Part shown: piece after piece, positions 1-64,000 of the stretch | Numbering within the stretch: the stretch's first letter is position 1 | How the letters are laid out: every line of letters begins with the position of its first letter | From: a virus | Virus record (IMG/VR): IMGVR_UViG_3300036770_006893 | Span: 124,001 to 188,000 of that record | Length of the DNA stretch: 64,000 bases | Reading direction: 5' to 3' (one strand) | Translations under genes and position numbers: made by a program | The notes under the pieces: generated by a model | The model's database searches: none | What the model was told of the DNA's origin: nothing | Seen by the model: the letters and a program-made list of their open reading frames with translations, nothing else

Positions 1-415
1 TAGAGCCAACCTTACTAGCCTCCCTGACTGCTTTATTAGCCATCGATAACAGCTGTTCTTTTTCGTCCTCTGTTTTTAAATTCCATGCCGCTCTAGCTTT
101 AGATTTCCTGTCTTTTATCTCTTCCTCCGATAACTGGCTCCAAGACTTAAGAACAGAATTACCAATTGAACGTTTAGTTGCTTCGCTTCTCTTACGTCCT
201 TTGGTTGGGTGTGTGTGTTTTCCTGTGACAAGGGCGTTTTTTTGCGCCTCAGATTTATTGCGTATATTTATTTTTAAACGTATGGCATCTCGTCTAATTT
301 TATTAGCATATGTCCCACATGCCTCCGCGATGTCTGCAAAACTTTTATTTTCATCAATATACAGTTTTTTGATTAACTTTTTCTTTTCCTCATCACCCAG
401 CTGATTGTATAACAT
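1..415 (-). CDS. HTH protein with NUMOD3-like motif, partial at the window edge
   Basis: Reading leftward from the ATG at 413-415, the frame stays open to the window edge, so about 138 residues of the N-terminus are visible and the C-terminus is missing. Residues about 22-50 look like a helix-turn-helix (SFADIAEACGTYANKIRRD), of the kind that senses a short DNA site. Residues about 66-100 hold a basic stretch with GRKRSEATKRSIGNS, similar to the NUMOD3 DNA-binding repeat of homing endonucleases. The start overlaps the end of the next gene by 23 bases, as usual in this operon. A DNA-binding role is likely. A small terminase subunit, a regulator or an endonuclease accessory domain are all possible, and the visible part cannot decide between them. 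Confidence 0.6.
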   Translation of the reverse strand, partial: MLYNQLGDEEKKKLIKKLYIDENKSFADIAEACGTYANKIRRDAIRLKINIRNKSEAQKNALVTGKHTHPTKGRKRSEATKRSIGNSVLKSWSQLSEEEIKDRKSKARAAWNLKTEDEKEQLLSMANKAVREASKVGS

Positions 416-869
416 TGATTATTTCCTCATATGAGAACTTGTTGATTTTATTGACACGTAATGATGGCCAGCATATGTTATATATGTTTTTTACATCATC
501 ACTAGTTGATATAATATGTAAATTATTTTTTTCAAACAGTTTTTTCCATAAAGTATATTCTGTATATCCAGAAGCCCATGGTGTCTCATTAGTATAAAAA
601 AATACGTTATGCGCTTTTGGAAAACTATTAGATAGCATTAAAGACATAGTATCAAATATAACAATATTACCATCAAAAAACTTACTATGGCTTATAGGCA
701 TAAGAGGGATGTTCATATGAGACGTCATAGACGAAGAGCAATTAAATATGCAAATATTGCTCAACGGATTATGGTCTATAAAAGGTCTTATTTCTGATAT
801 TAGGGCAATGTGTTCAGCAGACTGATTGAGGTATAGGCATATGAATGCTAGATCTTTTGTTAGTTTCAT
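393..869 (-). CDS. hypothetical protein in sugar cluster
   Basis: This is a 158-residue protein of unrecognised family. It starts with an ATG that overlaps the stop of the preceding gene (ATGA), which supports the start. The fold looks like alternating strands and helices, with hydrophobic strands such as NIVIFDTMSLML and NVFFYTNETPW, and a late segment resembling the linker of GT-B glycosyltransferases. It has no clear catalytic motif. It sits at the end of a run of glycosyltransferase and sugar-nucleotide genes, so a role in glycan modification is an inference from position only. Confidence 0.55.
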   Translation of the reverse strand: MKLTKDLAFICLYLNQSAEHIALISEIRPFIDHNPLSNICIFNCSSSMTSHMNIPLMPISHSKFFDGNIVIFDTMSLMLSNSFPKAHNVFFYTNETPWASGYTEYTLWKKLFEKNNLHIISTSDDVKNIYNICWPSLRVNKINKFSYEEIINVIQSAG

Positions 870-1600
870 TTTACTATCTTTTCTAGAAAATCCTCTATAT
901 CTACAGGACTAAAACTATTTGTGTTTTTGTTTATTGTGAGAGTCTCTGCGTCTAATATGACGCAGCCACAGGTATATGCTTCAGCAACATAGGACTCATA
1001 TTTATTTGACACAAAATATTTGCAATTATTTAAGATATCATTTTTGTCTAGTTCTGTAAGCATTCCGAGATTTTGAGGATGCTGTATAGATTTGTTATTA
1101 AATAATAAAAATTTACTATCTTTTGTTTCTGGATATAGATGTTTTTTTATATGTTGTGGAATCTCACTATCCTCATCCAAAAAATATGCTATCCTATCTA
1201 TTCTGTTGTAGTTTTCGTTGTTCTTAGAAGTAAATAAATTTTTGTTTATACAATAATCTGGTAGTACTAGAACATTGCTGTATCGCCGAAACTCATCATG
1301 GTCTTGGGGGTGTAAAATGTGTTTAGCCTTTTTAATATATCTAATAGCATCTTTATTGATTTGTGATCTGCTATGATATATAAACGCTTTTGTCAGTATG
1401 TCACCATATTCGCCCACAAACTGTATGATTTCGTTAGAAATAAAGGAACTATCAAAGATGTAGGCATTAGCACTAATCTTATGATGTATCTCATATAGAT
1501 TTGTAGGTTTGTCTATGAATATTTGAAATTTTGTGCTATTTATGTGTTTGATAGCACTCAATATTCTGTTGTCTCTATCAGACAAAAATACTTTTATCAT
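866..1600 (-). CDS. GT-B glycosyltransferase-like protein
   Basis: This 244-residue protein resembles the C-terminal half of GT-B fold glycosyltransferases. Residues about 205-225 (YVAEAYTCGCVILDAETL) match the acidic-to-small-residue segment with the conserved Glu and Gly-Cys-x-Val/Ile where nucleotide sugars bind, and the end matches the usual C-terminal helix. Residues 100-115 (LVLPDYCINKNLF) resemble the inter-domain linker where a phosphate-binding segment usually begins. An N-terminal acceptor domain is short or divergent. It overlaps its neighbours by 4 and 23 bases. Donor and acceptor sugars cannot be read from the sequence. Confidence 0.5.
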   Translation of the reverse strand: MIKVFLSDRDNRILSAIKHINSTKFQIFIDKPTNLYEIHHKISANAYIFDSSFISNEIIQFVGEYGDILTKAFIYHSRSQINKDAIRYIKKAKHILHPQDHDEFRRYSNVLVLPDYCINKNLFTSKNNENYNRIDRIAYFLDEDSEIPQHIKKHLYPETKDSKFLLFNNKSIQHPQNLGMLTELDKNDILNNCKYFVSNKYESYVAEAYTCGCVILDAETLTINKNTNSFSPVDIEDFLEKIVK

Positions 1601-2273
1601 AAAAGTTTTTGACCCTTTTTATATCGTCTAATGTATTAATTTTGTAAATATTCTTTGTATTGCGAATAGCTATTGGTTCTATATCTATATTATTATTTAT
1701 TAGCAGGTTTACAAGCTCAAAAATATACAGATGATCTAATTTGTATAGTTTAGATAATTTTTGGATCGATTTAATTGTCCTGTTGTTCATAAATATGCAT
1801 TCAGACCATTGGTGTTTCAGGCCGTAAAACAGATACTCAACTTTTGTGGGATCTTGTATACCTATAGAGAAACCATCTTTATTTTTTGGTAATACGAACA
1901 GTGCTGTTTTTTGTGATATGGGTAATTTTTCTTTTAAGAGAACACCGTTGTTGATAAGTAAAAGATTTGATGGCTTTTTTGTGATTATATAATGCATCAG
2001 CGACTGCGCCTGATTGCTATCATTATATTTGTCATTATGTAATATGCTTACTGACTTATATTTTTTAATTTGTTTTTTAATCTTCTCATTTTCGAATCCG
2101 GTTAGTACTGTTATACTAGAATTTTTGTAAAATTTTTTACAATACATTATTTGATAATCTATAAGCGTTATATCATGATATATTTTTAATAATGCTTTTG
2201 ACCCTATGGATTTCATTCCTTTGGTAGCTTCTGGCACTAAAATAAGTATGTTTTGTGGTGAACTACAGCTCAT
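1578..2273 (-). CDS. sugar nucleotidyltransferase-like protein (MobA/NTP_transferase fold)
   Basis: The 231-residue protein has the layout of NTP_transferase proteins that make NDP-sugars. After a first strand (NILILVPEATKG) comes GMKSIGSKALLKI, which corresponds to the family's G-x-G-x-R-(L/M)-x-x-x-KP-L signature, although the Gly/Arg spacing is degenerate. It continues with a typical DYQIMYCKKFYKNSSITVLTGF segment, read here as the helix plus strand after the KPL motif. The C-terminus (NTKNIYKINTLDDIKRVKNFY) resembles the usual 'EINTPEDL' ending of this fold. It probably activates a sugar or polyol phosphate for the neighbouring glycosyltransferases. The altered NTP-binding loop leaves real doubt about activity. 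Confidence 0.55.
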   Translation of the reverse strand: MSCSSPQNILILVPEATKGMKSIGSKALLKIYHDITLIDYQIMYCKKFYKNSSITVLTGFENEKIKKQIKKYKSVSILHNDKYNDSNQAQSLMHYIITKKPSNLLLINNGVLLKEKLPISQKTALFVLPKNKDGFSIGIQDPTKVEYLFYGLKHQWSECIFMNNRTIKSIQKLSKLYKLDHLYIFELVNLLINNNIDIEPIAIRNTKNIYKINTLDDIKRVKNFYDKSIFV

Positions 2274-3018
2274 ATTGTATGTATTTAAAACCTCTATCTG
2301 TTGCTGAGGCCATGGCTTTCAGAATGTCAGGGTTATCGTTTAGCAATAGATACTTATAAGAATTAAAATCTATGAATATACCATCTAAAGTAGTAAGATC
2401 CGCTATAACTGCATTAAATGGATTTTGTTTTACACTTGTCTCAAAATGAAAGAAGTTTATTCTATCATTTAGTTCATTTTCTTTTTCGGGATTTTCTGGT
2501 ATATAAACGGTAAATATTTTGCTATCGACCTTATTTATATTAGTGTCGAGCGAAATAGTTATACATTCTTGTAGCGATTTATCTAATACAAAATTATGTA
2601 ATTTCCATTTGGCCGTATCGTAGATATTTTTTAGTATCTGTTTTGCTATGGAGTCGCTGAGGTCTTTGTTTCTATTAATAAACGATATATATTTTGGCTT
2701 GATGTCCAATTTATTAATTGTTGAGCACACGGCTTCTACATTGGTATCGTTATTTTTCAGATCCACTACTAAATAGTATTTAAGCAGAGAATTATCTCTG
2801 ATTGCCTGTACTATGTCTATCTCATGCAATTCTTTGTTTGAATCATATACACTTTTTGAAAAACAATATTTACACGCATATTCATGAATATAGTTATATC
2901 CGTCTTTATCTTCTATTATTTTTACATCCTTTAATATATTTGGAATATCAAAGTAGCAACCCTTATTATCACCATCCTTAATAAACAAGCAGCCAGAACA
3001 ATATGTATTAATTTTCAT
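2263..3018 (-). CDS. Cys-cluster protein of unknown function
   Basis: This is a 251-residue protein with an N-terminal cysteine cluster: CSGC at residues 8-11, C at about 21, and CKYC at about 49-52, a plausible zinc- or Fe-S-binding module. The rest looks like an alpha/beta domain (ISFINRNKDLSD, FNAVIADLTTLDGIFIDFN) with no motif I recognise, though it vaguely resembles GT-A glycosyltransferases that report on 'IDFNSYKYLLLND'. It overlaps the gene before it by the ATGA arrangement and the gene after it by 11 bases. Position suggests a part in the glycan pathway; nothing in the sequence proves it. Confidence 0.5.
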   Translation of the reverse strand: MKINTYCSGCLFIKDGDNKGCYFDIPNILKDVKIIEDKDGYNYIHEYACKYCFSKSVYDSNKELHEIDIVQAIRDNSLLKYYLVVDLKNNDTNVEAVCSTINKLDIKPKYISFINRNKDLSDSIAKQILKNIYDTAKWKLHNFVLDKSLQECITISLDTNINKVDSKIFTVYIPENPEKENELNDRINFFHFETSVKQNPFNAVIADLTTLDGIFIDFNSYKYLLLNDNPDILKAMASATDRGFKYIQYEL

Positions 3019-3437
3019 AGCTTTCTTCCGAAGGTGACAGCTGACAATATTTTATTTTGTTCAATACCGATAATATCGAATTGTTTATTATCCAGAATTT
3101 GTTTTGTAATTTTTTCGTAAGATATATTATTTTTAACACCCTCTATTATTTTTAGAAATTGTTCTTCTGAGATCTGCCTATCTACATACAATTTAGCAAT
3201 GGCATAGACATCGCTAATAACAAAAGTGACTTGTCCGCCATATCTGGTTTTATTTATGATAGTATCGATTGTGGCTGATGTCTTGTCCTGGGCCACAAAC
3301 GCAAGATCTGCACAATAAATAACATCAATCGACGCATTGGGAATAGAGTCTATATTTTTTATATCCCAGTCCACAAAATCTTTGATATTATGTTTTTCTT
3401 TATTTGTATAATCTATAATATTAATTTTCCGTATCAT
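3015..3437 (-). CDS. degenerate class I SAM-methyltransferase-like protein
   Basis: The 140-residue protein keeps the second half of a class I methyltransferase domain: a strand with acidic residues (ASIDVIYCADLAFVA), a helix, and GGQVTFVISDVYA where families of this type have the post-IV loop and strand. The glycine-rich SAM-binding motif I is not visible, so it may be a truncated or inactive relative, or a partner subunit. I chose the ATG at 3435-3437 rather than a TTG two codons upstream because an AAGGA sequence sits at a suitable distance before the ATG. It may modify a sugar made by the surrounding genes. Confidence 0.4.
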   Translation of the reverse strand: MIRKINIIDYTNKEKHNIKDFVDWDIKNIDSIPNASIDVIYCADLAFVAQDKTSATIDTIINKTRYGGQVTFVISDVYAIAKLYVDRQISEEQFLKIIEGVKNNISYEKITKQILDNKQFDIIGIEQNKILSAVTFGRKL

Positions 3438-3455
3438 TTGCAACTATCCTTATGT

Positions 3456-4310
3456 CTATATACTGTTTAAATAGTGGTTATATATTTTGGTACAAAATTC
3501 CGACCAGTCGTATTTTTTAATCGTGTCGGAAGCTATGCTTTGCGTCTTTTGGTCTATATCTGATTTTAGTAGATTAGATACTGTGTGTATCATATCCTGT
3601 AGATCTTTTACAACAAAAATATTGGCATCAAAAGCAAATCTTGTGGTTACACAGTAACACCCGCAAGCGGAGGCCGCTAAAAGATTATAATAGGTGTCTG
3701 TATCGATGCAAATGCGATACTTGGATAAAATAGCATAATTCTCATTAATATCATTACTAAATTCATATAGAGTATCGGTTCCTGGTATAGTTTGCTTAAG
3801 GTGCTGATATACGGCCTCTATCTGTTTTTGTTTTTTCGTATTAATAATTAGTATGTTTTTATTTCTTTCTACAGTATCGATATTTTTAGGTGGTATAACG
3901 CCATAGTTTATGTATTCTATATTAGGCATCTCCCACACAGAATCATTCGAAAAAAACGATAATATTTTGTGTGCAGACGTATTGCTAAATAATATTTGCA
4001 TATCTTCTTTTTTCATAGTCTGTGGTGGTGCGTCGTGAATAGATATAATATGCGGAACGAAATATTCCGATAAGCTTTTTTTGTTTTGGGCAAACTCTAA
4101 TGCGCTATTTATCCAAACACAACTATAAAAAATATTATCTATAAATGGCTTATTGGTATTAATGTCTAGTGGTATAAAATACTTTTGCTCATCACTAGAC
4201 ATCGCTACGTCAAACAATGAATTATGCTTAGCATAAAGCATATTAGGAGGTTGGTTTCCTAATATTCTTTTTTTAGTGTAAATTTGATTTTTGATTTGTT
4301 TATTTAGCAT
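3456..4310 (-). CDS. GT-B glycosyltransferase
   Basis: A 284-residue protein with a GT-B type C-terminal half. Residues about 215-250 (YNLLAASACGCYCVTTRFAFD) carry the conserved small residues and the Gly-Cys step of the donor-binding region, and the C-terminus ends in the typical DWSEFCTKIYNHYL helix ('W...v..y') of GT1/GT4 enzymes. Residues around 160-170 (RNKNILIINTKKQKQ) resemble the strand that opens the C-terminal Rossmann domain. The N-terminal acceptor domain appears shortened. Overlaps the preceding gene by 7 bases. It probably transfers a sugar to a glycan or to a phage component; the specificity is unknown. Confidence 0.6.
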   Translation of the reverse strand: MLNKQIKNQIYTKKRILGNQPPNMLYAKHNSLFDVAMSSDEQKYFIPLDINTNKPFIDNIFYSCVWINSALEFAQNKKSLSEYFVPHIISIHDAPPQTMKKEDMQILFSNTSAHKILSFFSNDSVWEMPNIEYINYGVIPPKNIDTVERNKNILIINTKKQKQIEAVYQHLKQTIPGTDTLYEFSNDINENYAILSKYRICIDTDTYYNLLAASACGCYCVTTRFAFDANIFVVKDLQDMIHTVSNLLKSDIDQKTQSIASDTIKKYDWSEFCTKIYNHYLNSI

Positions 4311-5296
4311 AGGATATCTAATATTCTGCTTTTTTCTTGTGCATCTAAACCATGTTTTTCGACTTTATTGAGATCAGATAGTGCGTCCACTATAGACTGT
4401 GTTAGTACGGATTGCTTATGCTTGTCGATATAGTAGTCTACGGTGTTCATCGATGGAACAGTGATGTGGTCGAGATTGGTGATATCCAGTATTTTACTAT
4501 TGTAGCACTCAGCCATGCTTCTATTTAATCCGCACTCGTATTGATCTTTCAGGTCGATAAAAATATCACAAGAGTTATGTAGTACTTTTAAGTGGTCGTA
4601 GGTAAATTCTTGATTTATAATTTTTATAGGCTTGAGAATAGGATGATAATTCATTTTGTCAAAAATATCTTGTATATTTTTTTCTAATGCTTCTTGGGCA
4701 TTGTATTTTTTAGGGTCCGTTAATGCTAAAACCATACATTTTTCGAGACTATTGCGGCAAGATATGATAAAAGATATAATTATCTTATTGAGAATGTTAT
4801 TGTTTTCTAAATAATTGCCGATAAAGTATAATTTTGTTTTATTATTACAATAATCAAAATTGCCCTGCTGTCCATCAGGAATTTTTTCTATATGGTATAC
4901 TAGCGCTTTGTGTGCTATATTATATTTACTTAGTATATAAGCATTAGTATAATCGTCAACTAAAACAGTATTAAAGTTACGTAATACTTCTAACTGATAT
5001 TGGCTTACGGAATAATCTATCATAGGTATGCATATATTTTTTTCTCCCAAGCTGATATATTTTGGATCACAAATCATTTCGACGGGACAGTGTTGTATCA
5101 CATAGTCGTAGCTATCGAAACTCTGTCTTAGTCTATAGTTTTCGAATTTATCAACATTAACATAGTCTAAATCGGTAATTATTGACTTTGTTTCTAGTTG
5201 AATAGAAGGATTCGATTTTATTGTGTCTATAATATTTCTTGAGGCCATACCTATTAAATCGGTATTATAATATGGTCCAAAATATAATACTTTCAT
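4304..5296 (-). CDS. GT-B glycosyltransferase
   Basis: A 330-residue protein with a full GT-B outline. The first strand and loop (MKVLYFGPYYNTDLIGMA) match the start of the acceptor Rossmann domain. A later strand, KTKLYFIGNYLENNN, opens the donor domain. The segment CDIFIDLKDQYECGLNRSMAECYN near residues 250-275, read in parts, carries the two acidic residues of the EX7E-like motif of retaining GT4/GT5 enzymes. It starts with an ATG overlapping the stop of the gene before it. Likely cytoplasmic and part of the seven-gene sugar cluster; the sugars cannot be inferred. Confidence 0.6.
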   Translation of the reverse strand: MKVLYFGPYYNTDLIGMASRNIIDTIKSNPSIQLETKSIITDLDYVNVDKFENYRLRQSFDSYDYVIQHCPVEMICDPKYISLGEKNICIPMIDYSVSQYQLEVLRNFNTVLVDDYTNAYILSKYNIAHKALVYHIEKIPDGQQGNFDYCNNKTKLYFIGNYLENNNILNKIIISFIISCRNSLEKCMVLALTDPKKYNAQEALEKNIQDIFDKMNYHPILKPIKIINQEFTYDHLKVLHNSCDIFIDLKDQYECGLNRSMAECYNSKILDITNLDHITVPSMNTVDYYIDKHKQSVLTQSIVDALSDLNKVEKHGLDAQEKSRILDILC

Positions 5297-6954
5297 TTTT
5301 GGGTATCTTTCATTTTTGCATAAGCTATGAAGTCTTCGTCAAAACTAATCTTTTTAATTCTTGCTAATTCAGCTTGATTATGATTTCTAATAATTGTTTT
5401 TATCATATCGACGCCCATATCGCTACTAAAGTTTTGGTAAGATGTACCAGATTGACTGAAGCCATAAGCTATGTCTTTACAAAGATTAAGCATCATCATA
5501 GATCCTATTTTTTCGTAATCCATTAGGTTTGATCCACAAATAGACGCTAGATTAAGCATATTCAGCGTATGGTCTTTTGGTACATCGAAATCATTTAGAA
5601 TTTGCGGCTCCTGATCCCAATCGGCCCTATATCCAGAGTCATCTAGTTTATCAAGATAGTTTTCCCATTTTTTGGCTATATGATCCCAATTATAGTGTTT
5701 CTCTACCAAGCTTCTGGTCTCTATACGTTTTTGTAATCTCATAGGCTCTGGTAAATTTATAAACGATAATATGTTTTTAATTAGACTATCGTTATCGGGA
5801 TAAACCCTTATTGCTTTGGTTTCTAATTCCTTGAACCTGTTTTTTATATCTACTTTATATGCGTTGAGTTTATTTATTATATCAACCATAGCGCTATAAT
5901 TCACTGTGGCTACGGGGACACCACAAGCAGCAGCTTCTACTTGAGGCATGCCAAATCCTTCGCATATAGCATATTGTACATAAATATCGAATGTATTATA
6001 TATATTTGCTAATATTTCGTTAGGCACACCTATAGCAACAGACGGTAGTCTGCATGAGTTCTCTAAGCAGTTTTTACAAATTCTAGTAGGATGATTGTAC
6101 GTTGTTGTTTCTACTTGATGGCATCTACCACAAAAATATGTAAACAGCACCTTATTGCATAATTTAGTATCTCTTAGTAATTCTGGTATGTCCCATCCTG
6201 CGTCTGGGTAGCTAGTGTGCAGATACAAATATAAATTTTTAGCGGTTTCTGCATTTTCTTGTGATAGTTTATCTATTAGATTTCTAAACGCAAAAAGCAA
6301 TTCTGGTATGAGTTTTCGTTTTTGATTTCTCATAACAGAACCAATTATTATGGATTCCGGTGGGATACCAAGATTTTTCTTGATTATATTTTTATCTAGA
6401 ACTTTAAATATAGAGAGGTCCACTCCGGGTGATGCGGTATCTATATAGTTTATTTTGCCTCTGCTTTGATTTTTAAGTACATCCGCACCCCAGTCAGAAT
6501 ATGTAAATATCGCATCTGCCCCAATAAATGTATCTATCCATTCGTCTTGCTGAGGAGCAGAATCAACCGTAGGCATTAGTATCCAATGAAAAAATCTTCT
6601 TAATGGAGATAAAGACTGATAATGACTCATCCAATAGTCTCTTACATCTATTACAACATCTGGGCGAAAATCTAATAGAACCTTTTCAAAGCGCCATCTA
6701 CCGAATTGATTATCTTGTCTGGATGAGTACTCATTGAACCTAGGGTCATTTTCTCTAACAGCATTAGCATAGAATCGCCAATTTATATCTTTATCTCTAC
6801 TGTCATTTACGTGAGCGTACGAAGCAAATTCTGCTATGTGAAATTTGTTTGTTTTATACAGTCTCGACAGAATCTCCTTTGCATATGTGCCAAAGCCAGA
6901 GCTTAAAAAGCTTGCTTCAGAACACATTAGTACTTTTAGTTTATTGTTTTTCAT
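5293..6954 (-). CDS. GT4-family glycosyltransferase with inserted zinc ribbon
   Basis: A 553-residue retaining glycosyltransferase of the GT4 type. The N-terminal domain has the glycine-rich GFGTYAKEILSRLY segment near residues 20-33. The donor domain shows CEGFGMPQVEAAACGVPV at about residues 332-349, the EX7E motif region. Between them, at about residues 271-300, sits CGRC...CKNCLENSC, a zinc-ribbon-like four-to-five Cys insert not typical of GT4 enzymes. The last 100 residues form an extra helical tail. It is the first gene after the ssb terminator hairpin and is translationally coupled (ATGA) to the next glycosyltransferase. Confidence 0.85.
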   Translation of the reverse strand: MKNNKLKVLMCSEASFLSSGFGTYAKEILSRLYKTNKFHIAEFASYAHVNDSRDKDINWRFYANAVRENDPRFNEYSSRQDNQFGRWRFEKVLLDFRPDVVIDVRDYWMSHYQSLSPLRRFFHWILMPTVDSAPQQDEWIDTFIGADAIFTYSDWGADVLKNQSRGKINYIDTASPGVDLSIFKVLDKNIIKKNLGIPPESIIIGSVMRNQKRKLIPELLFAFRNLIDKLSQENAETAKNLYLYLHTSYPDAGWDIPELLRDTKLCNKVLFTYFCGRCHQVETTTYNHPTRICKNCLENSCRLPSVAIGVPNEILANIYNTFDIYVQYAICEGFGMPQVEAAACGVPVATVNYSAMVDIINKLNAYKVDIKNRFKELETKAIRVYPDNDSLIKNILSFINLPEPMRLQKRIETRSLVEKHYNWDHIAKKWENYLDKLDDSGYRADWDQEPQILNDFDVPKDHTLNMLNLASICGSNLMDYEKIGSMMMLNLCKDIAYGFSQSGTSYQNFSSDMGVDMIKTIIRNHNQAELARIKKISFDEDFIAYAKMKDTQK

Positions 6955-6982
6955 TTTGAAATAATCTATTTTATGAGAATAG

Positions 6983-7008
6983 AAGTGGGGGCTTTTCAGC
7001 CCCCGCTT
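6983..7008 (-). terminator. hairpin terminator or attenuator after ssb
   Basis: An 11-base-pair stem (6983-6993 with 6998-7008, one G-T wobble) closes a four-base loop that reads GAAA on the minus strand, a very stable GNRA tetraloop. It lies 30 bases after the ssb stop. There is no strong T-run after it on the minus strand, so it may reduce rather than stop transcription into the sugar cluster, or protect the ssb mRNA 3' end. Confidence 0.65.
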
Positions 7009-7037
7009 CGTATCTCAATTACGCTACGCGATTAGTC

Positions 7038-7424
7038 TCAAAAGGCCATAGCCTCTGTTTCTTCTGCGCTTTTCGCTGGTGCGCCGCTATTTTTTGAAAG
7101 CTTCGTAATCTTGGAAAAGTTATTTACTCTAACTTTTAAGCTGCTATGCTTAACTCCGTCCTTTTCCCAAGTATCATTCCTTAATGATCCTTCTACCATT
7201 ACTAGATCACCCTTCTTAAATGAAGAGCCTATAATATCCGCACCGCTATCCCATGCTTCACAATTGATAAAAGATGTGATTTTATCCTTTTCACCACTAG
7301 ACTTGGTGTATTCTCGCGATACGGCAACAGTGAAATTAACAACGGATGTTTGTTTTCCTCCGGTATTTACTGTTCTTAATTCAGGATCTCTAGCAAGATT
7401 ACCACGTAATATAGTTATATTCAT
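7038..7424 (-). CDS. ssb: single-stranded DNA-binding protein
   Basis: A 128-residue SSB with one OB fold. The N-terminus (ITILRGNLARDPELR) is the classic SSB start, followed by NFTVAVSREYTK and GDLVMVEGSLRNDTWEKDG, the core strands that wrap ssDNA. The C-terminus is an acidic tail ending in an aromatic residue (EETEAMAF), like the peptide bacterial SSBs use to recruit replication partners, though less acidic than usual. It has its own promoter and leader, with an AAGGAG ribosome site 8 bases before the ATG, so it is probably made in larger amounts than its replisome neighbours. Confidence 0.95.
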   Translation of the reverse strand: MNITILRGNLARDPELRTVNTGGKQTSVVNFTVAVSREYTKSSGEKDKITSFINCEAWDSGADIIGSSFKKGDLVMVEGSLRNDTWEKDGVKHSSLKVRVNNFSKITKLSKNSGAPAKSAEETEAMAF

Positions 7425-7469
7425 ATCAAAACTCCTTCAAGGTTAAAATTTGTGCGCCAATCGCACCTT

Positions 7470-7497
7470 ATAATACAATAGGGTCGGTAAAAGTCAA
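7470..7497 (-). promoter_or_regulatory. sigma70-like promoter of ssb
   Basis: The -35 box TTGACT (7492-7497) is followed after 16 bases by the -10 box TATTAT (7470-7475). The -35 box overlaps the TGA stop of the upstream polymerase gene. In the leader, 7452-7466 can form a small hairpin (GTGCG/CGCAC) before the strong AAGGAG ribosome site. The spacer length of 16 matches several other promoters in this window. Confidence 0.6.
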
Positions 7498-9104
7498 GAC
7501 GCCGGCATAAAACATTTATCTACTATCAGGCCATCACCTGTTTTATTTTTGTTGCCAACAAATATTAAAATATTAGAATTAAAAAGTTGGTGTTTATATT
7601 TTTGATATTGCTCAGGAAATAAGACCACAGAGTCTAATATACCGAACTGGTCCTCTATTGATACAAACGCCATGTCTAATCCCTTGGTTTTTCCTCGTTT
7701 AGTTTTTGTTGTATTGATATTAATTATCTCTCCGGCGATGATAATATTTTTATTTGATATACATGTTTTGAATTGCTTGCAATTACTATTTGTCATACTA
7801 ATATCATAAGTATCTAACTTAGAGCATGTAATAGAGCATCCTAATAGAGTATCCTCAGAATCAGATAGCCATTCTATCTTGTCTATTAGAGAATACGGAG
7901 GATTGAGTAAAGAGTCTATTATTGAGCTTATCGACGTTTTTCTTTTTGTTGTAATTTTACTTTCGGTAATGAGCTTGCGTAGTATAGATATAATATCGGC
8001 ATTCTGATTATTTTGGGATATATCTATGCATTTTTCTATTTCTTTTGTTGTTAATTGACTTATATTCTCAAAATCGAATAGCATCTCAGTTCTATTCTTT
8101 TTGATAAAATCTATAGCTCCACTAGAAATAATAGCTTTTGCCGCTGTTGAATTTATATTCACTAATATTTTTAGTAATAGAGATGGCCAAGAAACAGAAT
8201 AAAGGTCTATGTTAGACGTTAATAGTTCAAGCTTATCAAAAATAGATTGACCGACACCCTTTATGTCCGTAAGACCAAAAATTATATCGTCGTTGTGTAT
8301 CTCAAAAAACCGATTCATTAGTCTAAGGTCTGGTATTTTAACAGAAATATCCATTTCGGATGCATTTTTAACTAATTCTTTTATTTCTTGCTTGGGGTCT
8401 ATTTTATCTTTCGCGTATTTCAAGTATGATGCAAAAAAGACCTTTGGAAAGTGAGCTTTTGCATATGCTGACAAATATCCGTTCATCGCATACGATATAG
8501 AGTGAGATTTATTGAAAGAGTATCTTTGGCTTTTCTCGATCCAGCTAAAAATTTCTTCAGCCTCATCCTGAGAGACTATATTTAATGCAGAACAACCTTC
8601 TAAGAATCTGGTTTTAATTTTTGACATTTCTTCTGGCTTTTTCTTGCCGATAGCCTTTCTTAACATATCAGCTTCTTTTAAGTCGAAACCTGCTATATCT
8701 CTTGTTATTTGCATAGCCTGTTCTTGATAAATCATCTCGCCGTAGGTATTTAATAGAGCCGGGCCGAGGGCTGGATGAAATATATCTACGCTCTCCAATC
8801 CATTTTTCTTATCTATATAATGGTCGGTAACGCTTTTTCCGTCTCTTACAGCTTCTAAGCAACCGGGCCTAATAATAGCAATAAGCGCAGAAAGTTGCTC
8901 AATATTTTGAGGCTTTAATTTTTTTGCTGTCATTTGACCTAGTCTAGACTCTAGCTGAAAACACCCCTTGGTATTTCCGGCAGATATTAAATCCCATGTT
9001 TTTTCACAGCTTAAGTTCAGCTTAGTTAAATCAGCAGAAAAAACTACCGAGCCGTCTATATAATCAAAACTACAGCCACAATCAAATTTTATTTGTTTAC
9101 TCAT
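7494..9104 (-). CDS. dnaE: DNA polymerase III alpha, C-terminal half (split DnaE)
   Basis: A 536-residue protein equal to the C-terminal half of bacterial DnaE: fingers, HhH and OB regions. Visible landmarks are GCFQLESR (about residues 46-53), IRPGCLEAV, YGEMIYQEQAMQIT with ADMLRKAIGKKKPEEM (about 115-160), YSFNKSHSISYAM (about 200), a helix-hairpin-helix (FGLTDIKGVGQSIF, about 280) and a C-terminal OB fold (from about 430). The PHP domain and the catalytic Asp residues are in the separate gene at 9965-11836; together the two proteins are about 1,160 residues, the length of intact DnaE. The first 20 residues (with DCGCSF) have no counterpart in DnaE and may be a docking segment. No intein motif is seen. 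Confidence 0.9.
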   Translation of the reverse strand: MSKQIKFDCGCSFDYIDGSVVFSADLTKLNLSCEKTWDLISAGNTKGCFQLESRLGQMTAKKLKPQNIEQLSALIAIIRPGCLEAVRDGKSVTDHYIDKKNGLESVDIFHPALGPALLNTYGEMIYQEQAMQITRDIAGFDLKEADMLRKAIGKKKPEEMSKIKTRFLEGCSALNIVSQDEAEEIFSWIEKSQRYSFNKSHSISYAMNGYLSAYAKAHFPKVFFASYLKYAKDKIDPKQEIKELVKNASEMDISVKIPDLRLMNRFFEIHNDDIIFGLTDIKGVGQSIFDKLELLTSNIDLYSVSWPSLLLKILVNINSTAAKAIISSGAIDFIKKNRTEMLFDFENISQLTTKEIEKCIDISQNNQNADIISILRKLITESKITTKRKTSISSIIDSLLNPPYSLIDKIEWLSDSEDTLLGCSITCSKLDTYDISMTNSNCKQFKTCISNKNIIIAGEIININTTKTKRGKTKGLDMAFVSIEDQFGILDSVVLFPEQYQKYKHQLFNSNILIFVGNKNKTGDGLIVDKCFMPAS

Positions 9105-9110
9105 GTGTTA

Positions 9111-9800
9111 TTAAACAAACGATCCCCTAAATTTTACTTTATTCGCAATTTTTCTATGTAGCTTTAGAAATCGAATTATTATGTCAGCAGTATCTCTTAC
9201 GTCTTTAATAGCATCGTGCGACCCTTCTGCAGATATGCCTAAGTATTCTCGCAGGGTGTCCATCGTATAATTCTTGAGTTCGTTGCTACCCTCAAACCAA
9301 TAAAATACCAAGTTCATTAAATCCAAAACATCTCTTGGATAAAAAAGAGAAGACTTTTCCTCTTTATTGAGATTGCCGTATTTAGTGCTTAGTCTTTCTA
9401 TAATTTTCAGATCGAACCTATTTATATTATACCCAGCAGCAATCGGAGCGCTAAAGCACGATTTTTTTTCTGATCTGGTATGATACATTTCTAGATATGA
9501 CACAAACGCTTTCCATCCTTGAGATTGTGGAGGATAAGCTAGCCATTCTGATAATATCTTAGACTTATCGACGCCCTTTACTTTAGCGTGAAAATCTAAG
9601 ACGTCGCTATCTTTATAGGCATATTCACTATCAGCCTCTAATAGATCTGGCTTAAAATAAACATTAAATTCTGAATCTTTTATTATTTCCAATTTGATTG
9701 GGTCTATAATTACTGCCGCTAGTTGCACAGGACTACAGACACTAGGATTGGATCCGTCTGTTTCAAAATCAAATACACAAATTTTTTGTAAATTAGCCAT
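9111..9800 (-). CDS. DnaQ-like 3'-5' exonuclease
   Basis: A 229-residue DEDDh exonuclease. Exo I is FDFETDGSNP (residues about 10-19, catalytic Asp and Glu), Exo II is NINRFDLKIIERL (about 125-137), and Exo III is HDAIKDVRDTADI (about 195-207) with His and Asp five apart. This matches the epsilon proofreading subunit of DNA polymerase III. It lies between the two halves of the split polymerase, so it very probably proofreads for that enzyme. No clamp-binding motif was recognised. Confidence 0.88.
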   Translation of the reverse strand: MANLQKICVFDFETDGSNPSVCSPVQLAAVIIDPIKLEIIKDSEFNVYFKPDLLEADSEYAYKDSDVLDFHAKVKGVDKSKILSEWLAYPPQSQGWKAFVSYLEMYHTRSEKKSCFSAPIAAGYNINRFDLKIIERLSTKYGNLNKEEKSSLFYPRDVLDLMNLVFYWFEGSNELKNYTMDTLREYLGISAEGSHDAIKDVRDTADIIIRFLKLHRKIANKVKFRGSFV

Positions 9801-9972
9801 TTAGAGTTACCGATGTAGATGGGTGAATATAAATCCTATTATTTGGGTCGGCTACAGCTTGACAGTTTATTGTTTTGCAGCAGCTTACTCTGACCTCTTG
9901 TGTTTTAATATATTCGGTTCCATTGATCGTAAATCTTTGTCCTACAGTAAGTTCTGAAAATGTTTTATTCAT
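9793..9972 (-). CDS. 59-residue conserved-looking small protein
   Basis: A short frame that fills the gap between the polymerase N-half and the exonuclease. The ATG at 9970-9972 overlaps the end of the polymerase gene by 8 bases and its TAA (9793-9795) overlaps the start of the exonuclease, exactly like accepted neighbours. The protein begins MNKTFSELTVGQRFTINGTEY, shown here in full to residue 20 apart from the last residue, a pattern common in small phage proteins ('L.vGqrF..nG..Y.K'), and has a CC..C cluster at residues 31-37. The function is unknown. Confidence 0.7.
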   Translation of the reverse strand: MNKTFSELTVGQRFTINGTEYIKTQEVRVSCCKTINCQAVADPNNRIYIHPSTSVTLNG

Positions 9973-11836
9973 AGTTAATGCCTTTATTAAGAGTGTCGGA
10001 TACCATCATTATTTTGTCTAACATAGCTATTCCCAATACATCAAATTTAATTATACCCAATGATTCTAAATCCTGCATTTCCATACCGGCTATCATTTGC
10101 TTATTTTTGGAGTCATAAACCATTGGGCAAATTTCTGATAAGTTTTGTGTACCAATAACAACCCCAGCGGCATGTTTGGATTGATTTATTTTAGTTCCCT
10201 CCAAACGAATGGCTTGTTCGAATCTTTTAGCCAGTGGGCCAGCTACGGAATTATCATCCATAAGATAACACCATTCTTTGAGTTTGTCAACATTGTTTTC
10301 TAAGGCCCAGCGAATAATAGAAGATTCGCCGGTTTCTTCTTTCATCTCTTGTAGCTCGTCAGCAATTTTAGCCTCATCTGGTATATTTTTGGTTATTTTA
10401 TTCATTTCTTCAAAGCTAATATTACCATAGGCTCTGAGTACGTCTTTCAAAGCACCTCTACCCTTAATGGTGTTAAAGGTTATCATTTGAGATACCTTGT
10501 CATGACCATATTTATTTTTGATATATTCTATGATTTGCTCTCTTTTATATTTGGGCACATCAACGTCTATATCTGGCATGCTTATACGATCACCCGAATT
10601 TCTACCAGCATTATAAAATCGTTCAAAGATTAAGTCATATTTTATTGGATCAATAGATGTAATTCCTATCAGATAGGATACCAAGCACCCGGCAGCAGAA
10701 CCTCTTCCTGGTCCAGGTAACCAGCCATTGTCCCTTACCTGATCAACGATATCGGACACTATTAAAAAATAGCTAGACAAGCCAGACCCCTGTAAAACCT
10801 CAAGCTCATACTTAATTCTGTTTACGTATTTTTCTTGATCATGTTTGGGTATGCTATTGGCTATTTTTTGAGACCAGCCTTTTCTACATAGTTCTCTTAA
10901 GTATTCGTCGCTATTCATATTATTAGGACAGCTAAATGGCGGTAGCATAGGGCGGCTAGTTATGTCATAGTCTTCACACATTTCTTCTACCATAAAAGTA
11001 TTTTCTATTTCTTGACCAGTATGCAAAGACGACATCTCTTCTCCAGAGATTATATAATAATTATCTGATTTAAAAAAACATCCCATTGGTATGTCTTCAT
11101 TATCTAGTATTTTTGTATTTATATCTACTAATGTGGTTTTCAGATTATTACAAAGTAATATTCTTTGATCTGCACTGTCTTCTTTATTGGCATAATGAGC
11201 ATCTGGTGTGCATATAACTTTAGTATTTGTTATTCTGCCGATTGATCTAATATTTTCTGTTAATTGTATTTGGTCTGGCAAAAACTCTTGATCCATAAGC
11301 TGAGCTTCTAAGAAAATATTGTCAGCTCCAAAAATGTCTTTTAGAAGATAAACATAGTCTATACACTGTGTCTGATCATAATTACAGGCCCGTAGTAAAT
11401 TAGCCAATGTTGACCCCATGTGTCCACAAAAACCTATCATATTATGATTGGCATATTCTTTTATATCCTGGATGCTTACTCTGGGTTTATGATAAAAATT
11501 TTCCGGAGTATTACTTAGCGACACAAGCTTTATTAGGCTTTTCCATCCCTCTAAGTTTTTGGCCAATACAATAAAATGAGATAGCTTGCTGTTCTCTTTA
11601 GTTTTTATAGATGCGTCTTTATCAGAAATATATAATTCACAACCCAATATTGGCTTTATATTATATTTTTTCATTGTGTTATAGAATTGTACCGCACCGG
11701 CTATTGTTCCGTGGTCAGTAATAGCGCACGCTTTAGACCCTATATTTAGACATCTATCGGCTATTTGGTCTGGTTTGGATAAGCCATCTAATAGGCTATA
11801 GTGAGTATGGACGTGAAGAGGTATATAGTTTTTCAT
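9965..11836 (-). CDS. dnaE: DNA polymerase III alpha, N-terminal half (split DnaE)
   Basis: A 623-residue protein matching the first half of DnaE. It has a PHP domain (HVHTHYSLLDGL at about residues 8-19, ITDHGTIAGAVQFY, ILGCELYI), then the palm: PGRGSAAGCLVSYLIG at about 373-388, MPDIDVDVP at about 418-426 with two catalytic Asp residues, and IIKFDVLGIAMLDKI near 593-607 with the third. The protein ends about 15 residues later. The fingers and OB fold are in the gene at 7494-9104. All catalytic residues are therefore present across two chains that must assemble. It overlaps the RecB-like gene before it by 4 bases. Confidence 0.92.
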   Translation of the reverse strand: MKNYIPLHVHTHYSLLDGLSKPDQIADRCLNIGSKACAITDHGTIAGAVQFYNTMKKYNIKPILGCELYISDKDASIKTKENSKLSHFIVLAKNLEGWKSLIKLVSLSNTPENFYHKPRVSIQDIKEYANHNMIGFCGHMGSTLANLLRACNYDQTQCIDYVYLLKDIFGADNIFLEAQLMDQEFLPDQIQLTENIRSIGRITNTKVICTPDAHYANKEDSADQRILLCNNLKTTLVDINTKILDNEDIPMGCFFKSDNYYIISGEEMSSLHTGQEIENTFMVEEMCEDYDITSRPMLPPFSCPNNMNSDEYLRELCRKGWSQKIANSIPKHDQEKYVNRIKYELEVLQGSGLSSYFLIVSDIVDQVRDNGWLPGPGRGSAAGCLVSYLIGITSIDPIKYDLIFERFYNAGRNSGDRISMPDIDVDVPKYKREQIIEYIKNKYGHDKVSQMITFNTIKGRGALKDVLRAYGNISFEEMNKITKNIPDEAKIADELQEMKEETGESSIIRWALENNVDKLKEWCYLMDDNSVAGPLAKRFEQAIRLEGTKINQSKHAAGVVIGTQNLSEICPMVYDSKNKQMIAGMEMQDLESLGIIKFDVLGIAMLDKIMMVSDTLNKGINYE

Positions 11837-12828
11837 ATAGTTCCTGGTGCCTTATAATGACCAATCGTGTGATTGGGACTTATATATGTTTTAGTTGTGT
11901 GGTCGATACCATTTAATTCGATTTCGTGTTTGATTTGTTCACATTTTGTCATGTATGTGCCTTTGGCGCATGTCTGATTGTCTCTGTATTCTAGTATAGC
12001 CGGTATGTTTGAGTTTTCAAATGTGGTTTTTCCAAAGTGACACAGCTTGGTACACATCCAAGACTTATTTAGTTTGGGTCTTTTTGAAGATTTTATTGCT
12101 TCAAATTTTTGCCTTAACATATGTTCGGTTTCTATTAGGTCGTTTTTATCAAAACATATCGAAAATGGTCCTCCGTCGTTAATAAAGTATATAGAAAAAA
12201 TGATATTCTCTATATCCGGATATAGGTGACTTATGGCATAGTGATAAATCCTAAGCTGAGGATCTTTTTCTAATTTTTCTTGAGTCTTTTCTTGGCCTGT
12301 TGCCCAATCAAGCCTACGTCCAGTTTTCCAGTCTATTACCTCTATGGTGTTCTTATTGACCAGTGTTATTAGATCTATCGTGCCTTTTAGGGCTAGATTG
12401 CCCTCTATTACCCCCTCAGGAGTTTGGAAAGAATATTTTGACCATTGTTTTTTTATTTCGAAATCGAAATGCTTTTCTGGACACAATATATTTCTATTTC
12501 TTGGATCAAACATACCATCATTAAAAGAAATTGCTTTATTTACCCAGTTACGACAATCAGTTAAGTCTTTTTGAGTCCACTTGTGGTGGTTTGCTTGTGT
12601 AGAATAAAAATCATATACCTGATCTATAATTTTATCTAAGTCATAACTGTTTATGTTGATCTTCCCAACTATGTCATCATCTATAATATCTATATCGTCC
12701 TGATTAGCCTGTTTAATAAAGGCTAGTATTTCTAATACCTTATGAACTATTGTTCCTTTGTCTGCCTTTTGTCCAGATGGTCCTCGCCACCCTAGAACAT
12801 ATTCAATAAAATATTGTTGCTCACACAT
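11833..12828 (-). CDS. RecB/Cas4-like PD-(D/E)XK nuclease
   Basis: A nuclease of the RecB/Cas4 type. From the first ATG (12826-12828) it is 331 residues: MCEQQYFIEYVLGWRG at the start, GTIVHKVLEIL (conserved His), then GTIDLIT (Asp) and IEVIDWKTGRRLDWA (Glu-x-Asp-x-Lys) at about residues 150-175, the catalytic core. Cysteines in CTKLC and CAKGTYMTKC near the C-terminus, with the N-terminal Cys, could hold a 4Fe-4S cluster as in Cas4/AddB. Homologous N-termini usually begin earlier, with a 'S(S/F)..h..C' segment; that segment is encoded directly upstream without an ATG, see the separate entry. Likely role is end resection or recombination with RecA. Confidence 0.85.
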   Translation of the reverse strand: MCEQQYFIEYVLGWRGPSGQKADKGTIVHKVLEILAFIKQANQDDIDIIDDDIVGKININSYDLDKIIDQVYDFYSTQANHHKWTQKDLTDCRNWVNKAISFNDGMFDPRNRNILCPEKHFDFEIKKQWSKYSFQTPEGVIEGNLALKGTIDLITLVNKNTIEVIDWKTGRRLDWATGQEKTQEKLEKDPQLRIYHYAISHLYPDIENIIFSIYFINDGGPFSICFDKNDLIETEHMLRQKFEAIKSSKRPKLNKSWMCTKLCHFGKTTFENSNIPAILEYRDNQTCAKGTYMTKCEQIKHEIELNGIDHTTKTYISPNHTIGHYKAPGTI

Positions 12829-12887
12829 GGAATGCGTGTTAAATGAGCTACTTCTAAAGTATGTGATTATAATGGTAGGATCCTTTT
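12829..12887 (-). promoter_or_regulatory. probable non-AUG start region of the RecB-like nuclease
   Basis: The reading frame continues upstream of the first ATG for 15 codons to an ATT at 12871-12873, then meets a stop 5 codons further on. The added residues (IITYFRSSSFNTHS) fit the expected N-terminus of this nuclease family. An AAAAGGA ribosome-site sequence lies 7 bases before the ATT, but none is seen before the ATG. No ATG, GTG or TTG exists in the added part, so ATT (or the ATA/ATC next to it) would be the start. Confidence 0.5.
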
Positions 12888-13514
12888 ACTTTTTAGAAAA
12901 TTATATATGATTGAGTTTTGTTGATCTATATTTAGGTCATTATTATCTATAATTAGATCGAAGTTATTATGTGAGTAATTTTGTGGGTCCAAAGCAACTT
13001 CGCTTTCATGCTCAGAGTTGTAAGGATTTCTCGTTAGCTTAATAACATACCCACCAGCCGATTTGATGGATTCGACCTCGTTTGGAAATCTACAATCAGC
13101 TATAACAGCTATATCAGGATCATCTTTTTTTATCTTATTGATAGTTGCTTGGCACCATACATCTTTTTTCATTTTACGGAAAATTTCTGTTCCGACAAAT
13201 TGCATAACTTGTCTAGCTGTCATAAATCCCGTTTCATCATAGTCCTTAATCAATGTCCAGGAAGCATTATATCCTGGCATGTTCTTCCATTCTAAACAAG
13301 TTAGGGTGTTCTTTTCTTCGTCTGTGCCATAACACTGTTTGTCTGTTAAGCCTAGTATATCAATACAAATATCTTGTTTTAATGTATCAGCAAAGCTGTA
13401 TACCCTACATTCTGTTGTATACTGAAAATCCCTAAAAACTAAAGACTCTATGAAACGAGCACACGAAGTTTTTCCAGATTGTTTCCTTCCGGCAAATGCT
13501 ATAATCTTAGTCAT
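12867..13514 (-). CDS. deoxynucleoside monophosphate kinase (T4 gp1-like)
   Basis: A 215-residue P-loop kinase. Walker A is FAGRKQSGKTSCA at residues 7-19. MQFVGTEIFRKMKKDVWCQA (about 112-131) and IADCRFPNEVESIKSAGG (about 143-160) are hallmarks of phage dNMP kinases related to T4 gene 1, with the DxRFPNE motif. It phosphorylates dNMPs to dNDPs in the cytoplasm, feeding DNA synthesis together with dCMP deaminase, dUTPase and ribonucleotide reductase in this operon. It starts at ATG 13512-13514, overlapping the primase stop by 4 bases. Confidence 0.85.
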   Translation of the reverse strand: MTKIIAFAGRKQSGKTSCARFIESLVFRDFQYTTECRVYSFADTLKQDICIDILGLTDKQCYGTDEEKNTLTCLEWKNMPGYNASWTLIKDYDETGFMTARQVMQFVGTEIFRKMKKDVWCQATINKIKKDDPDIAVIADCRFPNEVESIKSAGGYVIKLTRNPYNSEHESEVALDPQNYSHNNFDLIIDNNDLNIDQQNSIIYNFLKSKRILPL

Positions 13515-14671
13515 AAAAATATTTCTATTTGTGGTAATATTACCTTTTTAACTTCTTCGACATTCATACCGCCAACATCTGGCGCATCAATTTTGATTGT
13601 TTTAATATTGTATGTTTTTTGGCACTTTTTAATTATTTTTTCAGCCCCCTCTGTCCCAGCCTTATCATTATCCATTAACAGTAATATGGTCATAGCTCCG
13701 GATATATCCAAGAGCAGCTTCTGCCTGTCTGCTAAATTAGATCCAAATATCGCAACAGAATTATGTATACCAGATTCCTCTAATCTCCAAACATTGCCTG
13801 GACTTTCTACGAGTATGACGCTTTTGGTTTTTTGTATGTGTTCTTTTGCGAACCAAAAATTATACAGATTTTCTTGTGTTTTAAAATTATGGCTGTGTCT
13901 CCACTTGGAATACTTCCATATATCACTATCGTTTGGACATGATAAGTTTGGATCATGATAAGAGTTACATTTGTTGCATTTTTCGAATATGCTTCTTCCT
14001 GTACATCCCACCATAAATTGATAATTTTTATCATAAACTGGCACTACTGAACGACCAAACATTTCTTTGCCACTATTCAAACATTCTCCAACATCGTATT
14101 TTATTAAGATCTTATCGCTAAATCCTCTATCATAAAAATATTGGGACGGTATCGACAGATTTCTGACTATGGTTTGTCTACCAATTTTCTGATTATTTTC
14201 TTCTTCATGACTTTTTATATGTTTGATGGTATTTACAAATTTATTTTTTTCTATAGTCTTTTTATTAATTTTGATATCGCTAAGGTTTTGTTTCAAAAAA
14301 TTTTGAACAAATTCTATAGCTTCTTGAAATGAACAACACTCGTCTCCATCTTTATTCCAGCCGTGATTTTGATGCGACAGTACGCCTCTCACAAAGCCTA
14401 TAATAGATGATTTAAAATATTCCTCACAATGATGTGTTCTGCATTTCCAGTTACCCCTATAAGACTCTCCAGTAGGATAAAGATTTAGAGCAGATATATT
14501 ATCTCCTCCGTGTATAGGACACGGCATTGATAGCATTTTTCCGTTTTGTCTATATTCTATCTGCAGATACTCTAGTAGATCATCTATTTCTTCGCAAAGA
14601 CTATCAGATAGAATTTTTAATTTATACTGATTGTATTTATGCGAATGGTATTTCTTCTTCATTGTTTGCAT
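13511..14671 (-). CDS. dnaG: DnaG-like DNA primase
   Basis: A 386-residue primase. The N-terminal zinc-binding domain has CPIHGG (about residues 50-55) and WKCRTHHC (about 75-82), the CHC2/CHCC arrangement. A TOPRIM domain follows with VILVESPGNVWRLEE (about 288-302, catalytic Glu) and LLLMDNDKAGTEGAEKI (about 333-349, Asp-x-Asp). A further cysteine pair, CNKCNSYHDPNLSC at about 230-243, suggests a second zinc site in the middle. It lacks the long helicase-binding domain of bacterial DnaG. The gene overlaps the DnaB-like helicase gene by 35 bases, consistent with joint function at the fork. Confidence 0.88.
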   Translation of the reverse strand: MQTMKKKYHSHKYNQYKLKILSDSLCEEIDDLLEYLQIEYRQNGKMLSMPCPIHGGDNISALNLYPTGESYRGNWKCRTHHCEEYFKSSIIGFVRGVLSHQNHGWNKDGDECCSFQEAIEFVQNFLKQNLSDIKINKKTIEKNKFVNTIKHIKSHEEENNQKIGRQTIVRNLSIPSQYFYDRGFSDKILIKYDVGECLNSGKEMFGRSVVPVYDKNYQFMVGCTGRSIFEKCNKCNSYHDPNLSCPNDSDIWKYSKWRHSHNFKTQENLYNFWFAKEHIQKTKSVILVESPGNVWRLEESGIHNSVAIFGSNLADRQKLLLDISGAMTILLLMDNDKAGTEGAEKIIKKCQKTYNIKTIKIDAPDVGGMNVEEVKKVILPQIEIFL

Positions 14672-16097
14672 CGACTATGAATCCATCTTTTTTGGAGCCA
14701 GTATTATTGGTAATCTCTAATTTTGTTGAACCTTCAGAAATCTTAGCGCACCAACCTTTCATTTGGCAATTAATGTAATCGTTATCGTCTAATCCGCCTC
14801 CATGACGACTGATAATGGGTATTAGCTTACGATTACCTGATTGTCCACCATCTTCAGCTATTTCTTCATCGCTTTTTCTTTTGAATATTGTAAAATTACT
14901 ACACAGCCATATAATTCTGTCTGAACCACTGGCCGTGTCTGTGCTTTCTTTTGTGATTCCGTCTCTATTAAGCTGAACAAATGCCACGATTGGTATTTGA
15001 TATTTTGTAGCAAAATTATGTAAAGAAGTCATCATAAAGCCCAGTACCTGATACTCTTTAAGGTCTTGTGATAGTCCTGATGTATCCATAAGCTTTAGAT
15101 AATCGTAAAATATAACGCACTCTTTAGCTGTTCCGTCATCATTAAGTCCCACCGTTTGAACAACCCATCTTTTCATGATAGATAGCTGTTCGTCGAATGG
15201 TTTACCAGCTATGCTTTTGTAAAATAGTGGTGTTTTTTTAAGATTTTCTTTTGACTCATTAACTTTCTGCAAACTAACAGGAGACTCGGAAAACTTGCCG
15301 GTTTCTATTTTAGATATTTCTATCTCAGTACTCATAGCGATCAATCTGTTTACATGATCTTCGGTTGTCATTTCAGTATCCATGTTTAAAACAGGTATAT
15401 TTAACTTATTAGCTATAAAAAATCCCATATTATCAGCTAATAATGTTTTACCTGTTTTTGGACGCGCAGCTATAACATTAACAGTGCTTTTTCTTAAGCC
15501 TCCTCCAATAGCCTGATCGTATATAGGAAATCCCGTTGATATGCCAACCTGAGCTATTGGGTTGTCTATTAGATGCTGCAAATAGTCATCTATACCATCG
15601 CCAACATGTTTTGGATTAGTATCTTCAGATCCAGATATCTTAGAAGAAAAATCAAAAATAGTATCTTCGGCTATACCAAGAATAGATCCTATAGTCTCTG
15701 ATCCATTGATATCTAAAAGTTTATCTTGTGCCACAGACAGCTCGGCGTGTAGCGATCTAGCTATCTCTAATTTTTTTATTTTTGCCGCAAAGGGTTTGAT
15801 ATTCTCCAAACTGGCCGGAAAATCTAATATAGCCTTTAGGTGTTGTGTCTCCTCTTTGTTTTGCATCAAGGGCAATACGCCAAGCTCTTGGGCTGAGGAG
15901 TAAATACTGGCTACGTCTATATGAATCGGTTGCTCTTTAGTGAATATGTTCTTTAGGCACTTCCATATAAATTGATTACTATCAATAGTGAAAGTAGAAT
16001 CAGAGATAATATCGGCCACCTCGATATAGGCCTTATCTCCATATTTACATATACAGCTTAAAACAGCTCTTTCGGCTGATGGGTCGCAAAGTATCAT
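14637..16097 (-). CDS. dnaB: DnaB-like replicative helicase
   Basis: A 486-residue hexameric helicase. The N-terminus (DPSAERAVLSCICKYG) is the DnaB N-domain signature. The RecA-like motor has Walker A AARPKTGKTLLADNMG at about residues 206-221, DTEMT (motif H1a, about 240), Walker B VIFYDYLKLMDT at about 333-344 and a motif around VAFVQLNRDG (about 375). It unwinds the parental duplex ahead of the phage polymerase and works with the primase encoded next to it. No separate loader was recognised, though one of the small genes upstream could be one. Confidence 0.93.
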   Translation of the reverse strand: MILCDPSAERAVLSCICKYGDKAYIEVADIISDSTFTIDSNQFIWKCLKNIFTKEQPIHIDVASIYSSAQELGVLPLMQNKEETQHLKAILDFPASLENIKPFAAKIKKLEIARSLHAELSVAQDKLLDINGSETIGSILGIAEDTIFDFSSKISGSEDTNPKHVGDGIDDYLQHLIDNPIAQVGISTGFPIYDQAIGGGLRKSTVNVIAARPKTGKTLLADNMGFFIANKLNIPVLNMDTEMTTEDHVNRLIAMSTEIEISKIETGKFSESPVSLQKVNESKENLKKTPLFYKSIAGKPFDEQLSIMKRWVVQTVGLNDDGTAKECVIFYDYLKLMDTSGLSQDLKEYQVLGFMMTSLHNFATKYQIPIVAFVQLNRDGITKESTDTASGSDRIIWLCSNFTIFKRKSDEEIAEDGGQSGNRKLIPIISRHGGGLDDNDYINCQMKGWCAKISEGSTKLEITNNTGSKKDGFIVDANNEEEIPFA

Positions 16098-16108
16098 AAT
16101 ATATTATA

Positions 16109-16501
16109 TCAGCCAGAGGTTGTGGAGCATCTGTTGCATTTATATCTATTTTCTCTAGAGTCATAAACAAGCGATGGGTTAACCATATCTGATCTGCCGC
16201 AAACCCTACAGGTAACCTTAACTGGCTCAAAATCTCTGCATCGAGCTACTGGCGGGTGCTTATTAAGAATTTTATCTACTGCACGATCTTCTTTATGCAT
16301 ATCTTTTTCTGGCATATCCAAAAAAGCATTATGTCGTGAGGGTCTGTCCGGAGAACCACCCACGCGCTTCTGCTTAGTGTTTTTTTGTGACTCTTCGACT
16401 TCTTTATTTTGATTTGGTTCGACATCTTGTATTAGATTTTGCAGTAGGGCTATTAGTCCTTTGATCTGCTCTGGATTGTTTTTAAGCTCATTAAGATCCA
16501 T
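16109..16501 (-). CDS. small protein with C-terminal zinc ribbon
   Basis: A 130-residue protein. It starts with an acidic-helical segment (DLNELKNNPEQIKGLIALLQN), has a low-complexity charged middle, and ends in a zinc ribbon: CRVCGRSDMVN at about residues 99-109 and YKCNRCSTTSG at the very end. The family is unknown to me. It sits between the helicase and a run of small replication-region genes, so it could be a replisome or transcription accessory factor. Confidence 0.6.
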   Translation of the reverse strand: MDLNELKNNPEQIKGLIALLQNLIQDVEPNQNKEVEESQKNTKQKRVGGSPDRPSRHNAFLDMPEKDMHKEDRAVDKILNKHPPVARCRDFEPVKVTCRVCGRSDMVNPSLVYDSRENRYKCNRCSTTSG

Positions 16502-16982
16502 GTTTCACCTTTGTTTTTTGTACCGAAAGTATGATATCCGCCAGATTTTTGGCACTATTTGCTATATATGATAGCCTATCGATTCGTTGTTTTGCATATT
16601 TTTTAATATTATTTAGTGATTGTGCTTTGTCGTTGTGTTTTATTGCCTGAATAGACTTCTCTATATATCCATAGCCTTTATATGAATTGACTTCGTCGGC
16701 TATGGTTTCTTTTATGCTTTCTTCGGACCAATTGAATCTGGCAATTTCCCTATTTATAGTTCTTTGTATATGAAAAGAGAATTGAGATAATCTATACGCT
16801 ATCTGAGCACAATCTTCTGGTGTTAGCTTCTCTAATTGATCTCTATTCATTGAAAGATATTCGTTCAGCTCTGACTCTGGTAAATATGTAGGATTATATG
16901 TGGGCATACCTATACCCTTTTCATATTCGTCTAATATCCTGTCCCAGTTTTGTAATTCCTCTTTAGCTGTTTTCATATCCAT
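16491..16982 (-). CDS. helical protein of unknown function
   Basis: A 163-residue, largely helical and charged protein (long amphipathic stretches such as ITRIAYRLSQFSFHIQ-like and KKYAKQRIDRLSYIANSAKN). I do not recognise a family. It overlaps the nuclease gene before it by 20 bases and the zinc-ribbon gene after it by 11 bases, which supports translation. Its place between RecA and DnaB fits a recombination mediator or helicase-loading role, but this is inference from position. Confidence 0.55.
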   Translation of the reverse strand: MDMKTAKEELQNWDRILDEYEKGIGMPTYNPTYLPESELNEYLSMNRDQLEKLTPEDCAQIAYRLSQFSFHIQRTINREIARFNWSEESIKETIADEVNSYKGYGYIEKSIQAIKHNDKAQSLNNIKKYAKQRIDRLSYIANSAKNLADIILSVQKTKVKHGS

Positions 16983-17379
16983 TAAGCCTATCTTTCCATT
17001 GTTCTATTGATTCATAATGAGGTAAAATGATTTGCTTTATATTGTTGATATTGCACCATTCTGTTTTTGAAGAGTCTCTTTTTTTTGATTTAGCAAACCC
17101 TATCATATTTTGGTGGTAAAATTTTACAAATTTATAGTGTTGTTCTCCATGAACTTCTACGCATGTTTTTATTAGAGGCAAATAAAAGTCAAGAAATAGT
17201 GTTTCTGATCTAGTTATTTTAATTGGTACCTCTTCCAGAATTTGTAGCGTGGGGAAAAGTTCTTTAATTAAGCTCCTTGCTGATAGATGAAGATCTGACT
17301 TATTAGTGATTTTACCATGCGACAGACACCCTGTCAACTGCCATAGATAAGAATTTCCGTCTAAATCTACAACATTCAT
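16963..17379 (-). CDS. small PD-(D/E)XK-type endonuclease
   Basis: A 138-residue protein resembling small Vsr/DUF559-like nucleases. Residues about 60-85 read TLFLDFYLPLIKTCVEVHGEQ, i.e. an Asp on one strand and Glu-x-His-Gly-x-x-His following, the usual metal-binding core. A basic helix (FAKSKKRDSSKTEW) and a final strand (IKQIILPHYES) complete the fold. It could be a Holliday-junction or nicking enzyme acting with RecA, with which it overlaps by 4 bases, or a homing-type nuclease. The substrate is unknown. Confidence 0.65.
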   Translation of the reverse strand: MNVVDLDGNSYLWQLTGCLSHGKITNKSDLHLSARSLIKELFPTLQILEEVPIKITRSETLFLDFYLPLIKTCVEVHGEQHYKFVKFYHQNMIGFAKSKKRDSSKTEWCNINNIKQIILPHYESIEQWKDRLNGYENS

Positions 17380-18389
17380 GACGCTACGCCCATCGTCTCC
17401 TTAAATTCTGCGCATATTTTTTCATAAGCTTCTGGATTTTCTATCAAATACTGTCTTATTTTTTCTGATCCTTGAAATTTCATTTTTTCTTCGCCAATGT
17501 TCACTGAGTACCAAGCGCCACCCTTTTGTATAACCCCTATATCTGAAGCTAAATTAATTAATTCCATGTATTTATCTATACCTTGTCCGTATCTAATATA
17601 GCTAGTAATTGTTCCTCCAGGAGGGCCCAAAGCAGAGCATAAAACTTGCCAGTCTATTTCTTGTCCAATTTGCGTAGCGTCATTTCCTATAGTCCAAGGC
17701 TTAAAAGACTTAGCTCGTATTTTAATATCTGTTTGATATGCTATTGCTTGTCCGCTCTTCTCTTTAAATTCCGCACCATATCCTGTTGGATTACCCATAA
17801 GATGAGTTATGCCTATAACTATATTTTTGTTGACAGGAATAACGTTGGCTACTTTGCGACAAAATTTTGCTAATAGTTTTGCTCCGTCGGCTCTTTGCAT
17901 TTTATCCATATCGCTAGTAATTTCAGCCTCGGTACATAAAGCAGAATATGAGTCTATTATCAGGATGCTTCCAGGTATTTCATTTATAATTCTTTCAGCT
18001 ATTTGCAGATACTCTTCTGCATGCAATATCTTACCTTGTTGACTGCCTATAATATGAAATCTAGAAAGGTCTAAATTCGGTATTCCTTCTAGGTCTCTCT
18101 TTTTGAGTCTACCTTCTATATTTAGGTAATACACTTCTCTTGGGCTTTTGAGGTCTCCTTGGTATTTTGGATTCTGGGCAGTAGCAGCAAAATCTAATGA
18201 TGTAGTTGTCTTACCGCACTTGGGCTGGCCAGTTAGTACCACAAAACTGCCTTCTGGTATACCTCCGTTTAAAACTATGTCTAATGCTGGACTAACAGGA
18301 ATATTAATAAGTGTTTTATCAACTAAAGCATTGCCGCTGAGAATAACTTGATCGCCAAAATTTTTTGTTACGTCGTCTTTAAGACTCAT
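17376..18389 (-). CDS. recA: RecA-like recombinase
   Basis: A 337-residue RecA/UvsX-type recombinase. Walker A is LTGQPKCGKTTTSLDF at about residues 50-65, Walker B is SILIIDSYSALC at about 143-154, and a conserved GITHLMGNPTG segment (about 198-208) corresponds to the DNA-binding loop region. A glutamate-rich YYLNIEGRLKKRDL follows the P-loop domain as in UvsX. It forms filaments on ssDNA and catalyses strand exchange, probably for recombination-dependent replication with SSB and the nearby nucleases. Confidence 0.88.
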   Translation of the reverse strand: MSLKDDVTKNFGDQVILSGNALVDKTLINIPVSPALDIVLNGGIPEGSFVVLTGQPKCGKTTTSLDFAATAQNPKYQGDLKSPREVYYLNIEGRLKKRDLEGIPNLDLSRFHIIGSQQGKILHAEEYLQIAERIINEIPGSILIIDSYSALCTEAEITSDMDKMQRADGAKLLAKFCRKVANVIPVNKNIVIGITHLMGNPTGYGAEFKEKSGQAIAYQTDIKIRAKSFKPWTIGNDATQIGQEIDWQVLCSALGPPGGTITSYIRYGQGIDKYMELINLASDIGVIQKGGAWYSVNIGEEKMKFQGSEKIRQYLIENPEAYEKICAEFKETMGVAS

Positions 18390-18804
18390 TGTCTATATTC
18401 CTTAATTTTGATAGTATGTTTTCTTTATGTATAGATTTTCTAAAAGTAGAGCCGCTGTTTCTTTCTAATTTTTTAGTCAGCTTTGTATTTTGATTTTCTA
18501 TAATTCTAGTGTACTTCTCTATAATATCAGATAGGTGAGGTGCTCTCAAGGAAAAAATTTTCTTACCCTCTGGTGAATTAAGAGCCTTTATAATTGCTTG
18601 TGCTGTATATTTTTCTAAAAGCTTATGCGCTGATGCTATTTGATTTCGATAAAATACAGACCATTTTTTTGTTGTCCAAAACCTGTAATGTAAATCACTA
18701 CCATCTTTTAGAGCCTTATTTTCACATATGATTTCTGTTATATACTGAGCTGCGCTTACATATTTACCATTAGAGTATTTTGATAGGTACTTATTGTCAT
18801 TCAT
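18379..18804 (-). CDS. hypothetical helical protein in replication region
   Basis: A 141-residue basic, helical protein. The middle (SVFYRNQIASAHKLLEKY, IIKALNSPEGKKIFSL) looks like a compact helical domain and the last 40 residues are highly basic. I do not recognise a family. It overlaps RecA and the HTH gene by 8-11 bases. Proteins of this size and position in other phages include helicase loaders and replication-mediators; this one shows no diagnostic motif. Confidence 0.55.
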   Translation of the reverse strand: MNDNKYLSKYSNGKYVSAAQYITEIICENKALKDGSDLHYRFWTTKKWSVFYRNQIASAHKLLEKYTAQAIIKALNSPEGKKIFSLRAPHLSDIIEKYTRIIENQNTKLTKKLERNSGSTFRKSIHKENILSKLRNIDNES

Positions 18805-19141
18805 TAGTTTTAAAGATAGAATTTTTTGTCCTTGGGTTTTCCGATTTATGTCTTATAGAATCGTTATATTCGGAAGCTTCTTTTGTCATTATAGCAACTG
18901 TATTGTTGTTCTTAGCCGATGTTTTGGTAATCATTAGATTTTTTGATTTTGATACGGCGGGGCCAGAAGCTGTTTTGATCGAGTCTTCTGTTTCTGTCTT
19001 TTTTGATACTCCATTTTTTTCCAATACTTTAACGACTTGATCCACTTTAATTTTAAGTTCTTGAGCTATTTCTTCTGGCGAAATATTTTTACTATTTAAC
19101 CAATTAATCGCATAAATTTCTACATTTTTTAGTCTAGCCAT
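18797..19141 (-). CDS. small protein with N-terminal helix-turn-helix
   Basis: A 114-residue protein. The first 45 residues form a helix-turn-helix: EIYAINWLNSKNISPEEIAQ and LKIKVDQVVKVLEKNG, as in HTH proteins that read 'x-x-I-A-x-x-L' sites. The rest is Ser/Thr/Lys/Asn-rich and probably disordered. It shares its first base with the stop of the preceding gene. It may regulate transcription or bind the origin; no direct evidence in the sequence. Confidence 0.6.
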   Translation of the reverse strand: MARLKNVEIYAINWLNSKNISPEEIAQELKIKVDQVVKVLEKNGVSKKTETEDSIKTASGPAVSKSKNLMITKTSAKNNNTVAIMTKEASEYNDSIRHKSENPRTKNSIFKTNE

Positions 19142-19524
19142 TATTCAGCCTCTCTTTCTGCGTTTTGTAGCCATGCTATGTTTTTTGTTTTTAGGAAATT
19201 GATATACATATTAAAACTTTTATGGTTTACTTCTTTAAATGTTCTAGCCTTGGAATACGGAGAATTTTTAGTATAGCTCTCATCTTTTTTCCCATATAGA
19301 GATATGGGGTTATACATTTTTCCGTCTCGATTTATTCTAATGAGATATTTAATTGTATTATTGTTTTTGGATAATTTTTTAGCGCAAACCAGAGAATTAT
19401 TTGCATCAGAACATCTGGGGTATCCTGAGTCGTCAAAAAAATCTTGTTCTCCAGATATGCAAAAAAAAGCTTCTAGATTATTTGATACGACATTTTTTTC
19501 TTGATGAAATATAAAATCATTCAT
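19141..19524 (-). CDS. hypothetical protein
   Basis: A 127-residue protein with no motif I recognise. It has two or three cysteines (FFCISGEQ, CSDANNSLVC) and a C-terminal helix containing FKEVNHKSFNMYINFLKTKN. Start and stop overlap the neighbours by 1 and 8 bases, so it is very probably translated. It is part of the small-gene block between RecA and the FmdB-like protein. Confidence 0.55.
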   Translation of the reverse strand: MNDFIFHQEKNVVSNNLEAFFCISGEQDFFDDSGYPRCSDANNSLVCAKKLSKNNNTIKYLIRINRDGKMYNPISLYGKKDESYTKNSPYSKARTFKEVNHKSFNMYINFLKTKNIAWLQNAEREAE

Positions 19525-19933
19525 GGTCTTTATCCTTTATGTCTTTTGTATGATTGGCTGCGGAGGCTATGCAGTTTTCTAAAAATTTAAAAAAAGTATC
19601 CATATATACATTGTAGTCTTTTAGTGGAGGTACCGGTATATGGTAATTTTTATTACATACTTCTACACATCTAGTCGTTTCTCCATGCTCGTTTTCCTCC
19701 ATAACATTTGCGGTTATGGAAAATATAATTTCGTGAGCACAAGATAATAATTTAACAGGATCATCTACTGCGGGTGCTGCACCGACGTAGTTATCCTGTA
19801 AAAATTTAATTAATTCTTCTGGGTTATTGATATTTACATCATTAAAAGATGATTCTATTGCTTGTTGAATTTGCTTAATTTGCTCTTCAGTAATTTCGGG
19901 CTGTTTTTCAGTATTTTCGTCTTTGGTATTCAT
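19517..19933 (-). CDS. hypothetical acidic protein
   Basis: A 138-residue acidic protein. The first 30 residues are a charged helix (EITEEQIKQIQQAIESSF), followed by a compact part with three cysteines (LLSCAHEIIF, TRCVEVCNKNYH). No family recognised. It ends overlapping the next gene by 8 bases. Confidence 0.55.
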   Translation of the reverse strand: MNTKDENTEKQPEITEEQIKQIQQAIESSFNDVNINNPEELIKFLQDNYVGAAPAVDDPVKLLSCAHEIIFSITANVMEENEHGETTRCVEVCNKNYHIPVPPLKDYNVYMDTFFKFLENCIASAANHTKDIKDKDHE

Positions 19934-19934
19934 T

Positions 19935-20279
19935 TTATGTCCATTTTGTTTTGGGTTGTTTTTTAAGTCTGGTCATACCAGATGGTAATTTTTTATTTGA
20001 TTGCTCGTTCTTATACGAGTTGTGCTTATCGAATAGGTGTTTTTTTTCGTCTTCTGACAGCCTGTCTCTATTTCTATTGGCTATGTCGCCTATAGTTTTA
20101 AGTTCATTGTCAGCTTTTTTTACAGACATATTCTGCGTCATAACATCTCTACTAACAAGCCTAATGGTTTTATTGCTTTTACACGCCGGACACGGCGGCT
20201 GTTCTGTATAATCTTTGATATAAAAAAACAGCTCAAATTCTTGTTCGCAATTATTGCATTTATATGAGTATGTGGGCAT
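19935..20279 (-). CDS. FmdB-like zinc-ribbon protein
   Basis: A 114-residue protein whose N-terminus MPTYSYKCNNCEQEFE, followed by CPACKSNKTIRLVSRD, is the FmdB/CxxC_CxxC_SSSS regulatory zinc-ribbon motif. The frame is open further upstream, but MPTYSYKC is the family's start and this ATG comes 2 bases after the stop of the HNH gene, so I chose 20279. The C-terminal 70 residues are charged and probably unstructured. Phages often carry such proteins; their role is not established. Confidence 0.75.
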   Translation of the reverse strand: MPTYSYKCNNCEQEFELFFYIKDYTEQPPCPACKSNKTIRLVSRDVMTQNMSVKKADNELKTIGDIANRNRDRLSEDEKKHLFDKHNSYKNEQSNKKLPSGMTRLKKQPKTKWT

Positions 20280-20281
20280 TA

Positions 20282-20869
20282 TTAAAGATGCTCGTATGAT
20301 TGCGGTAAATACGCCGCCCATTCGTCGGGAATACTCTTTATAGTAGTTAGAGACTCTACAAATGGCAAGAAGCGAAAACTAGATTTTGGTCTTACAGGAA
20401 TCTTTAATAATTTCATACCAGCCTGTGTTGGTGTGCGATTACCCTTTTTTCTATTACATTCGACACAGCATGTAACAATATTTGTCCAATTTGTTGGACT
20501 AGTATTTGAAGACCATTTAGACTTTGGTATAACGTGGTCATAAGTTAATTGATTTATGTTAAATGTATTATTACAGTATTGACACGTATAAGCATCCCTA
20601 ATTAGTATATTTTTTCTATTAAAATTTACTGTTCTATTATTTAGGCTTAAAAATCTATGTATTCTTGCCACAGCTGGTACAGGAAATCTCCTACTAATAC
20701 CTTGTATAAAGTCATTTTTGTAGAAATCTATGATTTCTATGGAGTATTGACTATTAGTATTTTCTGATTTGAGGCCCCATATTATGGCCCTGTGCCAGTG
20801 AACAATGCCTATTGGAGTATAATCAGCGTTCAAGATTAAGCATCTATTGTGGTCTGCTTTCGTTTCCAT
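20282..20869 (-). CDS. HNH endonuclease
   Basis: A 195-residue HNH nuclease. The core is CQYCNNTFNINQLTYDHVIP (about residues 97-116), then NIVTCCVECNRKKGNRT (about 131-147): two Cys-x-x-Cys zinc pairs around the Asp-His of the active site. The N-terminal 60 residues (CLILNADYTPIGIVHWHRAI) are typical of stand-alone bacterial and phage HNH proteins. It may be a free-standing homing or restriction-like nuclease. It overlaps phoH by 26 bases. Confidence 0.85.
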   Translation of the reverse strand: METKADHNRCLILNADYTPIGIVHWHRAIIWGLKSENTNSQYSIEIIDFYKNDFIQGISRRFPVPAVARIHRFLSLNNRTVNFNRKNILIRDAYTCQYCNNTFNINQLTYDHVIPKSKWSSNTSPTNWTNIVTCCVECNRKKGNRTPTQAGMKLLKIPVRPKSSFRFLPFVESLTTIKSIPDEWAAYLPQSYEHL

Positions 20870-21566
20870 ATTCTTCTAGTCGTGTTAAGATTTTTCCAAT
20901 AATAGGATTTCTTGCTATATCGGAAGATTCTAGGATTGATACGCCTATATCTTCGATATCTGTTAATGCATTAATCATATTCAAAAACCCGCCCCTCAAA
21001 TGTCTTACAAGGTCGGACTGTCCTGTATCTCCGGTCAATACCATCTTACTGTTATTGCCTATGCGAGTAATCAACATCTTTAGCTGATCATAAGATGCAT
21101 TTTGGCATTCGTCAGCAACTATAAAGCAATTATGAAAATTTCTACCTCTCATTAATGCTAGCGGCACTATTTCTATCTTATGTTGTGTTTTTAGGGAGCC
21201 GTATACAGACATAGGAATAAAATGAGAGATTTCATCCAAAATAGGCAAAAGATAAGGATGCAGCTTTTCTTCTGCTGTTCCTGGTAAAAAACCAAGCTTT
21301 TCTCCAGATTCAACAATAGGTCTTGTTATGATAATTTTTTCTACCTTTTCCTCAAATAAATATTGTAAAGCTAGTCCAACAGCTATATGTGTCTTACCGC
21401 TACCGGCAACACCTTGACAGAAAACAATAACATTATTATTTACGTTTTTAATAAGATTATTTTGGTTTATAGAGATAGGTTTTAATTTATTCCTAAAAAT
21501 AGTATCATGTTTTTTTTCTAGGCTAGGTTCGGAAAGTTTGATAGGCTTATTTTTTTTTCTAGTCAA
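20844..21566 (-). CDS. phoH: PhoH-like P-loop ATPase
   Basis: A 240-residue PhoH family ATPase/helicase-like protein. Walker A is CQGVAGSGKTHIAVGLA at about residues 48-64, IITRPIVESGEKLGFLPG (about 80-97) is a PhoH signature, and Walker B is FIVADECQNAS at about 150-160. TGDTGQSD (about 183) is the sensor motif. The start is a TTG preceded by AAAGGA at a good distance; no nearby ATG fits. PhoH is common in marine and freshwater phages; its function there is unclear. Confidence 0.88.
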   Translation of the reverse strand: MTRKKNKPIKLSEPSLEKKHDTIFRNKLKPISINQNNLIKNVNNNVIVFCQGVAGSGKTHIAVGLALQYLFEEKVEKIIITRPIVESGEKLGFLPGTAEEKLHPYLLPILDEISHFIPMSVYGSLKTQHKIEIVPLALMRGRNFHNCFIVADECQNASYDQLKMLITRIGNNSKMVLTGDTGQSDLVRHLRGGFLNMINALTDIEDIGVSILESSDIARNPIIGKILTRLEEYGNESRPQ

Positions 21567-21622
21567 GAGAGATCCTTTATAATAGAGGTTATAGATAATT
21601 CTCTATATTAGATTACACCATA

Positions 21623-22048
21623 CTATTTATTTCCACTAGAACCAAATCCATTTATACCGCGTTCAGAATTGGATAACTCATCAGTTTCTAGAAAATTAAA
21701 ATCAAAATGTTGCTCAATAATTAGTTGGGCAATTTTATCTCCATACGTAACGTCGAAAGTATTTTCTTTATCCGTATTAATTAGTATTACCTTAATTTCT
21801 CCGCGATACCCACTATCACAAACCCCAGCCAAAACATCTATACCGTACTTTGCGGCTAATCCTGATCTTGGGGCTATTCTTCCATAAAAACCAGAAGGTA
21901 TCTCTACGCATATTCCGGTAGATATAGCAGCTCTAGATTGAGGTGGGATAGATATATTATCAACAGAATACAGATCTGCGCCAGCATCTGTTGTGTTGTT
22001 TTTTTTGGGTATAATTGCTAATTCATGAACCTTTTTTACTTTTATCAT
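21623..22048 (-). CDS. dut: dUTPase
   Basis: A 141-residue trimeric dUTPase with all five motifs: TDAGADLYS (1), PRSGLA (2), GVCDSGYRGEIKV (3), GDKIAQLII (4) and RGINGFGSSG (5, the flexible glycine-rich tail). It hydrolyses dUTP to dUMP, keeping uracil out of phage DNA and supplying dTMP synthesis, in line with the dCMP deaminase and ribonucleotide reductase upstream. Two bases separate it from nrdA. Confidence 0.95.
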   Translation of the reverse strand: MIKVKKVHELAIIPKKNNTTDAGADLYSVDNISIPPQSRAAISTGICVEIPSGFYGRIAPRSGLAAKYGIDVLAGVCDSGYRGEIKVILINTDKENTFDVTYGDKIAQLIIEQHFDFNFLETDELSNSERGINGFGSSGNK

Positions 22049-22050
22049 AT

Positions 22051-23703
22051 TTAACTCTCACAGTTTGAACAGGACATTATATTTCTTGCTAATTCTTGCG
22101 CTGGATTGGCGCTTCTCTGATAATAGAATGTTTTTATACCCATCTTCCATCCATCTATTAATAGATCGCTGACCTGTTTTGGTGGTGTATTAGGACCAAC
22201 CATGATATTAAGAGACTGAGACTGATCGATATATTTTTGTCTATTAGATGCTTGTATAATAATATCTTTTTGACTAATTTCACCAAAAGTTTTAAAGACA
22301 TCTTTTTCTTCTTTGGTTAGAAAGTCTAAGTGCTGAACAGATCCTCCTTTAATAAGGATACTTTTCCATGTTTCATCGTCGTTTCTATGATATTTTTTTA
22401 GTATTTCTTTTAGGTGTGGGTTTTTGTATGTGAATTTACCTTTGGCTAAATTTTTAACGAAGTAATTACTATTAAGTGGCTCTATGCTAGGACTAACTTG
22501 GCCTAAAATAAAACTACTGCTAGTGGTTGGGGCTATAGCTAAAGTGGTTACATTTCTACGACCATAGCCTTCTAGTATGGGAGCCTCGCCAAAAAGCTCT
22601 GCGAGCTTGGTGGTAGCCGTATCTGCTCTATCTCTAATAGTTTTCCAAATTTCGTTATTGATAGATTTTGAAACAACGCTTTCAAATGCAATCATTTTGC
22701 TCTGCAAATAAGAGTGCCATCCAAGTACTCCCATACCAAGAGCCCTTTGGTTTAGCGCAAAGCTGCGAGCACCTTTCATGAATTTAATATGTTGTGTTTT
22801 TTCAATAAACTCTTGGTTCACACTATCTAGAAAATAAATAAGAGTTTCTATAGCATCTGTTTTTACTATTTCGTCCCAATGCAACAAATTTAGAGAAGAT
22901 AAAACACAAACGAAGCTATTATTTTCATCAGAATGTAGGCATATTTCTGAGCATAAATTAGATGCTTGTATCTTTAGCTGTTTGTCTCGATAGGCTTTTG
23001 GCGCATTATTGTTAATTGTATCGGTAAAAAAAATGTACGGATAACCGCTCTCAAATCTTTTTTGAATAATTTTTGCCCATATTTTTCTTTTTTGCTTGTC
23101 TCCATCTATCATACTATTCATCCACTCATCGCCTATACACACCCCCAAACTCATATTCTGAATAGGGTGTCCTTCATTTCTGATTTGTAAAAACTCTTCT
23201 ATGTCTGGATGCTCAACAGGCAAATAGGCAGCAAAGCTACCTCTACGCGCTGATCCCTGACTTATTACGTCTGCAACCTTGTCAAACATTTCCATAAAGT
23301 GGACAGGGCCACTGCTCTCTCCACCAACACTAATGGCCGCTCCTCTTTCTCTTAGAGAGCCGAAGTATCCACTTGTGCCGCCACCCATTTTGCTCATCAT
23401 ACCAACTTCTGCAACCTTATATAAAATACTTGTTATTGTATCGTCTATATAGCTGCCGAAACAGCTCACCGGCAAGCCTCTTGTGTTACCAAAATTATTC
23501 CATACGGGAGTAGAAAGAGAATAGTATCCTAGGCTCATATAATGTTCAAATTTTTCTGCAAAACCTGATATACTTAAGATTTTTTCAGAGTTCAGAGAGA
23601 TTTGCTTAATTCTTTCTTCTGGTGTTTGACCATTTTGTAGATAGCCTCGTTCTAAAAATAGTCTACTATGAGAATTTAACCAATAATACGGCTTAGTTGT
23701 CAT
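22051..23703 (-). CDS. nrdA: ribonucleoside-diphosphate reductase alpha subunit
   Basis: A 550-residue class I NrdA, shorter than the usual 700-850 because the N-terminal ATP-cone regulatory domain is absent. Key residues are visible: LPVSCFGSYIDD (first redox Cys), ASNLCSEICL (radical Cys), FVCVLSSLNL (partner Cys), FYYQRSANPAQ (Tyr pair for radical transfer) and a C-terminal SCSNCES relay pair. It reduces ribonucleotides to deoxyribonucleotides with NrdB. Without the ATP cone, it would lack normal dATP shut-off, as in several phage enzymes. Confidence 0.95.
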   Translation of the reverse strand: MTTKPYYWLNSHSRLFLERGYLQNGQTPEERIKQISLNSEKILSISGFAEKFEHYMSLGYYSLSTPVWNNFGNTRGLPVSCFGSYIDDTITSILYKVAEVGMMSKMGGGTSGYFGSLRERGAAISVGGESSGPVHFMEMFDKVADVISQGSARRGSFAAYLPVEHPDIEEFLQIRNEGHPIQNMSLGVCIGDEWMNSMIDGDKQKRKIWAKIIQKRFESGYPYIFFTDTINNNAPKAYRDKQLKIQASNLCSEICLHSDENNSFVCVLSSLNLLHWDEIVKTDAIETLIYFLDSVNQEFIEKTQHIKFMKGARSFALNQRALGMGVLGWHSYLQSKMIAFESVVSKSINNEIWKTIRDRADTATTKLAELFGEAPILEGYGRRNVTTLAIAPTTSSSFILGQVSPSIEPLNSNYFVKNLAKGKFTYKNPHLKEILKKYHRNDDETWKSILIKGGSVQHLDFLTKEEKDVFKTFGEISQKDIIIQASNRQKYIDQSQSLNIMVGPNTPPKQVSDLLIDGWKMGIKTFYYQRSANPAQELARNIMSCSNCES

Positions 23704-23738
23704 GTATTTATATATCCTGTGTCTTTTCCTAGTAATGA

Positions 23739-24722
23739 TTAAAACAAGGCTTCTGCGTCGAAAGACAAAGCCTTTTTGGCATATTCCACCGGTCTGGAAT
23801 GAAAGAAATCAGTCATGTTATTACCAAGTATTTGTTCATCAAACCAAACAGTTTTAGATAAAAGGTCATTATCTACATCAAATATTTTATCGTATCCAAT
23901 TTGGCTCAAGGATTCATTGAGTCTATTTTTTATGAACTCTTTTAAGATATCTGAATTGAGGTATTCATCACCATATCCGTTAATTATCCAATCAATAATC
24001 TCACACTCATATTTTACGGCTTGTTGAGATTCAAGCAGTATAATTTTTTCCAAATCGTCATCGAATAATTCGGGATATTCTAGCCTTATGGTATTAATTA
24101 ATTTTATTCCTATCATAGCATGTAGGTTTTCTTCTCTACTAGTATATTCTACTTGCTTATTAGTGTCCTTAAGCATGTTCTTGAACCTGCCAAAAAAACT
24201 TATGGTATAAAACTGAGAAAATAGGGCTATGTTTTCAACAAACAAAGTAAACAATATTAAGGAATAAACAAATTGTTTTTTGCTATCATCAGAAAATTTT
24301 CTAAGATGTTTTCGCAAATAATTTACGCGACTCTTAATAATATCTAGCTGAAGAATTTTTTCAAAATTATCATCTATACCAAGTACCTCCAACAGTCTCT
24401 CATAAGCATCACCGTGTATAACCTCCACATGAGCCATAGTATAGCCTAGATCGTTTAGTGATGGATGAGGTAGATTTTCGCCTAATTTTGCCCAGAATTT
24501 TTTTACACTAATCTCTAGTTGTCCTATAGTAGACAATGCCCGTATAACTATCTCCTGCTCCTGATCTGTTAAATTAACTAAAAAATCTTGCACATCACTT
24601 TGAAAATTAAACTCTCTATGGGTCCAGAAGCCATTGTGCATAGCTTCAATAAAGTCTTGTGTCCAAGGATACAGGTCTGGTTTTCTGGCAATTTGTTCAC
24701 TGAATATCATATTAAACTCCAT
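23739..24722 (-). CDS. nrdB: ribonucleoside-diphosphate reductase beta subunit
   Basis: A 327-residue class I NrdB. The metal ligands and radical site are in place: HVEVIHGDAYERLLE (Glu-x-x-His and the radical Tyr three residues later, about residues 98-112), LFVENIALFSQF (Glu, about 165-176) and REENLHAMIGIKLI (Glu-x-x-His, about 197-210). The upstream helix STIGQLEISVKKFW has Glu where many enzymes have Asp. It makes the tyrosyl radical for NrdA. Its ATG overlaps the stop of a 45-residue gene (TAATG). Confidence 0.95.
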   Translation of the reverse strand: MEFNMIFSEQIARKPDLYPWTQDFIEAMHNGFWTHREFNFQSDVQDFLVNLTDQEQEIVIRALSTIGQLEISVKKFWAKLGENLPHPSLNDLGYTMAHVEVIHGDAYERLLEVLGIDDNFEKILQLDIIKSRVNYLRKHLRKFSDDSKKQFVYSLILFTLFVENIALFSQFYTISFFGRFKNMLKDTNKQVEYTSREENLHAMIGIKLINTIRLEYPELFDDDLEKIILLESQQAVKYECEIIDWIINGYGDEYLNSDILKEFIKNRLNESLSQIGYDKIFDVDNDLLSKTVWFDEQILGNNMTDFFHSRPVEYAKKALSFDAEALF

Positions 24723-24859
24723 TATTTATTGACAATATTTGCTATCAGGCCTACAACTACCATGCTCACAAATTCTGGACCAACAGTATCAAAATCAGCC
24801 ATGAAATTAAATCGCATATAGTAATTGACTACCGAAAGCATAAACAGGGTATTCATCAT
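24722..24859 (-). CDS. 45-residue hydrophobic small protein
   Basis: A short frame between dCMP deaminase and nrdB. Its ATG (24857-24859) overlaps the deaminase stop as ATGA and its TAA (24722-24724) overlaps the nrdB ATG as TAATG, so it fits the operon exactly on both sides. The protein has a hydrophobic end (SMVVVGLIANIV) and an earlier apolar stretch (MLSVVNYYM), so it may touch membrane or another subunit. No family recognised. Confidence 0.6.
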   Translation of the reverse strand: MMNTLFMLSVVNYYMRFNFMADFDTVGPEFVSMVVVGLIANIVNK

Positions 24860-25332
24860 ACTACACCACATAATTGTCTCAGCCAAGACAGATTGGGTTT
24901 AACATAATATATTTTTATATTGCTCATTTTTACAAAAGTATCAAAGTTTTTTTTGGAGTGCTCGTCAAATAATTTCGTTCCATGATCATCAGCCATGTAA
25001 ACTGTATCAATACCCTCCTGGTAAAGAGATATTATACAGTCGTTGCAGCACTGACCGGTGACATATGCTGTTCCGCCGTCAGGTCTGACAACACAATTTG
25101 CTAAAGCGTTTTTTTCACTATGAACCATCCATGCGTACTTATCTGGTCTATTTTTAGGTAGTAAATCATCCTTTAGTCCTTTGGGAAATCCGTTATATCC
25201 AACTCCAAGAATCCTATTATTTTTATCTGTAATCACACAACCATGTTTGGTGTGTATGTCGTGGCTGCGTAATGATATTACTTTAGCCAATCCAAGAAAA
25301 TAATCAGTCCACTCTGGTCTAGTAGTGCTCAT
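24856..25332 (-). CDS. dCMP deaminase
   Basis: A 158-residue zinc-dependent deoxycytidylate deaminase. Ligands are visible as MVHSEKNALANC (His-x-Glu, about residues 74-85) and TGQCCNDCIISLY (Cys-x-x-Cys, about 97-109); the N-terminus RPEWTDYFLGLAKVISLRS is typical of the family. It converts dCMP to dUMP. It is the first gene of the nucleotide/replication operon. A consensus promoter ends 7 bases before its ATG, so the mRNA may have no leader. Confidence 0.93.
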   Translation of the reverse strand: MSTTRPEWTDYFLGLAKVISLRSHDIHTKHGCVITDKNNRILGVGYNGFPKGLKDDLLPKNRPDKYAWMVHSEKNALANCVVRPDGGTAYVTGQCCNDCIISLYQEGIDTVYMADDHGTKLFDEHSKKNFDTFVKMSNIKIYYVKPNLSWLRQLCGVV

Positions 25333-25339
25333 AGATCAT

Positions 25340-25367
25340 ATTATAGTCATTGCGTCGTGTCTGTCAA
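25340..25367 (-). promoter_or_regulatory. consensus sigma70-like promoter of the nucleotide/replication operon
   Basis: TTGACA (25362-25367) and TATAAT (25340-25345), both perfect consensus hexamers, are 16 bases apart. The predicted start of transcription, 6-7 bases after the -10 box, falls within a base or two of the dCMP deaminase ATG at 25332, with no ribosome site between. This predicts a leaderless mRNA. Confidence 0.75.
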
Positions 25368-25399
25368 TCAGAAATTTAAGGTCTTGCAGCAACTTGGTG

Positions 25400-27559
25400 C
25401 TACTCTGGGCTGTTGAACTGTTCTATATTTATGTTTTTGTATTTTTTCATAAATATTTGTTTATTTATAACTTGGTAGGTCTTAGCTCCTAAATTTATAT
25501 CTGTGCCACTAGACGATCCTTCGTCATGTATAGCTAAACACCTTGGCTCGTACATTGTCTTTAATCCTTTGACATGGGCTCTGTATTGCCATTCGCTATC
25601 TTCATAATACATCTTGCTTAAAGAAGTATCGAGAGCTCCTATATTAGCGATAGCGTCTCTTCTCATATATAGCAAACAGCCGGAACAATAACCAACAGAT
25701 CTTCTGATATTACTGTCTGGGTTTTCGTTTGGCGCATATCGAAATAAATTTCTGCCGTTACCGTCGTTATATAATTCTGCACCAGCCTCAGCTATCGTAT
25801 TATTTGGATACAAAGTTTTACCTCCAACTGCCGCCACGGTATTTGCCGAATAAGCAGTAGAGTATAAGTGATTGAGCCAGCAATCAGAAATAATCTCTAT
25901 GTCATCATTTACTAATACAATATCAGAATGTTTATATTTTTTACTGTTTATTATTTTATTATTTGGAATTATGAAGTATTCGTTACTTTTATTTTTGATA
26001 TAATCAATTTTTTCTGGATATTGTTGTTTAAATTTATGTATTATATTGAATATATTAGTATTATTACTATTATCAGTTATTGCTATAGTATAATTAGAAT
26101 ATTTAGTCTTAGATAATATGCTGCTCAGGCATTTTTCCAATTTATCTGTTTGCTTGTAGGCGACTATACTAATTGCTATGTGTTTAGAAAAAAGTGTTGA
26201 TTCTAGTGTGGTTTTTGCAGCCTGATGGTCTACGATTTTTTGTAATTGGCTTCTACCAAGTTTTCCTAGTTTGATTTTGTCTTTGCTATTTAAAGAAAAA
26301 AAGTATTCTAATTGTTGAACGAATTCTTCATCAGAATTTGCTATCAATGCATTTGACCGATTGGTAAAATTAATGCCTTCGTTACCTATGGTGGTCGTTA
26401 AAATAGGGATACCAGACATACCACTATCGCATATTTTACCCTTAATACCGGCGCCCCAATATAGAGGAGCGAGACATAAGCAACTTTTTTTATATAGATC
26501 TTCGATATTATCTATTTTGCCGGTGATAACTATATCCTTATCTTGTCTCGCCTGAGAGATAATTTTATTGCAAATGTTGGGTCCTGCTATATATAATTTA
26601 GGCTTATGTTTTAATTTTTTATATACAGGCGACATCTTGAATGTTCTAAATACTTTTATGGAGTTGAGCGCACCTTCCTTGTTAGGACCGTGAGCATAAT
26701 TGCCAAGAAAAAATATATCATTTCCAAGTTTTGACTTGATGTTTTTTGCATAATGTATGTTACTAAGAATCTTTATGTTTGTGCTATATCCTAACTCTTG
26801 CTCAATATGTTTTTTGTCTTCGTTTGTAATTGCAAAAACCACATCAGCGGATAGATATACGTTTTTTTCTGTGTTTTTTCTAATAGATAGTGCTTGTGTA
26901 CTAATGTCGAGATTTCCGGTGTCGTAGCCTCTCTGCTCTCTAATCCAATGCACATCAACACTATCAACAATAATTTTAGTGCTTGGATAAATTTTTTTAA
27001 CTATATCCATATATTGCGCTGCTATGTCGTACCAACAGAAAATAGCTGCGTCAAAAGTTATATTATTATTATATAAATCTTGTAAATAAATATCCATATA
27101 AATATTATTATCTATATCTGGATAGTAGACTTTTATATTAAGCTTTTGAAGTGATTCTATATATTTTTTAGATATCGGATTATTACAAAAAAAGTAAACA
27201 TTTTGATTTAGATCTTTAGTTAAGATTTTTAATATTTCATATAATCTATTGCCTCCGCTACTTAGATCATAATCTGGTGCCAATGGAGAGAAAACCATTA
27301 TATTATTGGTATTTTTAGACGGCCATTGTTCGCAAGAGTGTGACGGGGTGGGTTTGTTTGCTGTGTAATATTTGAAAACGCGATTCTCTTTGCGTCCAAA
27401 TAGAATATAGTGCTCTATAGCCTTTTGATAATCATCTATATGCGCCAAAGAAAGGTCTGGATTTAAATCAATATATGCTTTATGGTCAAAGTTTTCTGGT
27501 ATCAAATGCATTAGCTTTGATGTGAATCGTCTAATTTCCGGCGTTGATTCCCAAATCAT
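25400..27559 (-). CDS. two-domain glycosyltransferase (GT4-like plus GT2)
   Basis: A 719-residue fusion. Residues about 20-65 carry a short helical motif (YIDLNPDL ... HYILFGRKENR) found at the N-terminus of some polysaccharide enzymes. Residues about 85-430 form a GT-B/GT4-like part, with FFLGNYAHGPNKEGALNS opening the donor domain and LAPLYWGAGIKGKICDSGM as donor-binding loop. Residues about 455-719 are a GT2 domain: ISIVAYKQTDKLEKCLSS, a variant DxD in VLVNDDIEII, and GALDTSLSKMYYEDSEWQYR near the catalytic base. It likely adds two sugars in sequence. Confidence 0.85.
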   Translation of the reverse strand: MIWESTPEIRRFTSKLMHLIPENFDHKAYIDLNPDLSLAHIDDYQKAIEHYILFGRKENRVFKYYTANKPTPSHSCEQWPSKNTNNIMVFSPLAPDYDLSSGGNRLYEILKILTKDLNQNVYFFCNNPISKKYIESLQKLNIKVYYPDIDNNIYMDIYLQDLYNNNITFDAAIFCWYDIAAQYMDIVKKIYPSTKIIVDSVDVHWIREQRGYDTGNLDISTQALSIRKNTEKNVYLSADVVFAITNEDKKHIEQELGYSTNIKILSNIHYAKNIKSKLGNDIFFLGNYAHGPNKEGALNSIKVFRTFKMSPVYKKLKHKPKLYIAGPNICNKIISQARQDKDIVITGKIDNIEDLYKKSCLCLAPLYWGAGIKGKICDSGMSGIPILTTTIGNEGINFTNRSNALIANSDEEFVQQLEYFFSLNSKDKIKLGKLGRSQLQKIVDHQAAKTTLESTLFSKHIAISIVAYKQTDKLEKCLSSILSKTKYSNYTIAITDNSNNTNIFNIIHKFKQQYPEKIDYIKNKSNEYFIIPNNKIINSKKYKHSDIVLVNDDIEIISDCWLNHLYSTAYSANTVAAVGGKTLYPNNTIAEAGAELYNDGNGRNLFRYAPNENPDSNIRRSVGYCSGCLLYMRRDAIANIGALDTSLSKMYYEDSEWQYRAHVKGLKTMYEPRCLAIHDEGSSSGTDINLGAKTYQVINKQIFMKKYKNINIEQFNSPE

Positions 27560-27568
27560 AAAATTTTC

Positions 27569-28507
27569 CTAGTCGATCAAAGAATCTCTAATAATAGTAT
27601 TATAGTTAATTTTTCGGTATGTGGCAATAGTTTTGGATTCGAGATGATACCACTCTATAGTGTAATGGTCGTTATGTTTAATAAATCTACCATATATATT
27701 AGGCTCTTCTAAAAGATAGCAGTAGCTATTATGGGTAATAATTAGGTTAAAAAATTTTTTATTAGGAGCATTATTATTTAATATTTTTATAGCTTTATGC
27801 TTGGGGTGGCAAAAGTTTAGATTATCATATTTGACTATATAGCCAAATATCCTCTCCATGCTGTGAGAAAATGTACCAGCTTGATAGTCGCTAACTTTTC
27901 CTCTTTCATCAGATAATAATGAAAGAATCATTTTGGTATTTTTATTATTAAAGTATTTTTTATATAGTGAAGTTTTAGCCATAAACATATTACCAGCAAC
28001 AAAGTCAGAATTTTTCACAGATTCGTAATCGATGTTGAGTATGTCACATATCACTCGTATATTTTTTGAATTATAGAATTCTCTATTATTGAGCAGCATG
28101 GTCTTGTTGCATAAGACAGCATTATTTTTGTATCTAGTCAGCGTTTTTAGATTTCTCTCAAAAATTTGTTCTGATCCAATCAGATCGTTTAATAAAATTT
28201 CTCTCCAATTGATATGAAACTTAAATCCCCATTGGCTTTTTTTTGAGTGAATTTTTACAAACACATCCTCTTGCACATGCGACAACTGCTGTAAGAATGG
28301 AGCAACATCGACGCCACGATTTTCATGAAAAGATAGTTTGTGGTCAAATTGACTTAGGTCATTCACTATTGCGTACGTATCACTACTTTCGCACAGCCCT
28401 AGGTATAGCTTTATATTATCTGCGACAGGTAGTAATAAGGACTTAAATTCGTTCCATAAGTCTGTATGATACAAGTACAGACATACAGCTGTCTTATTGG
28501 TACGCAT
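27569..28507 (-). CDS. RgpF-like rhamnan/polysaccharide synthesis protein
   Basis: A 312-residue protein of the RgpF type (rhamnose-glucose polysaccharide assembly). The best matches are FHENRGVDVAPFLQQL at about residues 56-71, VFVKIHSKKSQWG at about 78-90 and WREILLNDLIGSEQIFE at about 96-112, a trio characteristic of that family. In bacteria RgpF proteins build cell-wall or O-antigen rhamnans. It follows a two-domain glycosyltransferase with 9 bases between, so the pair probably acts on one glycan. Whether host envelope or virion is the target is unknown. Confidence 0.75.
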   Translation of the reverse strand: MRTNKTAVCLYLYHTDLWNEFKSLLLPVADNIKLYLGLCESSDTYAIVNDLSQFDHKLSFHENRGVDVAPFLQQLSHVQEDVFVKIHSKKSQWGFKFHINWREILLNDLIGSEQIFERNLKTLTRYKNNAVLCNKTMLLNNREFYNSKNIRVICDILNIDYESVKNSDFVAGNMFMAKTSLYKKYFNNKNTKMILSLLSDERGKVSDYQAGTFSHSMERIFGYIVKYDNLNFCHPKHKAIKILNNNAPNKKFFNLIITHNSYCYLLEEPNIYGRFIKHNDHYTIEWYHLESKTIATYRKINYNTIIRDSLID

Positions 28508-28532
28508 AATCCAGAACTATAATATTTTTTAT

Positions 28533-28787
28533 CTATTTAAGGCCAACTGCTATTTTATTGTAAAGTACGAGAGAAACTATCGCCCCCATAACCCCAGCAA
28601 AAACACCGGCAGGCGATAGTGAGTCATATCTACCTATTAAATAGAGTATCGCACCACCCATATAAGAACCGGCAACACCTAATGCCACAGTCTTAACAAA
28701 TCCAAAATTTTCTTCTCCAGGCACTATGGTTTTGGCTATACTGCCAACAAATAAACCATATACACACCATGTTAGTAAATTAATCAT
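28533..28787 (-). CDS. small membrane protein, GlsB/YeaQ/YmgE (transglycosylase-associated) family
   Basis: An 84-residue protein with three hydrophobic segments and the family glycine pattern: GLFVGSIAKTIVPGEENFG, ALGVAGSYMGGAILYLIG and GVFAGVMGAIVSLVLY. In bacteria, members are small inner-membrane stress proteins. Here it lies at the downstream end of the membrane/lysis cassette and overlaps the gene before it by 8 bases. A contribution to envelope disruption is possible. Confidence 0.8.
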   Translation of the reverse strand: MINLLTWCVYGLFVGSIAKTIVPGEENFGFVKTVALGVAGSYMGGAILYLIGRYDSLSPAGVFAGVMGAIVSLVLYNKIAVGLK

Positions 28788-29178
28788 TATTTGCTGCCTC
28801 CATTAAAGTATACACTTCATCATCCGTGAGGTTTATACCAGTTTCCATTATGCTGTTTTGTAGAGCTTTGCCATAAGATTTATACTGATCTTTTGACATA
28901 TTTTGCTTCATAATTCTTTGTAGCCTGAGTCTATTTAGCCAAGAATCTTTTAGAACCACTTCTTGAATATCTTTTTTCATTAAAGAGGCAGCCTCAGTTT
29001 TATCTTTTAGTAGTTTTCTATTTTTTTTGCATTCTTGTATAACTCTGATTAGACTCAGTATCACACCAATAACAATGATTATTGTTATAGGATCTATACC
29101 GTATTCCTTATCTTTTTCGAGATTCATATTAGATATAACTTTTTTAGCAATTTTTTCTAAAGCCATATTTTTTTTCAT
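28780..29178 (-). CDS. single-pass membrane protein of unknown function
   Basis: A 132-residue protein with one membrane segment (DPITIIIVIGVILSLIRVIQ, residues about 29-48) followed by a charged helical domain. I chose the ATG at 29176-29178 because GGAG lies 8 bases before it; a longer frame opens upstream, overlapping the previous gene. The C-terminus (TGINLTDDEVYTLMEAA) is acidic. Its family is unknown. Part of the cassette at 28.5-32.1 kb. Confidence 0.6.
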   Translation of the reverse strand: MKKNMALEKIAKKVISNMNLEKDKEYGIDPITIIIVIGVILSLIRVIQECKKNRKLLKDKTEAASLMKKDIQEVVLKDSWLNRLRLQRIMKQNMSKDQYKSYGKALQNSIMETGINLTDDEVYTLMEAANND

Positions 29179-29543
29179 AGTTTTTTCTCCACAGATGGTA
29201 CACATCCGCAATTTTTGCATTTACAATCTTTACATTTACAGTTTGGATTATTGCACTTGTTTTCTTTTTTATATGATATGGCTTCTGGTTTACCAGTATC
29301 TGTTTTATTTTCTGGCTCACAGTACCCACAATCAACCATTTTAATACCATCACCACTTAGGTATTTGCCTGTTCCTTTACATACTGGACAATTTTTTCTA
29401 GGATATTTTTTTTCTTTATCAATATGTTTCGCCTTAATTATTCCTCCGACAAGGGCAACAGCGCTCGTTGTCGATCCTTCATATCCGTAGTTTGATGCTA
29501 ATAATATAGATCCAATTAATGCAACGCAAAATGTTTTATTCAT
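29175..29543 (-). CDS. secreted or anchored Cys-rich protein with DnaJ-type zinc motif
   Basis: A 122-residue protein. The first 18 residues (NKTFCVALIGSILLASNYG) look like a signal peptide or lipoprotein-like leader. Residues about 50-75 hold CPVCKGTGKYLSG and VDCGYC, a single DnaJ-type CxxCxGxG zinc finger. The last 30 residues are Lys/Cys-rich (CNNPNCKCKDCKCKNCGC), 8 cysteines within 18 residues. It could bind metal or form disulfides outside the cytoplasm. The gene overlaps its neighbours. Confidence 0.6.
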   Translation of the reverse strand: MNKTFCVALIGSILLASNYGYEGSTTSAVALVGGIIKAKHIDKEKKYPRKNCPVCKGTGKYLSGDGIKMVDCGYCEPENKTDTGKPEAISYKKENKCNNPNCKCKDCKCKNCGCVPSVEKKL

Positions 29544-29694
29544 CTGTTTTTCTCCATGGAAAAATTTTTCTTCTGGGCTTAGGCGTATTTATTTCTTCTA
29601 CGCTGTTAGGCGCTATAATTTTTAATACGCCCAATATAAAACTAGCTATAATACTAATTAATCTATTAAGAGCTATTTTGTCTAAGATTTTCAT
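29536..29694 (-). CDS. 52-residue membrane-associated small protein
   Basis: A short frame whose ATG (29692-29694) overlaps the protease stop as ATGA and whose TAA overlaps the next ATG. It has a hydrophobic helix (LISIIASFILGVLKIIA, residues 12-28) followed by a basic tail (KPRRKIFPWRK), the shape of small holin- or spanin-like proteins. No family recognised. Confidence 0.55.
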   Translation of the reverse strand: MKILDKIALNRLISIIASFILGVLKIIAPNSVEEINTPKPRRKIFPWRKTDE

Positions 29695-30617
29695 AAATAA
29701 TTCTCAAAACCATAAGAAGGAAGCTTTTGAACAGGAAAACCGTCAAACTGACTAAATGCATAAGCACCGTTCTGTTTAAGCATCCCTGCTGCTGTGTCCG
29801 CATGGATTAAAAATGAACCATCGGGTATTTTACCCCATTCTGGATGACCTCCATCATTCCACTTGCCCCAACTATTCTGTACTAAAAACGCTGGTTCGTT
29901 ACCAGTATCATCACAAGCTATCCAAGCCATTGCGTGAGCCCAACTGCCGCTGACTCTTGCAAAACCTTTACTATCTCGTTTATTACTAAATCCATAACTA
30001 GAGCACACAGATAAGCCATAGCCATTAGCTAAGGCATCTCGTGCTTCTTCAATTGTTCTAATTAAACTTACTGTTTTGATTTGATGATCGTTGGCAACAT
30101 CTATAACAGGATCGGGTAAACCCCTAGATCCCCAGCTAGCACCTAGATTACCGTTATATTTACTAAGATCAACAACGCCTTTATAATTTTTTCTGACTAA
30201 AATTCCACCACTTTGACTTACAAATGTGGCCGCTCTAGAGCAACTCATTCCTTGACCACCGTGCCCCCTTGCTCCATAAATAGCTTCTGTTGCTCCTCTT
30301 GCTAACCAAGCTTCTCTATCTCTATGTATATCTATTTCTACTGCTCTGGATACATCACAAGCATTGCGTGTTGCATGACTGACACAATCGCCTGTGGTCT
30401 GTCTTTCATTATAAGGATTCTTATCAAACTTCAATACACTTTTGTATGGTGTGCTAAGTTTACTCTTGCCACTATTTTTGATTCTTTTAGCGCCATCGGT
30501 AAAGTAAGCATATTTTGAGCTTTCTAATAGCTCATCAAATATATGTTGCTCCCAAAGACAGCCTGAGAAACCCTTACGATAATTATTATATAAATCATTT
30601 GGAGAAAATCTTGGCAT
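29691..30617 (-). CDS. papain-like (C1 family) cysteine peptidase
   Basis: A 308-residue protein with the C1 triad in order: Cys in TTGDCVSHATRNACD at about residues 72-86, His in GSWAHAMAWIACDD at about 224-237 and Asn in FLVQNSWGKWNDGG at about 243-256. The His and Asn surroundings are textbook papain. No signal peptide is visible. It sits within a block of membrane proteins, so it could be an endolysin-like or virion-maturation protease. Papain-like peptidases of this type occur in environmental phages but are not well studied. Confidence 0.8.
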   Translation of the reverse strand: MPRFSPNDLYNNYRKGFSGCLWEQHIFDELLESSKYAYFTDGAKRIKNSGKSKLSTPYKSVLKFDKNPYNERQTTGDCVSHATRNACDVSRAVEIDIHRDREAWLARGATEAIYGARGHGGQGMSCSRAATFVSQSGGILVRKNYKGVVDLSKYNGNLGASWGSRGLPDPVIDVANDHQIKTVSLIRTIEEARDALANGYGLSVCSSYGFSNKRDSKGFARVSGSWAHAMAWIACDDTGNEPAFLVQNSWGKWNDGGHPEWGKIPDGSFLIHADTAAGMLKQNGAYAFSQFDGFPVQKLPSYGFENYL

Positions 30618-30618
30618 A

Positions 30619-31110
30619 TTATTTGCTTCCTTCTAGACAAGCCCACGATAAAGCCATAAAAGCTTTTACTGCTTTGTCTCTTAGGTCGTCATCTAATGGA
30701 ATAATATCATTACCGATCTCGCTAACAATTACGGCGTTTGTTCCTTCAGATAAGCCATCATATTTATCTTTTATATTCATTTGCAACATCAAGCCAGCTA
30801 AAGAGTTGGCTTGTCTAATTTCTTCTGTGGTTTTGACAACCTCATTTTCGCCATCTAACCTGATTAACACCGCTAAATCAGAATATAGCTCTGATAATCT
30901 TTTACCATCTTTTTTTCTATCAGAAGATCCAGATTTTAGCACGTCTATTACCAACTGGCAGGTTTTTTTAAGCCCCTCATCAGAAGGAGGAGTCACAACG
31001 ACAATATTATCAACTGGATTAGGATTATTTATTGGTAAGTTTATATTTGGTCTAAATAAACCTAATAGTAATAATGCTACGCCTATTGTTAGTAATACTT
31101 TGTTATTCAT
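30619..31110 (-). CDS. membrane-anchored protein of unknown function
   Basis: A 163-residue protein with an N-terminal membrane anchor (VLLTIGVALLLLGLF, residues 4-18), a Pro/Asn-rich linker and a helical soluble domain (EGLKKTCQLVIDVLKSG onward). I chose the ATG at 31108-31110 because GAGG lies 7 bases before it. The soluble part would face the periplasm or exterior if the anchor is a signal-anchor. No family recognised. Confidence 0.6.
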   Translation of the reverse strand: MNNKVLLTIGVALLLLGLFRPNINLPINNPNPVDNIVVVTPPSDEGLKKTCQLVIDVLKSGSSDRKKDGKRLSELYSDLAVLIRLDGENEVVKTTEEIRQANSLAGLMLQMNIKDKYDGLSEGTNAVIVSEIGNDIIPLDDDLRDKAVKAFMALSWACLEGSK

Positions 31111-31472
31111 TTGTTTTCCTCGCCACAAACTGTTGGACTTAAATATGGAAACATTTGATCAGCAACTTTTACTGCTTCATCGCATCCGCTTTTTACTGCC
31201 AAATCACGAGTCTGCTTCCAAGATGCTACTAGCTCAAAAAATATATCATTGCTTTCTGGTGCTACTAGGGTTGGTTTCGGAATTTCTACAGCATCAGTCT
31301 TGGTCGTAAGACTCTTTGCTTTATTGACTAGGTCTTGCAATATTTTTTGTACAGGACTGAGTCTGTCTTTGAATAGGACCCATAGAATAAGTCCTGCACC
31401 ACCATAAAGAGCCAAATCTATAGGCTTTAACGAAGAAGAAAATTCTTCAAAACTTTGAGCATAGTCTAACAT
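31107..31472 (-). CDS. single-pass membrane protein of unknown function
   Basis: A 121-residue protein with one hydrophobic segment (LALYGGAGLILWVLF, residues about 20-34) after a short amphipathic N-terminus, then a linker and a helical C-terminus with two Cys (GCDEAVK, TVCGEEN). It overlaps the next gene by ATGA and abuts the previous one. Function unknown. Confidence 0.55.
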   Translation of the reverse strand: MLDYAQSFEEFSSSLKPIDLALYGGAGLILWVLFKDRLSPVQKILQDLVNKAKSLTTKTDAVEIPKPTLVAPESNDIFFELVASWKQTRDLAVKSGCDEAVKVADQMFPYLSPTVCGEENK

Positions 31473-31856
31473 TTAGGCTGTTCCTTTCTTTAAAAAAATG
31501 CCTGTTTCTCTGAAAATAGTAACAGTAGCATCAATTGAGGCCGAAACCATAATCATGAGAATTTTTTTGATATACCCATGTATAATAGGCTCAACCACAG
31601 ACGGCACAAAGGGAATATCTATAATTAAAAAAGCCTTATCGTAGAAATTATTAATATATTCAATTGCAATATCTTTTTTATCTTTACCCTCTAGAGTTTT
31701 AGCGGTTGATTCAATTATCTGTACTGTGCTTGCGGTTACGAGCTGTAGACTTCTCCACGCTTCGTTTAGTGCTATTTTTTTTACGCTTTGCAGGCTTTCT
31801 TTTAGTTGTTGGTGTACTTTTTCTGCTTCGGCTATTATTAGTTCTTTGGGCGTCAT
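31473..31856 (-). CDS. hypothetical helical protein in membrane cassette
   Basis: A 127-residue protein, helical in the first half (EKVHQQLKESLQSVKKIAL) and hydrophobic in the second (AFLIIDIPFVPSVVEPIIHG, ILMIMVSASIDATVTIF), so it may associate with membrane. The first 146 bases overlap the coding end of the holin-like gene in another frame. No family recognised. Confidence 0.55.
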   Translation of the reverse strand: MTPKELIIAEAEKVHQQLKESLQSVKKIALNEAWRSLQLVTASTVQIIESTAKTLEGKDKKDIAIEYINNFYDKAFLIIDIPFVPSVVEPIIHGYIKKILMIMVSASIDATVTIFRETGIFLKKGTA

Positions 31857-32112
31857 CTTTTGTCGTCTCCTCTTTTTTAATTTCTATTTCAGCAATTTTT
31901 TTAACTTCGTTTCTGCCTCTAATATATCTTGCTAATATGAATACTTGTCCGCTAATTAATATTACGCTTTCTACAGCATGAGATACTATTGTTATTAGTT
32001 CTTCTTTTTGATCATTTTCTTTTAATATACCGGTTAAATATAAACCACTAAATATAAAACTTACTAAAGTAAACCAAAATTCACTAGTTCGATAACCAGC
32101 TTTTATTTTCAT
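31711..32112 (-). CDS. holin-like two-helix membrane protein
   Basis: A 133-residue protein. GYRTSEFWFTLVSFIFSGLY and SVILISGQVFILARYIRGR form two membrane segments within residues 6-70, followed by a long, very basic and Ser/Thr-rich tail to the end. Small two-helix proteins with charged tails in this place are commonly holins. The basic tail is longer than usual and its coding sequence overlaps the next gene by 146 bases in a different frame. Confidence 0.6.
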   Translation of the reverse strand: MKIKAGYRTSEFWFTLVSFIFSGLYLTGILKENDQKEELITIVSHAVESVILISGQVFILARYIRGRNEVKKIAEIEIKKEETTKDDAQRTNNSRSRKSTPTTKRKPAKRKKNSTKRSVEKSTARNRKHSTDN

Positions 32113-32172
32113 ATTTTGAGTCTCCCATAAGAAGCAAGGCTTTTTAAGGCTTTATCTAATTAATTTTTACAT

Positions 32173-34002
32173 TTATGTGGGCGACGGAGTTATTGTCGGT
32201 GTGACGCTTGGCGATTGAGCGTTGGGCGACGGACTTATTGTCGGTGTGACGCTTGGCGATTGAGCGTTGGGCGACGGACTTATTGTCGGTGTGACGCTTG
32301 GCGATTGAGCGTTGGGCGACGGAGTTATTGTTGGGGTGGGAGTTACTGTAGGACTCACTACTGGAATATCCTCGTCCAAATTAACTATTGTTGAAGAAAC
32401 TCGTCCTGATTCATTTAGTGTGATTCTTATTGAAGATTTTGCATTATTTTGTTTGTTTGAATCAATACATCTGCCTATATTAAAATTTTGAGGTAGTGGG
32501 CTAAGGGGTGTGCTGTATCCCACCTGCGATGATGTTTGAGCTTGTAGAATAAAGCTTGATGTGTTTGGGCTATTATCAGCAGGTACGTACCCTAAGTCTA
32601 ACATAATGCCGATAGTTACAGGTGTTATTTGTGCTGTAGAAATCGCCACGCCAGCAAAGCTACCGTAGCTCATAATATCTTGTGGTAGTGGTGGGTGAAG
32701 TAGAGTGTGTCTACTGAGCGGATTTCTTTCATAGGCCCAGTGAGATATTCTATTAATTTCGTCAAATTCATTCTGCCACATTAATGGCATATTTTTTCTT
32801 TTTGCTTGAAATTTGAATAATTTATTATATTCGTCTTGGGCTTTAACATAAAAATTTCCACGAAATGTGCCCTTAAGCTGATATCTCCCAGCTAGTTGTC
32901 CATGATTTGTTATAATTGGGCGTTTTTTCAATTTAGAAATAGCATAATCGCTCCAAAACGGCCCAAAACCTAAGGCATGCCCTAGTTCATGCACAAAAAC
33001 AGATTTCCATGTGTTATCGTTTGTGGTGCTGATAACGTCTGGATGAGTATTAATTATTAGAGCAAAGGATATTGAGTTAGCTTGTGGAGACATATCTTCG
33101 CCTATAGACACAGCATCTGTCACATAGCATTGTGCCAAAACAGAGGAGCCGTTTTCTGGAGGCTGTTGAATTATTTCAAGATTGCTAAGAAATATTCCTT
33201 TAAAGCTATCATATATTTTATTAATTTGTATCGCAATCGTTTCGTCCATTTTAATGTGTTTTTCCCACTCTTCTGCAGCAAAGGTTAGCAGCGACTTTAG
33301 ACTATCCGGTATATTACTGTTGTGCTCCCAAGAAGTTTTATCAAATAAGATATTTTTTAAGTCTGGTAGTAAAACTATAGGTCTGGTTACGTTGCTGGTT
33401 GGGCTAATTGATCCGTCGGCATTTTCAGCTAGTACCCTAAATATATAGCTGTTATTTGTGTCAAGATTATCAAATATGTATCTTGTTGGACGTAAAAGAA
33501 CAGAGGTATATGGTACGGGCTTAGAGAACCAAATGTCTCCACCATTATATGAATATTGTATATGGTGTCTAACTATGTTAGACCCACCGTTATTTTCGGA
33601 TAAAGTCCAATCTATTTGTATAGTATTGTTGTTTAAAAGAATCGCCGTAACATTTTGTGGTGGGGTTGGGGCGGATCTTGCGTCCAGAACGAGCACGTTG
33701 GATACGGTAGGAGTATCGTATGGTAGATTTCCATTTTTTGATGTTACTAGAACAGCCCTCAAATAAATAACAGAACCGAGCGGTATTCTAACAGATTGTT
33801 GTCCCGAGTAATACGAGACAGTTATTTTTTGTGTATTTCCAGAAAAATTACTATTATAACTATATTCTAAATAAATTTGTTCCGGTTTTTCTGTATTATT
33901 TCTATTCCTAGGATCTACGTACAGTTGATGTTGCCATCTGACAACAAAAAAACCTTCTGATGTTTCTTCTTGTAAAAATATAGTAATTGGATTAATAGCC
34001 AT
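32173..34002 (-). CDS. FN3-metalloprotease virion protein with Thr/Pro-rich repeat tail
   Basis: A 609-residue protein. Residues about 1-105 form a beta domain, about 108-210 an FN3 domain (APTPPQNVTAILLNNNTIQIDW). Residues about 335-348 read VFVHELGHALGFGPFW, the HExxHxxGF zinc site of metzincin/leishmanolysin-like proteases, with a later His (LSRHTLLHPPLP) and Met-turn (QDIMSYGSFAG). The C-terminus has 15-residue Thr/Ser/Pro repeats encoded by 45-bp tandem repeats. Its place beside tail-fibre genes suggests a virion protein that may cut host surface protein or other virion parts; an autoprocessing role is also possible. Confidence 0.75.
   Translation of the reverse strand: MAINPITIFLQEETSEGFFVVRWQHQLYVDPRNRNNTEKPEQIYLEYSYNSNFSGNTQKITVSYYSGQQSVRIPLGSVIYLRAVLVTSKNGNLPYDTPTVSNVLVLDARSAPTPPQNVTAILLNNNTIQIDWTLSENNGGSNIVRHHIQYSYNGGDIWFSKPVPYTSVLLRPTRYIFDNLDTNNSYIFRVLAENADGSISPTSNVTRPIVLLPDLKNILFDKTSWEHNSNIPDSLKSLLTFAAEEWEKHIKMDETIAIQINKIYDSFKGIFLSNLEIIQQPPENGSSVLAQCYVTDAVSIGEDMSPQANSISFALIINTHPDVISTTNDNTWKSVFVHELGHALGFGPFWSDYAISKLKKRPIITNHGQLAGRYQLKGTFRGNFYVKAQDEYNKLFKFQAKRKNMPLMWQNEFDEINRISHWAYERNPLSRHTLLHPPLPQDIMSYGSFAGVAISTAQITPVTIGIMLDLGYVPADNSPNTSSFILQAQTSSQVGYSTPLSPLPQNFNIGRCIDSNKQNNAKSSIRITLNESGRVSSTIVNLDEDIPVVSPTVTPTPTITPSPNAQSPSVTPTISPSPNAQSPSVTPTISPSPNAQSPSVTPTITPSPT
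32179..32340. repeat. 45-bp tandem repeat, three copies plus a partial fourth
   Basis: Copies start at 32179, 32224 and 32269, with a partial copy at 32314. They are almost identical, differing mainly at one G/C position. Each encodes one 15-residue unit (TISPSPNAQSPSVTP) of the protease tail. The near identity suggests recent expansion or ongoing slippage/recombination, so copy number may vary between isolates. Confidence 0.9.
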
Positions 34003-34041
34003 TATATTTAATTTTTCTATTATGTTTTTATGGGTTCGCTA

Positions 34042-34263
34042 CTATGCAACATCACCACCATCAGCACCGCCGCCACCATGATAATAACTCGGATCATCAA
34101 AACGATTGTCATATTTATTTTGAATATTTTCTATAGTTAAATTATTAGAGTAATATCCAAACCTGAGTAATTTACTACTAAAGCCGGTAGGCAACGTTGA
34201 ACAAATAGTATATTCAACATTTATTGGCTTATCAGAGTTTAGACGCATAATATCATTGGCCAT
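34042..34263 (-). CDS. small Gly-rich-ended protein, tail region
   Basis: A 73-residue protein ending in a flexible, Gly-rich sequence (YYHGGGGADGGDVA). The rest has no recognised motif. A GGAG ribosome site lies 7 bases before the ATG, and a shared upstream motif (34293-34300) may mark its own promoter. It lies between the metalloprotease and a BspA-repeat adhesin, so it is likely a minor virion or accessory component. Confidence 0.55.
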   Translation of the reverse strand: MANDIMRLNSDKPINVEYTICSTLPTGFSSKLLRFGYYSNNLTIENIQNKYDNRFDDPSYYHGGGGADGGDVA

Positions 34264-34292
34264 AATAATTCTCCTTCGGTATACTAGTATAA

Positions 34293-34300
34293 TACACCAA
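34293..34300 (-). promoter_or_regulatory. TTGGTGTA motif, possible late promoter element (site 1)
   Basis: Reads TTGGTGTATTATAC on the minus strand, 29 bases before the ATG of the 73-residue tail protein. The same 8-mer, or one base different, occurs before three other structural genes (37996-38003, 43678-43685, 48971-48978). Confidence 0.35.
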
Positions 34301-34311
34301 ATTTATAGATA

Positions 34312-35394
34312 CTATAATTGTCCACCATCAGTAATATTCCAATTATAGGTAGTACTTAATACATTTCTGGCTGACGCTGCGGCAGACGAATATTTATTTG
34401 TTCCAACTCCCCAAATCACATCATTAGAAGGAGATAATAGTTGAGACCAAGCAATAAGGGCTGCGTCGTAGTTTGATGTTCCCCAAGTGTCGCTGAAAAA
34501 CATCGACTCCATAGTAGTGACCTTGCGAATGTCCCAGCTGGAAATGTCTTGAGTAAAGGCAGTTGCTCCGCTAAAAGTAAGCAACAAGGTAGTAACGCTT
34601 GCTGTGTTCCAAGAGCTAATCGGTTGGTTGAACGAGGACGCATTCTGGAACATGCCTCTCATATTAATCACCTTAGATGTATTCCAAGAACCGATTGGCT
34701 GGTTGAAGGCACTGCAACCGGCAAACGTACCATTCATGTTTGTTACGGCCGATGTATTCCAAGAACCGATAGGTTGATTGAAAGAGTATGAGTTGAAGAA
34801 CATGAAGCCCATGTTTGTTACGGCTGATGTGTTCCAAGAACCGATGGGCTGGTTGAAAGAGTATGCGTTGAAGAACATGAAATCCATGTTTGTCACAGTG
34901 GAAGTATTCCACGAAACAATATTAACATCATTAAATTGTGAACAACCACTAAATGCTCCTTGAAGACTAGTAATGTTACTATTAGTTGGCAAGTTTGCTG
35001 GGCATTGAATAAGGTTTATGCAGTTTGCATATGCATTTAGGAGCGAGGTTAATCCAACAGTTCCAAAACTTAAACACCTTACGAGTTTAGATCTATTGTT
35101 TGTTGTACTATTTGCGGTTCCGTAATTTAGCTGTGTCATCGTGCCACTAATTTGCACAACATAAATTCCGGGAGTAGCATAAGTATGAGTCTTAAATCCA
35201 GTGGTGGTGTGCGACTCGCTTGAACCGTCGCCCCAGTCTATGACGCAGTTAACCGTTCCATTAAGAGGTACAGATATGGTATTGTTTATAGGCTCTTTTG
35301 AAGTATCGTAGACTAATACTAAATTAGTAGTATCGTAGTTAAACCTTATTTGCGAACCTATTAAAAGACTATTATTTTTTACAAAAGTACTCAT
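34312..35394 (-). CDS. BspA-type repeat adhesin-like protein
   Basis: A 360-residue protein. Residues about 40-80 carry a PKD-like segment ([18 protein letters not shown]). From about residue 135 on are tandem 25-residue units of the BspA/DUF285 type, each with the pattern '[25 protein letters not shown]'. The repeats are very similar at DNA level. Such domains bind surfaces or proteins in bacteria, and here probably form part of a tail fibre or receptor-binding structure. The C-terminus ([11 protein letters not shown]) is a usual ending of this family. Confidence 0.75.
34640..34930. repeat. tandem 75-bp repeats encoding BspA units
   Basis: Successive 75-base units encode the adhesin's 25-residue repeats (for example at about 34680, 34755 and 34830), with strong nucleotide similarity between neighbouring units. 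Such similarity lets copy number change by recombination. Confidence 0.7.
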
Positions 35395-35891
35395 AGCTTA
35401 CTTGCTACTATAAAACCCTGGTCAATTTGTTCTGGGGTTAAGCCTAAATATTGAGCTAAACTTTCTATAAGAGGATGATTTCTTTCTATGTACGGTGCGT
35501 ATTCCCATTCTACTCGTGTTTTTGCTCTTAATTTTTCATTTACTATGGTATCGATAGCAGCTTCTACGCTAGTTAAACTGATATCATTTTCTATAAGCCA
35601 CAACCTCACTTGTCGTGCGCTAATAGTTTCAGGAACACCAACAACGTTTTGTATAGGAACCCAAGTTCTTATAATATCAACAAAATTACCGTCAATATTA
35701 ACCACTCTTTGTGAGGCATCTTCCGCAGTATTTTCTGGTTGTTCTGGAGTGTCACTTCTAACAGTTAGATAACCAGCATCTGCTAATACTGCCGGATCAC
35801 TTATTGAGCCAGTAACTACTGTGCCATTTTTTAATTTCAAGACTGTGGGTATGCTTGATGTTAGGTCTTGGTTGTTTGTATTATAGTACAT
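35391..35891 (-). CDS. tail-fibre accessory protein (assembly/chaperone-like)
   Basis: A 166-residue protein. Residues about 30-80 ([30 protein letters not shown]) match the repeated 'a.dAGYl.v......P.......W' pattern of small phage tail-assembly proteins, and also match its smaller neighbour at 35881. The rest is helical ([21 protein letters not shown]). I chose the ATG at 35889-35891 since AGAGG precedes it and the neighbour starts with an equivalent residue. Likely helps fold or attach the fibre encoded next to it. Confidence 0.6.
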
Positions 35892-36153
35892 TGTCATCCT
35901 CTTTTGGTTTTTCTATCCATACTCTAGTAATATCAGCATAAGGTTTGTCTAATACTATTGATCGTTTTGTTACGTCTTCTCTTTCGCAATTTTCGGGTAT
36001 TTCACTATTGTCATTTCTAACAGTATAAAATCCATAATCAGATAAAATTTCTGCGTTATTTTGATCAAAATTGATCATTAGTACACCATCAGGATTAAAG
36101 AAATTCTTGGGCACCCTGCGTAATAATGATTCGTTTTCTGTATAGTAAAACAT
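35881..36153 (-). CDS. small tail-fibre accessory protein, paralogue of the previous gene
   Basis: A 90-residue protein. SDYGFYTVRNDNSEIPEN and ADITRVWIEKPK align with the equivalent parts of the 166-residue neighbour, so it appears to be a duplicated module without the helical C-terminal part. It overlaps that gene by 11 bases and follows the fibre gene by 10 bases. Confidence 0.55.
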   Translation of the reverse strand: MFYYTENESLLRRVPKNFFNPDGVLMINFDQNNAEILSDYGFYTVRNDNSEIPENCEREDVTKRSIVLDKPYADITRVWIEKPKEDDNVL

Positions 36154-36163
36154 TTATATTTCC

Positions 36164-37936
36164 TTAGTTAGTTTTTTCGCCTATATAGTGGCCTTGAATA
36201 GTACCATTAATACTTCTTAACAAGACTAAGTATTTTCCAGCAACAAAATTTGGTGGGGGATTGTACCAATCATCAACAATACTCCAAATTACATTAATAG
36301 GGTTGGTAAACGTCAATTCTAATAACACATCAACACTCTTAGCACTAGGCCAATTTGATCCTTCTATAAAATTAATGTTAGTAACTGTATTTTGCCAATT
36401 TGCAAAAACTTGAATCTGTCTATCTATAGCATACGATATACCAAAATTTACTGATGGGCCTGGTATTGTACCAATGGATGGAGCATATATCAGAGTAGGC
36501 GCACTTAGTCCATTATTTACAGTTAAACTACCATTTAATGTATTGTCTTCTGATGTTTGTTGATAAAAATTTCGGCCTTGAATCGTTCCAGTATTTAGTA
36601 GAGTACCGTCTGGATTTAAATATACCGTTTTATCTAAAAGATTATCTCCACCACTACTGGTGCGCAAATAAATTCTAGCACTAGGATTTAAAGAAGTTGA
36701 GGATGCCTCATCAACAATCTCCATTCTTAAACCGCCAAGAATAGTCACGTTTTTGTTATAATCTAAACTTTCTCCTCGTACAGCAAATATACCATCACCA
36801 CTATTAGCTATTTCTGGTAAAACTTGTGTGCCTCGTGCTCTTCTAAAAATTAATCTACTTGGTTCGATATCAGCGTTATAGAATTGATTAATTCTAAAAT
36901 TGCCTATGGTTTCATCAGCTATTAGCCTAAGAGTATTATTATCTGTGCTATATGTTAAATACGAGCTAGGTTCCCAATTGTTTGTGTTAGAATTATATAC
37001 TAATAAATGATCGTTTTGTAAACCGGCTAAATCTACATCATGATTATCATCTAAATGTCCATAACTAGTTGGTCTTACAAAAATGCGACCAGTATTTTGA
37101 CTAACATATAATACTATAGCAGCGCTGATGCTATGTTTTGGTTCAACCTTTGTTAATTTACCAGGAACTGTTGGATGAACATATAATATGTCACCTTCAA
37201 CCCAAGCTGGTTCATCGGCCGCATATAAATTTTGATCGCCATTAACTGCTCCGTTGCCTCTGGTATCTAAATTTTCAACATGACCAAAATTAATAGCATA
37301 ACCTTTTTGATTAATGTCAATATCTGTTAATACTAATCCCATAAAGCGTATTTCTCTTATAGTTCCATCAGCAGTGTACAAACTAGCTTCTATGAGAGAG
37401 TTATTATGAACATCACTGACATAAACTGCTTGACCAGCTCTAAGAATGGAACCAGTATTATTGCGAATTCTAAAATAGTTATGTTCGCCAACATGAATTT
37501 TAGTCCCACCTTCTAGACCCAAATCCAATGTGCCTTGTGCTTCATCCCAACCTATTTCAGCAGTTTCTATTGTAGGGTCTGCTGTTATGTTAAAAGATAT
37601 TTTATCAAATTCAGCATTGCCGCTGGTACTAATGGTTAAATTATCATTATCGTCATCATAAACTATATTTATTCCGCTACCGGGTATTAAAAATCCGCTG
37701 GCGCCAACAACATCTTGAACATCTTCTGGCTGCAATATAACGTCTTGATTATTTTCTGATTGTAAATATGGTAAGCTATTCCAAGCAGTAACTCCATCGC
37801 CAATTTTTAATTTACCAGTATCTTTTTCATATCCTGGCTCTCCTAAGCGTAAAACTTCACCACCGGGTTGCGGCTCACTATTGGCCCATTCAGCAGCGGT
37901 ACCTCTTCTAAATTTTATTACATCTTTACGCGTCAT
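36164..37936 (-). CDS. tail fibre with Mtd-like N-terminal domain
   Basis: A 590-residue fibre protein. The N-terminus (VIKFRRGTAAEWANSEPQP ... GKLKIGDGVTAWNSLPYL) is the 'RRGT...W ... KIGDGvT.WnsLPY' module found at the start of many phage fibres, including the major tropism determinant of Bordetella phage. A beta-rich shaft with short glycine and Asn-rich repeats follows. A second part near residues 395-460 shows LRMEIVDEASSTSLNPSARI. It likely trimerises and contacts the host surface. Confidence 0.85.
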   Translation of the reverse strand: MTRKDVIKFRRGTAAEWANSEPQPGGEVLRLGEPGYEKDTGKLKIGDGVTAWNSLPYLQSENNQDVILQPEDVQDVVGASGFLIPGSGINIVYDDDNDNLTISTSGNAEFDKISFNITADPTIETAEIGWDEAQGTLDLGLEGGTKIHVGEHNYFRIRNNTGSILRAGQAVYVSDVHNNSLIEASLYTADGTIREIRFMGLVLTDIDINQKGYAINFGHVENLDTRGNGAVNGDQNLYAADEPAWVEGDILYVHPTVPGKLTKVEPKHSISAAIVLYVSQNTGRIFVRPTSYGHLDDNHDVDLAGLQNDHLLVYNSNTNNWEPSSYLTYSTDNNTLRLIADETIGNFRINQFYNADIEPSRLIFRRARGTQVLPEIANSGDGIFAVRGESLDYNKNVTILGGLRMEIVDEASSTSLNPSARIYLRTSSGGDNLLDKTVYLNPDGTLLNTGTIQGRNFYQQTSEDNTLNGSLTVNNGLSAPTLIYAPSIGTIPGPSVNFGISYAIDRQIQVFANWQNTVTNINFIEGSNWPSAKSVDVLLELTFTNPINVIWSIVDDWYNPPPNFVAGKYLVLLRSINGTIQGHYIGEKTN

Positions 37937-37995
37937 AGTATTCTGTTGCCCTTTTAAATAGATGGCTCATTTTAATATATTCGCTATTTAAGTAA

Positions 37996-38003
37996 TACAC
38001 CAA
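37996..38003 (-). promoter_or_regulatory. TTGGTGTA motif, possible late promoter element (site 2)
   Basis: Lies directly against the stop codon of the 1,878-residue adhesin gene and 59 bases before the fibre gene ATG. Reads TTGGTGTATTAC, the same first ten bases as site 1. Confidence 0.35.
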
Positions 38004-41000
38004 TTAAATATCCCAACCCGCCTGTCTAAGATTAACTAATGCTTGCGCACCAGGAATAGTTCTTGCGATTATCGTACCACGACTACTAGTACGCACTCTA
38101 ATTTTTGTATTAGCAGTATAATTGTACTCGAACGCAGAACTTGCTGGCCTGGGTGTTGTGAAATAAGTAGAGAATAATGATTTATTTTGATCCCATTTGA
38201 TTAACAGATTGTCCAAGTCACTGCCCGGTAAATACAAATCGCTCAGTAAAGCAGGGAGAATCCAATCGTCTGTTCCCAGAATACTAAAGTCTGCCGCATC
38301 CTTAAGACTACTAGCATTCCATCTAGATAATTTTGTTGTGTATCCGGTAAGCCTAAACATATCTCGCATACTTATAACATTAGAAACATTCCAATTATTG
38401 ATATCTGTTGTGAAAGCACCAGCATTATAAAACATGCTATTCATATTTGTAACTTGAGAAGTATCCCAATTGCTTATATTTCCTCTAAAGCTTACAGCCG
38501 ACTCAAACATAGAACTCATGTTTGTAACTTTACCGGTATTCCAAGAATCTAGTGTATCGCCGGTAAATGCCCGAGCGTCTTGAAACATCCTCGACATATT
38601 TGTAACATTGCTGGTATCCCACAGGGATAACGGAATATTAAATCTTACACATCCTCGAAACATGTTATTCATATCATTTATGCTCGATGTGTCCCAGCTC
38701 ATAACATTAGGGTCATTGAAAGTAGTACATAATGGTAGTTGTATGTGTTCGGCCTTTGGAATATAATCTGGAACAGAATTGAGGAGTGGTAAAGAGTCTA
38801 AAGTTATTCTCTTAAGCGAACTTATCCAAGAAGATATTCCCGTAACACCGCCTGCTACACTCGATGTGGGAGTAGAGGTAAAGCTATCAGCAATGACTAC
38901 ATCCGTAGTATTAGTATGATTAATTGGAGTAATTTTAATAGATCCAGTTTTATTCCTTGCAGTAACCACACTAGGTCTTCTGTCGGTAAAGTTAATAACT
39001 AGCCTATGTTTGCCATCAAAGAATACTGTTCCAACTACCCCATCCTGCTGAGTTCCGCCCTCTACTAAGTACCAGCTGGGCTCCGACGCGTCTATAGTAA
39101 TCGTTATAGCCATCGTACTAGAATTAATTAGGGTAGAATAATTATGGCCATAATCTATAATTAAGGGGCTTATTACTGAGTCAGGTGGTATTGGAGAAAC
39201 ACTAACGCTTGGACTAACAGTAGGACTGATGGTTTGTGTTGGTGTTGCTGTTGCGCTAACGCTAACGCTAACGCTTGGAGTGGGCGTCATGCTGTGTGTT
39301 GGCGTTAGTGTTGGAGTCATGGTTTGCGTTGGTGTTGGAGATCTCGATGGCAATGGTGTTGGTGTTACTGTTGCGCTCACGCTATTGGTTGGCGTTACTG
39401 TTCTTGTTACAGTCGGCGATACTGTTATACTTGGACTAACTGTTTGGCTAACCGTAACCGTGGGTGTGGTCGTGGGTGTAGTAGTTGGACTATTAGTTAT
39501 TGTTGGCGTGGGCGTAGGAGTTCTTGTACTAACGGGAGTTGGAGAAGGAGTTGGGGTGCATTGTGCTGCACACTTTAATGCAATGTAGTCTGTGCTTGTG
39601 GCGCCGGTTGATTCTCTAGTTAATCTAATAAAAGCATTAACATTTACATTACCATTCAGGAGGGCTAAAGATGTTAATCTAGCATTATTTGCCACATAAA
39701 CGTGGCCGCCAGCAGGATAAAATGAAACATTGCTAGAATCACTACCAAATCTAAAATAGTACTTTTCTTTAGAAATATTATTAGTACTAGACAAGTCATC
39801 TATATAACTATCTGGTAAATAATTTTTAATATCTACCATAATTGGTATATATTGTTTACATCCATTTCCAGAAACTTCTATTTGACGATTAGAAGGAGCA
39901 ACAAACTCTACATCTGTTACAAATTCCTTGGAATAGCATTTGTTGCATTTTAATAAAGACTCAGACCAAGCAATACCACAATTTGGTTGAGATGCTTTTG
40001 CTATATTGAAACGTAATATATTATAGATTTTACTAAAATCTTTAGTTTTTTCAGAAACTGGTGGTAGATTAAAATTAGTGTTTTTATCATTGACAAATGT
40101 AAAGGTGGATGATATTGTATGAGTATCGCCATTTGCAATGAACACATTATCTTTATCGGATATATGAGCTGGCCAATTACTGTCGGTGGAATCAAAGAAA
40201 TACGAATATGATGTATTTTTAGATAGTCCAGTTACCACAACATCAACCACAGCATGATCACCCTCAAATTGAGACAAATCAATATTATTAGTCATAGATA
40301 ATATTTTAGGGCATTTATTGTACTGTTCTTTAGCGTCATGGCATGAGTCGCACTGTACAGTAAAGATATGATCAACTTTTTCTGGACATAAAGTTTGGAT
40401 ATTTTTAGCATTTCCCGAAGAATCAGATAAAACAGGCTGTGGAGCATCATGGGATTGGGTGGGATATGTCCAATAGGCGGCTAGTTCTGAATCATAAAAT
40501 GCCGCCTTGTACCATTCGTTGTGAGATGGAATAAAATATTTTGCATCAAAATTTCTGTATATTTGGTTATCAAATATTATATTGCGTAAATCATATGCTC
40601 CGACTAGTAGTTTATCATTGATAGTAGCAGGATCGTATACTCTAATATTAACGTCAAAAGACCCGAAGTTATCTTCAGTACATCTGACATCGTTTATGCC
40701 TAGGTATAGTCGTCCAGAAATTTCTGGGTTATACCTACCGCCAGTACCTATTTCAAAAATAGTTCCATTATCTCCTATTTTTCCAACCAAAGCAGCCACT
40801 GGTATACTTACTGCTTGAGGAACATCAAAGCCACAAGTTGCGGAAGCGAGTTCTCCTAAATTAACACCCTCTGGTCCTGTCCATTGGTTTATATCAGTAA
40901 CATCTGTAAACTTAATTGTCCCAGACGCTTGTATCTCAACAATAGAGTCGGGATGTAAGTCTATATTGGAATCAACCCAATCTTGAGCTATAGAATTATT

Positions 41001-43640
41001 TGGTACATTTTCATATATATCCCATCCTTTATTATTGTGTAACCAATTGCAGTATTTTGCGGCTCTAATCCAGGAGATAAAATTAGCAGGTTTATTGCTC
41101 ATTAACGGTTTAATTACATATCTTTCTCCAAAGTTTTTGCATGAATCTAAGGCTATGCCTCCTGTATGATGGTTCGCCATTCTGTAATCATACAAATCAA
41201 GATTATTTTCACCCAGAGGATCAACAGTATTTAAATAGTCGCAGTATTCTTGATTAGTTAATAAATTTTGTTGTATATAATAACTATAGTATACGCTACC
41301 AAGATTACAACTTTCTGGGCTTGGGTCGTTAATATTTCCTTCGTTTTCTATTATAATAAAATTATTATAATTGTCTGGATTTTCATATGAAGCAATTCTT
41401 AGACCAAATCCTCCGTCGTCAAAAACAGAAAAAATATCATGGTTTTTAAATATGTGCTTACTAAGAGCAAGACTATCGCTATCTAGCCAGCTACCACCAC
41501 GTAAAATTTTATGATTAGGTTTATTGTCTGGGCTAGTATCTGTCCATTCGTATAACTGACCGGCCATATCATAGATACCATATTTTGATGGCCTTCCATT
41601 AAGGCCGATTGTTGTTAATCCAGCATTACCACCCCATACGGCCCTTTCTGCGTAATTACATGAATTATTATCTAATTCTTTGTTGCTATTAAGAGACAGC
41701 TTAATAACAGAATAAATATTTTTATCATTACTGATAAGCTTTGATAGATTAGCTTGTTGAATAAACACATCATCAAAACCAAATTCTATAACCCCAGCGA
41801 TTTCTGATGTTTGGTCATGTCTATTTGTGATTATTCCAGATAAGGGATAGATTGAACACGGGGCAGAAGCGTCCACAGATTCAAAAGAGTAAGAATAATT
41901 ATCTAAAAGCCCGGATAGTGATATATTGAACGGGATCATTAATCCTGTAGATATAATTAAATTATCAGAATTAATACCAGAAATATTGATATTTGGACAT
42001 ATGTTGGTTTCACAAAGGATTTTTGGATCTGCCTCTAAGCATCTGGGTATATGTATATCTTTATCTGGGTATTCACGAGTTATAAAATAATAGGATTCGC
42101 CAGGTTCTAGTTCAGATAAGGAGCTGTATGGATTAGGTACAAATGCATTACCAGATGGTAATACCCAAAAAATTGCAGTATTATCATCTATACTTTTTGT
42201 ACTATATATAGTAGAAATATTGTCTATAAAATTGTGCCATAGTTGATATTGTTTTTCTCCAGGCTGAAAAACCTTATCTCCACATTTAGGCTCAAGTAAA
42301 GATAGTTTATCACTACCAAGATATGTTTTAATATTAAACATCGATTCTAGAATCATGTTATTAATATTATCTACTTGTGGCGCCGTAAATATTGATGGGG
42401 TGGGTGTGTTACTTGGGGTTGTGGTTATTGTTGGTGTTACTGTGGGAGTTACTGATCTTGTTGGCGTTGGAGTTTTTGTGGGTGTTTTTGTTGGACTTAT
42501 TGTATTTGTGGGAGTACTTGTTGAGGTTGGGGTTGTAGTAACAGTAGTAGTGACTGTTGGGGTTGGGGTTAGTGTTGGTGTGATGCTGCTAGTTGGGGTG
42601 TGGGTTGGAGTAGTTGTAGGTGTGGTTGTTATGGTCGGAGTTGTTGTTGGAGTAAGACTAACAGACAAAGATTGTGTAGGAGATAAGGTTGGAGTTACTG
42701 TATTTGTTGGAGTAGTAGTTGGAGTTAGGCTTGGTGTCAATGTAGGGGTGGGACTAGGAAAAATATTATTTACTGGTCCATCACCTAATATGTTCGATAT
42801 AACGCATGATGGGTCTGTATCGTATTGCGTAGCATATAACCAATATCCACTATTTAATCCGTCAGCTTTATAGTATGCTGATTTATACCATTCATTTTCT
42901 GAAGATATAGCATATTTAGCATTTGGGTTTCTAGTTATAGACAATATATTAGTGCCATTAGTTAAATCATATGCGCCCGATTCTGTATCTCCGAAATCAT
43001 TATGAAGCCAATTCGCCATCCTTGCGGCACAAAACCAGTCAACATAATTTACTGGCTTATTTGACATATTATTTTTAACTATATATTTTGATCCAACAGG
43101 ATTGCTAGGAACATAAATAATACCTCCTCTAAAATTATTTGTCATATCTATAGAATATGTATTATACAGATTTTGGCCGCTAGGATCTGTGTTGTTCAAA
43201 AATTCGACATATTCTTGATTAGTGACAGGATGTATCATGATGTGATAATCATAAGATACTGATCCTTTTGAGTTTGTGTCGGCTTCATTACCAGAGTCGT
43301 TTATCCCTACAAAAGAACCAAAAATAGAACCAATTGATAAATGTACTAATCTAAAACCTATATTAAATGATTTCGTACTAGCGGAACTATTGATAGAAAA
43401 ATTAGAAGATAAAACCGAAGTGGTTGTTGAGTTCCAGGCTCCTCCTCTAAGAATTTTATTATAATTGCCTTGATTTTCTATGGTATTTTCATTCCATTCC
43501 CAAACATTTCCGGATTGATCTCTTGTCCCGTATGCACTAGTGCCACCATTTGTACCTACTGAGGTAATATTACCGTTTTGTAGATTCCATCTAGCACAAT
43601 TATTAAAATTGGCAGTATTACTACCTTTTGGAAAAGCCAT
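38004..43640 (-). CDS. giant multidomain adhesin with two permuted SUMF1/FGE-like domains
   Basis: An 1,878-residue protein. Residues about 1-100 hold the usual C-terminal half of a SUMF1/FGE-like domain (YGTRDQSGNVWEWNE, ILRGGAWN, NIGFRLV); residues about 105-285 hold its usual N-terminal half (VSYDYHIMIHPVTNQEYVEF, NWLHNDFGDTE, NEWYKSAYYKADG). A Thr/Pro-rich linker follows (about 290-413). Residues about 660-1070 repeat the same reversed order (RGGSWLD and FGLRIAS first, LLTNQEYCDYLN and NEWYKAAFY later). A second Thr/Pro linker is at about 1357-1483 and BspA repeats at about 1640-1770. Catalytic FGE cysteines are not evident. Probably a tail-fibre-like receptor-binding protein. Confidence 0.75.
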   Translation of the reverse strand: MAFPKGSNTANFNNCARWNLQNGNITSVGTNGGTSAYGTRDQSGNVWEWNENTIENQGNYNKILRGGAWNSTTTSVLSSNFSINSSASTKSFNIGFRLVHLSIGSIFGSFVGINDSGNEADTNSKGSVSYDYHIMIHPVTNQEYVEFLNNTDPSGQNLYNTYSIDMTNNFRGGIIYVPSNPVGSKYIVKNNMSNKPVNYVDWFCAARMANWLHNDFGDTESGAYDLTNGTNILSITRNPNAKYAISSENEWYKSAYYKADGLNSGYWLYATQYDTDPSCVISNILGDGPVNNIFPSPTPTLTPSLTPTTTPTNTVTPTLSPTQSLSVSLTPTTTPTITTTPTTTPTHTPTSSITPTLTPTPTVTTTVTTTPTSTSTPTNTISPTKTPTKTPTPTRSVTPTVTPTITTTPSNTPTPSIFTAPQVDNINNMILESMFNIKTYLGSDKLSLLEPKCGDKVFQPGEKQYQLWHNFIDNISTIYSTKSIDDNTAIFWVLPSGNAFVPNPYSSLSELEPGESYYFITREYPDKDIHIPRCLEADPKILCETNICPNINISGINSDNLIISTGLMIPFNISLSGLLDNYSYSFESVDASAPCSIYPLSGIITNRHDQTSEIAGVIEFGFDDVFIQQANLSKLISNDKNIYSVIKLSLNSNKELDNNSCNYAERAVWGGNAGLTTIGLNGRPSKYGIYDMAGQLYEWTDTSPDNKPNHKILRGGSWLDSDSLALSKHIFKNHDIFSVFDDGGFGLRIASYENPDNYNNFIIIENEGNINDPSPESCNLGSVYYSYYIQQNLLTNQEYCDYLNTVDPLGENNLDLYDYRMANHHTGGIALDSCKNFGERYVIKPLMSNKPANFISWIRAAKYCNWLHNNKGWDIYENVPNNSIAQDWVDSNIDLHPDSIVEIQASGTIKFTDVTDINQWTGPEGVNLGELASATCGFDVPQAVSIPVAALVGKIGDNGTIFEIGTGGRYNPEISGRLYLGINDVRCTEDNFGSFDVNIRVYDPATINDKLLVGAYDLRNIIFDNQIYRNFDAKYFIPSHNEWYKAAFYDSELAAYWTYPTQSHDAPQPVLSDSSGNAKNIQTLCPEKVDHIFTVQCDSCHDAKEQYNKCPKILSMTNNIDLSQFEGDHAVVDVVVTGLSKNTSYSYFFDSTDSNWPAHISDKDNVFIANGDTHTISSTFTFVNDKNTNFNLPPVSEKTKDFSKIYNILRFNIAKASQPNCGIAWSESLLKCNKCYSKEFVTDVEFVAPSNRQIEVSGNGCKQYIPIMVDIKNYLPDSYIDDLSSTNNISKEKYYFRFGSDSSNVSFYPAGGHVYVANNARLTSLALLNGNVNVNAFIRLTRESTGATSTDYIALKCAAQCTPTPSPTPVSTRTPTPTPTITNSPTTTPTTTPTVTVSQTVSPSITVSPTVTRTVTPTNSVSATVTPTPLPSRSPTPTQTMTPTLTPTHSMTPTPSVSVSVSATATPTQTISPTVSPSVSVSPIPPDSVISPLIIDYGHNYSTLINSSTMAITITIDASEPSWYLVEGGTQQDGVVGTVFFDGKHRLVINFTDRRPSVVTARNKTGSIKITPINHTNTTDVVIADSFTSTPTSSVAGGVTGISSWISSLKRITLDSLPLLNSVPDYIPKAEHIQLPLCTTFNDPNVMSWDTSSINDMNNMFRGCVRFNIPLSLWDTSNVTNMSRMFQDARAFTGDTLDSWNTGKVTNMSSMFESAVSFRGNISNWDTSQVTNMNSMFYNAGAFTTDINNWNVSNVISMRDMFRLTGYTTKLSRWNASSLKDAADFSILGTDDWILPALLSDLYLPGSDLDNLLIKWDQNKSLFSTYFTTPRPASSAFEYNYTANTKIRVRTSSRGTIIARTIPGAQALVNLRQAGWDI
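39185..39575. repeat. low-complexity Thr/Pro-coding repeat (second linker of giant adhesin)
   Basis: A G/T-rich stretch on the plus strand (C/A-rich in the coding sense) made of degenerate 6- and 12-base units encoding runs of Thr, Pro and Ser. It lies inside the giant adhesin and is a likely site of slippage or recombination with the other two similar tracts. Confidence 0.75.
42395..42775. repeat. low-complexity Thr/Pro-coding repeat (first linker of giant adhesin)
   Basis: Another degenerate repeat tract of the same kind, encoding alternating Thr-Pro with Ser/Val, inside the same gene. It separates the first SUMF1-like domain from the rest of the protein. Confidence 0.75.
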
Positions 43641-43677
43641 ATTTGGTCCTATTAAATTTTTATGTGATATATTGATT

Positions 43678-43685
43678 TACACCAA
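43678..43685 (-). promoter_or_regulatory. TTGGTGTA motif, possible late promoter element (site 3)
   Basis: Reads TTGGTGTAAATC, 37 bases before the ATG of the giant adhesin and just after the stop of the gene upstream. Fourth copy is before the gene at 48917. Confidence 0.35.
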
Positions 43686-43707
43686 TGTTTTAGGTCGTAA
43701 TTAATTT

Positions 43708-44124
43708 TTATGAGCATATTGGTATCAATAAAGCCTTATCATCAGGAGCGCATTGCTCAAAAATAACTTCATCAGTAGAAGGGTCTATAATTTGTATTTT
43801 GGCTATGCCTCTATGTACAGAGCCAGGGCTTGGGATGCCAACGAGTTCTATTTTATATTTAGCATCTTGCGAAGCTGTGCCAGCGGGTAATATTATTCTA
43901 GATTCTCTATATCCACCATCTGATGCATTATTTAAATCAATTTCTCCAACTTCGTTGGAATTAATATAAACATCAAATCTTGCTCTATTGCACCTATGAC
44001 CACCGGAACATACCGATGGATCATAGCTTACTTTTAATACAAAAGAACTGATATCTTCGTATGCAACGCACGGTGGAGGAGGTTCTGGATCTGGGAAGTC
44101 GATACAAGAATAGTCATCGGTCAT
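43708..44124 (-). CDS. hypothetical tail-region protein with Pro-rich start
   Basis: A 138-residue protein. It begins with an acidic, Pro-rich segment (CIDFPDPEPPPPCVAYED) and then looks like a single beta-sandwich domain (FVLKVSYDPSVCSGGHRC, ARFDVYINSNEVGEIDLN, KYKIELVGIPSP). Six cysteines are present. No family recognised. It lies between two structural genes and has a ribosome site close to its ATG. Confidence 0.55.
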   Translation of the reverse strand: MTDDYSCIDFPDPEPPPPCVAYEDISSFVLKVSYDPSVCSGGHRCNRARFDVYINSNEVGEIDLNNASDGGYRESRIILPAGTASQDAKYKIELVGIPSPGSVHRGIAKIQIIDPSTDEVIFEQCAPDDKALLIPICS

Positions 44125-44136
44125 AATAGAATTCCT

Positions 44137-45336
44137 TTAAGAACATATAGGCTGCTTATTAAATGTTGATACTATCCATCTTATCCATCTTTCAGAATTG
44201 CACAGTATGCGTCTTGTTGTCAATCCATTATTTTTAGCTATGGTGAAATATTCTGATACTCCATCTTTTACCGAAGACCAGCCGAGAGAAGGGCTATCAT
44301 CGACAAATACATTAACCTGAGAAGAGGGATTGATGTCACCAAAAGCTTCTTTTATTTTTTCGTTTATCCAATTCCCAGTCAATGGCTCATTATTTATTAT
44401 ACAAGCGGGGACATTTCTAGACGATGGTATTATTCTAGAATCTGGTATTGGCATCTGGTATCCGTCTGGCACATTAATATATGGATATAATGGTAAAATA
44501 GTACATTGTTGTTTGATAAAAGATCTTACATGAAATATTAAAATTTTATTTACGTCTATAGCTTTAAGGCTGTCCAATAATTTAAAATCATCCATGTCCT
44601 GATACCAGTATATATTAGGGGTACCATATGGGGATTGATTAACATATCCAAAAATATTTGGTGCTGATGGATATAAAGACTCGTCAGCAAAAATAATACA
44701 ATAATCATCAAAGCCTATGCCTGCTTCTGGAGGCTGTGGGGGAGGGGGCAGAACAGGAGGATCTAATGCCTTACACACAGTATTTGAGTACTGATTTGGC
44801 GATCCAGGACCACAACAATCTGTTCCGCCAACCCTAAAACATATTCTAGAATAATTTTTATCATTAAAGACATTACCCGGAATAATAACTTGTATATATG
44901 TTTTATCGCAAGTTGGTGTTGGTATGGGGGAACATCTCAAAACTAAAACATCATAGGTTATCAAAGCTCCAACTCTTGTTGTTTTACCACAAATATATGC
45001 TGTAGTATCTAAACTAGCACCCTCATACTCAGCAACTATAGATACCTGCTCGCCGATGATCCAGTCGTCTATAGGAGAACCGGGATATAACAAGGAATTC
45101 GCACCGCGTATAACCTGAAATAAACAATCATCACCTATGCATTTTTTATATGGATCATTAAGTTGATCGCTATTATAAGTAACCGCACATGCTACCCAAG
45201 AAGACCCAGAGGACAGACCCTGTATTCTGAAGGCGCTTTCAGTAAAAACACAATTACATTCTATTGGGACAAATTTACTAAAGCATGCATTGTCAGAGTA
45301 ATCACAATATCTCAGCGATTCTTCAGTAGGTATCAT
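44137..45336 (-). CDS. Cys-rich structural protein with vWA-like end
   Basis: A 399-residue protein. The N-terminal 190 residues are Cys-rich and beta-like (YCDYSDNACFSKFVPIECNC, CGPGSPNQYSNTVC), a Pro-rich hinge follows (PPVLPPPPQPPEAG), and the C-terminal 190 residues resemble a von Willebrand-A/Rossmann domain: DVNKILIFHVRSF, then VNVFVDDSPSLGWSSVKDG near residue 350. Such 'VFVDdSpS' proteins occur among phage tail genes. Extracellular/virion location is an inference from the cysteines and context. Confidence 0.55.
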   Translation of the reverse strand: MIPTEESLRYCDYSDNACFSKFVPIECNCVFTESAFRIQGLSSGSSWVACAVTYNSDQLNDPYKKCIGDDCLFQVIRGANSLLYPGSPIDDWIIGEQVSIVAEYEGASLDTTAYICGKTTRVGALITYDVLVLRCSPIPTPTCDKTYIQVIIPGNVFNDKNYSRICFRVGGTDCCGPGSPNQYSNTVCKALDPPVLPPPPQPPEAGIGFDDYCIIFADESLYPSAPNIFGYVNQSPYGTPNIYWYQDMDDFKLLDSLKAIDVNKILIFHVRSFIKQQCTILPLYPYINVPDGYQMPIPDSRIIPSSRNVPACIINNEPLTGNWINEKIKEAFGDINPSSQVNVFVDDSPSLGWSSVKDGVSEYFTIAKNNGLTTRRILCNSERWIRWIVSTFNKQPICS

Positions 45337-45354
45337 AATTATTACTCACAAAAT

Positions 45355-48015
45355 TTACGGAATTAAATTAGTACAAATCGATGGTAGAGTTATATACTGA
45401 TATGGGCTGCAATCAACCCAAGAGGCATCTGCACGTTGCCAATCTGCAAAACTTACTTCGTGCTTAATATTAACGTAGTATAGGCCACAATGTAATTCAT
45501 CTATGCAATTAATATGATTAATAGCTAAATATAATCGACCAGATGCTGCTGCTTTAAGAGACAGGTCGGATCCTATAAAGAAAGGCGATCCGTTTTCACC
45601 AATTTTGCCTATTAGTGATAGGGAAGGTAAGTGTTGAGCTTCTTGTAGTTTGCATGAAGTTAAATTGTTTGAGATACCATTAGGACCGGATTGTAGAGGA
45701 ACGGGTGTTGTAACGGTGGATGGGGACAGAACAGACGATGGGTAGTACACGACTCCAGTAGCCCCAAACTCTAATTCTTCTTCATCTACTATGTCTATAA
45801 AAGTATCTTTCCACGAAGGGGTTCTGGCTCCAACATATATATCAATAGATTCTCTTTCTATAAGTCTGTATTCAACGTTGCAACAACAGCTTGGGTTTCT
45901 AAGCATATCTAGTATAAAAATACCTCCGCCATCAGCTAATTTGTCGGTTAGTGTAGCATCACAAATTTCTATACTTGGACATTCACAAATAGCGTCTCTT
46001 GGGAAGGGCCCATTTTTAAGACTATCTATTAATGGACATACGGGTTGTTTGTTTGACTGTGTGGCATATCGATAATATCTCGAATCAATGGGGTTATAGT
46101 ACGCAGCCTTATACCACTCATTGTCTGTTGGTAAGAAATATTTTGCGTCGTTGTTTCGCTTAATTAAATGTATATTCCTTGGCGATACATCAGAAGGTAT
46201 ACTATAGGCGCCATCTTCTGTGTCTCCGAAATTATTGTGTAACCAATTACAGTATCTTATGGCGGTTAGCCAGGTAACAAAATTAACTGGTTTATGGTCC
46301 ATATTTTGTTTTAGATAGTATTCATATCTATCTTTTAACGGATTGAATCTTCTGATAATTCCTCCGTTATTATCATCTTCCATTTCTTGGTGATATAGTC
46401 GTAAGTGATCGGAAGATTGATCGAATGCTACAGAATTTAGAAATGCTATAAACTCATAGTTAGTTACTTCATACTTATGGATTTTGTAGCTATATTTTAC
46501 TCTTCCAAAACCAAGCGAACTAGATAGATTGCAAGGCTCGTTTACATCGGCGAAACACTTGATATCTAATGGGTTATTATACGATGCTATTCTAAAACCA
46601 AATTGTGAAGACACCTGATCAAAATTATTGGAATACCGAGACGATAAGCTAAACGCATCGATTTCCATTAAGCTACTAGCATAGGAACCGCCCCTAAGTA
46701 CTTTATGTAAGGTATTATCTCCTGTTGATTCTGTCCACTCCCAAACATTTCCATTTTGATCAAAAGTACCATACCCACTCTGTCTACCATTAGTACCTAC
46801 TGTTGTAACTATAAAAGCATAGTCTGTGGGGTCGCAGTCTATACATCCGGCAAAATTAATAGAAGATCTAACATCAGGAGATGGACTTGGAGTAGGAGAA
46901 ACTATTGGACAGTCCGCCGTTGCGCAACCGCAGTTATCGTTTTTTACCACTACAATTTTAGAATCTTCTAGATGTGTTTCTAGATCAAGTACTCTAATTG
47001 ATACAGTGGCGCTATCAGATGATTCTAGTCTAGTTAATAAAAGAGTAATGTCTTGATTGCCATCGTATTTGGCAACAAATTCTATTTCACTAGGCACGAT
47101 TTTTGTAATACTATCATAATCATTGGAAAATATGTTGACTTTGTATCTATGAGAAGATATTAATGGTCCTATAGATGCCTGTATAATACAATCATTTAAT
47201 GCTAAATTCGGAGTAATAGAAGGAGTAGGAGATGGGGCAGGGCAAGAGGTTTCGCTAGGGGTCGGTGTTGGCGTGGCTGTTCTAGTGGGTGTTGGTGTGG
47301 GCGTTCTTGTTGGTGTCTTAGTAGGTGTGGCGGTTTGTGTTGGGGTAACGGTCGGAGTACTAGTTGATGTGCGTGTGGGTGTGTTGCTAAGAGTTTGGGT
47401 TGGTGTGATAGTTATGCTAGATGTTGGGGTCAGGCTAGCAGTAAGGCTTACGGTGATAGACGGAGTAGGGGTATGAGTCAAAGAAACCGAAGGGGTCGGA
47501 GTTTGTGTTGGAGTGGTGGAGGGTGTCGGGTTTGGGGTAGGCGTTACAGAAGCTGTTACGCTAGGTGTCGGATTGGGGGTTGGTGTGCATGTTGGGGTTG
47601 GGGTGGCAGATACGCTTATACTTATACTAGGAGTCACCGAGACACTCGGGGTAACAGTAGGGGTGTTAGTTGGCGTTATCGTTGGTGTGGCGGTTGGTGA
47701 GGGTGGTGGAGGAATATCCTCAGAAGTTACTTGACCTATCCAGTTACCTGTGCGGGCACTAACTACTAACCACCTACTACCATTCCATGCCCAATGACCA
47801 TTATCGTTTGGAGAACTATAATTAGTTCTGGAATCATTTATGGGGGACCTAGGATCTATAAAAGTTATTCGACGCCCTCTTTCGTACTCTATACTATGAA
47901 GCTTATTTATTGTAAGCGTATCAAAACGGATAGATCCAGGTGCGTTAGGCTCATAGACTGGCCTATTAAAATATGATGTGACCGACCTAAAGCCTACTCG
48001 TCTATAAATTGCCAT
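45355..48015 (-). CDS. long tail-fibre-like protein with permuted SUMF1/FGE-like domain
   Basis: An 886-residue protein. Residues 1-100 form a fibre-like head (GRRITFIDPRSPINDSRTNY, WAWNGSRWLVVS). Residues about 102-262 are a Thr/Pro/Ser linker. A beta domain at about 265-375 precedes a SUMF1-like domain with the halves swapped: YGTFDQNGNVWEWTES and KVLRGGSYASS with FGFRIASYNN first (about 405-485), then YKIHKYEVTNYEFIAFL, RYCNWLHNNFGDTED and NEWYKAAYYNP (about 500-655). A Cys-containing beta part ends the protein. It is the third such domain in the window and a likely receptor-binding protein. Confidence 0.75.
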   Translation of the reverse strand: MAIYRRVGFRSVTSYFNRPVYEPNAPGSIRFDTLTINKLHSIEYERGRRITFIDPRSPINDSRTNYSSPNDNGHWAWNGSRWLVVSARTGNWIGQVTSEDIPPPPSPTATPTITPTNTPTVTPSVSVTPSISISVSATPTPTCTPTPNPTPSVTASVTPTPNPTPSTTPTQTPTPSVSLTHTPTPSITVSLTASLTPTSSITITPTQTLSNTPTRTSTSTPTVTPTQTATPTKTPTRTPTPTPTRTATPTPTPSETSCPAPSPTPSITPNLALNDCIIQASIGPLISSHRYKVNIFSNDYDSITKIVPSEIEFVAKYDGNQDITLLLTRLESSDSATVSIRVLDLETHLEDSKIVVVKNDNCGCATADCPIVSPTPSPSPDVRSSINFAGCIDCDPTDYAFIVTTVGTNGRQSGYGTFDQNGNVWEWTESTGDNTLHKVLRGGSYASSLMEIDAFSLSSRYSNNFDQVSSQFGFRIASYNNPLDIKCFADVNEPCNLSSSLGFGRVKYSYKIHKYEVTNYEFIAFLNSVAFDQSSDHLRLYHQEMEDDNNGGIIRRFNPLKDRYEYYLKQNMDHKPVNFVTWLTAIRYCNWLHNNFGDTEDGAYSIPSDVSPRNIHLIKRNNDAKYFLPTDNEWYKAAYYNPIDSRYYRYATQSNKQPVCPLIDSLKNGPFPRDAICECPSIEICDATLTDKLADGGGIFILDMLRNPSCCCNVEYRLIERESIDIYVGARTPSWKDTFIDIVDEEELEFGATGVVYYPSSVLSPSTVTTPVPLQSGPNGISNNLTSCKLQEAQHLPSLSLIGKIGENGSPFFIGSDLSLKAAASGRLYLAINHINCIDELHCGLYYVNIKHEVSFADWQRADASWVDCSPYQYITLPSICTNLIP
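47225..47715. repeat. low-complexity Thr/Pro-coding repeat in fibre-like protein
   Basis: About 490 bases of degenerate short repeats, encoding Thr-Pro-Ser runs. This is the longest of the three such tracts in the window. The three tracts share enough sequence to allow recombination between the genes at 38004 and 45355. Confidence 0.75.
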
Positions 48016-48016
48016 T

Positions 48017-48322
48017 TTATCTTTCTATTCTACTTTCTAGTGCCTCTAGCGTATGGCCTAAAGTAGCTATTTGTAATTTAAGCTCATTCATAACTTCTGT
48101 ATTTCTTTGTAGAGCAGCAGCAAATGCTGCTTGGGTTTCTTTATTAACGGCTAGTCTTTCCATTATAAACTGACGATCTTGAACATATGGTGACTTTGTT
48201 TCTATCATATCGCATACTTCGCTTTTAGTAGCCATATTACGACCTATAGTAAACCAAAATCCTAACATAGTTAATATAATACCTATACTTGTTGTTGCAA
48301 CGTATTGCCATACTTCTGTCAT
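48017..48322 (-). CDS. small membrane protein with coiled coil
   Basis: A 101-residue protein with an N-terminal membrane segment (YVATTSIGIILTMLGFWFTIG) and a C-terminal coiled coil (LQRNTEVMNELKLQIATLGH). The shape resembles XhlA-like or spanin-like small phage proteins. GGAGG lies 10 bases before the ATG, just after a terminator hairpin. Its stop is 1 base from the fibre gene start. Confidence 0.6.
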   Translation of the reverse strand: MTEVWQYVATTSIGIILTMLGFWFTIGRNMATKSEVCDMIETKSPYVQDRQFIMERLAVNKETQAAFAAALQRNTEVMNELKLQIATLGHTLEALESRIER

Positions 48323-48341
48323 TTTATTTAACCTCCATCAA

Positions 48342-48376
48342 TAAAAAAGCCAATGATACGAATAGCATCACTGGCT
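48342..48376 (-). terminator. rho-independent terminator after the 48414 gene
   Basis: A 10-base-pair stem (48367-48376 with 48348-48357, one G-T wobble) with a 9-base loop, followed on the minus strand by TTTTTT. It stands between the gene at 48414-48917 and the small membrane protein gene, so the tail-fibre block may be mainly transcribed from its own signals. Confidence 0.8.
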
Positions 48377-48413
48377 TAAGGTAATAAGTATTTAACAACC
48401 TATTAAATATATA

Positions 48414-48917
48414 TCAATTGGTTTTGCTAGAATAGCTTGTAACAACTGGATAGTTTTTATTTCCAAGAGTATATGTTATAACACCAGGGGATTGTCTATT
48501 CGTTCTTGCGGCATTGTCTTGGCCAAAAGAATCCACAGAAGTTTGTGGCGCTACTGTCCATTCATGATCAAACTCATTCCAATAGCCAGCTCTAAAAGCT
48601 GTGGCGTATTTTGTTGTGGTAATGCTTTCAATTTTTAATGGCGAAGAAATTAATCCTGGCATACCAGCACCGCTTAGTAAGTAGTCGTTAGTTAGTCCAC
48701 CAGCTAAAAACACCGTTATTCTTTTGGCTATTGGTTCGTTGTTGTCGTGTGGGAAATTACCTAATATGGTATTTTTTGTGACATCTGATGTTTCGACAAC
48801 TCTTGATCCAATGCTTTCAGGCACAAAACCATCTGGAACTGAAGCTAATAGTCTTGTTGCCGTAATGCGATGGGTTGCGCCGCCATTATTATTAATTTTG
48901 TTAACTGACAGAATTGC
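48414..48917 (-). CDS. putative virion structural protein
   Basis: A 167-residue beta-rich protein (AILSVNKINNNGGATHRITAT onward, read in parts; then ITVFLAGGLTNDYLL and VITYTLGNKNYPVV). The open frame is longer, but I chose the ATG at 48915-48917 because GGAG lies 6 bases before it. It has its own promoter-like region and a strong terminator, so it may be made in quantity, as head-decoration or tail-tube proteins are. No family recognised. Confidence 0.6.
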   Translation of the reverse strand, partial: AILSVNKINNNGGATHRITATRLLASVPDGFVPESIGSRVVETSDVTKNTILGNFPHDNNEPIAKRITVFLAGGLTNDYLLSGAGMPGLISSPLKIESITTTKYATAFRAGYWNEFDHEWTVAPQTSVDSFGQDNAARTNRQSPGVITYTLGNKNYPVVTSYSSKTN

Positions 48918-48966
48918 CATATTAATCTCCATAACTTTTATGTTAATTGAGTAAACCATCTCATAT

Positions 48967-48996
48967 ATGATACCCCAAAAAGACGAAATAACGCAA
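48967..48996 (-). promoter_or_regulatory. candidate promoter of the 48917 structural gene
   Basis: TTGCGT (48991-48996) and TATCAT (48967-48972) are 18 bases apart. Within it, 48971-48978 reads TTGGGGTA, one base different from the TTGGTGTA motif before three other structural genes, and continues ATCAT versus ATTAT. It may be either a weak sigma70-type promoter or a phage late promoter. Confidence 0.45.
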
Positions 48997-49019
48997 ATTT
49001 TGTTTACTAGAGATTAGGC

Positions 49020-49667
49020 TTATATAAGGGTTAATGCATTTAAATTATTTATTCTAAAACCGTAGATATTTGAATGCAATATATTATTTACATGTTGTTG
49101 GCGGTAAATATTGCCATTACATATGGTTTTTATATTGGTTTTTGTTTGTAAAAATTTGCAAGCAATAATATTGTCATTTATATCGTCCAGCATCATTCCA
49201 GATGATGGTAAAATAGTATCAATATTTAGGTCTTTTAAAATTTGGCAAACTTTAGCTAGTACATCATGTCCATATCTTCTATATTCTAAGACATATCTGA
49301 GCTGAACATTATTTTTTGAACATATATCAAGATTTGTTTTTATATCTTCTCTTAATTTATCATATTTACGATTAGTTATTGCCTTAGTGGGTATCATAAG
49401 GTCTATAAAAGAAATTTTATTGGATTTAGCTAGATGCTCAACCGTATAATTTCTTGTTTTTTGGTCAGAGAGACCGTAGGGAAAATCTATAGGGCAGCCG
49501 AATTTAATGTCGCTATCTACAGAAAATAGTTCAGATCTAATATAGTTTATAGAGTATGGTAGTAAGAATATATTTTGAAGACCATGCTTAATAGCTGTTT
49601 CGACATTAAATGTCGTTTCTGTCTCATTTATATCATAGTCATAGCAACAATATTCTATATGTGTCAT
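49020..49667 (-). CDS. DeoC-like aldolase-fold protein lacking the Schiff-base lysine
   Basis: A 215-residue protein with the layout of class I aldolases of the DERA/DeoC type: IKFGCPIDFPYGLSDQKTRN (compare V.FP.G), KISFIDLMIPTKAI, VQLRYVLEYRRYG (compare KvIlEt) and IDTILPSSGMMLDD. In DERA the last motif is IKTSTG, with a Schiff-base lysine; here the position is a Leu. A later lysine (IKTICNGNIY) remains. It may therefore be a binding protein or have another activity. It overlaps the protease gene by ATGA. Confidence 0.55.
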   Translation of the reverse strand: MTHIEYCCYDYDINETETTFNVETAIKHGLQNIFLLPYSINYIRSELFSVDSDIKFGCPIDFPYGLSDQKTRNYTVEHLAKSNKISFIDLMIPTKAITNRKYDKLREDIKTNLDICSKNNVQLRYVLEYRRYGHDVLAKVCQILKDLNIDTILPSSGMMLDDINDNIIACKFLQTKTNIKTICNGNIYRQQHVNNILHSNIYGFRINNLNALTLI

Positions 49668-50359
49668 ATTTTTTTACAGTAAGATTTGATGTAGTCTATA
49701 TTTGGAAATTTTTTAGTACCAAGTACCCCATCAGCAAATCCGTAATTAACAGCTTCTTCTGCTGTTAGTATCCAATCTCTTTTTGTTGCCAATTGTGTAA
49801 CGATATGTTTTTTTGCCATCATCTTTTTCCAATTTTTTTCTTTGCAAATCCTACTATTCATACACCTTTCGGTAAAGATGTCGATCATCTTATCGCTCTC
49901 TTTTTCGCTCCACTGAACCATGCTAAGTGCCGCTTTGTGCTCGTTGTCAACACTTATAGAACCATAATGGATTAAGAAGTTGGTGTTTGGAGTAAGTATC
50001 CTCAGGTCTGCTGCTTGTAGTAAAACACTACTACTTGATTCGACTTTTGCGTACGCTAGGATAGCTACCCTTGCTTTTGAATATTTTATTGCGTCAAAAA
50101 TACCCAAACAATCTTGCCAATCTCCTCCAGGCAAGTGCATATGAACTAGTATCGGTTCTAGAGATAATAAATTAAGGTATCGTAAATTTTTTTCAAATAT
50201 AACCGCGCTCTTGTAGTTTACTCCACCCTCCTCGTCACCGCCGTCTATAGAAGAGTGAAGGTAAATTTCTCTGTTTGGTATGTCTATATTATAAGAGTGA
50301 ATATATCCTATATCATATTCTATGTCGGAATATTTTTTATTTTTATTCATCATCATCAT
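49664..50359 (-). CDS. clpP: ClpP-like serine protease (possible prohead protease)
   Basis: A 231-residue protein of the ClpP/crotonase fold. The Gly-rich HMHLPGGDWQDCLGIFDAI segment (about residues 73-91) forms the oxyanion region, SSSSVLLQAADLRILTPN (about 111-128) has the catalytic Ser aligned to the first Ser, NFLIHYGS (about 129-136) the His, and the later AEEAVNYGFADGVLG (about 202-216) is the ClpP C-terminal signature. Phages use ClpP-fold enzymes to cut scaffold and capsid proteins. The capsid genes are not in the window, so that role is inferred. Confidence 0.75.
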   Translation of the reverse strand: MMMMNKNKKYSDIEYDIGYIHSYNIDIPNREIYLHSSIDGGDEEGGVNYKSAVIFEKNLRYLNLLSLEPILVHMHLPGGDWQDCLGIFDAIKYSKARVAILAYAKVESSSSVLLQAADLRILTPNTNFLIHYGSISVDNEHKAALSMVQWSEKESDKMIDIFTERCMNSRICKEKNWKKMMAKKHIVTQLATKRDWILTAEEAVNYGFADGVLGTKKFPNIDYIKSYCKKI

Positions 50360-50807
50360 TTTTATTTTCTAGAAAATTGTATATATTATTTTGAATAAGT
50401 AACATCGTGTCAGCATCATTGAATGCTTTTCCTATTGCTATTCTAAAGCGATATCTAGTAAAAATATCCAAGCACTCTACACCGTCTGTATTTTCTATGA
50501 GATCACATATTTTTGATGTTATATTAAAATTGGTATGACCCATCCAAAAATTAAAAATTTTACCACTGGCAGTATTCTCGTTTATTGGTATGATTCCCAT
50601 GGGCGTAGCTATAACTTTGATACCCTTAACAATTTTTGGTATATAGCTATTATTTTGTGGTGGCCATTCATAATCCTCACCAGGATACTCATCCTCTGGG
50701 TCAACATCAGATTGGTTGTCGTTTGTTTCGCGATAAATATCGTCGTCGATATCTTCGCCAAATGGATCAAACCATTTTTGCCATATAATAGTATTGTTTT
50801 GTTTCAT
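50343..50807 (-). CDS. hypothetical protein with acidic linker
   Basis: A 154-residue protein. The first 45 residues are very acidic (PFGEDIDDDIYRETNDNQSD) and probably flexible; the rest is a compact alpha/beta domain (IVKGIKVIATPMGIIPIN, GKIFNFWMGHTNFNITS, RYRFRIAIGKAFNDAD). The C-terminus is again acidic. Such proteins are frequent near phage head genes, but I recognise no family. A promoter with a consensus-like -10 box ends 7 bases before its ATG, implying a leaderless mRNA. Confidence 0.6.
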   Translation of the reverse strand: MKQNNTIIWQKWFDPFGEDIDDDIYRETNDNQSDVDPEDEYPGEDYEWPPQNNSYIPKIVKGIKVIATPMGIIPINENTASGKIFNFWMGHTNFNITSKICDLIENTDGVECLDIFTRYRFRIAIGKAFNDADTMLLIQNNIYNFLENKNDDDE

Positions 50808-50814
50808 ACTATGT

Positions 50815-50842
50815 ATGATAATCGCTGGCGACCGTGGATCAA
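50815..50842 (-). promoter_or_regulatory. sigma70-like promoter giving a leaderless mRNA
   Basis: TTGATC (50837-50842) and TATCAT (50815-50820) are 16 bases apart. The -10 box ends 7 bases before the ATG at 50805-50807, and no ribosome site is visible. The geometry is the same as before the dCMP deaminase gene. Confidence 0.55.
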
Positions 50843-50849
50843 TACGTAA

Positions 50850-51302
50850 TTATAGTCTAAAGACATTTAGTGGCCTAACCACTGGTAAATTTTTTGAAAT
50901 ATTTTTTGTTAAATCTTTTTCTAATTCATTTTCTAGTATTGGAAAAAAATATAGCACATTTTGTAAGAATAGTTTTTTATTTAGGTCTTTGGTGTCTTTC
51001 ATCGTTTTTTCCACTAGATTTATGATTTGATCATGAACTAATCCGTTTGTTATATAGACCAAAAAATTTGCATAGTTTTCTGCTTGATCCAGTAAAGCGT
51101 TTTGATCATTGTTGGTGTCAGAAATATCTGGAGTATTTACTAGCATTGAAATATAATTATCTTCATATAACCCAAATATTACAGAGCCATTATCTGTGAT
51201 ATTTTTTTTTGTAGTGTTTTCAATATCGGGTTCGATTTTTTGAGAACTGTTTATTTTAAGCAATGTTAAAAACTTTTCGTATATTTTTAATAATATTTTC
51301 AT
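50850..51302 (-). CDS. hypothetical protein
   Basis: A 150-residue protein, helical with a polar middle. Possible motifs: DNGSVIFGLYEDNYISMLVN looks like a strand pair, and LYFFPILENELEKDLTKN is a C-terminal helix. No family recognised. It overlaps the previous gene by 47 bases, which is long for this genome but leaves both frames intact. Confidence 0.5.
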   Translation of the reverse strand: MKILLKIYEKFLTLLKINSSQKIEPDIENTTKKNITDNGSVIFGLYEDNYISMLVNTPDISDTNNDQNALLDQAENYANFLVYITNGLVHDQIINLVEKTMKDTKDLNKKLFLQNVLYFFPILENELEKDLTKNISKNLPVVRPLNVFRL

Positions 51303-51612
51303 TATTTGTTTTATTTAGAGGAATAAAATAACCACTTGTATTAGTAACGCCAAATGGAACAATACAAAAATATGAGAGCATTAGTTTATTTTCATAATTG
51401 TCAATATCTAATGTAGTAAATTGATACATATCGCAAACTACGTCATTAAAAAATTTAGAGAACAGTTTTTTGATATTAAGCTCCATATCTTCATTAGTTG
51501 ATATCGCTGCTGATGGTGGTGTTATCACATCTTCTGAAACAGACAATATCTCATAGAGCAGATTGGTCTTATTTCTTGTAAAAACATAAATACATACATT
51601 AGCTTCTATCAT
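51256..51612 (-). CDS. hypothetical protein, degenerate Nudix-like fold
   Basis: A 118-residue protein whose layout recalls Nudix proteins: strand NVCIYVFTRNKTNLLYEILS, Pro-rich loop, helix ISTNEDMELNIKKLFSKFF, strand LSYFCIVPFGV. The essential Nudix box (REUXEEXG) is absent, so activity is doubtful. It begins 14 bases inside the sigma-factor gene. Confidence 0.35.
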   Translation of the reverse strand: MIEANVCIYVFTRNKTNLLYEILSVSEDVITPPSAAISTNEDMELNIKKLFSKFFNDVVCDMYQFTTLDIDNYENKLMLSYFCIVPFGVTNTSGYFIPLNKTNNENIIKNIRKVFNIA

Positions 51613-52183
51613 AGGATTTAATCAGCTCCAGTCCCCTTTTGATATTTTGTCTAACAGCTTCTCTAGACACATTGAAAACCTTACCAATTTCGGATAGCGT
51701 TTTGTCTTCGAAATAATACATATATATTTGTTTTCTTTGTTTTTCGGATATGATCGAGCTATTCAAGATAGAATCTAGAGCAAAACTTAAGTCTTCTGCG
51801 CTTTCGTTCTGAATAGCTATTTCTAATGGATCTTTTTGTTTTTTATCGACAATTAAATGAGCATGGGTATTATCGTCATTAATATAATTATCTATGCTTA
51901 GGCATTTTTGCTTTTTATATTTTGATGTAATGTATGTTTGTATGGCCCATATAGCACATTGATTTCTGTATGAGTACAGCGTTTTCTGTTTACCAGAAGC
52001 ACCGACCCTATCAGGATCAAACCTCCAGTCGGCATACATAATAGCCGTAGCAACATCCGATATAGCCTCTTCGCTTTTAAGCATCTCAGTAGACAAACCG
52101 TTATAAAATTTTGGTGCAAATTTTGCAATAGTTTTTTTAGCTAATGAAATATATGTGGATAGAGAATCTTTTACTTCTGGCAT
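51599..52183 (-). CDS. sigma factor, region 4 with phage-type N-terminus
   Basis: A 194-residue protein. The C-terminal third is sigma-70 region 4: ISEKQRKQIYMYYFEDKTLS and FNVSREAVRQNIKRGLELI, a typical -35-binding helix-turn-helix. The N-terminal two-thirds (STYISLAKKTIAKFAPKF, WAIQTYITSKYKKQ) look like a region-2 relative, as in T4 gp55-type phage sigma factors. It probably switches host RNA polymerase to phage late promoters. It lies upstream of the structural genes, and a TTGACA at 52236-52241 is a possible -35 for it. Confidence 0.8.
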   Translation of the reverse strand: MPEVKDSLSTYISLAKKTIAKFAPKFYNGLSTEMLKSEEAISDVATAIMYADWRFDPDRVGASGKQKTLYSYRNQCAIWAIQTYITSKYKKQKCLSIDNYINDDNTHAHLIVDKKQKDPLEIAIQNESAEDLSFALDSILNSSIISEKQRKQIYMYYFEDKTLSEIGKVFNVSREAVRQNIKRGLELIKSYDRS

Positions 52184-52229
52184 TGTTAATTTAATCCTTA
52201 TGTTGTGTCCTAATAAATTTATTGATACT

Positions 52230-52958
52230 TTACTTTGTCAATTTTTTCCACTGTTCTGGATCTGGCCTATCTTTATCCCCAGGTTTAGCTGGCTTATAAT
52301 TTTTTCCTTCTCGTTCTTTTTTCTTACGAATATTTTCCCATAGGCCAGGAAGATTTTTTGCTGCCTCTGCTCCTTCTGTATCGGTTTCAGTTTCGCCGAA
52401 CATTAGGAAATTATGAATTGTTAGCATATAGTCTTCTGTTACGGCGATTTTACCTTGTAGCCAGCTCTCTGTCAATCTTTCTTTTACGGAAGGGTTGGAT
52501 AGTGCATCTACAATCGCTTGAGCGTGTTGAGCAATAGACTGTATGGAACCCATACTCATTTGATAAAAGTCGTACTTGTATTCCATAAGTTCCATTTCTG
52601 GGCTTTCATCTTCCATGTCTTCTACTTGTGTAAAATCGCCATCTTCTGCTTTTGCTGTTTTAATACCAAGCTTATCTTTGGTCGCTTTCGGTAAAGCAGC
52701 AACAAATTCTGGACCTTTGCGCTTAGCCATGTTGTATAATTTTTTAATAAATACATCGTAACTCATTTGTCCCTTCATGCGACCAAAATTACTGATTGCA
52801 TCAGGAACATCAGATGGAGAAACAATTGGGAAAGAACGAGTTTCGGGAAATAAAAAGTCACTATCTTTAAGATCACTTCTTTTTTTACCTTTATACGTTT
52901 TTTGTGCAGCTTCTATGGAGTCCTGAATATCAGATAGTATTTCAGTATATCTTTTCAT
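52230..52958 (-). CDS. DUF6582-like protein
   Basis: A 242-residue protein. The segment SDFLFPETRSFPIVSPSDVP with AISNFGRMKGQMSYDVF is close to DUF6582, a small domain found in phage and bacterial proteins that often lies near head or protease genes. The rest is acidic and helical (GIKTAKAEDGDFTQVEDMED). The C-terminus is Lys/Pro-rich. Its stop is close to the sigma factor gene; function unknown. Confidence 0.6.
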   Translation of the reverse strand: MKRYTEILSDIQDSIEAAQKTYKGKKRSDLKDSDFLFPETRSFPIVSPSDVPDAISNFGRMKGQMSYDVFIKKLYNMAKRKGPEFVAALPKATKDKLGIKTAKAEDGDFTQVEDMEDESPEMELMEYKYDFYQMSMGSIQSIAQHAQAIVDALSNPSVKERLTESWLQGKIAVTEDYMLTIHNFLMFGETETDTEGAEAAKNLPGLWENIRKKKEREGKNYKPAKPGDKDRPDPEQWKKLTK

Positions 52959-53607
52959 TGTAATATTTCCTTAGCTTTGGTTGTAAATGATTAAATAATG
53001 TTTTACTAAATATTAAAGAAGCTTTATTATCTGTGGGATAATGAACGCCTTGAATAACTCTTGCTCTAGCCGTTTCTAATACAATATGGTCTAATTCTTT
53101 AGTATTAATCTGTTGAAATAGATGTTTAAGTATATTAGCAACTAAACTGCTATACACCGTATGTCCAGAAGGATATGCTGCTGTATGATGAGTATCTGTT
53201 AATATAATGTCAATATCTACACCATAAATATCGGCCAATTGATTGGGTCTTGCTCTATTCCAATAGCTTTTAGTATTTAGCAAAACAGGCTTAACTATGT
53301 CATAGAATAGGTCTATATAGTTTTGTGGATAGTTTAGCTTATATTTTTTAAGAAGTAAAATAAAGGGCTTGTCTAGGTCTTTATCAACACTATAAACTAA
53401 AGATACATCTTCTTTTGATCTGTTTTTTGTCGATTTAGAGATTAATATCAGCTCATCTCTGGTTTTATCGCTAGTGTTTTGTGGGGGAGGGTCTAGAATT
53501 TTTTTCCAGTCAAAATCAATAAGATTTGACATGGGTTTTTCTAGATATATAGTATCATATCCAATAGAATTAATTTTATCTTTGGATAAAAAATATGGTA
53601 AATTCAT
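52942..53607 (-). CDS. soluble PAP2-superfamily phosphatase
   Basis: A 221-residue protein with all three PAP2 signatures: KSYWNRARPNQ (KX6RP-like, about residues 112-122), YPSGHTVYSS (PSGH, about 146-155) and ARARVIQGVHYPTD (SRX5HXXXD-like, about 190-203). No membrane helices are visible, unlike lipid phosphatases, so it resembles soluble bacterial acid phosphatases or vanadium haloperoxidases. Possible substrates are phosphorylated sugars or nucleotides in the many glycan and nucleotide pathways here. Confidence 0.8.
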   Translation of the reverse strand: MNLPYFLSKDKINSIGYDTIYLEKPMSNLIDFDWKKILDPPPQNTSDKTRDELILISKSTKNRSKEDVSLVYSVDKDLDKPFILLLKKYKLNYPQNYIDLFYDIVKPVLLNTKSYWNRARPNQLADIYGVDIDIILTDTHHTAAYPSGHTVYSSLVANILKHLFQQINTKELDHIVLETARARVIQGVHYPTDNKASLIFSKTLFNHLQPKLRKYYNEKIY

Positions 53608-53619
53608 ATTATTGCTTTT

Positions 53620-54338
53620 TTATTTTAATAATAGTCTATATACTATTGCCTTACTTTGATTAATTGTTAGTCCTGACTTTAAGGAATATTCTTTAATAAT
53701 GTCTTGTTTTGATCTAGTATTTTTATTTTTGATCGACTGAAATATTTCTAGTTTTTTCTTTTTGGTTAAGCCTATATATTCTGGCTTATATAATCTAAGC
53801 CAATCTTTAAATTTTGATCTTGATATTTTATGTCTATCAGCAAAAGATTGTTGAGATTCTAGTGGATTGGTGGCCCAAATTTCTATTAGATTTATTATTT
53901 CTGAATATGGTTTAGTTAAATTCCTATCCCTATTAGCTTTTCTAATGTTTTGATTTCTGTTAATATTTTTGAGAGCATTAGAGATTCTTTGTTTAGTTTG
54001 TTCGGTTTTTGACTTATGACACAAAGAAAGATCCTGTGCCGAAGATAAAACATTAGTTAATAATCCTCCATCAGATTTTTTACCAAACCATCTTATTAAG
54101 AATTCTTCTCTATCTTTTAGATCTTCTATATCATCAGTCTTCCATCATATTCTTAATTCAAAATCATATTTAGCTATTATATTTAATTTTTGTGGATTAG
54201 ATTTTTCTCGTCTATGATTTTTTCTCTGTGATAAAGATTTTTATCGCCACTAGCTATTCCTATATAAAATAAATGCTCAGACAAGCTATTAGTTTTATAG
54301 GTTATATTTTTTTTATATAATCCATAAACATAGTTCAT
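53620..54338 (-). pseudogene. GIY-YIG homing endonuclease with frameshift and stop codon
   Basis: The frame opens at ATG 54336-54338 with YVYGLYKKNI and FYIGIASGDKN, the GIY-YIG motif, and then runs to a stop. A different frame continues with REKSNPQKLNIIAKYDFELR, then a TGA (54145-54147), then WKTDDIEDLKDREEFLIRW, GGLLTNVLSSAQDL and a NUMOD3-like SKTEQTKQRISNALKN to 53620. The shift falls at a run of six A residues (54218-54223 in plus coordinates) where seven would keep the frame. It is a decayed homing endonuclease, unless the run is a sequencing error. The 3' part may still encode a DNA-binding fragment. Confidence 0.85.
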
Positions 54339-54390
54339 TTTGGTGATTCTCCAAAACATTATACGCCTAATCGCTAGGAGATCACCAAAA
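54339..54390 (-). repeat. inverted repeat between the endonuclease remnant and 54396 gene
   Basis: Left arm 54339-54352 and right arm 54377-54390 are complementary apart from one bulged base (stem of about 12 base pairs, loop of about 24). It reads TTTTTGGTGATCTCC on the minus strand before the loop, and the loop contains TATAAT. It could act as a terminator, or be the insertion site of the endonuclease. Confidence 0.5.
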
Positions 54391-54395
54391 ATAAC

Positions 54396-54935
54396 TTAGT
54401 CCTCTACAGGAGAACTTGCTCTCCATTGACGACAACTCCAATATCTGGCTTTCCATTTGGGGCCGGGATTATCACAATTATGTCTTGCTCTAAAGCTTTT
54501 ACGTCTAGCAGGATTGTCTCTTTTTATATCCATATCGGGGCTGCCAAAATTAACTTTGACAACATTGCCTTTTTCATTTTTTACATACACACTAAATTTT
54601 TTAGGACCATCAGGCGTTCTGAAAGGTTTATTTAAAGTTACTTTTCTGCCTTGATATTCCGATGCAGATACGATGTTTCCTTCTTCATCATAAATTTGAT
54701 TTATTTCTATGTCCCATATAAATTCGTCCCACTCATCATCCCATGAGCAATTTTTTGCGAACAGCTGATCATGTACGCGCTCTATAATTGAAGCTTTATT
54801 ATCTGATGCTTGACTAAGGCATACTGCGATTCTTTGTTGTGAGTTTGGGTACTCTTTTTTCATAACATCGCTGCTCATGCAACGACTTACATATTTTTGT
54901 TTGTCTTCGCTAGGTTTTTTTTCTGGTATTGGCAT
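54396..54935 (-). CDS. phage head/structural protein-like, conserved N- and C-terminal motifs
   Basis: A 179-residue protein. The N-terminus (MPIPEKKPSEDKQKYVSRCM ... MKKEYPNSQQRIAVCLSQ) is a module common at the start of phage head-protein genes, with conserved Cys. The C-terminus has SFRARHNCDNPGPKWKARYW, a short conserved cysteine/aromatic motif. I chose the ATG at 54933-54935 since GGAG lies 7 bases before it. Its role is uncertain; a scaffold, portal-associated or core protein is possible. Confidence 0.65.
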   Translation of the reverse strand: MPIPEKKPSEDKQKYVSRCMSSDVMKKEYPNSQQRIAVCLSQASDNKASIIERVHDQLFAKNCSWDDEWDEFIWDIEINQIYDEEGNIVSASEYQGRKVTLNKPFRTPDGPKKFSVYVKNEKGNVVKVNFGSPDMDIKRDNPARRKSFRARHNCDNPGPKWKARYWSCRQWRASSPVED

Positions 54936-54945
54936 AGTGGTCTCC

Positions 54946-56019
54946 TTAAAGACCAATACACCTTTGTATAGTTTTAGCGGTATTATCCCATGAGTATTTT
55001 TTAGCCGTATTGATACCATTTATATTCGTTTTTATACCGTTTTGATATACATGTCTCATATATCCTATTGCTTGATCTATTTGTTTTTGGCTTATTTTAG
55101 CCCAATGTCCTTGGCCTTTAAACGCTTTTCCATCGAATGCTGGTTCTGTAGTATCTATGTCGATAAGATACGAATTTTGGCTATTGCAGAATTCTGTATG
55201 GGCTGAGAAATTGGTTGCTATTACTGGCTTATTCATTGCCATGCACTCTAGTAGTTCAAGATTCCAGCCTTCTGCTCTGGATGGAAATATACCGCAATCT
55301 GCCTGGGCTATTAATTCGGCTATTTGAAAATGCGTATCTACACCATTAAATAACTTAATGTTGTTGTGACTATAGATATTTTTCCATTTTTCTAATTCTT
55401 CTTTAGATGAGTAAGAGTTTGTGTTTTCAGACGCCAAGATCCATAGTTCTACATCTTCATTATCAGGAAATGCATCCCGAAAAATATTTAATAGTATATC
55501 ATGCCCTTTTCTAATTTCCCACTTACCAATATTAAGAAAAACAAACTTATTCTTGTATTGATATTTCTGATTAAGTTCTGCATTAAAAATATTTAGATCA
55601 ACACCCAAAGGGCAAACAAAAGTCTCCGTGTCAATATTATTCTTTTCAATTATATTTTTTGCCCATTGACTAGTAACAAATAATGCATCTGGAACGGTCA
55701 TGTGTTTTTTTTCAAGATCGTTAAAAGTATCAAGCTCAAAAAAAGGAAAGGCAAAATATTTTCCTCTACCTATTTTTTGTATAAGATCAAACTGATGCCA
55801 AATTTTAACGAAAGGGGCGTCTATATCTAAGTTATTGACGGAATTAACTACAAGCTCAGAGAAGAAATCATATTCCTTTTGATCTTCTACATAAGAGCTA
55901 CCTATAGGAAAAAGACTAATATTTTTAGAAAATGTATTATATATGCTTTTAAGTATATTTTTTGATACTATACCATATCCAGTGCTATTTATAGGACAAG
56001 AGACGTTTATATTGTTCAT
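54946..56019 (-). CDS. GT4-family glycosyltransferase
   Basis: A 357-residue retaining glycosyltransferase. The N-terminal part begins NINVSCPINSTGYGIVSKNI (Gly-rich acceptor loop). The donor domain opens at KFVFLNIGKWEIRKGHDILL and has the EX7E region at FPSRAEGWNLELLECMAMNK (about residues 247-266), with Glu-Gly-x-x-Leu preceding. The C-terminus (YSWDNTAKTIQRCI) is a typical GT4 end. It follows the GMP reductase gene after a 120-base gap. Confidence 0.85.
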   Translation of the reverse strand: MNNINVSCPINSTGYGIVSKNILKSIYNTFSKNISLFPIGSSYVEDQKEYDFFSELVVNSVNNLDIDAPFVKIWHQFDLIQKIGRGKYFAFPFFELDTFNDLEKKHMTVPDALFVTSQWAKNIIEKNNIDTETFVCPLGVDLNIFNAELNQKYQYKNKFVFLNIGKWEIRKGHDILLNIFRDAFPDNEDVELWILASENTNSYSSKEELEKWKNIYSHNNIKLFNGVDTHFQIAELIAQADCGIFPSRAEGWNLELLECMAMNKPVIATNFSAHTEFCNSQNSYLIDIDTTEPAFDGKAFKGQGHWAKISQKQIDQAIGYMRHVYQNGIKTNINGINTAKKYSWDNTAKTIQRCIGL

Positions 56020-56141
56020 TTTTAATATACCTTATTATGTGTGTTATTAACTTGAATAAATATTGTTTTTACTAATTTTGTTACATATATCTATATAGAA
56101 TTGGTATTATGCGATTCATAATGTTTTGCTCATTATATAGT

Positions 56142-57242
56142 TTATACGCCAAAAACTGGATTTTTGTTGGAATGAATTTGATTAACTCTATAAAATTGTC
56201 CACACTTACTCATATGCTTGATAGATCTAGCCCCTATATAACAGCAGCATGATCTTATACCTCCTAATAATTCTTGAACCACCGTATTTGTTGTTCCTTT
56301 ATAAGGGACTGTAATTTTAGTGCCTTCTGAAGCCCTATATTTTTTAATATTATCCTCATATGTTTCTTGAGCATGATGTGTGCTCATACCATAATACGTG
56401 AAACTACCTTTAGTTTTTTTATTCGATTCTAATATTGTAGAATAATCTCCTCCAAATTCCCATTCTCCTTCGCTCTCATCAACACCAGCAAAATATCCTC
56501 CCAGCATTACAAAATCAGCACCGCCGCATAGAGCCTTACAAACATCTCCAACGTTTTTATGACCACCATCAGAACAGATCAATCCAGGTTTTTTATCTCC
56601 GTTTTGAAGACCATGTGCCACATAAGCATTTTCTAAACAACAGCTCAACTGAGGCAAACCGCATCCTGTCAAGAAACGAGTTGTACATGCGGACCCGCCA
56701 CCAATGCCGCATTTTACAATATCTACGCCACCATAAATAATCAGTTCTTGGGTCGAAGAAGTATTGGTTATATTACCGGCTATAATAATACTTTCTGGGA
56801 AATTATCTCTTACTTTTTTACAATACTTAACAAAAACGTCCATATGTCCATTTGGTACATCTATACAGATATTAGGCTGTATATTGATTTTATTTTTTAG
56901 TTCAAGTAAATGATTTAAGTCACTTTTTTTATATCCAATAGATACAAATGTATAATCTATATTATCTGGATAATCCTTGAAGTACTGAAATAATTCATCT
57001 ACAGTATGATATTTATGTAAGCAAGCTATAATTTTATGACGAGCTAGTGCTATAGCCATAGAAAAACTACAAAAGCTCATATTTGCACATATGATAGGTA
57101 CTCCATTCCAAACTCTTGGAGAATGATAAAAGTGAAAAGTTCGACTAATATCTATATCCGATCTACTAGTAAGGGTAGATCTTTGAGGAGCAATTAATAC
57201 ATCATCAAAATCAAGTTTGGTTTCATTAATTATTTTTTGCAT
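56142..57242 (-). CDS. guaC: GMP reductase
   Basis: A 366-residue member of the IMPDH/GMP reductase family. DFDDVLIAPQRSTLTSRSDI is the typical N-terminus. The catalytic loop is CGIGGGSACTTRFLTGCGLP (about residues 180-199) with the reactive Cys. Then ICSDGGHKNVGDVCKALCGG, DFVMLGGYFAG, and YYGMSTHHAQETYEDN with YRASEGTKITVPYKG are GMPR-specific rather than IMPDH-specific. No CBS domains are present. It deaminates GMP to IMP with NADPH, reshaping the purine pool. A phage-encoded GMPR is unusual. Confidence 0.88.
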   Translation of the reverse strand: MQKIINETKLDFDDVLIAPQRSTLTSRSDIDISRTFHFYHSPRVWNGVPIICANMSFCSFSMAIALARHKIIACLHKYHTVDELFQYFKDYPDNIDYTFVSIGYKKSDLNHLLELKNKINIQPNICIDVPNGHMDVFVKYCKKVRDNFPESIIIAGNITNTSSTQELIIYGGVDIVKCGIGGGSACTTRFLTGCGLPQLSCCLENAYVAHGLQNGDKKPGLICSDGGHKNVGDVCKALCGGADFVMLGGYFAGVDESEGEWEFGGDYSTILESNKKTKGSFTYYGMSTHHAQETYEDNIKKYRASEGTKITVPYKGTTNTVVQELLGGIRSCCCYIGARSIKHMSKCGQFYRVNQIHSNKNPVFGV

Positions 57243-57768
57243 TGAAAAAATACCATCTGTTAAAAGCTTCTATTTCTGAATAATCATTTATGTAGTTTAG
57301 ATAATCTCTAATTTCTAGCCATGATGAAAAAATCATCTGATGAGGTATGGTGCCAAAAAGCCAATCAGGGGCTTGTTGTTTGCCTTGAACCATATGAACT
57401 ATAATAGGTTTTTTCTGACGATTTGCCCAAAAAATTTCTTCATATGTTCCGCACGGATGAACATCTAGATCCAGATTGACTATCATAAAGTCGCTGATAT
57501 CAACCAGTCTTAAATCTACAGATCGAATTACTTTCATTAATTGAGCTAATTCATCATAAGATTTTTGCTGCTTTAACATTTTTTTATAAAGGTGCGTTCT
57601 TTCATCTTCTTGACCAATCATAATTGGTTTTTTGATTGGATTAAAAACAACTATACCTAAATTTTCTAGGAATGGAGTAATATCGTCCCTCCATCCACTT
57701 CCCCTATCGGCAACCCTATCCATTGCCCCTGCTAGATAAACTCTTTGATTTCTAAGCCTATTATTCAT
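57226..57768 (-). CDS. nucleoside 2-deoxyribosyltransferase-like protein
   Basis: A 180-residue protein of the nucleoside 2-deoxyribosyltransferase fold. RVYLAGAMDRVADRGSGWRD (compare YLAGP) is the N-terminal strand-loop, DLRLVDISDFMIVNLDLDVH provides the Asp motif and CGTYEEIFWANRQKKPIIV contains the likely nucleophilic Glu. It would exchange bases between deoxynucleosides or cleave them. It overlaps the GMP reductase gene by 17 bases, so the two probably work on purine deoxynucleotides together. Confidence 0.75.
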   Translation of the reverse strand: MNNRLRNQRVYLAGAMDRVADRGSGWRDDITPFLENLGIVVFNPIKKPIMIGQEDERTHLYKKMLKQQKSYDELAQLMKVIRSVDLRLVDISDFMIVNLDLDVHPCGTYEEIFWANRQKKPIIVHMVQGKQQAPDWLFGTIPHQMIFSSWLEIRDYLNYINDYSEIEAFNRWYFFNAKNN

Positions 57769-57775
57769 TTAGATA

Positions 57776-57853
57776 TTAATATTTGTTTGTTAGGCCTTTG
57801 TGAATTCCTAAGAGGATGCAGCTAACAAAAACTATAGCAAAAACTACATTCAT
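57776..57853 (-). CDS. 25-residue hydrophobic peptide with leaderless start
   Basis: A very short frame, ATG 57851-57853 to TAA 57776-57778, immediately before the deoxyribosyltransferase gene. The peptide is one hydrophobic helix (VVFAIVFVSCILLGI) with a short basic end. The promoter before it places transcription start exactly at the A of this ATG. It may be a small membrane protein or a leader peptide for the genes behind it. Confidence 0.5.
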   Translation of the reverse strand: MNVVFAIVFVSCILLGIHKGLTNKY

Positions 57854-57859
57854 ATGTGT

Positions 57860-57887
57860 ATTATAGCGCATGGAGCAGGATAGGCAA
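57860..57887 (-). promoter_or_regulatory. sigma70-like promoter giving a leaderless mRNA
   Basis: TTGCCT (57882-57887) and TATAAT (57860-57865) are 16 bases apart. Six bases separate the -10 box from the ATG of the 25-residue peptide, so the predicted first transcribed base is the A of ATG. The region GCGCTATAATAC is shared with the start of the plus-strand gene at 60985. Confidence 0.65.
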
Positions 57888-57908
57888 GCGGTTTTATAAG
57901 CCTAAGGC

Positions 57909-57933
57909 ACACTGTTAATAATTAATCTAGTGT
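57909..57933 (-). terminator. hairpin before the 57860 promoter
   Basis: A nested palindrome (57909-57913 with 57929-57933, and inside it 57915-57919 with 57921-57925). It lies between the stop of the upstream glycosyltransferase gene and the strong promoter, a usual place for a terminator, but no T-run follows on the minus strand. Confidence 0.3.
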
Positions 57934-57970
57934 CACGTACTATGACAATATTTTGGTTTATTGTCTGTAA

Positions 57971-58744
57971 TTATATTTTAAGCCTATGTTCTTGAAACTG
58001 CTCTTGGAAATCGTCCATTGACTCGTGTACTTTGTGTATCGGTGGTTCGCCACCAGATTCTAATAACCAGTGTTTAAGCCAAAAGTTTTTGTTTCTTAAT
58101 AGGCGGTTTTCAAGAGATAAGTATCCGGTATGAACAACAAAAGGTAGATTGTTTCCCCTGAGGCTTTGTATGTCGCTTGGAAAAGCTTTGCATAAAACCA
58201 AATTACCATTAGAGTCTATTAATTCACATGTATCGCTTTTTGTAGTGTCTATAAATCCGTTGTTTTTTATTGCAAAATTAACAGGACCCCTAAATAAACC
58301 AGACTTATGCATATACCATTTTGGTGTTATGGATGAATAATATTCATATGTTTTATATAGATTGATAGATGGTATCATATATGATTGACTATTGTCGTAA
58401 ATTAAATTGGAGGCAGCGGCATACCATATTGGCTTTTGCCATATTGGTATGTATTCATCCATATCTAGGCCTATTTTTATTTGATGTGTGCTAGAAGTAG
58501 ATTGAAGAGCTAGATTTTTAATCTTACCATCTAGTAGATAATCAGAGTAGGGTATGTCTGATGATATAATTTTTAAATTATTATATAATCTTTGCTCACT
58601 AGTAAGCACAGATAGAGTTTCATCCTCACTAGTATTTACACATATAACCACTTCATCAGCCATAGCGCAAAAGTTTTTAACTGAGTATTTATAGTTAAAA
58701 TTATTTTTTATTAGATTGAATGCTGATGAGTATATAGAAATCAT
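57971..58744 (-). CDS. GT2-like glycosyltransferase
   Basis: A 257-residue protein with GT-A fold signs: AMADEVVICVNTSEDETLSV (donor strand-loop), HQIKIGLDMDEYIPIW with a DxD metal site (about residues 88-103), and a C-terminal acceptor region with HTGYLSLENRLLRNK. It overlaps the next gene by ATGA. It probably transfers one sugar; specificity unknown. Confidence 0.65.
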   Translation of the reverse strand: MISIYSSAFNLIKNNFNYKYSVKNFCAMADEVVICVNTSEDETLSVLTSEQRLYNNLKIISSDIPYSDYLLDGKIKNLALQSTSSTHQIKIGLDMDEYIPIWQKPIWYAAASNLIYDNSQSYMIPSINLYKTYEYYSSITPKWYMHKSGLFRGPVNFAIKNNGFIDTTKSDTCELIDSNGNLVLCKAFPSDIQSLRGNNLPFVVHTGYLSLENRLLRNKNFWLKHWLLESGGEPPIHKVHESMDDFQEQFQEHRLKI

Positions 58745-59598
58745 TTGATTATTATTTTATCACTTGTTGATATATTATAAGCTTTATTAATTTGTTCGAT
58801 TTGATTTAATTGATTTTTGGCTATACTTTTACACGCGTCAATATTGATTTTGGATAGATCAATATCTGTTTTTGGAGTACATGATGGGAGTATGTATATG
58901 TCTCCGTATCTTGATACTGAGTAACAGAAATTTACATGTTCTATGTGTCCACATGTTGACCAATAACAATCTGGTCTTTTTAATATATCTGTTTTGATTA
59001 GTGCAAATCCGCTAAATCCAGACATGATTTTTATAGCACTATTTTGTTTCCACAATTGCCTATCAGAATCTAATAAAAATGGACAATCGGTAAAATACAA
59101 TCCGTTATTGCCAAAATAATCTCTGAACGCCGAAACATCGTAAAAACTATTTTGTGTTTCATTGGTCATGAGATCTTCTATTTGATTCTGTCTTGTATTA
59201 GCAACTACCATTGCGCAGTTTTTCACATTTGTTATGAATTCATATAGTATTATAAAATTTTGATTAGTAAATATAATATCAGTATCTATTAAAAGAGTAT
59301 ATTCAGAATCGATGTTTTTTATTAATGTTTTTGCCTTATTTCTATAATAGGCCATAAGCACAAGTCTTTCCACAAGGCTTACAGAACCAAATTGGGGAGT
59401 ATTTAATTTTTCTGATATTATTGATCCTGATTTATTTTTGATCCAAGAATTAATAATTTCTAATGTTTTATCTTCAGAGTCATTCTCATAAAAGTAAAAA
59501 CTAAAATCTCCCAGTGTGGACAAGTCATCTAATGAACGCAAAGTTCGATAGATGTGTTTTTCAGAATTTCTCCACAATCCTATTACAGAAATATTCAT
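58741..59598 (-). CDS. GT2/GT62-like glycosyltransferase
   Basis: A 285-residue GT-A protein. The start ISVIGLWRNSEKHIYRTLRS and DFSFYFYENDSEDKTLEI are characteristic of GT2 and of fungal Anp1/alpha-mannosyltransferase-type enzymes, with DxD as LLIDTDIIF (about residues 101-109). FSGFALIKTDIL (about 195) precedes the acceptor part. It sits between another GT2-like gene and the macro-domain gene. Confidence 0.7.
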   Translation of the reverse strand: MNISVIGLWRNSEKHIYRTLRSLDDLSTLGDFSFYFYENDSEDKTLEIINSWIKNKSGSIISEKLNTPQFGSVSLVERLVLMAYYRNKAKTLIKNIDSEYTLLIDTDIIFTNQNFIILYEFITNVKNCAMVVANTRQNQIEDLMTNETQNSFYDVSAFRDYFGNNGLYFTDCPFLLDSDRQLWKQNSAIKIMSGFSGFALIKTDILKRPDCYWSTCGHIEHVNFCYSVSRYGDIYILPSCTPKTDIDLSKINIDACKSIAKNQLNQIEQINKAYNISTSDKIIIK

Positions 59599-59608
59599 TG
59601 AATATAAT

Positions 59609-60175
59609 TTATTTTCCTAGAATATGAACAGTTACATTGAACTTAGACCAAATATCATCAATTAAATCTGATATGAAATACCAGTTTCCTCCAGCTAATC
59701 CGCTACCAAACCTAGGACAATGTATGTCGAAGATATCTGTAGATGATTCATTATTTTTCAGTTGGCTGTTAATGAAAGAGGCAACTGCGCTCATGGATTT
59801 GGTAAGGGCCAAATAGTTCAATGGTCTAGTATTTGATGGCGATATCACCCCATTCTGGGCAATCATATTAGCAACATATAGAGAATTTTTTGTTTTGTTA
59901 TTTTCGATAACCTTTATAATTTGACAATATCCCAAATTAGACCTAAGAAATGATTTACCAAGCATGTGGTAGTTCATTTTGACTATAGGAAATTTATCAG
60001 CTATAAAAGCAGCGAATCCTGCGCCAAAAGAATCAATGTTGTTGCATACGTGTGGGATTATGACACTCGAACCATTATTAGGTGTATTAATTTTTTCAAT
60101 ACAGCAATTAAATATGTCGTGCTTACTAATAACGTATGAATGTCTTTTATTGTTTTTATTGGTTTTTATTGACAT
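59609..60175 (-). CDS. macro-domain protein (ADP-ribose binding)
   Basis: A 188-residue protein whose core reads like a macro domain: VIIPHVCNNIDSFGAGFAAF (compare 'H.CN..G.mG.GiA..ikekfP'), LYVANMIAQNG (NL.tQ), IFDIHCPRFGSGLAGGNWY (P.lGcGlaGg.W) and a final VTVHILG. I chose the ATG at 60173-60175, after the upstream stop, since a shorter AAGG ribosome site precedes it. Macro domains bind or remove ADP-ribose derivatives; a role in counteracting host ADP-ribose or NAD-based defence is possible. Confidence 0.75.
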   Translation of the reverse strand: MSIKTNKNNKRHSYVISKHDIFNCCIEKINTPNNGSSVIIPHVCNNIDSFGAGFAAFIADKFPIVKMNYHMLGKSFLRSNLGYCQIIKVIENNKTKNSLYVANMIAQNGVISPSNTRPLNYLALTKSMSAVASFINSQLKNNESSTDIFDIHCPRFGSGLAGGNWYFISDLIDDIWSKFNVTVHILGK

Positions 60176-60180
60176 TTTAA

Positions 60181-60432
60181 TTACCTTATAATTTTTGTCC
60201 ATTTTAATTTTGGACACTCTTGATCAGCCCAAGCTAATTTATTTAAAAACTTGCTACTATTACTAATATTACATCCACATATTTTACATTGTGAATTTTT
60301 GCTATCAAATTCTTCGCAGCTAAGACATATTTGGTATCTATATAGAATTTCAGACTTGGTTGACTTTGGTAGACCTCTACTAATATGAAAGAGAAGGGAT
60401 TTTAAAAAGGTTTTTATTCTAAGAAATATCAT
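60181..60432 (-). CDS. small zinc-finger phage protein
   Basis: An 83-residue basic protein with CLSCEEFDSKNSQCKICGC, two Cys-x-x-Cys pairs, and a later DQECPKLKWT, a pattern seen in many small phage zinc-binding proteins. The N-terminus is hydrophobic and basic. Function unknown; DNA or protein binding is likely. Confidence 0.6.
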   Translation of the reverse strand: MIFLRIKTFLKSLLFHISRGLPKSTKSEILYRYQICLSCEEFDSKNSQCKICGCNISNSSKFLNKLAWADQECPKLKWTKIIR

Positions 60433-60652
60433 TTTTTTCTCTTCTTTTAAGAGCTACTATATTTTTATCATTGTCTGTTGTCAGTAATTCTATTTGATTC
60501 ACCATACTATTCGGCGGTAGCCATTTAGTAAAGCCATCGAATAATCCGAGACACATAATATCTCCGTTACTTTTAAAGTCCTTCGACATAATGTAATACC
60601 TATTTCCATATTCAAAGCAATCACCTCCTGTTAGTTCTTCTAAGTATTTCAT
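60419..60652 (-). CDS. small hypothetical protein
   Basis: A 77-residue protein beginning MKYLEELTGGDCFEYGNRYY, a pattern ('LtgGdcFe..n..Y') found in short phage proteins. I chose the ATG at 60650-60652, one base after the stop of the gene before it, over an upstream in-frame start inside that gene. Function unknown. Confidence 0.55.
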   Translation of the reverse strand: MKYLEELTGGDCFEYGNRYYIMSKDFKSNGDIMCLGLFDGFTKWLPPNSMVNQIELLTTDNDKNIVALKRREKNDIS

Positions 60653-60653
60653 T

Positions 60654-60851
60654 CTAGTGATTGTAGTACCTGTCCCAGTCTTCCCATTCTTCTTCTTCAA
60701 AATCCTGTTTTATTTTTTTATATTCAGACTGTTTCCTTAACTTAGCTTCTAATGGATCTTCATCCGCGCTTGTATACTTTTTCTTTTTGTTTTTAATCTT
60801 ACTTCTTCTTATTTCTTTTCTAATTGAAAAGTCATCAGATTCATTTTTCAT
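60654..60851 (-). CDS. small highly charged protein, first gene of the minus-strand block
   Basis: A 65-residue protein that is extremely rich in Lys, Glu and Asp (DFSIRKEIRRSKIKNKKKKY, EDPLEAKLRKQSEYKK, FEEEEWEDWDRYYNH). GGAG lies 6 bases before the ATG at 60849-60851. It is the promoter-proximal gene of the divergent region. Such proteins in phages can target host factors; no motif supports a specific role. Confidence 0.6.
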   Translation of the reverse strand: MKNESDDFSIRKEIRRSKIKNKKKKYTSADEDPLEAKLRKQSEYKKIKQDFEEEEWEDWDRYYNH

Positions 60852-60873
60852 GTTTTTCTCCAAAATCAAACCT

Positions 60874-60901
60874 ATTCTATAGGGTCATAGAAAAAAGTCA
60901 A
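60874..60901 (-). promoter_or_regulatory. sigma70-like promoter of the minus-strand block
   Basis: TTGACT (60896-60901) and TAGAAT (60874-60879) are 16 bases apart; the predicted leader has GGAG before the ATG. TTGACTTTT at the -35 is shared with the ssb promoter. Confidence 0.6.
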
Positions 60902-60926
60902 GGCGCAAGCAGTAAATTTTATTGAG

Positions 60927-60956
60927 TTGACGAACACAAAAATCCCTTTATATATT
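60927..60956 (+). promoter_or_regulatory. candidate plus-strand promoter
   Basis: TTGACG (60927-60932) and TATATT (60951-60956) are 18 bases apart, opposite in direction to the minus-strand promoter 26 bases away. A second -10-like TATAAT (60973-60978) stands 6 bases before the ATG of the gene at 60985 but has no good -35 box at 16-18 bases. Confidence 0.5.
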
Positions 60957-60984
60957 ATGCAGGCCCGGGCGCTATAATACTCTT

Positions 60985-62631
60985 ATGAATACAAATATAA
61001 CTCTGGTGACAGGAATATGGGACCTTGGTAGATCTAATCTATCAGATGGTTGGTCTAGGGCTTTTGAGCACTATATAAATAATTTCAGGCTACTGCTAAA
61101 TAATACTAAAGATATAAATTTGGTAGTATTTATAGACAAGTCGTTGGAAGAATTAGTGTGGTCTATAAGAGAAAAGACTAATACCAGAGTATACCACCAT
61201 TCAGTAGAAGAGTTTGATAGTAATTTTTTCCCATTTCGTGAAGAAGTAGAAAAAATAAGAAAAAACGAAGAATGGTTGAACCAAGCGGGTTGGCTTAGAG
61301 AAAGCACTCAAGCTAGGCTAGAAATGTACAATCCTTTAGTTATGAGCAAGATGTTCCTGCTGCATAATGCTAAAATATATAATGATTTTAATAGTGATTA
61401 TCTTTTTTGGATAGATGGCGGGATAACAAATACTGTGCATCCAGGTTATTTTAGTAGCGATAAGGTTCTTCAGAAAATATCTGAAAAATTAGATAATTTT
61501 TTGTTTATATGCTTTCCATATAATACAGAATCCGAAATACATGGGTTCAAAATAGAAGGAATGAGAAAATTTAGTCAGTGTGATTCTGTTAAAAGAGTTG
61601 CTAGGGGAGGTTTTTTTGGTGGAAAATCTGAGCTTATATCACCAGCTAATGATATGTATTATGCTTTGCTTAAGGATACTTTGTCTCAAGGATATATGGG
61701 AACCGAAGAAAGCATATTTACTATCATGTCTTATTTAGACAGCAAAAGTTTTAGAGTAGAGATGATAAATGAGGACGGCCTTATATCTACCTTCTTCGAA
61801 AATGTAAAAAACAATAAATTTATATCACTAAATAAATCACAAAAAATACACAAAAACAAAAACATAGAGCTGTATATAAATACATTTAACTCTCCAAAAC
61901 AACTTAAAATGGTGATAGAAAGCTTTGAACGGCACGATACAAATTTCCTAAATAAAACAAAAAAGTTTCTAATTAATAATTCAACAAATGAAAAATTTGA
62001 TACAGAATATGACGAGATATGTAATCAATATAACTTTAATCAAATCAAAAAAGGTAATATAGGTATATGCGGTTCCAGACAATTGGCCGCAGAAATGTTC
62101 TATAAAAATAAAAGCCAGTATATGTTATTTTTTGAGGATGATATGTTAATAGATTTTTCTGGTGTTTGTAGATTCGGTTTTCCCAAAAAAACAAAAGATC
62201 TCTTTAATAATTTAGTTTCAATAATGGATCAAGAAAATTACGATTTTATTAAGCTCAGCTTTTCAGAATTCTACGGACATAATGGAATGCAATGGAGTTG
62301 GCATAATGTTCCACATAATAAAAAAATAGAATATTTTGGCGAAATCAAAAACAAACCATTCACATTATTTAAAAACATAAAATCAAAGAATGGTGTTCCG
62401 TATGCCGACGGAGAGGTTTACTACTCCAACTGGCCACATATTATAAACCAAGAAGGCAATAAGAAAATGTTTATAGACACCAAATGGGCCAACCCTTTTG
62501 AACAAACTTGGATGAGCCATATTTACTCATTGACAAAAGAACAAAAAGTATTTCCAGCAATATTGCTATCTAGTCCAATAACACATAATAGGGTAGATTT
62601 TTATGAGTCTTCAGAAAGAAAAGAAAACTAA
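60985..62631 (+). CDS. HtrL/YibB-type glycosyltransferase fused to GT2 domain
   Basis: A 548-residue protein. The first 280 residues resemble the HtrL/YibB/WlaTC family: VTGIWDLGRSNLSDGWSRAF, NLVVFIDKSLEELVWSIRE, YNPLVMSKMFLLHNAKIYN and YLFWIDGGITNTVHPGYF. Residues about 295-548 are a second, GT2-like domain: IELYINTFNSPKQLKMVIES and MLFFEDDMLIDFSG (DxD-like, about 390-403). It has no ribosome site upstream and its ATG coincides with the predicted transcription start. Overlaps the next gene by 29 bases. Confidence 0.75.
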   Translation: MNTNITLVTGIWDLGRSNLSDGWSRAFEHYINNFRLLLNNTKDINLVVFIDKSLEELVWSIREKTNTRVYHHSVEEFDSNFFPFREEVEKIRKNEEWLNQAGWLRESTQARLEMYNPLVMSKMFLLHNAKIYNDFNSDYLFWIDGGITNTVHPGYFSSDKVLQKISEKLDNFLFICFPYNTESEIHGFKIEGMRKFSQCDSVKRVARGGFFGGKSELISPANDMYYALLKDTLSQGYMGTEESIFTIMSYLDSKSFRVEMINEDGLISTFFENVKNNKFISLNKSQKIHKNKNIELYINTFNSPKQLKMVIESFERHDTNFLNKTKKFLINNSTNEKFDTEYDEICNQYNFNQIKKGNIGICGSRQLAAEMFYKNKSQYMLFFEDDMLIDFSGVCRFGFPKKTKDLFNNLVSIMDQENYDFIKLSFSEFYGHNGMQWSWHNVPHNKKIEYFGEIKNKPFTLFKNIKSKNGVPYADGEVYYSNWPHIINQEGNKKMFIDTKWANPFEQTWMSHIYSLTKEQKVFPAILLSSPITHNRVDFYESSERKEN

Positions 62632-63889
62632 AAACCAAAACAGCATATTTGTGCAGATAGCTGCTTATAGGGATCCACAATTGATGCCGACCCTAGACGA
62701 TATGCTAGATAAGGCCATGAGACCTGATGATCTAAGCATAGGAATAGCTTGGCAACACTGCGATAATGATAAATGGGACAATTTAGACAAATACATCAAT
62801 GATAATAGATTCAAAATTATAGATATAAACTATAAGGAATCTAAAGGAGTTTGTTGGGCAAGAAACATGGTTCAGCAGTTATATAACAATGAAAAATATA
62901 CTCTTCAATTAGATAGTCATCATAGATTTGAAAAAGATTGGGATAAAACTCTAATAGATATGGTTAAAAATTTACAAAAAAAGGGATATAAAAAACCATT
63001 ATTAACATCTTATATACCTAGTTTCGATCCGGATAATGATCCAGCAGCAAGAGTTTTGCAACCATGGAAAATGAATTTCGACAGATTCATACCTGAAGGC
63101 GCTGTATTTTTTATACCATCTAATTTTGATCCATGGGACAATGTTGATGAACCACTTCCGGCAAGATTTTATAGTGCTCACTTTGCTTTTACTGTCGGAC
63201 AATTTTCTAAAGAAGTTCAGCATGATCCTGAGTATTATTTTCACGGAGAAGAAATCAGTATAGCAGCACGAGCTTATACGCATGGGTATGACTTATTTCA
63301 TCCAAACAAGGTTGTTTGTTGGCATGAATACACAAGAAAAGGCAGAACAAAACAATGGGATGATGATCCGAAGTGGGTAGAGAAAAATAATTTGTGTCAT
63401 CTAAAAAACAGAAAACTTTTTGGTATGGACGGCGAAAAACAAGATATTGATTTTGGCAAATATGGATTTGGTAGCCGTAGGACTCTTAGAGAGTACGAAA
63501 AATATTCAGGTTTGAGCTTCAAGGACAGATCCATCCACAAGTCTGTACAACAAAAAATAGACCCAATATCTGCAAATACCTTGTCCTTAACCGACGAAGA
63601 ATTTGATGCTAGTCTCATGAGTATTTTCAGACACTGTATAGATATTTCTTATGATCAGGTTCCAGAAAGCGATTATGATTTTTGGGCAGTTGCATTTAAA
63701 AATGCTAAAGGCGAAGATATGTATAGGCAGGATGCTGATAGAAATGAAATTATTTCTATGAAAGCAGACCCAGATGGATATTGCAAAGTTTGGCGAGAGT
63801 TTCAAACAAAACAAAAACCCTATAGTTGGATTGTTTGGCCCCATAGCGAAAGTAAGGGATGGGCCAGTCCAATAACAGGAGTACTATAA
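62603..63889 (+). CDS. GNT-type (GlcNAc transferase) glycosyltransferase
   Basis: A 428-residue protein whose first 280 residues match glycosyltransferases of the GlcNAc-transferase (Skp1-type) family: SIFVQIAAYRDPQLMPTLDD, YTLQLDSHHRFEKDWDKTLI (DSH in the DxH metal position) and LPARFYSAHFAFTVGQF, then YFHGEEISIAARAYTHGYDL. Family members in eukaryotes add GlcNAc to protein hydroxyproline. Residues about 290-428 are a separate C-terminal domain of unknown type. The overlap of 29 bases with the previous gene links the two. Confidence 0.75.
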   Translation: MSLQKEKKTKNQNSIFVQIAAYRDPQLMPTLDDMLDKAMRPDDLSIGIAWQHCDNDKWDNLDKYINDNRFKIIDINYKESKGVCWARNMVQQLYNNEKYTLQLDSHHRFEKDWDKTLIDMVKNLQKKGYKKPLLTSYIPSFDPDNDPAARVLQPWKMNFDRFIPEGAVFFIPSNFDPWDNVDEPLPARFYSAHFAFTVGQFSKEVQHDPEYYFHGEEISIAARAYTHGYDLFHPNKVVCWHEYTRKGRTKQWDDDPKWVEKNNLCHLKNRKLFGMDGEKQDIDFGKYGFGSRRTLREYEKYSGLSFKDRSIHKSVQQKIDPISANTLSLTDEEFDASLMSIFRHCIDISYDQVPESDYDFWAVAFKNAKGEDMYRQDADRNEIISMKADPDGYCKVWREFQTKQKPYSWIVWPHSESKGWASPITGVL

Positions 63890-63926
63890 TTCAAATCAAA
63901 TTCAACATTTTTATAACGAGGAATTC

Positions 63927-64000
63927 ATGTGGCTTGAGTGCTTAAAAGTATACGATGTAAATTTTTCAAAAGTCCGAGTAGGCAATGCTAGTGATGGCGG
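63927..64000 (+). CDS. FkbM-like methyltransferase, partial start at the window edge
   Basis: Starts at ATG 63927-63929 with GAGG 6 bases before it and continues past the window. Only 24 residues are visible; the segment KVRVGNASDGG matches the start of FkbM-type SAM methyltransferases, where R-x-G-x-x-x-DGGY marks the first strand-loop. The rest is missing, so the call is tentative. Confidence 0.45.
   Translation, partial: MWLECLKVYDVNFSKVRVGNASDG

Follow-up and report, generated by a model that had tools for sequence, protein, structure and literature searches.

The phage lineage analysed here carries a class of predicted sigma70-type promoters in which the −10 box lies 6–7 nt from an ATG and no Shine-Dalgarno (SD) site is found, and this class occurs far above chance. 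Most of it lies outside the window, the whole stretch of 64,000 nucleotides that was analysed (bases 124001–188000 of a 224,357-base virus record), with the richest set in another part of the genome. We consider it very probable that a single set of sigma70-type promoters serves two modes of initiation: a conserved subset would be leaderless, with transcripts opening on the AUG, other members would give a leader with an SD site, and genes would switch between these forms.

According to this model, consensus promoters (TTGACA, 16–17 nt, a TATAAT-like box) would serve the early region and a few other genes, for example that of dCMP deaminase, and would presumably be read by the housekeeping RNA polymerase of the host. 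In the conserved subset, the start codon would be fixed at the transcription start point. Transcription would begin at the A of AUG in the 6-nt class, or within about 1–3 nt, and ribosomes would initiate on the 5′-terminal AUG without an SD site. Other promoters of the same type would produce a short leader containing such a site, and single genes could change form by gain or loss of the approximately 12–16 nt that hold it. The parts of this model that we infer are the actual transcription start, the host sigma factor, the early timing and leaderless translation.

Promoters next to start codons in the presumptive early region

The record describes a large tailed phage resembling T4 in features such as RIIA/RIIB, dCMP deaminase, ribonucleotide reductase, DNA ligase, a portal protein and tail fibre-like proteins. 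The minus strand carries most genes at 0–42 kb and 124–224 kb, and the plus strand carries those of the structural block. At the start of this block, a protein with a weak match to sigma-70 region 2 and phage sigma factors (L004:5398–6018, record 45398–46018, plus strand) is the only phage-encoded sigma-like protein found in the record; it is perhaps a late sigma factor like T4 gp55. The protein of 1878 aa encoded at window positions 38004–43640 combines FGE-sulfatase and DUF285 domains, and DUF285 also occurs in the product of 34312–35394, together with a weak PKD match; both are probably virion or host-binding proteins. Ribosomal protein S21 was not found in the record.

The source phage is uncultured, and the relatives compared, all from IMG/VR, are freshwater phages. 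The phage collection searched held no close isolate for the portal, RIIA, ligase or record 30289 protein. A host assignment from GTDB matches was rejected: the best match (69%) lies on a small contig of a Flavobacteriales MAG that is possibly mis-binned phage, and no matching promoter was seen in front of it. The other GTDB match, on a Planctomycetota contig, is weaker.

The evidence read from these genomes comprises the promoter layout and its conservation, the distance peak, the absence of SD sites, switching between forms and codon-like substitution from the ATG on. A preliminary description of the window had proposed searching the rest of the genome for ATG-adjacent promoters. This search returned about five more candidate leaderless starts on the minus strand of the presumptive early region (record 14–41 kb; Table 1), where genes are called early from promoter density and map position alone. 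Record 14460 is a weak candidate because of its poor −10 box. Between 0 and 42 kb of the record, promoters with a score of at least 11 occur at 0.82 per kb of coding strand, versus 0.07 on the opposite strand and 0.03 across the structural block. An ATG follows at 6–9 nt in five of them (one of which, at 25910, was later rejected) versus none antisense.

Orthologues of the genes at record 30289 and 31518 were fetched and reduced to 43 non-redundant loci, or 324 kb. These loci contain 404 strong promoter matches in sense versus 2 in antisense orientation, and 7.0 ± 2.8 were obtained after shuffling. The class that the preliminary description had proposed, which lacks a ribosome site and has its −10 box 6–7 nt from ATG, is real: 72 ATGs lie 6–9 nt after a −10 box (before removal of internal ATGs) versus 0.2 in shuffles. 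The early region of T4, used as a control, contains no ATG-adjacent strong promoter. The distance from −10 box to ATG in the early loci is bimodal, peaking sharply at exactly 6 nt, with another mode at 18–23 nt. After removal of internal ATGs, 38 starts remain at exactly 6 nt, five at 7–9, none at 2–5 and three at 0–1. By a crude test, an SD site is present at none of the starts at 6–9 nt and at 71 of the 74 at 18–23 nt. Leaderless starts are a minority of the promoters.

The early promoters have TTGACA and TATAAT-like boxes with spacers of 16 and 17 nt in about equal numbers, within the 16–18 nt of sigma70 housekeeping promoters, and the host housekeeping sigma would be the simplest reading of these motifs. 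Distinct leaderless early promoters have spacers of 16 nt (24 promoters) or 17 nt (18 promoters), a count that still included false positives of the MAYDPN family, all with a spacer of 16. The consistent 16-base spacer pointed out earlier therefore describes three window sites but not the class as a whole, and we dropped it as a class mark, both lengths being common. The group at a distance of 8 nt is mostly one protein family with an internal ATG; this MAYDPN family, including record 25910, was rejected because a longer reading frame spans both its ATG and its boxes. The motif CGATA is found in the 16–17 nt spacer of one third to two thirds of early promoters, leaderless and SD-led alike (early loci L089–L180 and record 0–42 kb, L002 and L003). 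Its GATA most often starts at base 5 of 16, or at base 7 or 11 of 17.

A pyrimidine followed by a purine is the usual signature of a transcription start. Among 112 distinct promoters with an SD site, 79% carry A at base 7 downstream of the −10 box, and base 6 is a pyrimidine in 62%. For the 6-nt leaderless class, base 7 coincides with the A of the ATG, and 93% have a pyrimidine just before it. These preferences are indirect evidence that the messenger may start on the start codon.

The 6-nt layout recurs across several unrelated gene families. Two of them dominate the count, with 25 and 16 distinct promoters and all but one gene at 6 nt. The family of record 33716 occurs in 13 leaderless forms and six forms with leader and SD site. 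The gene at 31518 is leaderless only in this record; its relatives combine a similar promoter with a leader and SD site. Substitutions in the 30289 family fall preferentially at the third position of codons, beginning with codon 2, and this pattern supports the start assigned to it.

The four starts described in the window

All four window sites of the preliminary description are present with the boxes and spacings it gave, at 25332 (−), 50807 (−), 57853 (−) and 60985 (+). As members of the class they differ: relatives support dCMP deaminase and speak against 50807, and the layouts at 57853 and 60985, which relatives do not share, are plausible. The coexistence of leadered promoters of the same type, also described before, holds as well, for example at 60851 (TTGACT-16-TAGAAT, 22 nt, GGAG). 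Gene calls were home-made for this analysis, and chance expectations were computed over all 71 window gene starts, for −10-to-ATG distances of 6–8 nt. About half of all genes fail the crude SD test; since 44 of the 71 called window genes have no obvious SD site by it, absence of a ribosome site is weak evidence in the window.

Table 1. Promoters and genes discussed in the text. Coordinates refer to the window unless marked record.
Feature	Position	Strand	Details
Leaderless promoter (predicted), dCMP deaminase	25333..25367	−	TTGACA 25362–25367, 16-nt spacer, TATAAT 25340–25345, 7 nt to ATG
dCMP deaminase gene, 158 aa	24856..25332	−	start codon 25332; PF00383 2.6e-13, phrog_174 9e-32
Claimed promoter, 50807 gene	50808..50842	−	TTGATC 50837–50842, 16-nt spacer, TATCAT 50815–50820, 7 nt to ATG
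Conserved gene, 154 aa	50343..50807	−	21 relatives in IMG/VR
Possible leaderless promoter, 25-aa membrane-like peptide	57854..57887	−	TTGCCT 57882–57887, 16-nt spacer, TATAAT 57860–57865, 6 nt to ATG
25-aa ORF MNVVFAIVFVSCILLGIHKGLTNKY	57776..57853	−	small hydrophobic ORFs at same position in many relatives
TATAAT 6 nt before 60985 ATG, without −35	60973..60984	+	TATAAT 60973–60978
Rival promoter, 60985 gene	60927..60956	+	TTGACG 60927–60932, 18-nt spacer, TATATT 60951–60956, 28 nt from ATG
548-aa gene, HtrL_YibB / glycosyltransferase-like	60985..62631	+	PF09612 3.2e-12
Leaderless candidates	record 30289, 31518, 33716, 35292		score ≥11
Leaderless candidate	record 40520		score 10

The leaderless promoter predicted for dCMP deaminase is strongly supported, and it is the only one of the four backed by relatives. 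Its boxes give a 12/12 match, for which 0.002 starts are expected by chance among the 71 window genes. In 21 of 32 distinct upstream regions from IMG/VR relatives, a promoter lies 6–8 nt (in one case 10 nt) from the ATG without an SD site. A few weaker ATG-adjacent promoters were also seen by eye. The sole form with leader and SD site among these relatives is that of L063, with a 22-nt leader, and the remaining upstream regions contain no promoter above threshold. Some relatives encode enzymes with 2–6 extra N-terminal residues, and the distance from promoter to ATG is unchanged; therefore, the promoter tracks the start codon. In relatives, the conserved core motif RPxW starts at the ATG or within a few residues of it.

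The boxes in front of the 50807 gene give a 9/12 match. Chance alone would produce about 0.6 such starts, and two are seen, one of which is that of dCMP deaminase. A promoter of this type at 5–9 nt was looked for in 19 distinct relatives and found in none, and some of them have an SD site instead. Judged from these sequences, the boxes are probably a chance resemblance, and the gene is most likely transcribed together with the one or more genes that end 42 nt upstream of it. Pfam and PHROG searches with its product returned no match.

A leaderless status is plausible for the 57853 peptide and the 60985 gene. The promoter at 57853 gives a 10/12 match, which is not significant alone because small ORFs are numerous, and it is not conserved in relatives. 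Many relatives contain a fast-evolving small hydrophobic ORF directly upstream of the 57226–57768 gene (window 57776–57970, loci L233–L312). The TATAAT at 60985 is mildly notable, as about 0.18 exact matches 6–7 nt before a start are expected in the window. As the first of a plus-strand run, the 60985 gene must have a promoter within the 133 nt that separate it from the preceding gene. Neither TATAAT-6-ATG nor the TTGACG-18-TATATT layout of the rival promoter is recognisable in relatives of this gene.

Alternative readings

Could the boxes simply be chance matches before start codons in an AT-rich genome? This explanation fits the 50807 site well, given the expected number of starts and the lack of support from relatives, and is possible for 57853 and 60985. 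For the class, it is already refuted by the shuffle and strand controls: shuffles, antisense strands, the late region and the T4 early region yield zero or nearly zero cases at 6–9 nt, against the 72 observed, and the promoters are conserved in relatives whose spacers have diverged. As a general account, chance is very improbable. It is also highly unlikely that transcription begins at these sites and translation at a downstream in-frame codon preceded by an SD site. This is true of record 25383, which was rejected as a leaderless start on finding GGAG before an in-frame ATG 15 nt downstream. The position of the dCMP deaminase core and the codon-like substitutions in the 30289 family contradict such an arrangement, which moreover gives no reason for the exact placement of ATG at 6 nt.

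The genes might instead be read normally from upstream promoters on long mRNAs, with little contribution from the ATG-adjacent boxes. Most genes are indeed packed head to tail, and read-through would account for the box-less relatives at dCMP deaminase and 31518 and for all relatives of 50807. The existence of relatives with no promoter at genes of leaderless families, which are read from upstream instead, counts against our preferred model. We nevertheless give read-through very little credence as the general explanation, since it leaves unexplained why near-consensus promoters are conserved at one fixed distance in many relatives that have diverged.

The preferred model of one promoter set with leaderless and SD-led members invites a more speculative extension, which we regard as doubtful. 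Early genes may be split between the two modes so that the balance of proteins shifts when the host initiation machinery changes during infection. Leader gain and loss in orthologues would then be adaptive tuning, and CGATA might mark promoters for a phage or host factor.

Relation to known leaderless genes

These phages offer a large natural comparative set of orthologous genes, leaderless and SD-led, under the same promoter. A cultured relative would allow a direct test of when and why phages drop the leader. The layout is also a warning that small early genes of phages will be overlooked or wrongly placed by gene callers that rely on SD sites.

Leaderless phage genes are already known from lambda cI, phiYS40 and cluster O mycobacteriophages. 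Transcription of lambda cI from PRM by the host sigma70 polymerase produces a leaderless phage mRNA. This gene is named as a source of leaderless mRNA in PMC9031893; it is a single regulated repressor gene, in contrast to the recurrent layout described here. Phage transcripts are often leaderless according to PMC5312081. The Thermus phage phiYS40 (Sevostyanova 2007), as far as it is summarised in PMC3594737, is also a large phage with many leaderless mRNAs. Its leaderless transcripts are middle or late, and leaderless genes abound in the phylum of its host, whereas those proposed here are presumptively early and are mixed with SD-led genes. The cluster O mycobacteriophages have SigA-like promoters, PL1, PL2 and PR2, with a predicted +1 at the first base of the start codon (PMC4351075). 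These are few promoters in actinobacterial phages, in contrast to the several gene families, many relatives and leader gain and loss seen here.

Among bacteria, TA-led (leaderless) genes are widespread (Zheng et al. 2011, PMC3160421). Similar to the class described here, they have a TANNNT −10 box whose first T lies about 12 nt upstream of the start codon, they lack an SD site, and they occur alongside SD-led genes. They belong to bacterial chromosomes, whereas we describe a phage lineage with a near-consensus −35 box and a sharp 6-nt gap. In Deinococcus-Thermus, a −10 box adjoining the ORF also drives leaderless mRNA, and a −35 box at 17 nt strengthens it (PMC12340547). These bacterial genes depend weakly on the −35 box, which is usually near consensus in our phages. 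Our literature search found precedents for leaderless phage genes and none for this lineage. To these precedents, the present set adds the scale of conservation, the sharp separation of distances into two modes for a single type of promoter, and gain and loss of the leader among orthologues.
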